Virus record (IMG/VR): IMGVR_UViG_3300035698_001093 | Coordinates: 1-29,688 of that record | Source of the DNA: a virus | DNA: 29,688 nucleotides | Strand: one strand, 5' to 3' | Part shown: in pieces, positions 1-29,688 of the stretch | Position numbering within the stretch: position 1 is the first letter of the stretch | How the letters are laid out: every line of letters starts with the position of its first letter | Notes under the pieces: generated by a model | Databases searched by the model: none | What the model was told of the DNA's origin: nothing | Seen by the model: the letters and a program-made list of their open reading frames with translations, nothing else | Made by a program: the position numbers and the translations under genes

Positions 1-39
1 TTCAATCCATATAACAGTAACGGGGTGGCAAACATATTC

Positions 40-666
40 CTAATTTAAAACCTCTTTAGCTTGAGATATCCAATAGGTAACCTCCGAGCGGAGATCATTA
101 ATATAAAGTGAGCTATCTTTAGTAGGTTCCAAATCAAGATACTCGGCAATTAACTTGCTGGGTATTTTTGTGTTTGAAGCAGTTAACCTATCTAATATAA
201 AAGGTGGGGGGTTTAATTCCACTTCTAATATTAGTAATGCATCATCACATAGGTTCTTTTTCAGGTATTTTAAAGCCATTTCAAGGAATAGACTATGATC
301 TGTAATCTCCTCCTCAAATGGTATGATATTTATTAAACCCTTCTCACCATCTAATCTGATTTCATTTAGATAGATGTTATTCTTTGCGTAGGCTTTTCTT
401 AACATCCTAAACTTAAAAGTTTTTAAGGCGTTAATAATCCTACCTTTAAGCTGTCCATCTGTAATCCCTTCATCACAATATTTATTGAAGACGAATATAA
501 ACTTATCATCGAACCAAGACTTAATGATATCGGGTGTAACTCCATACCTCCTGTGGTCAACTTGATAGGTTAGTGATCTTCGTAATGCTTCTGTTTCTTT
601 GTAGAGTTGGTTGAAGAGTTTTTCGTCATACCCTTCTTTCATTGTAGTGAGTCTGTGTAATTCCAT
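40..666 (-). CDS. Divergent early gene, possible sigma-like transcription factor
   Basis: This is the only minus-strand gene, 208 aa. The open frame extends to a TTG at 675, but the ATG at 664-666 is the better start because it sits about 25-30 nt below a good host-type promoter. The protein is mostly alpha-helical. The middle segment, with aromatic and basic residues (KTFKFRMLRKAYAKN), resembles sigma region 2. The C-terminal third (IPSKLIAEYLDL, then an Arg-containing helix) could be a region-4-like helix-turn-helix. I infer a phage sigma-like factor from this layout and from its isolated, divergent position beside the replication operon. No motif proves it, and an unrelated helical DNA-binding protein is possible. 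Confidence 0.4.
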   Translation of the reverse strand: MELHRLTTMKEGYDEKLFNQLYKETEALRRSLTYQVDHRRYGVTPDIIKSWFDDKFIFVFNKYCDEGITDGQLKGRIINALKTFKFRMLRKAYAKNNIYLNEIRLDGEKGLINIIPFEEEITDHSLFLEMALKYLKKNLCDDALLILEVELNPPPFILDRLTASNTKIPSKLIAEYLDLEPTKDSSLYINDLRSEVTYWISQAKEVLN

Positions 667-696
667 TATCCCCAAGAGTTAATATTGATTTCAAAC

Positions 697-727
697 CAAA
701 TATACTATATATATATATATTATGCAA
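697..727 (-). promoter_or_regulatory. Bacteroidota-type promoter for the divergent gene
   Basis: Read on the minus strand, the site has TTG at 727-725, a 20-nt AT-rich spacer and TATATTTG at 704-697. This matches the Bacteroidota primary-sigma consensus (TTG, 19-21 nt, TAnnTTTG). The predicted start of transcription is near 690, giving a leader of about 25 nt to the ATG at 666. This is the best-formed host promoter in the window and argues that the divergent gene is transcribed by unmodified host RNA polymerase, hence early. Confidence 0.7.
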
Positions 728-818
728 ATACACAGGGCAAAATCTTTAACACAAAAATGCTAGTGCACCGCGGATGCTATTAAGACTATATATATATAGA
801 TAAATTAGTTAAGGTAAT

Positions 819-2237
819 ATGAAATTCCAATTTACAACAGATTTCCAGTTCGATTTACTTAGGTATACAGTTCAAGATAAGAACGGGTACAAAGCTATAG
901 GATTATACGATGACACATACTTTACACTCACTGAGCATGCTGTCTTAGCCTACACGTTAAAGAGGTATTACAAACGAAAGAAAGTCATACCGGGTTTAAT
1001 AATTCTTACTGTAGAGTTACATAAAACATTTGATAATAAAGACTTCGTCAATACCCTGACCGAGGAAGATAGGAAGGAGATTCTATCCTTGGGAGAAAAC
1101 CTTTATGGTGGGATAGTTAAAGATGGAGATGAGATAATAGCAATAACAGAAAAGTTTGCACAGTATGTAGATTTAAAACATGAGGTAGAGAACGTTAACC
1201 TATTAGACTACGAAAACTATGATGGGTTCTCCCGTAAAATACAGAAGGCAATATCACCACGAATCCAGAAAATGGATGAAATGGGGTCTTTCTTATTAAA
1301 AGACCTAAAGCATAGGCAGGCACGAAGAAAAGATAGAAGTTCTATCATACCCATGCCATGGAAACAAATGGATGCCCTCACTAATGCCGGGGGTTATGCT
1401 AGGGGTAGTATCCATGTTATACTGGACAGGGCTAAGAAATTTAAAACGGGTACTCTGGTTAATATTTCATTGAGGTACATGCAATACCACAAGAAAAACG
1501 TATTAGTAATAGACCTTGATAATGGGGAAGATGAAATTCTTATGAGAATAGAACAGTCTCTTGCTAACGTAACCAAGAAGCAGATCCTAGATGAGGATGG
1601 GGATTATGATGGGGCCATTAAGAAACAGGCTAGGAAAAGTCAAACAGTAGGAGGGGAGATAGTAGTTAAAAGATTCCCCGCCCTTACTACTACCTCTGCT
1701 GATATAAGTAGTTATATGGATTATTTATATAGAGAATATAATTTCAGAGTTCATATCTTAGTAGTAGATTACGTGGGTAAGATGGGTGCTATCTCTGGGA
1801 AGGATACTCTACATGAAAGGATTGGTGAAGCCTATATAGATATGGGGAACCTAGCCTTAGAGAAGGACCTGGATATGATCTGGACCGCTCAACACGTTAC
1901 TAGGGAAGCCGCTAAAAAGAATGAGAAAGGTTGCTATGAATCAACTGATGTTGCAGGAGCAATAGATATAACAAGGCATGTACAGGGTATATATGGATTG
2001 AACCGGACTGAGAGAGAAGAACAGAATGGATTACAAAGGCTAGAGATAGTAGACCAAAGAGACGGGCCACCTAATGGTAGGGTAATATTTAATATTGATT
2101 TAGAGAAGCAAAGACTCAAGCCCCTATCACGATCTGCTCTCGATGAGTATTACAAAACATATAGCCCACAAGGAGAGGACGAAGAAGATACCTCATACGA
2201 GGGTTCTAAAAAGAAAAGGGGGGACCTAGATGCTTAA
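819..2237 (+). CDS. DnaB-family replicative helicase with degenerate P-loop
   Basis: 472 aa, with the RecA-like core of DnaB/gp41 helicases in the second half. Visible elements: a lead-in helix and GGYARGS turn (about 178-198), a Walker A region reading RAKKFKTGT at 204-212, an acidic strand VLVIDLDNGE (228-237), Walker B VVDYVGKM (315-322), and TAQHVTRE (356-363) in the place of the DnaB SQLNR motif. A late RDG-containing strand (about 412-415) matches the family's arginine-finger region. The Walker A keeps Lys-Thr but both usual glycines are replaced. The N-terminal 170 residues are not recognisable as a DnaB N-terminal domain, and the tail is acidic then basic. The gene overlaps the primase by 8 nt, which supports a coupled primosome. 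Confidence 0.8.
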   Translation: MKFQFTTDFQFDLLRYTVQDKNGYKAIGLYDDTYFTLTEHAVLAYTLKRYYKRKKVIPGLIILTVELHKTFDNKDFVNTLTEEDRKEILSLGENLYGGIVKDGDEIIAITEKFAQYVDLKHEVENVNLLDYENYDGFSRKIQKAISPRIQKMDEMGSFLLKDLKHRQARRKDRSSIIPMPWKQMDALTNAGGYARGSIHVILDRAKKFKTGTLVNISLRYMQYHKKNVLVIDLDNGEDEILMRIEQSLANVTKKQILDEDGDYDGAIKKQARKSQTVGGEIVVKRFPALTTTSADISSYMDYLYREYNFRVHILVVDYVGKMGAISGKDTLHERIGEAYIDMGNLALEKDLDMIWTAQHVTREAAKKNEKGCYESTDVAGAIDITRHVQGIYGLNRTEREEQNGLQRLEIVDQRDGPPNGRVIFNIDLEKQRLKPLSRSALDEYYKTYSPQGEDEEDTSYEGSKKKRGDLDA

Positions 2238-3171
2238 GAAAGACATACGTGGTAAGATATACTCTTACGCTGTCAAGTCATTAGGACTGAGAGATTACCG
2301 TAGGGGTTGGCTTAAAGGGAACTGCCCAAGCTGTGGACGTGTCGATAAGTTTGGTTTTAATATCCCACTCAATAGGACAAACTGCTTTATATGCGGGTAT
2401 AACCCATCTCCCACTAGGTTGATCATGGACATTGAGAATTTCACTGAGTACCGTGAGTTATGGGCTTTCCTTAATATATATGAGGGTAGAGCATACCTGG
2501 AGCCCGTCATAGAAAGGATAGAAAGGATAGATGCAGTACTCCCTGAGGGCTTCAGGAGTTTAATTATAGGGGATAGCAGGATATCTAGGACGGCTAGGTC
2601 ATACGTTAAGAGCAGGGGATTCGACCCAGAAGAAATGTCTTATAAGGGTTGGGGGTATGGTACTGCGGGTTCTTATTATGGATACTTGGTTATCCCATTC
2701 TACATAGGCGGTAAATTAATATATTATAATGCCCGTAGATTTATGGGTAGTGGTCCTAAATATAATAACCCAAAGATAGATGAGTTTGGGTTAGGCAAGT
2801 CTCTTATATTATATAATATGGATGCACTTGCGTTGTATGACACTATTTATCTAGCAGAGGGGGCTATCAATGCCGAGACCATAGGTAGCCAAGGTATAGC
2901 AACGGGGGGTAAGAAGATATCTAACTACCAGATATCAATGATACTTAAATCAGATGTCAAGCGGGTAGTTATATTACTGGACCCAGATGCTCTGGATGAT
3001 GCCTTTAAGATAGGATTAGAAATGGCATACCATAAGAAAATAAAGGTCATTATGTTACCCGAAGGTAAAGATATCAATGACCTAGGTAAGGAGACTACTC
3101 TAGATTTAGTTAGCCAAACTAAATGGATGAGGTATAATGAATTACTAAAATATTATCATGAAATAAAATGA
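2230..3171 (+). CDS. DnaG-type DNA primase (zinc ribbon plus TOPRIM)
   Basis: 313 aa, shorter than bacterial DnaG because the C-terminal helicase-binding domain is missing. Zinc-binding cysteines are C32 and C35 (CPSC) with C52 and C55 (CFIC), an all-Cys version of the CHC2-type ribbon. The TOPRIM core has its glutamate at E210 (LAEGAINAE) and the DxD motif at D251/D253 (LLDPDALDD). The family's PEGKDINDL segment is at 277-285. It should make RNA primers on the lagging strand together with the overlapping upstream helicase. It ends in an ATGA overlap with the next gene. Confidence 0.88.
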   Translation: MLKKDIRGKIYSYAVKSLGLRDYRRGWLKGNCPSCGRVDKFGFNIPLNRTNCFICGYNPSPTRLIMDIENFTEYRELWAFLNIYEGRAYLEPVIERIERIDAVLPEGFRSLIIGDSRISRTARSYVKSRGFDPEEMSYKGWGYGTAGSYYGYLVIPFYIGGKLIYYNARRFMGSGPKYNNPKIDEFGLGKSLILYNMDALALYDTIYLAEGAINAETIGSQGIATGGKKISNYQISMILKSDVKRVVILLDPDALDDAFKIGLEMAYHKKIKVIMLPEGKDINDLGKETTLDLVSQTKWMRYNELLKYYHEIK

Positions 3172-3956
3172 AAAGAGATCCGAGCTTACATATCAAATAC
3201 AGTGATTTTAAAAGGATCATTGGTATTATATTGGGAATAGAAGATGATGCCCAACTGGATGGGTTAACCTCTGAGGTATTCCTACGATCTGCCCCTCACT
3301 CTATAAATACTAGAACCGTAGCGGTGACTAACGACCGGATGGAAAAGAAGGCTAAGAATTTGGTAAAAGCTTCAAGGTATGATGCCGACCTACTTGCGAA
3401 ATTAATTTATGCAAAAAGAAAACACCTGAAACACCGTGGTATTTCTCTGATCTTACCAGCGGGTAAGGACTGGGAGATGGTTAAACAAGTAGCTGCTTCT
3501 GCCTTGAACTTTACTAATGAATTTAACCTAACACGTAGGTATGGGTTTATAAAATACATAGAGATAGGGTTATCTAAGATGCAGAAGTTTGCACTGAATA
3601 AATATATCAACATGTATGAGGGTATATGTGTTACTTATCAGGCTATGCTAGACATAGAACAGGACGATGACTCTACCATGACTCAGGAGATGTATAAAGT
3701 ATATGCCCAGAGAATTATTGAGAGTACGGGTATGTTTGATAGACTGGATGAGTTACCAGATAAGTATGTATGGTTTGTAAAGGCTAGGCAACAGGCTGAG
3801 AAGTTAAACATATCCCCAAAGATATACATTCAAGCTCAATTTGCTGGCCTAGACTTTTCAGGTGGTATCCCCCACCCTACACAGCTAGTAGGGATCAAGG
3901 CTAACGAACGAGTGGTTAGGTTTTGTTATGAACAGAATATTAAAATCAAAAAATAA
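3168..3956 (+). CDS. Unrecognised protein in the primosome operon
   Basis: 262 aa, mixed alpha/beta, no motif I recognise. The first 100 residues are rich in Lys/Arg, and a block of aromatic helices follows (about 120-215). A proline-containing C-terminal segment (GGIPHPTQL, about 236-244) ends before a basic tail. It overlaps the primase stop by 4 nt and is overlapped by 1 nt by the next gene, so it is translated within the helicase-primase-UvsW unit. A replication accessory role such as helicase loading is possible from context only. Confidence 0.7.
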   Translation: MKRDPSLHIKYSDFKRIIGIILGIEDDAQLDGLTSEVFLRSAPHSINTRTVAVTNDRMEKKAKNLVKASRYDADLLAKLIYAKRKHLKHRGISLILPAGKDWEMVKQVAASALNFTNEFNLTRRYGFIKYIEIGLSKMQKFALNKYINMYEGICVTYQAMLDIEQDDDSTMTQEMYKVYAQRIIESTGMFDRLDELPDKYVWFVKARQQAEKLNISPKIYIQAQFAGLDFSGGIPHPTQLVGIKANERVVRFCYEQNIKIKK

Positions 3957-4165
3957 TGGATATCCATCCAATAGAATTAGCGGCTAATAATTTACCGGAT
4001 AGTATATGGAATACAGCCAAATTATACCCCGAAGGTAGGAACGTACTATTAATATGCTTAAGCAGAGCTTCTAAGAGAACCATGCTTGAAGTAGTTCAAT
4101 GGTTGAAGGACAATAACAAAGAAATATTTGAAATAGATTGCCATAAATATCATGATAAAGATTGA
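3956..4165 (+). CDS. Small unrecognised protein upstream of UvsW
   Basis: 69 aa, starting in a TAATG overlap with the previous stop and overlapping the UvsW-like gene by 14 nt. It has a hydrophobic-helical centre (NVLLICLSRAS) and an acidic/His-rich end (DCHKYHDKD). No domain is recognisable. The overlaps at both ends support a real, translationally coupled gene. Confidence 0.65.
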   Translation: MDIHPIELAANNLPDSIWNTAKLYPEGRNVLLICLSRASKRTMLEVVQWLKDNNKEIFEIDCHKYHDKD

Positions 4166-5594
4166 ATTAAATAACAATAAGTTTAAGCTGACAGGAAACT
4201 TACGTATCCTTAATAAGATACATGAAGATATGAAAGTCAAGCATCCTAACCAATGGTATCTAAGACCCTACATGGAACCAGGTTGGGATGGTAAGATAAA
4301 GTTCTTAACCGATGCTGGGTATGCTAAAACTGGACTCCTCCCAATGGTTACTAGTTTAATAGAAAAATACGAAGAAGAATATACCATTGTAGATAGTCGT
4401 ATACCACTAGAAACCAGTGCAATACCACTTAAAATAGGGGAATTTACTGCTCGACCATACCAATTAGAAGCAGTAGAGAGTATACTTGGGAACACAATTG
4501 ATGACTTACCATTTCCAAGAGGGGTAATAGGGGCAGCAACGAACGCAGGTAAGACCATTATAGCCGCACTCATTCATAAATCAATACCCGATGCCATGAG
4601 TTTGATATTGGTTAACAACACTGACCTTTACCAACAGTTCCTTGATGACATGCCCTCTATGTTCGGGGATGACTGGGGATACATGCAGGGTAAGAATGTT
4701 AAGTGGGCACCTATCATGGTATGCATGACCCCCACCCTTAGGAATAGGCTCACTGAGTTCTCCTCTAAGCTGGCTCGGTATACCGTGGTATTATTCGATG
4801 AGTGCCACTTGGTCACCAGTAAAACAAATAAGAAGGTGGTCACTGCCTTGTATAACACCGTTGTAAGGGTGGGGCTATCTGGTACTGCCTTCGGACATAA
4901 GGATCCAACAAAGAATATGAATGTCAGGGAATTCTTTGGGGATGAGGTTTATAACATAAAGAATATAGAACTAATGGAACTGGGTTACTCAACACCCATT
5001 GTTATAAAAATAGTTAAGGGGAACACTACCATAAAAATCAAGGGGGATTATGCAGAAGAATACAAACAGGCTATTACGAATAATCGAGAGAGAGAAAGAG
5101 TTTCTATGCAACGTACAGAATATTATCTTAAGCGAGGCTGCTACCCTATCCTCATCGTCGGTAAATACCATGAGCACGTTGAACGCCTCTACAAAGTCTA
5201 CCAAGCAAGATTCGGTGATCGTTATCGGGTGTCCTTCATCCATCACAAGGTCAAGGACAGAAAAGAAATCCTTGATAAGTTTAAGCGAGGAGAAATAGAT
5301 ATCCTAATATCATCCTTGATCATTAAGCTTGGTCAGAACATGCCACTGATTAGATACATGCAGAATGCAGCAGCTGGTGACTCATACATTAATGCCCTCC
5401 AATTAATAGGTAGGGCAGTTAGAACCCACGAGTCTATGAAGAAAGTATACTACTCCGATCACTGGGATACTGGTTTCTATCTGGAAAAGCACTCTAGGCA
5501 TAGAATAGATTATTACCTAGGACAAGGGTTTAAAGTTATATTCCTAGATAAGGATATAAAAGAAAAATATTATAGACGTAGGTCAAGACTATGA
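4152..5594 (+). CDS. uvsW: UvsW-like superfamily 2 helicase
   Basis: 480 aa, about the length of T4 UvsW (roughly 500 aa). An N-terminal substrate-recognition region (1-95, including WYLRPYMEPGWDGKIKF) precedes the Q-like motif RPYQLEAV (101-108). Motif I is ATNAGKT (129-135), motif II is DECH (216-219, a DExH variant), motif III is SGTA (243-246), and motif VI is in LIGRAVRTHE near the C-terminus. Family members remodel branched DNA, unwinding R-loops and driving fork regression and branch migration, which helps the switch from origin-primed to recombination-dependent replication. The UvsX-like, SSB and gp46/47-like genes downstream fit that role. Confidence 0.85.
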   Translation: MIKIELNNNKFKLTGNLRILNKIHEDMKVKHPNQWYLRPYMEPGWDGKIKFLTDAGYAKTGLLPMVTSLIEKYEEEYTIVDSRIPLETSAIPLKIGEFTARPYQLEAVESILGNTIDDLPFPRGVIGAATNAGKTIIAALIHKSIPDAMSLILVNNTDLYQQFLDDMPSMFGDDWGYMQGKNVKWAPIMVCMTPTLRNRLTEFSSKLARYTVVLFDECHLVTSKTNKKVVTALYNTVVRVGLSGTAFGHKDPTKNMNVREFFGDEVYNIKNIELMELGYSTPIVIKIVKGNTTIKIKGDYAEEYKQAITNNRERERVSMQRTEYYLKRGCYPILIVGKYHEHVERLYKVYQARFGDRYRVSFIHHKVKDRKEILDKFKRGEIDILISSLIIKLGQNMPLIRYMQNAAAGDSYINALQLIGRAVRTHESMKKVYYSDHWDTGFYLEKHSRHRIDYYLGQGFKVIFLDKDIKEKYYRRRSRL

Positions 5595-5642
5595 CGATGT
5601 AATACATACCAAAAATCTTAGACTATGAGGATATTATATAAA

Positions 5643-6185
5643 ATGGGTGATAAGTTAGGACCATATAATTTAACCTACATAAAGGAAAGTGACCCCGAAA
5701 TCTTACCCTCTGGTCAAAGAAAGAGAAGGGCCATCATTAGGTGTACATGTGGTAAAGAGTTTATAGGTAGAATACACTCAATAAAAAATGGTAGTACTAG
5801 TAACTGCGGTTGTGGGGCTAACTCTAATAGGCAGAAACATGGTATGACCGGTACTAAAACGCGAAGTTGTTGGGCCAGTATAAAGAACAGGTGTTATAAA
5901 GAATCCAGTAAGAACTATAAATTCTATGGGGCAAGAGGTATAACCATGCATGAACCTTGGGTACATGATTTCATGGCTTTTAATACATATATTTCTACAC
6001 TAGAGGGGTACGAAGTAAAGGGTTTAACCATGGATCGTATAGGTAATGATGGGAACTATGAACCAGGGAATTTAAGGTGGGTAAGTATGAAAGTACAGAA
6101 TAGTAATAGAAGACCAAGAGGTCCCCTCTCCGAGGAACATAAGAAGAAGATAAGTAATTCTTTAAAAGCCCGTAAGCGAGGATGA
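5643..6185 (+). CDS. HNH homing-type endonuclease with NUMOD3 tail
   Basis: 180 aa from the ATG at 5643. An in-frame ATG at 5625 would add six residues, but the AT-rich leader favours 5643. The N-terminus has a Cys pair C34/C36 (CTCG) and a second pair C55/C57 (CGCG), likely binding zinc. The middle has the pattern of phage HNH endonucleases: a W..I..RC segment (about 77-84), YGARGI (95-100), W106, then MDRIGNDGNYEPGNLRW (130-146). The C-terminal SEEHKKKISNSLKAR (163-177) is a NUMOD3-type DNA-binding motif seen in homing endonucleases. It is a probable free-standing mobile endonuclease dropped between the UvsW-like gene and the nucleotide-metabolism genes. Confidence 0.85.
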   Translation: MGDKLGPYNLTYIKESDPEILPSGQRKRRAIIRCTCGKEFIGRIHSIKNGSTSNCGCGANSNRQKHGMTGTKTRSCWASIKNRCYKESSKNYKFYGARGITMHEPWVHDFMAFNTYISTLEGYEVKGLTMDRIGNDGNYEPGNLRWVSMKVQNSNRRPRGPLSEEHKKKISNSLKARKRG

Positions 6186-6212
6186 CTATATATAATAAAT
6201 ACTATATAAATA
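6184..6212 (+). promoter_or_regulatory. Candidate phage promoter (GACTAT/TACTAT then TATAAATA)
   Basis: The 27-nt gap before the ATG at 6213 holds GACTAT at 6184, TACTAT at 6200 and TATAAATA at 6205-6212. TACTAT recurs before several other genes that lack TATATTTG. TATAAATA is also the T4 late-promoter -10 sequence, but here it abuts the start codon. No host -33 element is visible. This is a motif-recurrence argument only. Confidence 0.3.
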
Positions 6213-6611
6213 ATGGGAAATGACAGAAAGAGTAGGAAGAAAATAAAAGAGGAAGACCACGACCTTTTAAAACCCCTTGATATTTTATCATTGGGTTCTG
6301 ATGATGACCCCTGCTTCGGTAAGCATCACGACCTACTTGCAAAAGAATGTAAATCCTGTGGAGATTCAGAATTCTGTGCAATAGTAATGGCTCAAGGATT
6401 ACACCAGGAGAGGCTCAACATCGAGAGTAAGCAAAGGTTCAAAGATATTGAAGAGTCAGACAAGGAGGGGGTAAAGAAAAAGGAAGAGGCCAAAGAAATG
6501 ATTGCTGAATATAGGGTAGAAAATTATAAAAGGTTGAAAACTATATTGGTAGTATCAAAGAGAACTGGACTAACAAAGGATACAATTAAACAATTATATG
6601 ATCAAAACTAA
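6213..6611 (+). CDS. Small Cys-rich protein, possible zinc binding
   Basis: 132 aa. A central Cys cluster C34, C46, C49, C55 (PCFGKHHD...ECKSCGDSEFC) has the spacing CX11CX2CX5C and could bind one zinc. The flanks are charged and helical (residues 62-105 are coiled-coil-like). The last 30 residues (VSKRTGLTKDTIKQLYD) read like a small helix-turn-helix. It lies 14 nt before the dCTPase/dUTPase gene. I do not know its function; a regulatory or replication-accessory role is a guess. Confidence 0.65.
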   Translation: MGNDRKSRKKIKEEDHDLLKPLDILSLGSDDDPCFGKHHDLLAKECKSCGDSEFCAIVMAQGLHQERLNIESKQRFKDIEESDKEGVKKKEEAKEMIAEYRVENYKRLKTILVVSKRTGLTKDTIKQLYDQN

Positions 6612-6625
6612 AAAATAAAAAAAAT

Positions 6626-7432
6626 ATGGATATTAGGGATTTTAAAGAGGGAGTACAGTACCCAGGGGCTACGGCATTTGCTGAGATCTTTGCCTTACAG
6701 AAGGTACTATTAAACCAGTACATCGGAATAGAAAGTCTACCAGAGTACCCACTGGATATCAACACCAGAGCGGCTCAGACTTTAGTAAAGGATTTTTCTG
6801 GGAGAATTATTGAAGAGCTTGGAGAAGGCTTCGAATCCTATCTTATTATGATGGATATGTTTCATCATGGTAAAGAAGAAGAAGAGATGGTACCACACCT
6901 CCAAAATTTTAACGAGGAGATATCAGATGCCATCCACTTCTGGCTAGAGCTAATGATATATTCTGGGTACGAAGTTAATTCCCTGAGTTTCTGGTTGGAT
7001 CTTATGCCCGAATCACAATATCTTAAGGGCCCTGATATGCTAGAACTCTACATGAAACTCGGAGAGCAATTAGTACACCAGGATGTGGCTAACAAAAAGA
7101 TTCCTTGCCGATGGGTAATCAAGGACCACATGCTCGATGATGAATTCCTAAGGGGTGGTAGGCAACTAGGTATGAACAGACAAGATATTATGAAACAATA
7201 TCTATGGGATATCACCTATTATCTTCAGATCGCAAGGAATACCCTTAAGAATAAACCTTGGAAGCAGACCGAGATGATGACAGACTTCAACCAATATGAA
7301 GAACAAATGATGAAGGCAACAGTTGCCCTCTTTAAATTCTTTGCCTTTACTGGGTTTACTAAGGAATCCATCTTCGTAATTTATTTCAAGAAAAACAAGG
7401 TTAACCAGTTCCGCATAAGTAGTAAGTACTGA
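6626..7432 (+). CDS. All-alpha NTP pyrophosphatase, dCTPase/dUTPase type
   Basis: 268 aa, helical. The metal-binding ExxE...ExxD layout of the dimeric dUTPase / T4 gp56 / MazG superfamily is visible: RIIEELGE (60-67) supplies the first acidic pair, and NEEISDAIHFW (96-106) supplies E97/E98 and D101. The C-terminal FKKNKVNQFR (near 253-262) matches the family's late K..VN..R nucleotide-binding motif. Enzymes of this family hydrolyse dUTP and/or dCTP to the monophosphate plus PPi. In T4 the homologue gp56 supplies dCMP for hydroxymethylation and clears dCTP. The synthase at 8554 makes that role attractive, but dUTP versus dCTP preference cannot be read from sequence. Confidence 0.75.
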   Translation: MDIRDFKEGVQYPGATAFAEIFALQKVLLNQYIGIESLPEYPLDINTRAAQTLVKDFSGRIIEELGEGFESYLIMMDMFHHGKEEEEMVPHLQNFNEEISDAIHFWLELMIYSGYEVNSLSFWLDLMPESQYLKGPDMLELYMKLGEQLVHQDVANKKIPCRWVIKDHMLDDEFLRGGRQLGMNRQDIMKQYLWDITYYLQIARNTLKNKPWKQTEMMTDFNQYEEQMMKATVALFKFFAFTGFTKESIFVIYFKKNKVNQFRISSKY

Positions 7433-7450
7433 TATCAAGAGACAAAGCTT

Positions 7451-8206
7451 ATGATAAGAAGTAAACATGCCACCAGCCAAGAAGCTTGGGAATGGGTCAA
7501 TGAGTTCCTTGCTACTAAGGAGGAAGTAGTAAAGAGAAAGGGTGGTACAAGGAGTGGGTCACAGGTAATATCCTATGACCACTTCATGGAATTCAATAAA
7601 CTCTGGGTTGATCCTGAGTTTGACTTCGGTGATATCTTTGGGTACAAGAAACAGAAGTGGTCCATCCTTAAATCCAATTATGTAGATATGAATATAGTGG
7701 ATTTGGTTAAGAGCGATATTTTAACTAGGGAGGCTAAGAAAACACCCAACTACAATCACACCTTCAAATTCTCTAATCACCATGGTTCAGGACATGGGTG
7801 CTTAATTTCTTTAACCTTCCAGAGAAGGCACTCGCATGATAACCCAGTGTTACTTATTAACATCAGATCATCAGAGGTAACCAAGAGGTTACTCATGGAC
7901 TTCGTATTAGTACAAAGGATTACCGAGTACATATATGGTGATGATGTTAGTGCCTCAGCAAAATTATTCTGCGGCAATATGTATATCTCTGCTGAGAATT
8001 TTGTTATGTACCATGGGCACAAGGACCTCCATACATTTATTGACCCTGAACATAGTGTTATGGAGACTAGGATTATGGATATCTACGAAAAGTTTAGTAA
8101 ACCAGAGGCTCTCGAAACTATTAAATACAAGGTACATCTCAGGTCAGCAAAGAGGTTGCAGAAGTTACCTAACCCACCGCTTAAGGCCAAAGACTTATTA
8201 CTTTGA
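7451..8206 (+). CDS. Divergent thymidylate-synthase-fold protein
   Basis: 251 aa. The second half can be laid on the ThyA/dCMP-hydroxymethylase core: a candidate catalytic Cys at C117 (HGCLISLTFQ), then RSSEV at 139-143 in place of the QRSxD phosphate loop, then D150 exactly eight residues after E142. That is the position occupied by Asn in dUMP enzymes and Asp in dCMP enzymes. G175-N-M-Y178 falls where GxxH occurs. A His-rich tract HGSGHG precedes the Cys. The N-terminal 100 residues are unlike ThyA. It is a distant paralogue of the 8554 protein; activity, or a role as a partner subunit, is inferred only. The assignment rests on motif spacing. Confidence 0.5.
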   Translation: MIRSKHATSQEAWEWVNEFLATKEEVVKRKGGTRSGSQVISYDHFMEFNKLWVDPEFDFGDIFGYKKQKWSILKSNYVDMNIVDLVKSDILTREAKKTPNYNHTFKFSNHHGSGHGCLISLTFQRRHSHDNPVLLINIRSSEVTKRLLMDFVLVQRITEYIYGDDVSASAKLFCGNMYISAENFVMYHGHKDLHTFIDPEHSVMETRIMDIYEKFSKPEALETIKYKVHLRSAKRLQKLPNPPLKAKDLLL

Positions 8207-8214
8207 ACCCGGAG

Positions 8215-8240
8215 TACTATTAATAATAAATATATAAATA
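8215..8240 (+). promoter_or_regulatory. Candidate phage promoter before groES-like gene
   Basis: TACTAT at 8215-8220 is followed by an AT-only tract ending in TATAAATA (8233-8240), just before the ATG at 8243. The same TACTAT plus ATA-rich arrangement precedes 6213, 11457, 18161, 22706 and 24655. No TATATTTG or TTG pair is present. It is suggestive rather than proven. Confidence 0.3.
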
Positions 8241-8242
8241 CT

Positions 8243-8554
8243 ATGAAGAAACACAAAGGATTGCCAGCAGAACAACGGGTAGTGGTTTTGCCAATGGACC
8301 AAAAGGATTCTAAATCGGCCGGGGGTATAATCTTACCCGCAGGAATGGAAGAGGATGTACCCGGATTGGGGACCGTAGTTTTAAGCGGTACGGGTAGTAA
8401 GGATAACCCAATGATGTACAACACGGGCGATATAATAGTATACAGTCAGTATGCGGGTTTGGATGTTAAACTTAATCTTGATGAATATGGAGAGCATACC
8501 TACAAGGTAATGAACCAGCTCGACATCATGATGAAGCTAATACCCGTAGGATAA
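8243..8554 (+). CDS. groES: GroES-like co-chaperonin
   Basis: 103 aa, the usual length for GroES and T4 gp31. Family landmarks in order: an N-terminal PAEQRVVVLP strand (residues 8-17), GGIILP (27-32) preceding the mobile-loop region, GLGTVVLSGTG (41-51), NTGDIIVYSQYAG (59-71) and a C-terminal strand containing LDIMMKLIP. It should cap the host GroEL, with which phage co-chaperonins fold large capsid or other proteins. No GroEL-like gene is in the window. Its place between two synthase-fold genes is unusual; it overlaps the next start by 1 nt. Confidence 0.85.
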   Translation: MKKHKGLPAEQRVVVLPMDQKDSKSAGGIILPAGMEEDVPGLGTVVLSGTGSKDNPMMYNTGDIIVYSQYAGLDVKLNLDEYGEHTYKVMNQLDIMMKLIPVG

Positions 8555-9270
8555 TGAGAGTCTATGCGAATGCCTACGAGCTTATGTCAGAGATCTTCAG
8601 GGAAGTTTTTGAGATGGGACACATCGTTCACCCTAAATCAATGCAGAACAAGGATGTATCTGATGATGATAATTACCTCACAAAGGAAATCACGAACTAC
8701 TCTTACTGCTTAACCAGCCTTAACAAACTGAGCTATCTATTCTTTGCTGATGCCAGGTCAAAGTACTGGGCAGAGGAGGAATTTATGGAGAGAATCAGCC
8801 CACTATATGTTAATCCGGGTACTGCTTGGAAGATCAGAGGAGAACTTTGGAGGGAATTTCTTAACAATGGTGAATTTGATTATGATTACAACACCAGGAT
8901 GAAAGATTCACTTGCCTCTGCCATTAAGGAACTACGTGGGAACCCAGACTCACGTCAGGCTATTATAAATGTCTGGGATGCTCAGATAGACCCCAACAAT
9001 CTGGGTGGGGTAGCACGTGTACCGTGCTCCATGTATTATCAGGTTCTGGTAAGGGACAACAAGGTTAATATCATATATAACCAAAGGTCAGCGGATGTAG
9101 TAACCCACTTCGGTAATGATGTATTCCTAGCATTTAAACTTATGGAATATGTTTCACGGGAGATCAACATGAAACCCGGTTACCTATTCCACAACATCGG
9201 TTCACTACATGCCTACAAAAAGGATTGGCCAAAACTGAAAACTTGTATTGATGATATCCAGAAGATATAA
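8554..9270 (+). CDS. Thymidylate-synthase family, probable dCMP hydroxymethylase
   Basis: 238 aa. Catalytic Cys C158 (RVPCSMYYQVLVR), phosphate-binding QRSAD (177-181) and H219/Y221 (GSLHAY) fix the family. Eight residues after D181 stands D189 (FGND). At this position ThyA has Asn (E. coli N177), while T4 dCMP hydroxymethylase gp42 has Asp (D179). From memory, gp42 also reads RSND...FRND and GSLHVY, close to this protein. I therefore infer dCMP as substrate, with hydroxymethylation or methylation at C5, instead of dUMP. It lacks the long ThyA N-terminus and is shorter than gp42 (about 246 aa). It overlaps groES by 1 nt and the polymerase gene by 20 nt. Confidence 0.72.
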   Translation: MRVYANAYELMSEIFREVFEMGHIVHPKSMQNKDVSDDDNYLTKEITNYSYCLTSLNKLSYLFFADARSKYWAEEEFMERISPLYVNPGTAWKIRGELWREFLNNGEFDYDYNTRMKDSLASAIKELRGNPDSRQAIINVWDAQIDPNNLGGVARVPCSMYYQVLVRDNKVNIIYNQRSADVVTHFGNDVFLAFKLMEYVSREINMKPGYLFHNIGSLHAYKKDWPKLKTCIDDIQKI

Positions 9271-11428
9271 ATACAAACTCGTAGAGAACTGGGAGGAGCT
9301 ACACCAGTTGGTTGCTTATTGCAAACAGACTGGCTATGCTTCTTCCGACTACGAAACTTGGGGTACCAATGCTATGTACCCCGGTAGTTACCCGACATTG
9401 CTCGGTGTATCATTTCAACCGGGTAGTGCATGGATTATACCACTTGCTCATAAGGATTCCTGTTTCCTTAATAATAATGAATGGGTGGAGGTTCTAAAAT
9501 ATTTTGGGCGAGAGGTCATCCAGAATGATGCGATCGTAAAGATAGGACAGAACATTCAATATGAAATTAATTGGTGGCGTAAATACGGCATCGTAATGGC
9601 AGGCAGGGTCTTTGATACTATGCTTGCCAAGTATTTGTTGGATGAAGAAAGACCCCATGGCCTAAAAGAAATGGTAGATAGGTTTATCCCAGACTATGCA
9701 GGGTATAATTTAGTTGGAGCACCGGGGCCTAAAGCCCCCCAAGAAAGGATCATTGAGTTCTGGTCTAATGTACCCTTAGATGAGTTGGCTGAGTACTGTG
9801 CATTAGACTCTGACCTGACTTTTAGGCTATGGGTATTCTTTGAGAGAAGATTAATAGACAACGGGTTCTACCCATTCTTTAGGAACATGATGATGATGGC
9901 ATCCAGAGTCCTTTCAGCTGCGAGCTATAGGGGTTTGGACACGGACCGAGCATACCTTAGGAATTTAAAGGCCACCTATGCTGAGAAGATAAAAACCTGC
10001 GAAGTTAAATTAAGGAACCTACCTATCATCCTAGAATATGAGGCTGGTAAAATTATTGCCACTAAGAAAAAGATGGTTGCTGATTTAAAAGAAGAGATTG
10101 AACAAATAGATTTAGAGGGTGGTAGTGAAAGGTTGGTCAAGAGTAGAGAGGCTAAGATATCAAGATACTTAGCTGGGGACTTTACAACAAAGAAAGAACT
10201 AGAACTCATTGCCCCCACTAACTTCAATAGTACTAAGCAAATGATAGACCTACTCTTCGATAGTACTGATGGGTTTATGTTTGATATAATTAGATATACA
10301 GAGGATAAGAAGACCAAACAGATATCTGATAGGCCATCAACCGATGAGTCAGTACTCCTAGAATTACAGGAACTTGATGAAACAGAATTTATTAAAATAC
10401 TCCTAGAACTAAGGGGGCTAACCAAGATGAACTCCACCTATGTGGTTGGTATGTGGGAAAAACTAAACTCTAATGATAAAATACATGGAGGTTTTTTGTT
10501 ACATGGGACCGTTACGGGAAGGCTTTCGAGCCGCAACCCCAACCTTCAGAACATACCAAGGGATACCACCTCTAGTGATATCAAAAAGATGTTCATTGCT
10601 CCACCCGGAAAATTAATGATGCAGCTCGATTACTCTCAGGCCGAGCTAAGAGTATTGGCAGCAGAAGCAAAGGAGCACACCATGATCTCCTGGTTTAAAA
10701 CCGGCAAGGACGTCCACCTTGCCTCTGCTTGCCTTAAGTATGATGAGGACTACGATATGATTAAAAAGATCTATGATGATAAAGGGAACAGTGAGTTCGA
10801 GAAGTGGAAGATACGAAGAAAGCAGGCAAAAACTATTAATTTCGGTATTGTTTACGGACAAACCTCAAAGAAGTTATCAATTACACTTTCTACTGAGGAT
10901 CACAAGGTCTCAATTGTTGAAGCACAGGAATTTCTTGATAACTTTAATGAGCAATTCCCAGCTATTGCCAAACATATTAAGCGACAACAGAGGTATGTTA
11001 CCAAGCACGGGTATGTTAAGAACCTGTTTGGTAGAAAACGAAGATTGCCTAACGTCGACTCGGACAATTGGGGAAAGAAAGCTGAAGCCCTCAGACAGGC
11101 AGTTAATGCCCCAATACAAGGAGCTGCATCAGACTTCACATTATTCAGTTCTATACTCATTCGGGAACATATCATTGGTGGTACTTTACCTAGATCACTT
11201 GAGCAAGTCGGAACTGTTCATGACTCCCTCATATTTTATATGGATCCAGCAGATATACATGATACAATTCCTAAGCTATATGATATATGCAGAAGCCCAG
11301 AAACTAAGCTATGGTTTAACTTCGAAGTAAAGGATGTTGAAATGAAGGTGGATTTTGAAATGGGAAAAAGCTGGGGAGGGCTAAAGGACTACGATCCACA
11401 AGTAAATTATACAGAATGGGTCACTTAA
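9251..11428 (+). CDS. polA: Family A DNA polymerase with 3'-5' exonuclease
   Basis: 725 aa from the ATG at 9251; the frame also has a TTG one codon earlier. The DEDDy exonuclease domain has D33/E35 (SSDYETWG), GQNIQYEIN (about 97-105) and YCALDSDLTFRLW. The polymerase domain has GRLSSRNPNLQNIPR, motif A with D460 (LDYSQAELR), motif B (RKQAKTINFGIVYG) and motif C with D658 (VHDS; Ser replaces the usual Glu of HDE, as in some phage and organelle enzymes). There is no 5' nuclease domain; that activity is encoded separately at 13829. This is the replicative polymerase candidate. A charged helical insert (about residues 245-310) separates the exonuclease and polymerase parts. Confidence 0.93.
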   Translation: MISRRYKYKLVENWEELHQLVAYCKQTGYASSDYETWGTNAMYPGSYPTLLGVSFQPGSAWIIPLAHKDSCFLNNNEWVEVLKYFGREVIQNDAIVKIGQNIQYEINWWRKYGIVMAGRVFDTMLAKYLLDEERPHGLKEMVDRFIPDYAGYNLVGAPGPKAPQERIIEFWSNVPLDELAEYCALDSDLTFRLWVFFERRLIDNGFYPFFRNMMMMASRVLSAASYRGLDTDRAYLRNLKATYAEKIKTCEVKLRNLPIILEYEAGKIIATKKKMVADLKEEIEQIDLEGGSERLVKSREAKISRYLAGDFTTKKELELIAPTNFNSTKQMIDLLFDSTDGFMFDIIRYTEDKKTKQISDRPSTDESVLLELQELDETEFIKILLELRGLTKMNSTYVVGMWEKLNSNDKIHGGFLLHGTVTGRLSSRNPNLQNIPRDTTSSDIKKMFIAPPGKLMMQLDYSQAELRVLAAEAKEHTMISWFKTGKDVHLASACLKYDEDYDMIKKIYDDKGNSEFEKWKIRRKQAKTINFGIVYGQTSKKLSITLSTEDHKVSIVEAQEFLDNFNEQFPAIAKHIKRQQRYVTKHGYVKNLFGRKRRLPNVDSDNWGKKAEALRQAVNAPIQGAASDFTLFSSILIREHIIGGTLPRSLEQVGTVHDSLIFYMDPADIHDTIPKLYDICRSPETKLWFNFEVKDVEMKVDFEMGKSWGGLKDYDPQVNYTEWVT

Positions 11429-11430
11429 AA

Positions 11431-11456
11431 TACTATTATATATTAAAGAACAACAC
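11431..11456 (+). promoter_or_regulatory. Candidate phage promoter (TACTAT type)
   Basis: The 28-nt gap between the polymerase stop and the next ATG is AT-rich and carries TACTAT (11431-11436) followed by TATATATTAAA. The leader then runs AGAACAACAC, an A-rich Bacteroidota-like ribosome-binding region. It belongs to the TACTAT set. It may alternatively be only a leader. Confidence 0.28.
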
Positions 11457-11921
11457 ATGAAGAAGGGACAGATAATTAAGTACGCATTCAGTTCAGAGTT
11501 AATGAATGTTAAAGTAAAATATGGTGATGAGGACTTTTCCTTTAACCTATATGCTGAGGTAATAGTAGATGAAAATACTATTAACAGGGAGATACAGGAC
11601 CAACCTTCTGCCTATGCTTTCCTACTTATGCTACACAAGAAACTAATCAGAACATCTCAGGATAAGAAAAGGGAAATGGAAAAAACCTATTCTGAGATGT
11701 ACATAAGGTTTAAGGAAAAAATAGATGACCTTACTGGTAGACCAACCGCAAATGAGTTGGCTAAGGAGAAAGCAACCAACTCTAGTAAGTATCAGCGGAC
11801 AATCATGGAGTATCACGAAGCACAACATCAATCGGATGTTGTTGAAGTATGCGTAAGGTCATTCGAACAGAGGTATTCATTAATACAAACGCTCAGCGCT
11901 AATATAAGAAAAGAGAAGTAA
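11457..11921 (+). CDS. UvsY-like recombination mediator candidate
   Basis: 154 aa. A short N-terminal beta part (1-45) is followed by an all-helical, charged domain. The helix LHKKLIRTSQDKKREMEKTY and the later segment NELAKEKATNSSKYQ with a C-terminal helix (VRSFEQRYSLIQTLS) recall the helical organisation of T4 UvsY and of small phage proteins encoded next to SSB. Position directly before SSB and RecA/UvsX fits a mediator that loads recombinase on SSB-coated DNA. The evidence is size, topology and context; no diagnostic residue is known to me. Confidence 0.42.
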   Translation: MKKGQIIKYAFSSELMNVKVKYGDEDFSFNLYAEVIVDENTINREIQDQPSAYAFLLMLHKKLIRTSQDKKREMEKTYSEMYIRFKEKIDDLTGRPTANELAKEKATNSSKYQRTIMEYHEAQHQSDVVEVCVRSFEQRYSLIQTLSANIRKEK

Positions 11922-11956
11922 GGTATCAATTTTTAAACAATAAATAAAAACAGACA

Positions 11957-12694
11957 ATGGCAAAGAAAACGTTAAAAGAAAAGTTAGAGGAAAAGAAGGC
12001 AGCTTTAAAAGCTCGGGGTAGTTCTGGGGCAATCTTCTTTCAGAAGGCGGACACAACAGTCCGTATCAGAATCCTTTTCATGGGTGAAGAGGAAGAGTTT
12101 ATCAAAGAGGTAACCCAATTCTACCTAGGCTCAGATATCAAAGGGGTAGTATCACCATCAACATTTAACCAACCATGTGCAATCCTGGAAAGCTATGATG
12201 AATTATCCAAGTCATCTGACGACGATGATAAGGAATTAGCTGGTAAGTTTGCACCCCGTAAGAAGTACCTGGCCTACTGTGTATTCTATAAGGATGATCG
12301 GGGTAAGGAAGTAGATGAAAACAACTCACCTAAATTCTTACTCATAACATCAGGGGTATACCAGGATATCCTGGAACTCTATCTCGATGATGATGAATGG
12401 GGGGATATGACAGACCCAGTTGATGGGTATGATATCAAGGTTACCAGGGCTGGCTCTGGAAAATTGGACACAGTATATTCTGTCAAGCCATGCAAGCCTA
12501 CTCCAACTCCGAAAGAATTCAAAGGTACCTATGATATGGAGGCAGTAGTAGGGGATATCATTCCCGATTATGATACCACTAAGGGGTACATCGAGAAATT
12601 CTTAGGTATTGATCCGGATGACGATGATGATCCGGCGCCGGCCAAGAAACGTACTGGTACAAAGAAGGTTATTAAGAAAAAGAGAGACCTATAA
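11957..12694 (+). CDS. Phage single-stranded DNA-binding protein
   Basis: 245 aa, with the layout of gp32-like phage SSBs: a basic N-terminal arm (MAKKTLKEKLEEKKAALKAR), an OB-fold core from about residue 35 (TTVRIRILFMG; KKYLAYCVFYKDD; KFLLITSGVYQDI; WGDMTDPVDGYDIKVTR), and an acidic stretch DPDDDDDP before a basic tail (KKVIKKKRDL). The acidic tract probably contacts partner replication proteins. It lies 2 nt before the recombinase gene and just after the UvsY-like gene. It should coat single strands at the fork and during recombination. Confidence 0.78.
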   Translation: MAKKTLKEKLEEKKAALKARGSSGAIFFQKADTTVRIRILFMGEEEEFIKEVTQFYLGSDIKGVVSPSTFNQPCAILESYDELSKSSDDDDKELAGKFAPRKKYLAYCVFYKDDRGKEVDENNSPKFLLITSGVYQDILELYLDDDEWGDMTDPVDGYDIKVTRAGSGKLDTVYSVKPCKPTPTPKEFKGTYDMEAVVGDIIPDYDTTKGYIEKFLGIDPDDDDDPAPAKKRTGTKKVIKKKRDL

Positions 12695-12696
12695 TC

Positions 12697-13839
12697 ATGG
12701 CAAAGAAGGTTGTAAAAAAAGCAGGGTCCATACTAACGGACCTTGCTCTTGCTAAGAAATACCAGGGTTCTGGTCGGGCTAGCGAGGTAACAGTACTACC
12801 TGAAAATTCCTTATGGATTCCCTCCAGGAATATATATCTTAATTATACCATGGGTGGAGGAATCCCGTACGGTAAAATCCTTGAAGTATTCGGGGGCGAA
12901 TCATCTGGAAAATCTCTAGTGGCCATGGACTTTGCTTATGCTGCCCAGTATCTGGGTGGGATAGTTCTTTGGAATGATGCAGAGCAAGCATTCGATCCTT
13001 CATGGGCTGAACAAAATGGTTTAGATTTAGATAAGGTAATGATCTACAATGAAACCGCTATTGAGAAGATATCAGACTGGGCTGCAGACATGGCAGTAAC
13101 ATTCAGGTCTAGACTCAAGAATAATGAACCAATATTATTAGTGACTGACTCTACTGCTGCACTAGATTGCGAGGCAAACATAAACTCAGAGCAACTGGAA
13201 GCTAAAGCAGAAATGGGTAATCGAGCTAAGGCACTATATAAATACCTAAGGATAAGGAATCAATTATTTGCAGAATTAGGTATCACAGTTATCTTTATAA
13301 ACCAGCTCCGGAAAAAAGTCGGAGCTACTATGTTTGAGGACCCAGATACTACACCAGGTGGGGATGCTATGAAATTCTTTGCATCGCAGAGAATGGCATT
13401 CTTTCAAAAGAAACAAATTACTGAAGGTAACAAGGACAGTAAGGTATGGTTAGGTAACGAGGTATCGGTTAGGATGAAGAAAAATAAGGTTGCACCACCA
13501 AGACCAACCTTTACCACTGAGATCTATTTTAATGCTGAGCATGGTAGGGTTGGTTTTAGTAAGTACTGCGGACTATCCCAGTTGTTAATCAAGACGGGGG
13601 CAGTAGAAACAGTCACAGGTAAAAGAGGGTACTTCATGGGTGAGACTAAGATTGCTGAGGGTAAGGATGCTCTGGAAGCATTACTTAACAAGGACATCGA
13701 CCTTAGGAAAAAGTTAATAAGGAAGTCAGGGGTCAATACTTTATCTAAGACTGCCCGGAAGATTGCAAGGTTAGCAAAGGAGGGTATCAATAGGTACCCA
13801 GTCATGGTCACTAAATCCAAAGCAACAGATGAGGAATAG
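12697..13839 (+). CDS. uvsX: RecA/UvsX-type recombinase
   Basis: 380 aa, close to RecA (about 350) and T4 UvsX (about 390). Walker A is GGESSGKS (66-73), the catalytic-glutamate region is WNDAEQAF (92-99), Walker B is ILLVTDSTAAL (146-156), and the L2-side segment reads INQLRKKVGA. PGGDAMKFFAS follows as in RecA. It begins with a basic segment (MAKKVVKK). It should form filaments on SSB-coated DNA and drive strand invasion for recombination-dependent replication and repair. The downstream 5' exonuclease gene overlaps its end by 11 nt. Confidence 0.92.
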   Translation: MAKKVVKKAGSILTDLALAKKYQGSGRASEVTVLPENSLWIPSRNIYLNYTMGGGIPYGKILEVFGGESSGKSLVAMDFAYAAQYLGGIVLWNDAEQAFDPSWAEQNGLDLDKVMIYNETAIEKISDWAADMAVTFRSRLKNNEPILLVTDSTAALDCEANINSEQLEAKAEMGNRAKALYKYLRIRNQLFAELGITVIFINQLRKKVGATMFEDPDTTPGGDAMKFFASQRMAFFQKKQITEGNKDSKVWLGNEVSVRMKKNKVAPPRPTFTTEIYFNAEHGRVGFSKYCGLSQLLIKTGAVETVTGKRGYFMGETKIAEGKDALEALLNKDIDLRKKLIRKSGVNTLSKTARKIARLAKEGINRYPVMVTKSKATDEE

Positions 13840-14731
13840 GAAATTAGTAATATTCGACGGTAACCACTTAGCCTATCGGGCTCTGTACAAGTTTTCAAAT
13901 TTGAAAACCCTTGATGGAGTTAAGACTGGGGTTATATATGGCATGCCCTACGTAGCTGAGAGTTTAATACGCAGGTTAGACCCGAACAAGGTAGTAGTTA
14001 CATTCGATGGAGGTAGGGACCAGTTTAGAATGGGTCTCTTACCTTCTTACAAACAAAGGGACCAGAAGTTAGGCTTTGACAAGGATGATTTCTACAGGCA
14101 GAAGGATATTGGTAGAGATACATTCATGGCTTTAGGGTTATCAATAGTATGGCAGAAATATATGGAGGCCGATGATCTCATAGCTATGGTGGCCAGGAGA
14201 TATGCCATTAAGGGCTGGGACGTAATTATTGTATCGGGTGATAAAGATTTCAACCAGCTGGCCCAAGCTCCTGATGATACCAATGGTGAGATTTCTATAT
14301 ATAATACCACTAAGGGTAAGATATATGGGTATTCTAATATGCACAAGGAAGTAGGCTACCATGCATATCAATGTGTAGATTATCTATCACTGATGGGAGA
14401 TAAGTCTGACCATATACCAGGATACCCGGGCATGGGTCCAAAAAGAACCTCTCAATTACTTGAAAAGTATGGGTCAGTTAAAGAGTTCCTTATATCGGGG
14501 GATAAGTTTGGGAAAATTGACAATGAAAAATTAGCCGAGCTTATGATACTGAATAAGAAAATGATAGACCTAAAATATTTCTACCGTAAATTTCTGATGC
14601 ATAAATCGATCCCCTACTTGGATCCCAATGCAAAATATGATGCTATTAAGCTTAAAGGACTATGCGGGCAATATGAGATGAACTCATTCTTGAAACCACA
14701 ATTTATAAAAACATTTAAAAACTTACGATGA
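13829..14731 (+). CDS. 5'-3' exonuclease / flap endonuclease (FEN/PIN type)
   Basis: 300 aa. Family acidic residues are visible in order: D10 (IFDGNHLAYRA), D60 (VTFDGG), the EADD cluster (near 111-114, MEADDLIAM), SGDKDF (near 130-135) and GDKSDHIPG (near 190-198), followed by a helix-hairpin-helix segment PGMGPKRTSQLL. It has the role of the Pol I N-terminal nuclease, T5 D15 or T4 RNase H: removal of RNA primers and 5' flaps. It complements the family A polymerase, which lacks this domain. Overlaps both neighbours by a few nt. Confidence 0.9.
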   Translation: MRNRKLVIFDGNHLAYRALYKFSNLKTLDGVKTGVIYGMPYVAESLIRRLDPNKVVVTFDGGRDQFRMGLLPSYKQRDQKLGFDKDDFYRQKDIGRDTFMALGLSIVWQKYMEADDLIAMVARRYAIKGWDVIIVSGDKDFNQLAQAPDDTNGEISIYNTTKGKIYGYSNMHKEVGYHAYQCVDYLSLMGDKSDHIPGYPGMGPKRTSQLLEKYGSVKEFLISGDKFGKIDNEKLAELMILNKKMIDLKYFYRKFLMHKSIPYLDPNAKYDAIKLKGLCGQYEMNSFLKPQFIKTFKNLR

Positions 14732-15363
14732 GCGACGGAATAACAGATGCCCATAGAGGCTATCACGTACCACCCAAGATTAAAGACATGAAGATAATGA
14801 TTTGCGGAGCCAGCGGTACTGGTAAAACTACCCTGGCTAATCATATCTCAGAGCTACATGATTTAACTTTATTCTCAGCGGGGGCTAAAATAACATGGCG
14901 TAAATACGGTTTTAAGAACCATGCTCAAGCCATCAAAGAATCACTACTAAATCCAGCATTGGGGTTCAACTACCAATGGGATATACTACGTAGTAGGATG
15001 AAGGAAGCAGCTTTACACCCTACATACATAACAGACAGAAGTTATATTGATAACCTCACATACATCATGCTTCAAAATGGATCCCAATTATGTGAGGATG
15101 ATATATTGAATTTCATCGAATTAATCAAGGAGGGCTTAGAATGGGTAGATTTACTTATATTCCTAAGGTTTAATGATGAGACAGTTTTAGAGGACGATCA
15201 CCGTAGGATCCAAAACAGATATTATCAGGGTATGGTAGATAATACCATGAGTTGGGTAATCCATTCTGTCTTTCCGAAATTAAAGGATAAGGTATTAGAA
15301 ATTGATGCTTGGGACTTCGAAACACGTGTTAAAAATATAAATGGATGGGTAAACAACTTATAG
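14728..15363 (+). CDS. P-loop nucleotide/nucleoside kinase
   Basis: 211 aa. The P-loop is GASGTGKT (27-34) after the strand MKIMIC. TDRSYIDNLTY (about 92-102) corresponds to the DRS/ERS motif of deoxynucleoside and nucleotide kinases. A lid-like stretch DDHRRIQNRYY (about 152-162) supplies arginines. The first 20 residues are an extension; an internal Met at 21 also fits as a start, but the ATGA overlap with the exonuclease stop supports 14728. A role in phosphorylating dNMPs, perhaps a modified dCMP as T4 gp1 does, is inferred from context. Nucleoside specificity cannot be read. Confidence 0.65.
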   Translation: MSDGITDAHRGYHVPPKIKDMKIMICGASGTGKTTLANHISELHDLTLFSAGAKITWRKYGFKNHAQAIKESLLNPALGFNYQWDILRSRMKEAALHPTYITDRSYIDNLTYIMLQNGSQLCEDDILNFIELIKEGLEWVDLLIFLRFNDETVLEDDHRRIQNRYYQGMVDNTMSWVIHSVFPKLKDKVLEIDAWDFETRVKNINGWVNNL

Positions 15364-16295
15364 CACTATGTGCATCAGATATACACTTTCATGATTGGAA
15401 ACAATTCAATGATGACGATGTAAGAACATTAACAACCACGGGTATATTAAGGGATCTCTTCTATCGGTCACACGAGGAGGCAGTACCCATCCTAATGCCC
15501 GGGGATTTATTCCACACACCAAAGGGTTTATCAACTAAAACCCTTTTGATGTTTACCGAGTTTATGAAAAACGTTAGGTACCAGTTTTATCGGGCTAAAA
15601 TGGTCGGTATAACGGGCAACCATGATGGTAATATAAACAGTTCTTTGTATAGGGCCATGTCTTATGCATTTCCTGAACAGATAATATGTATTGATGATAA
15701 CCAATATGAACTCGGAGATATCCAGGTCATTGGGTTAGCCTATGCAAGGAGAAACATTGATATAGTAGCCAAAATTAAAACCGCAAGCCATACTAAAGGT
15801 AAGAAAATCCTCATGCTACATACAGAATTATATGGGGCTCCTGATCCGTCCGGGTATGAGCCAAATCCACAAAATTTTTCTAGGGAATCCCTCGCGCTAT
15901 TTAAGGACTTTGACTTAGTTCTAGCAGGTCATATCCATAAGCATACCCAGGTATCGGACAACGTATATATGGTGGGAGCACCTAATCAACAACGTAAATC
16001 CGATGCGGGAACCGAAATGGGCTATTTAGAGGTATATGATGATTTCTCTGTAGAATTCATACCCCTCAAAACTCCCACATTCAGGTATTTTAAAGAAGGC
16101 GAAGAACATGAAGATACCGATGATTATTGGACCGAAATCCCAACACCGAAAAAGATTAAGAAGCAATCCGAGGCGGAATTTAGGCCTACAATGGAAAAGG
16201 GGGAAATGGCCAAAAGGTATGCCAAGGAAACAGGGATTAAAAACAAGAGAAAGATAAATGCATTGATTAACATATTAAGCGAAACAGATGATTGA
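15345..16295 (+). CDS. sbcD: SbcD/Mre11/gp47-like nuclease subunit
   Basis: 316 aa. Metallophosphoesterase motifs are complete: D12xH14 (SDIHFHD), GDLFH (53-57), GNHDG (91-95), H159 (MLHTEL) and GHIHKH (195-200). These ligate two metals in Mre11/SbcD/gp47 nucleases. The C-terminal 80 residues are charged and probably bind the coiled-coil partner. The gene overlaps the SbcC-like gene by 8 nt, which supports a two-subunit complex. It should resect double-strand ends to make the 3' tails used by the UvsX-like protein, and may degrade host DNA. Confidence 0.92.
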   Translation: MGKQLIALCASDIHFHDWKQFNDDDVRTLTTTGILRDLFYRSHEEAVPILMPGDLFHTPKGLSTKTLLMFTEFMKNVRYQFYRAKMVGITGNHDGNINSSLYRAMSYAFPEQIICIDDNQYELGDIQVIGLAYARRNIDIVAKIKTASHTKGKKILMLHTELYGAPDPSGYEPNPQNFSRESLALFKDFDLVLAGHIHKHTQVSDNVYMVGAPNQQRKSDAGTEMGYLEVYDDFSVEFIPLKTPTFRYFKEGEEHEDTDDYWTEIPTPKKIKKQSEAEFRPTMEKGEMAKRYAKETGIKNKRKINALINILSETDD

Positions 16296-18102
16296 GTTTG
16301 GGAAAATGACAGTCGAGGGCTATGGCCCTGTACAGGAAGAAACCTTCTATTGGGATCGGCCGGGTATGAATATCATTCAAGCTGCTAACGGTAGTGGTAA
16401 GACAACCTTTATAAATGCACTGGTATGGGTATTATATGGAAAACCCCTATCGGGTGCTGTTGACCCTTGGGAGCATACTAGGACATCGAGCTATAAGGGT
16501 ACAAAGGTGGTCCAGGATTTTATGATTGATGACCTAGAGTTTACGGTCACTCGATACAAGAATTACCCCAAGTTCAAAAATGCCATGGTCCTAGAAATAG
16601 ATAGCGAAATAGATAAGGACCTCGATAAGAAAGAAACACAGCAATTATTAGAAACGCACTTAGGGTATACTTATGAATTATTTAAAAACTCCATCATATT
16701 TGGTCAGAAGCTCAAGAGGCTCATCGCTGAGACCGGCCCAAATAAGAAGAAGGTATTTGATGATGCTTTCGAAGTTACCTACATTTCTAAAGCAAAGGAC
16801 ATCGCCAATGAAAAGCTTAAAGAATTAAGAACGGAATTTAGTACTGATACCCATAACTGGGAAATGTTAGTTATGCAGGCAGAGGCTAAGGACAAGGAGA
16901 TACAGGCTCAGCAAAAACTACTCGATTCCTTCGAGGATACCAAGAAGACCCGGATAAAGGCTCAGAAGGAGCATATAAAAGCGGTAAAGGAAAAGATCAA
17001 GGTTATAGAAGACAATGAAGATATAGAGGCCAACATTTCAATCCAGGAATATGAACTGGAGATATTCGAGAAGGATTCATTATCTCACAGCGAAATAGTG
17101 AAGTTAGAAAAGTCAATAACTAAGTTAGAGATGCAAAGGGATATGGCCAAAAAGGACACTAAAGATACTAGGGCCAATAGCATAACTTGTCAAGCCCGAA
17201 TTGATAACATGGTTACTGCCTGCGATAAATGTGGAAAATCTTATACTGCGATAGAGCAGAAGACCGCTAAGAAGACCCTGAAGAAATACCTATCTGAACA
17301 TGAAGAAAATTATGCAAAAGCTTTAGTATATGTAAGTATACTAACTGGGCAAATACAAGAGCTTACTGCAGATATAGCTAGTGCAAATAAACTACTTGAG
17401 AGCATAGATATTATTAATGAAGAACTTAATAGACTAGAAGTCTTAAAAGGGAACCTGGTTAATGAGAGGGGTAGGTTAAGAACCTATAAGGAAAACATAC
17501 AAGCTATCCGGAAAGAAAAGCTTGATGATACGATCTTTAATCTAACAATCGAGCTATCGGGCATAACCGCTGACCAAAGGGAGAAGGCTAAGCTGGTAAG
17601 AAAATCCAGGCGGGATGTAGAAACGTATGAATGGTTAGTTAAAGACCCATTATCAAACTCGGGACTTAAGGCCTTCATCTTTAACATGATGTTGGACGAC
17701 ATAAATGAAAGATTGGAATATTACACCACATTCATAGGACTACAAGTGGGGTTTATGATAGATATGCAATCAGCTAACAGGGACTTACAGACATACGTAT
17801 TCAAGGATGATGAACCAGTACCTTACGATGACCTATCAGGTGGCCAACAACAATTGGTTGATATAGTTACTGCCTTCGCTATCCATGACATTGTATCTGA
17901 TAGTAAGGAATGTTCCTTACTCGTTCTAGATGAGGTATTTGAATCACTGGATAAGGACAATATAGAGATTATTACAGAACTCATACAGGATAAAGCTCAA
18001 ACCAAGTGCTTATACTTAGTTACCCACAGGGCAGAATTCAATCCAACCAATGCCAACATCATAAAGATCAGCTTCAATGGAACATCATCTACTATAGTCT
18101 AG
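16288..18102 (+). CDS. sbcC: SbcC/Rad50/gp46-like ATPase subunit
   Basis: 604 aa, similar in size to T4 gp46 (about 560) and much shorter than bacterial SbcC. Walker A is NGSGKTT (34-40). Long charged coiled coils (about 190-300 and 325-450) flank a zinc hook C312-D-K-C315. The ABC signature LSGGQQQLVD and Walker B/D-loop LLVLDEVFESLD lie in the last 100 residues. It pairs with the gp47-like nuclease just upstream for end resection. The short coiled coil is typical of phage versions. Confidence 0.92.
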   Translation: MIEFGKMTVEGYGPVQEETFYWDRPGMNIIQAANGSGKTTFINALVWVLYGKPLSGAVDPWEHTRTSSYKGTKVVQDFMIDDLEFTVTRYKNYPKFKNAMVLEIDSEIDKDLDKKETQQLLETHLGYTYELFKNSIIFGQKLKRLIAETGPNKKKVFDDAFEVTYISKAKDIANEKLKELRTEFSTDTHNWEMLVMQAEAKDKEIQAQQKLLDSFEDTKKTRIKAQKEHIKAVKEKIKVIEDNEDIEANISIQEYELEIFEKDSLSHSEIVKLEKSITKLEMQRDMAKKDTKDTRANSITCQARIDNMVTACDKCGKSYTAIEQKTAKKTLKKYLSEHEENYAKALVYVSILTGQIQELTADIASANKLLESIDIINEELNRLEVLKGNLVNERGRLRTYKENIQAIRKEKLDDTIFNLTIELSGITADQREKAKLVRKSRRDVETYEWLVKDPLSNSGLKAFIFNMMLDDINERLEYYTTFIGLQVGFMIDMQSANRDLQTYVFKDDEPVPYDDLSGGQQQLVDIVTAFAIHDIVSDSKECSLLVLDEVFESLDKDNIEIITELIQDKAQTKCLYLVTHRAEFNPTNANIIKISFNGTSSTIV

Positions 18103-18130
18103 TAGAAGCAAACCAGACATTAGGGTTAAG

Positions 18131-18160
18131 TACTATATACATATATAAAAACATAAGGCC
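18131..18160 (+). promoter_or_regulatory. Candidate phage promoter (TACTAT type)
   Basis: TACTAT (18131-18136) is followed by ATACATATATAAAA in the 58-nt gap after the SbcC-like gene. The following ATG is 25 nt downstream of TACTAT. This would start a small unit with the Hjc-like and NusG-like genes. Evidence is recurrence of the motif before non-TATATTTG genes. Confidence 0.3.
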
Positions 18161-18718
18161 ATGACAAATAGCAGGGTAAAGGGCAGTAGAAATGAAAGGG
18201 TAGTATCTAAATTAATGGCCGACTGGAGTGGATATGAATTTGCCCGTACCCCACAATCCGGGGGGTTACACTGGAAAAAATCCCAGACATCCGGGGATAT
18301 AGTCTGTATCGATGATAAACATGGGAGGAGATTTGCCTTCTCTATAGAATGTAAATTTCATGAAGATTTAGATATACTGCACTTACTACAGGGATTGATT
18401 GGGAAAAAATCAAACAAAATTATAGACTTCTGGGAACAATCCAGTAGGGATGCTTTATCGGTAAATAAATTACCCATAGTATTTATGAGAAGGAACGGGA
18501 TGAAAGCTGGGATGCATTTCGTAATGATACACACTCCTTTCTTCTTAACATGGTTAAATGCTATCATGCCATGGGAAACAGAACATGGGGTAATACACTT
18601 CACCAACAAGGAATACAACTTAACAATCATAAACTCGGAGGACTTAGTAAAGACCGATTATAATTTGTTTCACCAAACCGCTAGGAGGATCTTAAAAAAT
18701 GTCACCACAAAAATTTGA
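18161..18718 (+). CDS. Hjc-like PD-(D/E)XK nuclease, Holliday-junction resolvase candidate
   Basis: 185 aa. The N-terminal half has the archaeal Hjc/RecB-like order: KGSRNERVVSK with E12, a basic/Gly-rich segment RTPQSGG (29-35), GD at 45-46 (SGDIVCID) and ECK with E63 and K65 (SIECKFH). These form the E...D...ExK catalytic set. The C-terminal half is aromatic-rich and unassigned. Junction resolution is expected in a recombination-dependent replicator and would fill the role of T4 endonuclease VII. A different substrate is possible. It overlaps the NusG-like gene by 20 nt. Confidence 0.72.
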   Translation: MTNSRVKGSRNERVVSKLMADWSGYEFARTPQSGGLHWKKSQTSGDIVCIDDKHGRRFAFSIECKFHEDLDILHLLQGLIGKKSNKIIDFWEQSSRDALSVNKLPIVFMRRNGMKAGMHFVMIHTPFFLTWLNAIMPWETEHGVIHFTNKEYNLTIINSEDLVKTDYNLFHQTARRILKNVTTKI

Positions 18719-19478
18719 TTATCTATGGGTAGTTGCTTACATTAGCCGGGATAAAATCGATACAGTAGAAGAGGACTTAATGGAATTGGGTTTAGGCTCT
18801 ATCAGGGTATATATACCAACTGTAAGGATTCTCAAAAAACAATTCAAGAACAAGAACGTGTATGAATATGTACCCTTACTATTCAACTATGGGTTCTTTC
18901 AAATACCTTATGACAAGGCTTGCGATGTAGAGTTCCTCAAAAATTTAAGAAAAGAAGTACCCGCCATATATGCATGGGTTCAGGACCCCTCTAAATTGAT
19001 AAAGCAGAAGCCTAATCTTAGGATGGATAATAAGTGTACTGAAGAGGAAGAGGAAGAACCGGTAGATGAAAATGGGATAAAAATATTACAGAAACCAGAG
19101 GAATTTCCACATGTTGCAACTGCTACTGAAGAAGAGATGGTTGCCTTACTAAAATCAGCAGAAGATCATTCGGTATTCTCGGATGGTTTGGTAGAGCGAT
19201 TACAGGAAGGGGATTTCCTCACACTACGTGGATACCCGTATGAGGGTATGACTGCCGAGGTAGTTGATGTTAACGAGAGTAAGAAGACCGTAAAAGTAAG
19301 ATTATTGCTGGAGACTATGATAACCACAGCAGTGGTCAGCTTCGAGAATATATTTTACACAGTCTATTCGGACTTCGATAAATCCTGCAAAGAACAATCT
19401 CTGGATGAGATAAATTTTAAAGGCAAAAGGAACCTGGATAGGCTTTATGCCCAAATAAGTTATGACACAGAAGAATAG
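18699..19478 (+). CDS. NusG-like transcription factor (NGN plus KOW)
   Basis: 259 aa, longer than NusG (about 180). The N-terminal NGN domain begins WVVAYISRDK (10-19), with an aromatic strand VPLLFNYGFFQIP (58-70). An acidic linker (EEEEEEPVDENG, about 115-126) replaces the short NusG linker. A KOW domain follows at about 167-203 (LQEGDFLTLRGYPYEGMTAEVVD). NusG paralogues bind RNA polymerase and change pausing or termination, so this may act as a phage antiterminator for the long plus-strand operons. It overlaps the nuclease upstream and the next gene downstream by 17-20 nt. Confidence 0.78.
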   Translation: MSPQKFDYLWVVAYISRDKIDTVEEDLMELGLGSIRVYIPTVRILKKQFKNKNVYEYVPLLFNYGFFQIPYDKACDVEFLKNLRKEVPAIYAWVQDPSKLIKQKPNLRMDNKCTEEEEEEPVDENGIKILQKPEEFPHVATATEEEMVALLKSAEDHSVFSDGLVERLQEGDFLTLRGYPYEGMTAEVVDVNESKKTVKVRLLLETMITTAVVSFENIFYTVYSDFDKSCKEQSLDEINFKGKRNLDRLYAQISYDTEE

Positions 19479-20457
19479 CCATATAAATGACGATGCCTGG
19501 GATATACTAAATCCAGATGAGAAAACAGCTGTATCCCTATCTCTGGGGCATGGCAAATCCACTTGGGAAAGTGGGGAAATTATGAACAAAGCCCATTTCA
19601 AATATTTAGAAATTCAAAAACGGGCCCGTAAGTTCTTAGAGATTTTTACCAACCACCTAGAAAAATACGGGGGTCTGTTCCCAGAGGATGTCAACCTGTC
19701 ATTCCCATTCAAAGAATATCTTACCCTTACGATCCTGGAGAGGAAAAATATATCCCAGTCGGTAAAGCAAATGGAGGATCCTTCTTATTCCATTGCTAGC
19801 AGGAGATCAAAATTTCTCGTTATCGAGATAAAGAAACTCCGCGATAATGGCTCACAGACTAGTACCGACCTATATAGCCTGATCATGGACTTTGACCGGT
19901 GGAATAATTTCAGAATCTTACCACTTGAAATGCAGGAGCCATCCGCCTTTAAAAGGAGGAACAAGGCCCGCAACGTTAAACACCTAAAGAATATAACTAC
20001 TCTACCTCAGTTTTCAGTAATGACCATAATTGAGAGGTATTCATATAGTGGTAAATATCAAAAGGTATACCTACCCCTAATTTCATCTTTTCTGGATGAT
20101 GACCACAAGATTATATGTGTTAAGAAGAAGGCAGCCATTACCAATGAGATATCTGATATAGGGTTATGCCTTTTTACGAATCGAGCTACGGCTGAGGGGT
20201 TTGCCATCTTGGTTTCTGATTACTTTCTTAATGGGGTTAAGAACTGCAAGACGGGCCAAAGGTTCTGGCCAGAGTTTAGAGTACTATTAGCCAAGACATA
20301 TAATTATAAACAATTAGAAAATATACACAAATCCCGAACGTATCTTGACCATGCCATCTTCGACCGAGACTCTCGAAAGGTCAAGGCCAGACGTGCCAAA
20401 AATACCAAAGGAGAAGACCGAGTCGACAACCCCGACTTATTTTTTACCACGGGGTAA
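19462..20457 (+). CDS. Unrecognised protein coupled to the NusG-like gene
   Basis: 331 aa, no domain recognised. Notable segments are SLGHGKSTWESGEIMNKAHF (28-47), FDRWNNFRILP (about 145-155) and a basic tail (RKVKARRAKNTKGEDR). The HGKST sequence is not a true P-loop. It overlaps the NusG-like gene by 17 nt. That coupling hints at a transcription-related role, but nothing in the sequence proves it. Confidence 0.7.
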   Translation: MTQKNSHINDDAWDILNPDEKTAVSLSLGHGKSTWESGEIMNKAHFKYLEIQKRARKFLEIFTNHLEKYGGLFPEDVNLSFPFKEYLTLTILERKNISQSVKQMEDPSYSIASRRSKFLVIEIKKLRDNGSQTSTDLYSLIMDFDRWNNFRILPLEMQEPSAFKRRNKARNVKHLKNITTLPQFSVMTIIERYSYSGKYQKVYLPLISSFLDDDHKIICVKKKAAITNEISDIGLCLFTNRATAEGFAILVSDYFLNGVKNCKTGQRFWPEFRVLLAKTYNYKQLENIHKSRTYLDHAIFDRDSRKVKARRAKNTKGEDRVDNPDLFFTTG

Positions 20458-20473
20458 AATAATGACCCAATTC

Positions 20474-20506
20474 GTGATATACCTAGTTATTATATTATTA
20501 TATTTG
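20474..20506 (+). promoter_or_regulatory. Promoter: GTG, 22 nt, TATATTTG
   Basis: GTG at 20474-20476 (within TTCGTGAT), a 22-nt spacer and TATATTTG at 20499-20506, followed by CATTATTATATTATAATTAA and the ATG at 20544. The -7 box is the Bacteroidota consensus TAnnTTTG. The upstream box is GTG instead of TTG and is shared with four other sites in the window. Confidence 0.55.
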
Positions 20507-20543
20507 CATTATTATATTATAATTAATTAAAAATAAACTAGTT

Positions 20544-20732
20544 ATGCCAAAAAACATTAAATTATCCTTAGAGGGAATCGATGGGAATGCTTACTCACTA
20601 ATGGGGGCTTTTAGACGACAGGCCAGATTGGAAGACTGGACTAAAGAAGAAATCGATGAAGTACTACATGAGGCTATGTCAGAGGACTACGATCATCTTG
20701 TTTCAACATTAATATCACATTGCGATGGCTAG
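20544..20732 (+). CDS. Small unrecognised protein
   Basis: 62 aa, helical with an acidic C-terminal half (KEEIDEVLHEAMSEDYDHL). It lies about 38 nt below a TATATTTG promoter and overlaps the next gene by 8 nt. It leads a run of tiny, overlapping genes. No domain seen. Confidence 0.65.
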   Translation: MPKNIKLSLEGIDGNAYSLMGAFRRQARLEDWTKEEIDEVLHEAMSEDYDHLVSTLISHCDG

Positions 20733-21276
20733 GAAAAGGAAATTTGAACAGGACTTACCAGCTGCCGATAGGTATATTGGTAATCTTAAGTATAAGGATT
20801 TAAAAAGGGAATGCGTTATCAGGGGTATGCCTTTCGATGATGCCATTGAAGCTGATATCCCCGTCCTATCCGCTTGGCTTCGGAACAACTTCTATGAACC
20901 ACAACTTCATACATTACTGGATTCCTATGATGATTACGTGGAAGACTTAATCACTGCAGCGGTAGAGTACAAAGGACTCGACCCAGGTGATATTATACAC
21001 CCCTCGCTAAGGCTTGGGTATATTGCAGAAAGGGATGCCGAGGGGAACGTAACCAAGAGAAAGAGGGTACGGACCATTATAAAGAAGAAAAAGAAGAAAA
21101 GGGAAAGAACCGATGATGGTATATTCCAGGGGACCAAGAAAGCCCTCACATATATGCTCCAACAAGAGGGCAAAACAAAGGCAGAAGCAATAGAGATCGT
21201 CCTTGCCCAATTTACAGAGGCATCAGAGAAATCAATAGGTATATGGTTTAACAAATCTAAAAAATTACACAAATGA
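20725..21276 (+). CDS. SAP-like putative DNA-binding protein
   Basis: 183 aa. Residues about 20-53 (LKYKDLKRECVIRGM then IPVLSAWLRNN) look like a SAP-type helix-extended-helix motif, which often binds DNA. The middle is helical. A lysine/arginine tract (TIIKKKKKKRERT, about 117-129) precedes a C-terminal helical segment with Trp (IGIWFNKSKKL). The basic tract and SAP-like fold suggest nucleic-acid binding. It ends in an ATGA overlap with a 49-aa gene. Confidence 0.65.
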   Translation: MARKRKFEQDLPAADRYIGNLKYKDLKRECVIRGMPFDDAIEADIPVLSAWLRNNFYEPQLHTLLDSYDDYVEDLITAAVEYKGLDPGDIIHPSLRLGYIAERDAEGNVTKRKRVRTIIKKKKKKRERTDDGIFQGTKKALTYMLQQEGKTKAEAIEIVLAQFTEASEKSIGIWFNKSKKLHK

Positions 21277-21422
21277 TTCATTTCAGAGATCTAAACCCAG
21301 AAGAAGAAAAAGAGTTTCGCCAATGGGCCCGTGCCAACTACGAACCCGGGATGGAGAACCACGCTTTATACCACCCAATGATCAGAGATGAGTGCAATAA
21401 AATTAAAACCGAACGATTATGA
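21273..21422 (+). CDS. Tiny gene, 49 aa
   Basis: The start overlaps the upstream stop as ATGA (21273-21276) and its own stop overlaps the next start as ATGA (21419-21422). The product begins MIHFRDLNPEEEKEFRQWAR and continues with EPGMENHALYHP and a Cys-containing end. It resembles small phage proteins with an acidic-aromatic motif but has no known role. The double coupling is strong support that it is real. Confidence 0.65.
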   Translation: MIHFRDLNPEEEKEFRQWARANYEPGMENHALYHPMIRDECNKIKTERL

Positions 21423-21607
21423 GATATGCATTTACGGGACAAGAGCTATATACATATAGCGGTACCTTAGTTTTTATTACTAACCGGGTAGAGGTAGACC
21501 GAGTAACGATTGCCGAAATGGGTTCCGGCTTGGACCACTGGGGGGTGATTGATGAGAACCTACTTGAGTCTGCAACCCCCGAAGAATTAGAGGAGGCAGG
21601 GATATGA
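21419..21607 (+). CDS. Small unrecognised protein, 62 aa
   Basis: Beta-rich N-terminus (MRYAFTGQELYTYSGTLVFI) and acidic end (TPEELEEAGI). It is coupled by ATGA overlaps to both neighbours (21419-21422 and 21604-21607). The function is unknown. Confidence 0.65.
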   Translation: MRYAFTGQELYTYSGTLVFITNRVEVDRVTIAEMGSGLDHWGVIDENLLESATPEELEEAGI

Positions 21608-21750
21608 GATATGGACTATTAGAGGACTTCACCTCAGAGGCAGAAGATCTCATCGAAAACAATGTAATTAAAGAAACAGAGCTCGTAGAGATTATATCTA
21701 AGGCTCTTAAGGATGCGTTTAAAAGGCGTAGGAAGAATGCCAAGAGATAA
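21604..21750 (+). CDS. Tiny basic-tailed gene, 48 aa
   Basis: The start codon overlaps the upstream stop as ATGA (21604-21607). The protein is an acidic helix (LLEDFTSEAEDLIE) followed by a helix ending in a very basic tail (FKRRRKNAKR). It overlaps the following gene. Coupling and the amphipathic pattern support translation; the function is unknown. Confidence 0.6.
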   Translation: MRYGLLEDFTSEAEDLIENNVIKETELVEIISKALKDAFKRRRKNAKR

Positions 21751-22636
21751 ACTATTCGGGGAGAGATTTAAAGTCCGAAAATGGAAGTGGTACTTAGCCG
21801 ATCTAAGGGACTATCACAACCCCGTATTAGTACGAAAACATTTAGACACTAAACAACAGGCCCTGTATTTCAGGGAAAAATATTATGACAAGAGTTTCAA
21901 GATTATTAACTATAAACAAGCCAGAAAATACGGGCTCAAGGATTTCGTCAACAAATATAGAAGACATGGGCATCATACTGCTAAGTACAATTACCCGCCG
22001 GGGTGTAGTACCAAATTACAGCGTCAGATACATCGAAATAACACCAGACAAAAAATGAAAACCAAAATGCGTAACTTAAAGGTCACAGAAACCATAGTAT
22101 GGGAGATACTGGATGATAAGCCCGTACTTTTCGTGAAACGTATGAAACGTTATGCCTCAAACCACTGGGTATATTCTGAACCAACAGCTGGCTTACATGA
22201 TTTCGAGAAGAAATATGAATGGATAAAGGATATCAGGCATTTATCAAATATAGTTAGATGCCTAGATAAATACCATGATGTAGGCTTATATGATAAGGCA
22301 AAGGTAGCTTTATTTATATATAAGAAATGGGGAAAGCGGATAAGGTCCCACTGTGATAGGTACCCACAAGGAAATCCCAAGAATAAGGAGTTAACCCGAG
22401 TAGAGGGGGAATTTATAGCTAGAGGGTTTGTTCCGTTGAATGAAACTGATCTTGACCCAGGCACGGATAGTTACATAGAAACTATTGGCCTACAACTAAA
22501 CCTAGTATACCCAGAGGTATGCTGGTTTGCCTCAGCTGACATGGGCCTATATGACCATAACGTTTATGATTACCTTACCTGCATGGGGATACAGGGGTGG
22601 ACAAGAAGTCACCTACCTCCCTCTAGTGGGATTTAA
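21737..22636 (+). CDS. Basic protein carrying the KYxYPxxC motif
   Basis: 299 aa from the ATG at 21737, which has AGGAAG just upstream and overlaps the preceding gene by 14 nt. A start at 21713 would add eight residues and a 38-nt overlap. The N-terminal 115 residues are strongly basic and aromatic (FKVRKWKWYLADLRDY). At 83-104 the sequence KYNYPPGC is followed by Arg at 96, 100 and 104, a pattern shared with the 24655 and 29248 proteins. The C-terminal half is mixed, with His, Trp and Cys residues. Nucleic-acid binding is plausible from charge; no family is recognised. Confidence 0.65.
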   Translation: MPRDKLFGERFKVRKWKWYLADLRDYHNPVLVRKHLDTKQQALYFREKYYDKSFKIINYKQARKYGLKDFVNKYRRHGHHTAKYNYPPGCSTKLQRQIHRNNTRQKMKTKMRNLKVTETIVWEILDDKPVLFVKRMKRYASNHWVYSEPTAGLHDFEKKYEWIKDIRHLSNIVRCLDKYHDVGLYDKAKVALFIYKKWGKRIRSHCDRYPQGNPKNKELTRVEGEFIARGFVPLNETDLDPGTDSYIETIGLQLNLVYPEVCWFASADMGLYDHNVYDYLTCMGIQGWTRSHLPPSSGI

Positions 22637-22654
22637 GATTCCTAAGTAGGGGAA

Positions 22655-22705
22655 TACTATTTATATACATAATGTTAATATTAACACTTTAAAAAACAGA
22701 AACAG
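22655..22705 (+). promoter_or_regulatory. Leader with TACTAT motif and 14-bp palindrome
   Basis: TACTAT lies at 22655-22660. A perfect 14-bp palindrome TGTTAATATTAACA lies at 22673-22686, about 12 nt below TACTAT and 19 nt before the ATG at 22706. It is placed where a repressor dimer would block transcription or ribosome entry. The leader ends in an A-rich ribosome-binding region. Confidence 0.35.
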
Positions 22706-23356
22706 ATGGAAGGGAAAACTATTGTTAAATCTCTTGAACTAGAGAATGGCTATCATTTACTCGGATTAGATGATGATACCGTAGCTCTTGTCAAGGTAGT
22801 ATCTTTATCAATTCAGAAGGAAGAACTCCTCGAGCTATTGGGTGAAGAAGATGAGCCAGAGGCTGAAGCCACAAAGAAGGAGAAGGAGAAAAAGAAATCT
22901 GCTCCAGTTGAGGAAGAAACCGATGAAGCAGAAGATGATTCTTATACTTGGGACGATCTCAAGGAAATGGACTTTGAAGAACTTAAAGACCTTGTCAAGG
23001 ATAATGACCTTGATACTGACCCTACAGATTTCGATGAGGACGACGAGGCTGAGGTAATAGCTTTCCGTAAGGAGATTGCCGAGGAGATTGAAATTGAGAT
23101 TCCTGAGGAAGATGAGGAAGATGAGGAAGATTCTGAACCCGAAGCAGAGCCAGAAGCAGAAGATGATTCTTATACTTGGGACGATCTCAAGGAAATGGAC
23201 TTTGAGGAATTAGAGGAACTTTGTGATGAACAAAACCTTGATACTGACCCTACAGATTTCGATGAGGACGAAAATGGAGACGAAGAAAAACTTCGTAGGC
23301 ACATTGCTAAGGAACTGGGAATTACTCCACCTAAGGCCAAGAAGAAAAAGAAATAA
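22706..23356 (+). CDS. Acidic protein with two 76-aa repeats (HeH/SAP-like)
   Basis: 216 aa, strongly acidic. The unit starting SYTWDDLKEMDFEEL occurs twice (about residues 77-91 and 153-167), with LDTDPTDFDED following each copy. The DNA of these segments is repeated perfectly at an offset of 228 nt. Each unit looks like a helix-extended-helix (HeH/SAP-like) module. A lysine-rich linker (KKEKEKKKSAPVEEETDE) separates a short N-terminal beta domain (KSLELENGYHLLGL...). The tail is basic (KAKKKKK). The KSAPVxEET stretch also occurs in the 24655 protein. Function is unknown; it may be a DNA-mimic-like or scaffold protein. Confidence 0.7.
   Translation: MEGKTIVKSLELENGYHLLGLDDDTVALVKVVSLSIQKEELLELLGEEDEPEAEATKKEKEKKKSAPVEEETDEAEDDSYTWDDLKEMDFEELKDLVKDNDLDTDPTDFDEDDEAEVIAFRKEIAEEIEIEIPEEDEEDEEDSEPEAEPEAEDDSYTWDDLKEMDFEELEELCDEQNLDTDPTDFDEDENGDEEKLRRHIAKELGITPPKAKKKKK
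22925..23271 (+). repeat. Intragenic direct repeat, 228-nt period
   Basis: Segments 22925-22977 and 23153-23205 match almost perfectly, as do 23008-23043 and 23236-23271. All are offset by 228 nt, which is 76 codons. The near identity at third positions shows a recent in-frame duplication. The connecting sequences between the matched blocks have diverged more. Confidence 0.8.
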
Positions 23357-23517
23357 TGGGTAATGATTCAAATAGTGGGAGCAAGGTGAATAGGATCCTT
23401 GCTCTCACTCTTGATTTAACGGATAGGGAGTTAACTTCTCTTGTATTTAAGTTGAGAGTCGTAATAAAGGGGAGACAAAATGACCGCCATAAAAATGAGG
23501 ATACCATTACCGGGTAA
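23356..23517 (+). CDS. Small gene, 53 aa, coupled to the acidic protein gene
   Basis: The ATG shares its A with the upstream stop (TAATG, 23354-23358). The product begins MGNDSNSGSKVNRIL and has a basic middle (KLRVVIKGRQND). It ends at TAA 23515-23517, inside the repeat module that follows. A 12-bp hairpin (23375-23408) lies in its first third. The one-base overlap favours a real gene, but it may be a short decayed frame. Confidence 0.45.
   Translation: MGNDSNSGSKVNRILALTLDLTDRELTSLVFKLRVVIKGRQNDRHKNEDTITG
23375..23408 (+). other. Stem-loop inside the small gene
   Basis: GTGGGAGCAAGG (23375-23386) pairs with CCTTGCTCTCAC (23397-23408): 12 bp with one G-T pair, around a 10-nt loop. The following sequence has only scattered T residues, so termination efficiency would be modest. 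It could attenuate transcription after the acidic-protein gene. Confidence 0.4.
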
Positions 23518-23551
23518 TAAAAGTTCGAGATCGTGATTTATATGCATATTA
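23512..23551 (+). repeat. Intergenic repeat module copy A
   Basis: The 26 nt at 23512-23537 are identical to 29158-29183. The overlapping 23 nt at 23529-23551 are identical to 28089-28111. Both matched stretches contain ATCGTGAT. The module starts at the last codon and stop of the gene before it and runs into the promoter of the next gene. Confidence 0.8.
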
Positions 23552-23566
23552 TTATATATATATTTG
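23533..23566 (+). promoter_or_regulatory. Promoter: GTG, 23 nt, TATATTTG
   Basis: GTG at 23533-23535, a 23-nt spacer and TATATTTG at 23559-23566. The -7 box is only 4 nt before the ATG at 23571, so transcripts would start at or just after that codon. Either the message is leaderless or the true start is the ATG at 23619. Confidence 0.55.
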
Positions 23567-23570
23567 CAAT

Positions 23571-24206
23571 ATGCAAAATTATAAAAAATATATAGGTTAT
23601 TTTACTTGCTCACCAATCATGCCTGCGGACCAGACAACCGCATTCATCAATGCACTTGGGAAGTTTAACAAACGCATTAACCACTACCCACTACCCGATG
23701 ATAGGCTATGCCATCTAATCTGGAGAATGCCAGAGGATAAACCCATGAGGGACGATTACTATGACCTCTTCTATATCATGGCCAAATATATTGGGGTTAA
23801 ACTGATGTGGAGGGATTTATTAGGGTATGATGATCATAAGGTAATACATGGGCTACTGGTTATAGGGCCATCGGTCAGGGTTGAACTCTGGACCCATATT
23901 ATGACCATATTTTTTGAGGGGTACTTTGAGTATCACAAGTGGCTTAAATATAATAAGATAGATGAAGCTAAGGGTAAGGGCTACCAAGATATACGTACAT
24001 ATTCTAGAGTTCTACTACGCTTGCAGATTGATACTATAGTAACTTATTTGAAAGACAAACTAGCTATGCCTGTTGCATATTGGCTTAGGTTAGAAAATTG
24101 GATAAAAGAAGCATACAAATTAGACTATAAGAAATACAACACGGACCACCATGAATACTACCATGCGATCAGTACTAAATTCCAGAACAAAAGAATGTTA
24201 TTATGA
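23571..24206 (+). CDS. Unrecognised protein, possibly starting at 23619
   Basis: 211 aa from 23571, or 195 aa from the ATG at 23619 (MPADQTTAF). The second fits the promoter spacing better. Aromatic-rich, with a helical centre (VELWTHIMTIFFEGYFEYHKWLK) and a second helix block (YSRVLLRLQIDTIVTYLKDKL). That centre is loosely like the C-terminal part of DUF2786-type proteins such as the one at 28408, but I cannot confirm homology. ATGA overlap with the next gene. Confidence 0.65.
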   Translation: MQNYKKYIGYFTCSPIMPADQTTAFINALGKFNKRINHYPLPDDRLCHLIWRMPEDKPMRDDYYDLFYIMAKYIGVKLMWRDLLGYDDHKVIHGLLVIGPSVRVELWTHIMTIFFEGYFEYHKWLKYNKIDEAKGKGYQDIRTYSRVLLRLQIDTIVTYLKDKLAMPVAYWLRLENWIKEAYKLDYKKYNTDHHEYYHAISTKFQNKRMLL

Positions 24207-24574
24207 GATACTTTGAAATAGCGGATAAATACGCCCTCAACAGAGCAGAGGTTGCTAAACTGGAGGGGGAATATAAAGATAAGAAAAAGGGTGACCTTTA
24301 CCAGAAGAGGAAAATACAGTTGATCGAAAAAGCAGAATCCCTTCAAAGGTCTGCTAAACAACTCGGGACAATAGGCAATATCTGCCACGTTTCGGGAAAA
24401 CGTTCTAGAGCAAGTAGGAAGACCCCACAGATATTGGTCCAGGAAAATTTTAACCTATACTTCGTGAATATTTCAGAGGAAGAGGCTACGGCATTAACAA
24501 AGCTGCATATAAAAAATATTGTGTACCACAAGATAACATTTATACGACCAGGAGTAATAATTACTTCTAGCTAA
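24203..24574 (+). CDS. Small unrecognised helical protein
   Basis: 123 aa. An N-terminal charged helical hairpin (about 10-55) is followed by a short Cys/Ser segment (NICHVSGKRSR) and a beta-rich C-terminal part ending in ITFIRPGVIITSS. It overlaps the upstream stop as ATGA. No known domain. Confidence 0.65.
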   Translation: MRYFEIADKYALNRAEVAKLEGEYKDKKKGDLYQKRKIQLIEKAESLQRSAKQLGTIGNICHVSGKRSRASRKTPQILVQENFNLYFVNISEEEATALTKLHIKNIVYHKITFIRPGVIITSS

Positions 24575-24598
24575 AACGAAAGAACAGTATAGAGAATA

Positions 24599-24654
24599 TA
24601 CTATTCAGATATAAACAACAGGATCATTTATTTATTTACTTAATTATTAATGTT
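24599..24654 (+). promoter_or_regulatory. Candidate promoter/leader with TACTAT
   Basis: TACTAT at 24599-24604, then CAGATATAAACAACAGG and an AT-rich leader to the ATG at 24655. It starts a one-gene unit that ends at the hairpin at 25118. No TATATTTG is present. Confidence 0.28.
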
Positions 24655-25098
24655 ATGGCTAAGGCAAAAACTTATGATGAAGCAACTGCAAATCTTGATG
24701 CAGCAAAAACCACTCTTTCCGATGCGAAAGAAGTAGTTAGAACGTTCAAGACAGAAAACAAAATCCGTCGGAACAAACCAGTAGAGGACGAAAAGGTAGC
24801 CAAGAAATTGGAAGCATTGGAAGCCAAGGTTGAGAAGGCTAGAGAAGCAATGGATATTACCAAGGAAATTGCAAAAGATCTCAAGCCCCGTAAAGACCGA
24901 GTTACTAAGTATGAATACCCTGCTGACTGTGTCAGTGACAAGGACAAGAAGAAGTACAGGGCAAAAATGCGTAGGGACTCCAAGAAAGCTGATGCTCCCG
25001 AAGGTGAAGATAAAGCAGCTAAACCATCCAAAAAGAAAGTCATAAAGAAATCTGCTCCAGTTGCTGAAGAAACCGAAGAAGAAGAAGGAGAAGATTAA
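24655..25098 (+). CDS. Charged coiled-coil protein with KYxYPxxC motif
   Basis: 147 aa. Residues 8-78 form a highly charged Ala-rich coiled coil. KYEYPADC lies at 85-92, followed by Lys98, Arg102 and Arg106, the same spacing as in the 21737 and 29248 proteins. The tail is Lys-rich then acidic (KKVIKKSAPVAEETEEEEGED) and shares SAPVxEET with the acidic protein at 22706. The bipolar charge suggests DNA binding plus a protein-contact tail. It has its own leader and a strong terminator, as expected of an abundantly made protein. Confidence 0.7.
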   Translation: MAKAKTYDEATANLDAAKTTLSDAKEVVRTFKTENKIRRNKPVEDEKVAKKLEALEAKVEKAREAMDITKEIAKDLKPRKDRVTKYEYPADCVSDKDKKKYRAKMRRDSKKADAPEGEDKAAKPSKKKVIKKSAPVAEETEEEEGED

Positions 25099-25117
25099 TC
25101 GCCAGAGAATATATTTT

Positions 25118-25156
25118 AGAATACCCTTGCAACTATAGCAGGGGTATTCTAGTTTT
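25118..25156 (+). terminator. Strong intrinsic terminator
   Basis: AGAATACCCTTGC (25118-25130) pairs with GCAGGGGTATTCT (25138-25150) around a 7-nt loop: 13 bp with one G-T pair, followed by AGTTTT. It separates the coiled-coil protein gene from the accessory genes and is the clearest single terminator within the gene array. Confidence 0.8.
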
Positions 25157-25179
25157 AACCCTTTAAAACGGATAATGTA

Positions 25180-25962
25180 ATGGAAAAGAAATTAAGATTA
25201 CAACTTTTTGATCAGGAAGCTAGGCTAGTTGAGGACCGGATGGTTTCTCAGGACCCTGAGATGTACTCAGGACCAAAGAATGCTTGGGATGGATCAATAC
25301 GAGTTGAGTTTACCTTGGAGAACAAGGACGACGTACCCAAGGTAAAGGAATACCTTGATAGACTAACGGGGGTATTACCTCTGAACAGTATTAAGAAAAA
25401 GAAATTATTGAAAGTAGTAATAGACCCCTCAGAACGTGAGGATGTATTGGCTCAGGCATTAGAGAATGCGGATGACCAAGACCAGCTAATCACATACCTA
25501 AGATCACTTGGGTTCAAGTTTATGATGTATGATTTCGTACATACCCTGGAGCTAAACCAATTGACCATCAAGGATAGGCATCAGGAGAAATACCAATGGA
25601 TGATGATGCTGAATAAACCAGCAAAGAATCCCAAATCGGACAAATATGATCCTATGTTAGTTTTTGGGATACAGTTACTACCCTGGCATGATGAGAAGAT
25701 AGTGGTATACCTCAATGGTGAGTACCACAAGTCATTCAAGGTACCAGTACCAGCCAAACCCAAGGAGGTATTTAAGAAAACCGAGATGATGAAATTTCCA
25801 CCATATATGACTCACCCAGAACGAGATAAGTTCAGGTATGAGCTAAGGCAATTACAACTGGACCCCGAGAAGAGTATAACCAAGTTCTTTGCTAGGTGGC
25901 AGGAATGGGTTAAAAATTGCCCAGCCATATCACAGGATAAAAAAGTCCAGGATGGTGAATAA
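25180..25962 (+). CDS. Unrecognised protein at the start of the accessory tract
   Basis: 260 aa, mixed alpha/beta. The N-terminal part is charged (MEKKLRLQLFDQEARLVEDR). There is a helical block, then a beta part with LVFGIQLLPWHDEKIVVYLN and a proline-rich VPVPAKPK, and a C-terminal Trp-containing helix. The last codons lie inside repeat module D (SQDKKVQDGE is encoded by it), so the C-terminus may have been shaped by module exchange. No function is apparent. Confidence 0.65.
   Translation: MEKKLRLQLFDQEARLVEDRMVSQDPEMYSGPKNAWDGSIRVEFTLENKDDVPKVKEYLDRLTGVLPLNSIKKKKLLKVVIDPSEREDVLAQALENADDQDQLITYLRSLGFKFMMYDFVHTLELNQLTIKDRHQEKYQWMMMLNKPAKNPKSDKYDPMLVFGIQLLPWHDEKIVVYLNGEYHKSFKVPVPAKPKEVFKKTEMMKFPPYMTHPERDKFRYELRQLQLDPEKSITKFFARWQEWVKNCPAISQDKKVQDGE
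25935..25958 (+). repeat. Intergenic repeat module copy D
   Basis: 24 nt matching 28073-28096 at all but one position (GGATGGTGA here, GGATCGTGA there). It covers the last codons of the 25180 gene and leads into a TATATTTG promoter. The 27 nt at 25980-26006 are identical to 28118-28144, so the two modules share both flanks. Confidence 0.8.
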
Positions 25963-25987
25963 CAGGTCTATTTATTAATTATATTTG
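25955..25987 (+). promoter_or_regulatory. Promoter: GTG, 22 nt, TATATTTG
   Basis: GTG at 25955-25957 (inside the end of the upstream gene), a 22-nt spacer and TATATTTG at 25980-25987. The leader CATTAATAAAAATATAAAA leads to the ATG at 26010, and the same leader is used before 28161. Confidence 0.6.
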
Positions 25988-26009
25988 CATTAATAAAAAT
26001 ATAAAATAT

Positions 26010-26381
26010 ATGCTCACGGAAGCCCAGCGAATTTTAATCAGAGAAATCTGCAACCTCCAGTATAGTTCCTTAACCGATATCCTAACACAGGTAGATTTAT
26101 ATAATGATGGGGATGGAGAACCCTATGAGGATGTAATGGCCCTCCTAGGGTTCGGTAGAAAGGACTTTGATGTTCAACTGATTATCACTATCAACAATTT
26201 TAAAGGGGTTATGGACGACCCCGAAAAGGTATTCGAACTAGAAGAATTGGATATGATCGTATTCAGGCATATTCTACATAACTTCAGCCATTGGTGGTCT
26301 GATAGATACCCCAACGCCATGGCTAACCTCTGGGACAAATTATTCCTACAATCAATCACTAATGAATTAAACAGAAATTAA
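26010..26381 (+). CDS. Small unrecognised acidic protein
   Basis: 123 aa, acidic and aromatic, ending near FSHWWSDRYPNAMANLWDKL. There are no recognised motifs. It heads a short operon: the next ATG is 2 nt after its stop, and the following two genes are tightly packed. Confidence 0.65.
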   Translation: MLTEAQRILIREICNLQYSSLTDILTQVDLYNDGDGEPYEDVMALLGFGRKDFDVQLIITINNFKGVMDDPEKVFELEELDMIVFRHILHNFSHWWSDRYPNAMANLWDKLFLQSITNELNRN

Positions 26382-26383
26382 TT

Positions 26384-26623
26384 ATGGACAGGATTACAAT
26401 TACGGGATCGTCAAACATATCCGAAATTGGGTATGATTATGAGAGTATGACACTGGAGATCAAATTTACCAGTGGTGGCATATATCAATATTGGCCTATA
26501 ACAAGAGCCGGGTATGAGCAGTTCTCGAATGCGGAAAGCAAGGGTTCTTACTTCCATAAGAACATTCGTGGAGCCAAGGGAGTGGACTATAAAAAAGTTG
26601 ATGAACTAGGTGCTACTATATGA
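26384..26623 (+). CDS. KTSC-domain protein
   Basis: 79 aa, essentially a single KTSC domain. Visible pattern: SSNISEIGYDYESMTLEIKF (9-28), GGIYQYWPI (31-39) and the Tyr/Phe-rich YEQFSNAESKGSYFHKNIRG (44-63), ending in a short helix. KTSC domains are small beta modules found fused or standing alone, often linked to RNA or lysyl-tRNA-related proteins and phage genes; the exact role is unknown. It overlaps the next start by 4 nt. Confidence 0.8.
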   Translation: MDRITITGSSNISEIGYDYESMTLEIKFTSGGIYQYWPITRAGYEQFSNAESKGSYFHKNIRGAKGVDYKKVDELGATI

Positions 26624-26871
26624 GAAGATTACTATTGATCTTGGTCATTGCTATGATACCAACGATTGCATCCGATATCCCCCCTCCCGGGGGATTCGGA
26701 ACAGAAATGGACCGCTTGATGCTTACAATCTATCCGGATTGGTGGAGTAAATCTCAAACGGTTCAGAAGACAATAATCTATATGTTTGAGACCTGCGGTA
26801 ATAAACATGCTTGGTTCCCAGACAAATACCCTAGTAAAAGAATCGGGGCTGCCCCAATAAGCCCCAAGTAA
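26620..26871 (+). CDS. Small secreted protein with signal peptide
   Basis: 83 aa. The N-terminus MRRLLLILVIAMIPTIASD is a typical signal peptide with likely cleavage after residue 18. There is no lipobox Cys at that site. The mature part is 65 aa with Trp pairs (PDWWSKS) and a single Cys (FETCGNK). It overlaps the KTSC gene by 4 nt. It could act in the envelope during infection. Confidence 0.6.
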   Translation: MRRLLLILVIAMIPTIASDIPPPGGFGTEMDRLMLTIYPDWWSKSQTVQKTIIYMFETCGNKHAWFPDKYPSKRIGAAPISPK

Positions 26872-26903
26872 ATATCACGAGTATTAACTTAATAAATTCA
26901 ATC

Positions 26904-27713
26904 ATGAACGATGACATCTATTTTCCAGTCGAAAAAGTTCCCGTATCTGAAATTCAGAACGGTACTTTTGACCACCCTTCGGGTATTAGCCATGCCATAG
27001 TGGTAACTAAACCCGACGGGGTAAAACGGGTAGTACAATACTGCTCCGAACTTTATCACCTTGTTCCGAATGATCAGATTATGCCACAGTTCGAAGCAGA
27101 GATCTCTAAGCATTACAACATCGAGAAATCTATCAGGATGAATCGATGGTCACAGTTCTTTGTAGATTTTGTGATCAAAGAAAAGGGTATCACAGTGGGT
27201 ACTAAGGAGGATCTCATATTCCCGAAGATCACTCTGATCAATTCATACGACGGGTCCATCAAGTACAACTTCATGGCGGGGTTCTTCAGGCTTCTCTGCT
27301 CGAATGGTATGATGATCAAGGAGGGGGACGTAAAACAGATTAAAGCCATGCACACCCCGAGTATAGGTAAGGAAACATCCTTCAGTGCTATCATGGAGAT
27401 GGCATCCGAGTTCCTCTCAGTGGTGGAGGATATGACTGAGCCCTATCAAGAGCTACAAGAGCAACCAGTAAAAGACTGGATGATGAGAATAGAAGAAGTA
27501 GTGGAGGAGACTGGATTCCCCCTTACTCTCAAGGAGGACGTAATACATAGGATGGGGATAGAGCTAGATTCTTTAAAGGGCTTAGTACCAACCGATTGGA
27601 TAGTGTACAACGCTTTCAACTATCAGCTTAACCACAATACTGGGATCAAGGCCAAGGCTCACAAGAAGGATGCTATGGACCAACAGGTACTGGAATATTT
27701 ACTCAAGTACTAA
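26904..27713 (+). CDS. DUF932-family protein
   Basis: 269 aa. The family landmarks are visible: an N-terminal Tyr-Hyd-Val segment (SELYHLVPNDQI, 48-59), then INSYDGSIKY (about 112-121) and FRLLCSNGMMI (about 127-137), and a late TDWIVYNAFN (about 231-240). DUF932 proteins are common in phages and plasmids near ssDNA and recombination genes, and are of unknown function. The 1-nt overlap with the next gene makes a coupled pair. Confidence 0.75.
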   Translation: MNDDIYFPVEKVPVSEIQNGTFDHPSGISHAIVVTKPDGVKRVVQYCSELYHLVPNDQIMPQFEAEISKHYNIEKSIRMNRWSQFFVDFVIKEKGITVGTKEDLIFPKITLINSYDGSIKYNFMAGFFRLLCSNGMMIKEGDVKQIKAMHTPSIGKETSFSAIMEMASEFLSVVEDMTEPYQELQEQPVKDWMMRIEEVVEETGFPLTLKEDVIHRMGIELDSLKGLVPTDWIVYNAFNYQLNHNTGIKAKAHKKDAMDQQVLEYLLKY

Positions 27714-28069
27714 TGGTAGAACCTAAAGAACCTAACTGGACATTAATGAGATTAATCATGTGGATTGTAATAGGTATAGCCTTCTCGGTTTACATGGTTA
27801 AATTCAATACGACAGAACCTACGGTGGAAACAAATAGTTATGTTCCATCGCCACCCCCTAATAGGCCCGGTGATGGGTACTGGGAATGGGATAGCTATAG
27901 TCAGAAATGGGTATTCAAATATTTCTCAAGCCAAAGAACAAAAAGCCATCGAGCTAAGGCTAATTATAAGTCGTCTGAGTATGATGACGAAATCCAGGAA
28001 TACCTTGAAGATCATATTGAGGGGTACAGAGAGGATACATATTGGGGCGAGGAACCCGGGAATGAATAA
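27713..28069 (+). CDS. Small membrane-anchored protein
   Basis: 118 aa. One transmembrane helix (about residues 10-31, LMRLIMWIVIGIAFSVYMV) is followed by a Pro-rich linker (SPPPNRPGDG) and an aromatic segment YWEWDSYSQKWVFKYF that looks like a small WW-like strand pair. The tail is acidic. The start lies in a TAATG overlap with DUF932. Possibly a host-envelope or superinfection-exclusion-type protein; this is inference. Confidence 0.55.
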   Translation: MVEPKEPNWTLMRLIMWIVIGIAFSVYMVKFNTTEPTVETNSYVPSPPPNRPGDGYWEWDSYSQKWVFKYFSSQRTKSHRAKANYKSSEYDDEIQEYLEDHIEGYREDTYWGEEPGNE

Positions 28070-28072
28070 CAA

Positions 28073-28111
28073 GGATAAAAAAGTCCAGGATCGTGATTTA
28101 TATGCATATTA
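28073..28111 (+). repeat. Intergenic repeat module copy B
   Basis: 28073-28096 matches module D with one difference. 28089-28111 matches module A exactly. 28118-28144 matches the module D leader exactly. Copy B therefore links the A/C and B/D variants. Confidence 0.8.
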
Positions 28112-28125
28112 TATATATATATTTG
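28093..28125 (+). promoter_or_regulatory. Promoter: GTG, 22 nt, TATATTTG
   Basis: GTG at 28093-28095, a 22-nt spacer and TATATTTG at 28118-28125, followed by CATTAATAAAAATATAAAA and the ATG at 28161. It shares spacing with the promoters at 20474, 25955 and 29179, and its leader with 25955. Confidence 0.6.
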
Positions 28126-28160
28126 CATTAATAAAAATATAAAAATTTAATCCACCCACT

Positions 28161-28415
28161 ATGGACCAACTCTTGTATAACAAACTAAAAAACCTTGCTG
28201 ATGATCTTAGCGAGGACTCTATGGAAGGTACCATTCTCGATATGTCTGCTGAAGACCATTCAGACTTCGAAGAACTCCTCACCACAGAGATATCAACTGC
28301 GCTTGGGCTCGAGTTCAAGAAGCTGGTACAGATCAGACACCTATTCAGGATCATCGTCAAATATGGGACAGACATAAACAGAGGACTAACCCGCATAAGA
28401 GAATATTATGACTGA
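28161..28415 (+). CDS. Small unrecognised acidic protein
   Basis: 84 aa, acidic helical N-terminal half (LADDLSEDSMEG) and a basic C-terminal half (IRHLFRIIVKYG). It overlaps the DUF2786-type gene by 8 nt. No domain seen. Confidence 0.6.
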   Translation: MDQLLYNKLKNLADDLSEDSMEGTILDMSAEDHSDFEELLTTEISTALGLEFKKLVQIRHLFRIIVKYGTDINRGLTRIREYYD

Positions 28416-29163
28416 ACAACACAAAACCATTATTGAGAGAGTCCAAAAACTCCTCACGCTGCATCAAGGGGCCACAGAGGTTGGCTCTCTTGCAGAAGCA
28501 GCCAATGCTATGGAGAAAGCCCAAGCATTGCTTATGAAACACAACTTGGAAATGGCAGATATCACTGCTCATGATCCAGACTCTGCCCAAAAGATGGGTA
28601 AGGCAATATATCGAGAAGTTACAGCCAAGAAAAATGAGGGGCAATGGATATATAGATTATACCAGGTATTGGCCACCCATAATTTCTGCAGTGTGATTTA
28701 CACCACCTTTTGGGATGAGAAACGGGGTGTGAAAAATAAATTCGTAAACCTTGTAGGGACAAAGGATAACGTGATAGTCGTCAAGTTCCTTGCTGAGCAA
28801 CTGGAATCCCGATTAAGGGTACTGGAGGTAACTGCTTGGAAACAAGGGAAATGCTATGGTGAAAAGAGAAATGCATTCCGTAGGGGGTATCTTCTAGGTG
28901 CTTGCACTGGGATAGATTCCCAACTAAGGTATGCTAAGGAAAAGATGATGGAAGAGAGCCCACAAGTAAATACCTTGGTAGTGGTAAATGATGCAGCTCT
29001 GCAAAAGGCAGTATCTGAATTATTCCCCCGTATCAGGATAACCAAGGGTGGGAGAAATTTAAAGTCAAAACTGGGTAAATCAATGGGGTACCAAGATGGG
29101 AAGGCAATGAATATAAATCAAGGTATATCAGGTAATGCAGGTGCATCCAGGTCCATTGGGTAA
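28408..29163 (+). CDS. DUF2786-type protein
   Basis: 251 aa. The N-terminal pattern (RVQKLLTLHQGATEVGSLAE, then AMEKAQALLMKHNLEMADI, residues 11-53) is typical of DUF2786. The later part has a FRRGYLLGACTGIDSQL segment (about 153-169) like the companion domain often seen with it. The C-terminus is Gly/Asn/Ser-rich (GISGNAGASRSIG). Proteins of this type are found in phages, with no settled function. Its last codon and stop lie inside repeat module C. Confidence 0.72.
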   Translation: MTEQHKTIIERVQKLLTLHQGATEVGSLAEAANAMEKAQALLMKHNLEMADITAHDPDSAQKMGKAIYREVTAKKNEGQWIYRLYQVLATHNFCSVIYTTFWDEKRGVKNKFVNLVGTKDNVIVVKFLAEQLESRLRVLEVTAWKQGKCYGEKRNAFRRGYLLGACTGIDSQLRYAKEKMMEESPQVNTLVVVNDAALQKAVSELFPRIRITKGGRNLKSKLGKSMGYQDGKAMNINQGISGNAGASRSIG

Positions 29164-29183
29164 TAAAAGTTCGAGATCGTGAT
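29158..29183 (+). repeat. Intergenic repeat module copy C
   Basis: 26 nt identical to 23512-23537, including the last Gly codon, the TAA stop and CGTGAT. After this the sequences diverge, and C carries a different AT-rich spacer before TATATTTA. Confidence 0.8.
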
Positions 29184-29211
29184 ATAATGTGGTTAAAATG
29201 CATTATATTTA
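29179..29211 (+). promoter_or_regulatory. Promoter: GTG, 22 nt, TATATTTA
   Basis: GTG at 29179-29181, a 22-nt spacer and TATATTTA at 29204-29211. The last base differs from TATATTTG of the other members. It precedes the 29248 gene by about 36 nt. Confidence 0.45.
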
Positions 29212-29247
29212 TATTATATTTAAAAATGCAAATTTAATACAGACACT

Positions 29248-29553
29248 ATGGCAACAACATCAAAGAAGACCATCACTTCAAAAAAGGTAATCAAGCCTAA
29301 AACAGAGGCGGTTAAGAAAACACTGGACAGTACCAACAAGAAGGCTACTACCCAGAAAGTAATCATACACAGGGATCTCAAATACATCTACCCTAAGGGT
29401 TGCAAGGACACTGTAGCCCGTAAGGCATTCCGTCAGAAGGTACGGAACCGTCTAAACAAATTTACCATCGATATGGACAAACTCAAGGGGGCAGACCTCA
29501 AAAACATGAAAGCCAATCTTACGGCTTACAAAACTGAATTCCTAGTTCAGTAA
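29248..29553 (+). CDS. Basic protein with KYxYPxxC motif
   Basis: 101 aa, very basic: the first 40 residues are Lys/Thr-rich (KKTITSKKVIKPKTEAVKK). KYIYPKGC lies at 45-52, followed by Arg58, Arg62 and Arg66, the same arrangement as in the proteins at 21737 and 24655. A short helix (DMDKLKGADLKNMKANL) follows. It is the last gene before three hairpins and has its own promoter. A DNA- or RNA-binding role is likely from charge; function is unknown. Confidence 0.7.
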   Translation: MATTSKKTITSKKVIKPKTEAVKKTLDSTNKKATTQKVIIHRDLKYIYPKGCKDTVARKAFRQKVRNRLNKFTIDMDKLKGADLKNMKANLTAYKTEFLVQ

Positions 29554-29577
29554 GCGTTCTTATACATTTACACATAG

Positions 29578-29606
29578 GTGGGTCAGGGGGCGGTTCCCTT
29601 ACCCAC
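29578..29606 (+). terminator. Hairpin 1 of the end cluster
   Basis: GTGGGTCAGGG (29578-29588) pairs with CCCTTACCCAC (29596-29606), with one C-T mismatch and a 7-nt loop. No clear T run follows. The 29554-29688 stretch holds no gene; it consists of this and the two further hairpins with AT-rich spacers. Confidence 0.5.
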
Positions 29607-29612
29607 CACAAA

Positions 29613-29633
29613 TCGGAGGCATCCGACGTTTTT
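29613..29633 (+). terminator. Hairpin 2 with T5 run
   Basis: TCGGA (29613-29617) pairs with TCCGA (29622-29626) around a 4-nt loop, followed by CG and TTTTT (29629-29633). A short stem, but a clear U-run makes it the best classical terminator of the cluster. Confidence 0.6.
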
Positions 29634-29645
29634 CATAATAAATAC

Positions 29646-29670
29646 TAAGGGGGGCCAAGGGTCCCCCTTA
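29646..29670 (+). terminator. Hairpin 3, 11-bp stem
   Basis: TAAGGGGGGCC (29646-29656) pairs with GGTCCCCCTTA (29660-29670) around a 3-nt loop, with one G-T pair. The sequence after it is ACTTTAAAACC, with no long T run. It may be a transcription block or a processing or packaging-related structure near the window end. Confidence 0.5.
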
Positions 29671-29688
29671 ACTTTAAAACCAAACCAA

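Follow-up and report, generated by a model that had tools for sequence, protein, structure and literature searches.

The window analysed here, 29,688 bases in length, is the whole of an IMG/VR virus record (IMGVR_UViG_3300035698_001093). Genes for replication proteins (DnaB-type helicase, primase, helicase, DNA polymerase I (Pol I), gp32-like SSB) are present on its plus strand, as are those for RecA, a 5'-3' exonuclease and an SbcCD-like pair. The interval 6626-9270 is located directly 5' of the polymerase gene, which it slightly overlaps; the features of this region and a kinase gene further downstream are as follows (TS, thymidylate synthase):

6626..7432, plus strand: all-alpha nucleotide pyrophosphatase of the dCTPase/dUTPase type (PF08761 dUTPase_2, 1.8e-9)
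7451..8206, plus strand: unannotated protein of 251 amino acids, predicted from fold, invariant residues and profile comparison to be a highly diverged TS-fold protein (the partner); codons of Tyr77 at 7679-7681, Gly116 at 7796-7798, Cys117 at 7799-7801, Arg139 at 7865-7867 and Asp150 at 7898-7900
8243..8554, plus strand: Cpn10/GroES-like gene between partner and synthase
8554..9270, plus strand: TS-superfamily synthase of 238 amino acids, predicted dCMP type (PF00303 and conserved residues); codons of Arg155 at 9016-9018, Cys158 at 9025-9027 and Asp189 at 9118-9120
9248..11428, plus strand: DNA polymerase I family polymerase, start codon uncertain
14728..15363, plus strand: P-loop nucleotide kinase (AAA_28, 7e-9; PHROG thymidylate kinase, 1.5e-9)

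The assignment of the first gene to the dCTPase/dUTPase type, as made in an initial annotation of this DNA, is borne out by its PF08761 match, a family that is also matched by the T4 gp56 dCTPase/dUTPase (2e-5). The product of 14728..15363 proved to be a P-loop kinase as described there; its nucleotide specificity, assumed to include the dCMP product, is not assignable from the AAA_28 and PHROG matches. The Cpn10/GroES-like gene is inserted between partner and synthase in this phage's lineage only and probably stands outside the modification chemistry; the dCMP deaminase present in most other cassettes of this kind is missing from the same lineage. No carbamoyltransferase was identified among the scanned ORFs of the record, and a scan of GTDB genomes with the synthase gave one distant match only (Lederbergia lenta, 25%), which provided no prophage-based inference of the host.

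The synthase belongs to the TS superfamily (Pfam PF00303, 5e-20; PHROG160, 1.7e-32), as indicated by its fold and by the presence of Cys158, Arg178, Ser179, Asp189 and His219. In an alignment of 54 relatives that are 22-80% identical to the 8554-9270 protein, Cys158, Arg178, Asp189 and His219 were invariant (54/54). The residues and motifs on which the initial annotation was based (Cys158, QRSAD 177-181, Asp189, GSLHAY 216-221) were all found at these positions of the 238-residue protein, and the GSLHVY motif ascribed there to T4 gp42 is indeed part of the gp42 sequence. Alignment with fetched references likewise placed Asp189 at the position of ThyA Asn177 and gp42 Asp179, with an identical spacing of 11 between this residue and the preceding arginine in the synthase (Arg178/Asp189), ThyA (Arg166/Asn177) and gp42. 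At this position, referred to as 177 in the following, Asn is present in ThyA of E. coli and of the phages Triscuit and Dynamite, and Asp in gp42, in AfhB and its relatives, in the synthase of DLP4 (a phage resembling Xp12 and used as the reference for that type), in Enterococcus phage 9183 and in Bacteroides phage BF503P4. The residue pattern of the synthase is not a matter of chance, since it is invariant across the 54 relatives while the three ThyA controls carry Asn. MilA, which prefers cytosine nucleotides, also carries Asp at position 177 (PMC5175136); according to the MetaGPA report, the TS residues that differ most in contigs with modified cytosine are Asp177 and an altered position 147 (PMC8670742). 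Position 147 is occupied by Ser/Thr in the synthase family and by His in ThyA; altogether, Asp189, Ser159 and Arg155 of the synthase replace Asn177, His147 and Leu143 of the dTMP-forming enzyme. As a consequence of the invariance of Asp189 in all 54 aligned relatives, a substrate of the dCMP type rather than the dUMP type is well supported by inference. The catalytic Glu58 of TS was placed differently in each of three alignments, and a Trp considered for position 94 of the synthase was dropped after profile alignment and MAFFT alignment with references (placement of Tyr112).

While Asp177 predicts the substrate, it cannot identify the chemistry, because it is common to enzymes of hydroxymethylation (gp42), 5-hydroxylation (AfhB) and probably methylation (DLP4). 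Under the T4-type route proposed in the initial annotation, the 8554 protein would, like gp42, hydroxymethylate dCMP at C5 in a folate-dependent reaction, and 5-hydroxymethylcytosine would be present in the genome. Asp189, the GSLHAY motif and the length of 238 residues, without the C-terminal tail of TS, agree with this proposal. Structure prediction, named as a check in the initial annotation, yielded the TS fold (AlphaFold2 monomer model, pLDDT 93.8) with the CMP 5-hydroxymethylase MilA as closest fold match (TM 0.80) and T4 gp42 among the PDB matches; MilA was also the best profile match when a wide alignment was used. The gp42-type signature of hydroxymethylation, however, comprises an Asp/Glu at position -3 of the catalytic Cys, Ser/Thr94 and Tyr96 (PMC6400193), and only the last of these has an equivalent in the synthase family (Tyr112, 54/54): the water-activating Asp145 of gp42 is substituted by Arg155 in 54/54 relatives, and Ser94 by Tyr110 or His in 54/54. 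The gp42-type controls BF503P4 and Enterococcus 9183 retain the Asp at -3. Furthermore, the 17 sampled members of the synthase family formed one clade in a maximum-likelihood tree (support 100/99), apart from the gp42, ThyA and AfhB types. Since the invariant Arg155 occupies the position of the water-activating Asp, a different nucleophile or cofactor geometry is likely, and the added group is not predicted from these residues to be introduced via the water-addition route of gp42. Thus, the dCMP-type substrate of the initial annotation stood, its T4-type label did not, and we regard hydroxymethylation of the gp42 kind as rather unlikely.

The partner had no credible match in Pfam, NCBIfam or the PDB sequences; its identity was revealed only when the whole family was aligned, the fold predicted and profiles compared with each other. 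Relatives were found at 68-83% identity in IMG/VR and at 32-37% in human-gut phage contigs, and a set of 53 diverse sequences (12-84% identity) was gathered by gene position and subsequent profile search. Tyr77, Gly116, Cys117, Arg139 and Asp150 are invariant in this set (53/53). All 53 sequences thereby possess the Cys, the phosphate Arg and, at a distance of 11, the pyrimidine-reading residue of the TS superfamily, a spacing (Arg139-Asp150) identical to that in ThyA and the synthase; no conserved counterpart of the Arg126/Arg127 pair or of His207 was found among them. The AlphaFold2 monomer model of the partner (pLDDT 93.7, pTM 0.90) retrieved 14 PDB matches with E<0.001 in Foldseek, in every case TS-family enzymes, with T4 dCMP hydroxymethylase and AfhB at the head of the list. 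A fold search of a viral library at the same threshold (E<0.001) returned relatives of the partner and TS proteins, with the exception of one model labelled as deaminase-domain protein and a few nameless models; the distant partner of PMBT14 was retrieved by fold alone. Profile-profile comparison of the partner with the synthase family (hhalign) gave an E-value of 3.5e-4, versus 0.37 for the reversed control. On the basis of these residues and the predicted model we conclude that the partner is another protein of the TS fold, highly diverged in sequence, whose active site is a remnant of the dCMP type in which the predicted nucleophile, the phosphate Arg and the presumptive cytosine-reading Asp are kept. 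Its role could be structural or regulatory.

The similarity of both proteins to AfhB raises the question of a flavin-type route, in which synthase and/or partner would make 5-hydroxy-dCMP like AfhB of phage HY126 (5-hydroxylation according to the titles of PDB entries 9iqu and 9iqc) or the 5-hodCMP synthase of Mosigvirus (PMC13390438). In the fold searches AfhB ranked near the top for the synthase (TM 0.71/0.77) and gave the highest TM of the partner's list (0.54/0.61); profile searches with the synthase likewise placed it among the leading matches. This route is nevertheless quite unlikely: Asp181 and Arg155 of the synthase are located where AfhB-type enzymes have Asn (position 169) and Glu (position -3), the AfhB types belong to another clade, and no partner gene was found within the 3.5 kb surrounding AfhB of HY126.

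The linkage of the two genes was analysed in 72 non-redundant partner-bearing loci, most of which had been retrieved by partner searches. All but one of these contain the synthase, and the remaining locus is a contig fragment that breaks off within the region; in all 71 loci with enough sequence the partner is situated just upstream of an Asp189-type synthase, with both genes overlapping or abutting in 27/71 and lying within 350 bases of each other in 66/71. The reverse search for a synthase without partner covered fewer cases, namely 18 phage regions and 5 distinct contigs; the partner was present in 18/18 regions of published phages that were opened for their synthase. Three gut contigs contain two partner paralogues in addition to the synthase. 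The evolutionary distances of partner and synthase are correlated (0.83), a co-inheritance that linkage alone also predicts. The 72 loci further include genes for Pol I (69), kinase (66), dCMP deaminase (60), dUTPase_2 (54) and a Cas4-like nuclease (36). Among the hosts of cassette phages are Gordonia (Gordonia terrae), Mycobacterium (Mycobacterium smegmatis), Streptomyces, Serratia, Pseudomonas and Brevundimonas. In the published-phage collection three partner queries retrieved 3, 18 and 85 records, in which the partner is mostly annotated as 'hypothetical protein' and in two records as 'pyrimidine hmase synthase'. The Gordonia records comprise 75 with the synthase versus 68 with the partner; the surplus may reflect TS proteins of other types, for instance the one in GodonK.

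The composition of these loci bears on two further explanations. The synthase might form 5-methyl-dCMP, as in the 5-methylcytosine phages of the Xp12 type, one of which, Xp12, is a relative of DLP4 (PMC9206674): an exchange of Asn for Asp in a ThyA suffices for dCMP methylation, as cited in the MetaGPA report (PMC8670742), and the DLP4 synthase combines Asp177 with similar surroundings (pyrophosphatase, TS, dCMP deaminase). DLP4, however, shows no partner gene and has its own DHFR near the synthase, a gene present in 0/72 cassette loci; its synthase groups with ThyA (support 99/97), outside the clade of the cassette synthases, and we consider methylation very unlikely. The chemistries discussed here are alternatives as to the product, and most of them could proceed from dCMP as the common substrate. 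Alternatively, the cluster might serve the ordinary supply of dTMP, with the partner as a relic that is inactive or regulatory; the cluster does contain genes for dCMP deaminase and dUTPase as well as one resembling thymidylate kinase, and that of Gordonia phage Azira has been published as 'thymine synthesis' with the partner omitted (PMC10353413). The invariant Asp189 disfavours dUMP, however, and the active-site residues of the partner are strictly conserved. Moreover, Microbacterium phage Triscuit encodes a separate, normal Asn177 ThyA directly after the cassette synthase, which is therefore not needed there for dTMP, and ThyX is present in four of the 72 loci; a function restricted to dTMP supply is thus highly improbable.

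The reading we favour, and consider moderately probable, is that two proteins of the TS superfamily form a system producing dCMP modified at C5 for incorporation into phage DNA, probably against host nucleases. Starting from the established fold, conserved residues and gene linkage, we infer the substrate, the partnership, the sequence of steps, the incorporation of the product and its protective effect as follows. The pyrophosphatase (6626..7432) would convert dCTP (and dUTP) to the monophosphate. Synthase and partner, as paralogues with dCMP-type active sites, would jointly change the base at C5, either as a complex or in consecutive steps: the active-site cysteines of both proteins (Cys158 and Cys117) would add to C6 of the base, whereas N3/N4 of the cytosine would be read by Asp189 and Asp150, respectively. 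The kinase (14728) together with a host NDP kinase would then provide the triphosphate of the modified dCMP, which the Pol I-type polymerase (9248..11428) would incorporate, and the modified cytosine would shield the phage DNA, probably from host nucleases. By analogy, the proposed order mirrors known phage base-replacement pathways. The dCTPase/dUTPase-type enzyme and nearby kinase of the initially annotated scheme thus have their place; the scheme missed the second TS-fold gene (7451-8206) within 6626-9270. Joint action would explain most economically why two TS-fold proteins are inherited together.

TS protomers are known to swap arginines across the dimer (Arg126'/Arg127'). In gp42, the corresponding Arg123/Arg124 bind the phosphate of the substrate in the other protomer (PMC6400193). 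Of this pair, the synthase has retained the first arginine (Arg134) and carries Gln in place of the second, and the partner is without either. Since the synthase keeps Arg134 and the partner has lost the motif, a heteromer could complete the partner's phosphate site, with Arg134 of the synthase in this position. A bolder extension of the two-protein reading would be a heteromeric TS enzyme with an arginine lent between paralogues and a C5 chemistry other than hydroxymethylation, hydroxylation or methylation, widespread but unrecognised in phages infecting Actinomycetota, Pseudomonadota and gut bacteria; in this full form we regard it as unlikely.

Whether a given restriction, CRISPR or modification-dependent defence is effective against a phage depends on how the phage modifies its cytosine. 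According to the best reading of the data, the novelty of this locus consists in a two-gene TS-superfamily cassette for cytosine modification, with a previously unrecognised partner. The predicted cassette is common to approximately 100 published phage records, where its genes usually appear under thymidylate synthesis, next to a protein labelled hypothetical; many of these phages grow on laboratory hosts (Gordonia terrae, Mycobacterium smegmatis). If the prediction is true, a two-subunit TS enzyme would add a new form to an enzyme family that has been studied in great depth. No nucleoside, mass-spectrometric or biochemical analysis of cassette phages was found in the literature searched, and the papers on Azira, Polewnik and the Desulfofustis phage contain no base-modification data for the cassette.

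Among known systems, the TS of the modified contigs from MetaGPA (PMC8670742), compared by description only, resembles the cassette in Asp177, the changed position 147 and the proximity of dCMP deaminase and NTP pyrophosphatase genes; the accessible part of this report describes no second TS-fold partner. MilA (PDB 5b6d, 5jnh) shares fold and Asp177 with the synthase, but acts on a ribonucleotide in an antibiotic pathway and possesses Ala176 and Lys133 instead of the deoxy-type residues Ser179 and Arg134. AfhB of HY126 is a structural match for both cassette proteins and agrees with the synthase in the TS fold, Asp177 and the Thr/Ser following the catalytic Cys; it differs in having Glu at -3 (Arg155 in the synthase) and Asn in place of Asp181 (Asp169 of ThyA). 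T4 gp42 has in common with the synthase the TS superfamily fold, the Cys nucleophile, Asp177, the RS..D and GSLHxY motifs and the missing C-terminal TS tail, and in both genomes a dCTPase/dUTPase-type gene is present. Unlike gp42, the synthase has Arg for Asp at -3, Tyr/His for Ser94 and Gln as the second residue of the arginine pair, belongs to a clade of its own and is constantly accompanied by a second gene of predicted TS fold. As judged from these residues, 'T4-type' is unfit as a family assignment and should be dropped, whereas the narrower statement that the synthase acts on dCMP like gp42 may stand.

In the window lineage, the cassette carries a Cpn10/GroES-like gene (window 8243-8554) between the genes of the partner, a highly diverged TS-fold protein, and of the Asp177 synthase; in the gut contigs, this gene occupies a different position. 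A dCMP deaminase went undetected in this lineage (the window and L001-L012); most other phages with the cassette encode this enzyme alongside it. Two further proteins of the window were recorded:

22706-23356, acidic protein whose tail is rich in lysine and which contains an internal repeat (DDSYTWDDLKEMDFEEL...TDPTDFDED)
26904-27713, DUF932 protein (family of unknown function; 2e-15)

Additional partner copies occurred in other contigs. In each of three human-gut phage contigs (L013, MT836181; L014, MT121960; L015, MT121964), the cluster contained two partner paralogues and one synthase, and thus three TS-fold proteins, and a very diverged second partner copy was located downstream of the synthase in locus L039 (7575-8318).

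The examined stretch of Bacteroides phage BF503P4 (L087) comprised no partner of the window type; this single phage encodes two different Asp177 synthases, both of which possess Asp three residues before the catalytic Cys.

Follow-up and report, generated by a model that had tools for sequence, protein, structure and literature searches.

Three described enzymes with the thymidylate synthase (TS) fold are the closest counterparts of the protein studied here: AfhB, the dCMP hydroxylase of phage HY126 (PDB 9iqu, 9iqc); gp42, the dCMP hydroxymethylase of phage T4 (PDB 6l18, 1b5d, 6a9a); and the CMP hydroxymethylase MilA (PDB 5b6e, 5jnh). The reaction that defines the gp42 and MilA kind is methylene-tetrahydrofolate-dependent hydroxymethylation of a cytidylate. 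In the portions of PMC8670742 that we draw on, positions 177 and 147 best distinguish TS proteins encoded on contigs whose cytosine is modified from those on other contigs, position 177 is mostly Asp in the former, and TS co-occurs with pyrophosphohydrolase and deaminase domains. A passage of PMC13390438 cites a preprint on glycosylated 5-hydroxycytosine.

The window, meaning the whole stretch of DNA that we analyzed, is a linear virus record of 29,688 bases. As judged from structure predictions, it carries two TS-fold genes, one ordinary (the TS-like gene) and one far diverged, which we call the companion. A preliminary description had read the Cys, RSxD and Asn/Asp spacing of TS in the companion, a GroES gene next to it, and a TS-like gene beyond. 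The residues in question (C117, R139-S-S-E142-V143, G175-N-M-Y178, and D150, which lies eight positions past E142) all occur at the stated places, and both neighboring genes are real (Table 1). The genes lie in a replication block in which DnaB, primase, helicase, HNH and dUTPase_2-type pyrophosphohydrolase genes come before the companion, and GroES, the TS-like gene and PolA come after it, followed by SSB, UvsX, exonuclease, the thymidylate-kinase-like gene, and SbcCD.

Table 1. Coordinates of the companion gene, its conserved codons, neighboring genes, and third TS-family genes at other loci
Feature	Position	Strand	Basis
dUTPase_2 / NTP pyrophosphohydrolase, directly upstream of companion	6626..7432	+	profile matches; conserved neighbor
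Companion (P0001), TS-superfamily protein, 251 aa	7451..8206	+	ORF, AlphaFold, TS-fold matches
Codon of Lys69 (K 123/138, R 15/138)	7655..7657	+	138-row alignment
Codon of Tyr77, family-specific, invariant 138/138	7679..7681	+	138-row alignment
Codon of Cys117, equivalent of TS catalytic Cys, 138/138	7799..7801	+	alignment, profile-profile match
Codon of Arg139, equivalent of E. coli TS Arg166, 138/138	7865..7867	+	alignment, profile-profile match
Codon of Asp150, dCMP-type Asp, equivalent of E. coli TS position 177, 138/138	7898..7900	+	alignment, profile-profile match
GroES gene, between companion and TS-like gene	8243..8554	+	Cpn10 E 4.5e-12
TS-like gene, predicted cytidylate-type hydroxymethylase	8554..9270	+	Pfam Thymidylat_synt E 5.3e-20; D189, S159, RSxD
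DNA polymerase I-type (family A), downstream of pair	9248..11428	+	profile matches; neighborhood
Thymidylate / dNMP kinase-like gene, same replication block	14728..15363	+	phrog_761 E 1.5e-9
Third short TS-family protein, 181-212 aa	L051 33707-34255	-	directly after TS-like gene
Third short TS-family protein, further loci	L054 9726-10292, L055 2891-3523, L139 4822-5367, others		directly after TS-like gene

Fold and sequence relationship of the companion to TS

The predicted structure of the companion has the TS fold. The AlphaFold2 model, made with 31 aligned sequences, had a mean pLDDT of 92.9 and a pTM of 0.91. In a Foldseek search of the PDB, AfhB came first (E 1.6e-6), followed by T4 dCMP hydroxymethylase (E 8.4e-6), MilA, and thymidylate synthases. 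Using VIA-align, the companion had a Z score of 14.4 against AfhB (rmsd 3.6 over 179 residues), 13.2 against MilA, and about 10 against TS. The preliminary description had allowed that the fold might prove to be a different one, and both programs instead place the companion with TS.

The similarity to each of the described enzymes is distant. AfhB shares the catalytic Cys and the Asp at position 177 with the companion, but has RSQN where the companion has RSxE, and at 14-17% identity the likeness is at the level of the fold. The AfhB-aligned part covers residues 1-192 of 251, leaving about 60 extra C-terminal residues in the companion, which is also without the conserved C-terminal His. T4 gp42 shares the Cys, the RSx-acid motif and the Asp at position 177, but is only 10-13% identical; in the companion, Glu replaces the Asp of RSxD, the Cys is followed by a hydrophobic residue, and GxxH is missing. 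MilA is 8% identical to the companion, and its real match in the window is the TS-like neighbor, which had a Z score of 23.2 against both AfhB and MilA, with an rmsd of 1.8 to MilA.

Sequence comparison of deep profiles also connected the companion to TS. The companion alone matched no Pfam family at E ≤ 0.1, Thymidylat_synt included, and among the PHROGs it matched phrog_34294 (function not annotated) with an E value of 2.9e-5. We built a 138-row companion alignment from the window protein and 137 sequences thinned from 154 distinct ones, excluding ORFs of <200 aa; the member set was grown with iterated profiles at E 1e-6 and may include a few drifted members. When compared to the profile of 170 TS-like proteins, this alignment gave an hhalign probability of 90.0 (P 1.6e-6), and 13 control gene families from the same loci gave probabilities of at most 0.5 (P ≥ 0.13). 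The alignment paired C117 of the companion with C158 of the TS-like protein, R139 with R178, E142 with D181, D150 with D189, and Y178 with H219. Only the 138-row profile reached this level: shallower companion profiles were weak against TS-like alignments (probabilities of 20.8 and 31.3), a profile of the PMBT14 branch alone (described below) gave no signal against them, and a profile of 12 companion relatives matched PDB sequences at chance level only. A match to TS thus exists at sufficient profile depth, and the central proposal of the preliminary description, that a TS-like gene has next to it another TS-fold protein carrying the dCMP-type Asp, is supported by both the predicted structure and the profile match.

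Conserved residues of the companion and of the TS-like protein

C117, R139 and D150 were invariant in 38/38 close relatives of the companion and, together with Tyr77, in 138/138 divergent members, indicating that the TS-type spacing of these residues is beyond chance. C117 corresponds to the catalytic Cys146 of E. coli TS, and Arg139 to its phosphate-binding Arg166. In the rest of the motif that begins with Arg139, the Ser position (E. coli 167) is S in 57, T in 56 and A in 24 of the 138, and the acidic position (E142; E. coli 169) has Glu in 122 and Asp in 4; by sequence, RSxE of the companions is a conservative variant of RSxD of TS. The companion gene appears to be under purifying selection, with a median dN/dS of 0.12 from 9 of 28 pairs, the others being saturated in dS.

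Other parts of the TS active site are not kept. Residues G175 and Y178 do align with the GxxH motif, as the preliminary description had it, but the wider family conserves neither: column 175 has 62 A, 15 P, 15 T, 14 S and 12 G among 138 proteins, and column 178 has 55 Y, 38 T and 21 F. More generally, the columns opposite the GxxHxY ribose site (207, 209), which are 175, 178 and 180, are not kept as G, H and Y. Arg134, which is invariant in the TS-like protein (the Arg126/127 site, supplied to the partner subunit in TS), had no companion Arg opposite it in the profile alignment; R93, a few residues before that site, is Arg in 89/138. Because the His of GxxH is lost and no Arg aligns with Arg134, nucleotide binding by the companion would probably differ from that by TS. 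Directly after Cys117, 138/138 companions have L, I, M or V, in contrast to S or T in 168/170 TS-like proteins.

The TS-like protein of the window has the cytosine-type residues, with D189 at position 177 and S159 at position 147, and RSxD is kept. These residues are typical of the whole set: 168/170 TS-like proteins have Asp at 177, 168/170 have Ser or Thr at 147, and the Cys (169/170), Arg178 (170/170) and His219 (170/170) are retained. Since the TS-like proteins have RSxD as in T4 gp42, and AfhB has RSQN, the predicted reaction is likelier to be hydroxymethylation than hydroxylation. ThyX is also encoded by the spring-water phages MW202455 and MW202777 and by contig G005, and those phages therefore do not need the TS-like gene to make dTMP.

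Distribution of the family and linkage to the TS-like gene

Companions form a large family and are found in many unrelated phages. A first scan identified 7 companion loci and a profile scan identified 30; one locus (L011) was dropped as a copy of the window locus. In a collection of 84,980 bacterial and archaeal species, just one of 74 pattern matches, on a contig of a Dysosmobacter MAG, proved to be related. In annotated phages, the companion sequence found 3 records. Its structure matched AUM59766 of Pseudomonas phage PMBT14 (BFVD, E 2.8e-9), which led to a second branch with 17 phage records and 45 viral-contig loci; relatives of AUM59766 are found in Serratia, Yersinia and Brevundimonas phages. 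The two branches are homologous (hhalign probability 94.6, P 6.7e-8, 224 columns), both match phrog_34294, and we assign them to the same family. As in the window, the companion at PMBT14-type loci is directly before the TS-like gene and close to PolA. Unlike the window, these loci have a companion with about 15% identity to that described here, often add a dCMP deaminase gene, and in some cases add a third short TS-family gene. Two records label the product 'pyrimidine hmase synthase', which is a name only. We found no paper describing the companion in a search of the open-access literature, which is not proof that there is none. Based on these results, we conclude that an enzyme superfamily that is among the best studied has a widespread, so far unnamed branch, the companion family, whose genes are almost always located beside a cytosine-type synthase. 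Its carriers include cultivable phages (PMBT14, Serbin, Lebethron).

The linkage between the companion and the TS-like gene is nearly constant. Among 160 distinct companions, there was a TS-like gene within 4 kb downstream in 146 and upstream in 12; of the other two, one had too little DNA to judge, and for one (L040) no TS-like gene was found. The pair was thus present for 158/159 companions in the related phages that the preliminary description had proposed to search. The gap was ≤30 nt in 75 of the 146, and the reading frames often overlap or touch. Conversely, for 162 TS-like proteins the upstream DNA was long enough to judge, and in 21 of these no companion was found upstream. These counts are by distinct protein, the scanned loci including near-identical contigs.

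Scans seeded with TS gave a similar picture, although of 368 and 372 loci they each covered the best 80, nearest to the companion-locus queries, and are biased accordingly. In the first, a companion was present at 59 of 79 tallied loci, with 5 cut upstream and 15 without (one further listed locus, L015, is outside this tally). In the second, it was present at 69/80, with 4 cut and 7 without. Two ORFs that matched both profiles (L028 6852-7631 and L096 4001-4777) were counted as TS-like. The 22 companion-less loci among these had no nearby ORF with the C...RSxE...D pattern. Some companion-less TS-like genes adjoin a gene for a cytosine-C5 DNA methylase or an IMPDH-like dehydrogenase (L130 4950-6068, L209 2824-3945, L123 2890-3954, L127 2841-3908).

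The contig on which no TS-like gene was found, L040, is incomplete (61 kb). There was no TS match on it with either the family profile or Pfam PF00303, and no ThyX was found; a dCMP deaminase gene directly follows the companion. The family profile is the better test of the two, since PF00303 missed the TS-like gene of G006 and the family profile found it.

Gene order is mostly preserved in relatives of the window, as pyrophosphohydrolase, companion, (GroES), TS-like gene and PolA. In PMBT14, Serbin, P744, Lebethron and Brevundimonas phage Polewnik, the companion and TS-like pair comes before PolA, and in most of these five, dCMP deaminase, kinase and pyrophosphohydrolase genes are annotated nearby. 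GroES is between the pair in the clade of the window, after PolA in the gut clade, and absent at other loci. The arrangement had been called unusual in the preliminary description; only the intervening GroES is a local feature, and the pair itself is conserved and widespread, with near-constant linkage in at least two phage lineages. According to a portion of PMC6509536, Serbin is placed near the E. coli phage 9g-like phages and is without their queuosine cluster, which would suit a different DNA modification in Serbin.

Some loci have unusually long PolA (1092 and 1421 aa) or UvsX (829 aa) proteins (L001 16866-20144, L009 14374-18639, L003 6671-9160), and on visual inspection the PolA insert of L001 resembles an intein that contains a homing endonuclease. 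Between the TS-like gene and PolA of L001 are two genes (15125-15880, 15873-16745) that, also on visual inspection, resemble an IspD-type nucleotidyltransferase and a LicD-type transferase. PolA of L031 is split into two ORFs with a gap (7610-11109), and its TS-like ORF is just 178 aa (6899-7435). The genome-search match of L050, the TS-like gene of the L032 contig, contains one in-frame TGA.

The TS-like gene was apparently exchanged while the companion was retained. TS-like proteins are of two types, split by one long branch. The number of type changes is 1 on the TS-like tree, about 3 on that of the companion, and 4 on that of PolA; the trees were built quickly, have several open forks and long branches that meet, and leave out nine duplicate loci.

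Possible functions of the companion

We consider it reasonably probable that the companion is a TS-superfamily enzyme that shares a nucleotide pathway with the predicted cytidylate-type hydroxymethylase next to it. Since it retains the key catalytic residues, it probably catalyzes a further step in the synthesis of a modified DNA base. Of the three roles proposed in the preliminary description (second pyrimidine-modifying enzyme, partner subunit, pseudo-enzyme), the first best fits the invariant Cys, Arg and Asp, the linkage, and the swaps of the TS-like type. A fixed heteromer would resist such swaps, and the swaps together with the invariant Cys therefore favor a second enzyme, linked to the TS-like one through a common metabolite. 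In the mechanism that we envision, Arg139 would grip the 5'-phosphate and Asp150 would read the cytosine ring, Cys117 would attack C6 of a (modified) deoxycytidylate and thereby activate C5, and the usual folate side of the pocket would be rebuilt around Lys69 and Tyr77. The companion would either tailor the product of the hydroxymethylase or make a second C5-substituted cytosine nucleotide; the dNMP kinase and then PolA would insert the modified nucleotide in phage DNA, protecting it from host nucleases. Two observations fit this reading less well. L040 ill suits an enzyme that needs the product of the TS-like gene, and a constant neighbor is also expected of a partner subunit.

That the companion is such a subunit, obligately associated with the TS-like hydroxymethylase in a heteromer, its own site binding a nucleotide for regulation or shared catalysis, seems to us possible but rather unlikely. 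The near-constant linkage and the short gaps are as expected for a heteromer, and TS is a dimer in which each subunit supplies Arg residues to the site of its partner. However, two very different types of TS-like protein pair with the same type of companion, the TS-like proteins keep a full residue set of their own, and no TS-like gene was found on L040 and no companion upstream of the 21 TS-like proteins described above. The switches and L040 in particular count against a fixed heteromer.

It is improbable that the companion is a pseudo-enzyme or a nucleotide-sensing regulator that has kept the pocket and lost the chemistry. The ribose-site His is not kept and the Asp of RSxD is replaced by Glu, as might be expected in such a protein, but pseudo-enzymes usually lose the nucleophile, and the invariance of C117, R139 and D150 in 138/138 members argues against a decayed pseudo-enzyme. 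We regard a flavin- or oxygen-dependent dCMP hydroxylase of the AfhB kind as quite improbable: AfhB was the top match with both Foldseek and VIA-align, but the likeness does not extend beyond the fold or to the RSQN motif, and relatives of the companion are in gut phages and a Dysosmobacter MAG contig, settings that we take to be likely anaerobic. An ordinary ThyA making dTMP would have the TS fold of the companion, but is hardly credible given Asp rather than Asn at position 177 in 138/138, the lack of a Pfam TS match, and the additional ThyX of MW202455, MW202777 and G005.

If the companion is a second enzyme in the pathway, one more specific and tentative scheme is that of a tandem line. 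The TS-like enzyme would make 5-hydroxymethyl-dCMP, the companion would re-form the exocyclic methylene bound to its Cys, and attack on it by some nucleophile that is not water would give a new modified cytosine, all at the mononucleotide stage, with a third short protein joining in some phages. The prediction is that phage DNA contains a modified cytosine that depends on the companion gene. If true, this would be a new means by which phages shield DNA from host defenses, and a source of new base-modifying enzymes.

Some loci have more than two TS-family genes. Gut phages have two companions in tandem. PMBT14, Lebethron, STP12 and others have a further short TS-family protein with the C...RSxE...D pattern after the TS-like gene (Table 1). 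Tested separately from the member set, these third proteins matched the companions with an hhalign probability of 97.8 (P 8e-13). A row of several TS-family genes would suggest a series of steps more readily than a single dimer.

In L037, a canonical-looking Asn-type TS gene (3668-4639) lies between two companions, making four TS-superfamily genes in a row. In PMBT14, the CDS annotated 'dCMP deaminase' (33286-34245) overlaps the third short TS-family protein.
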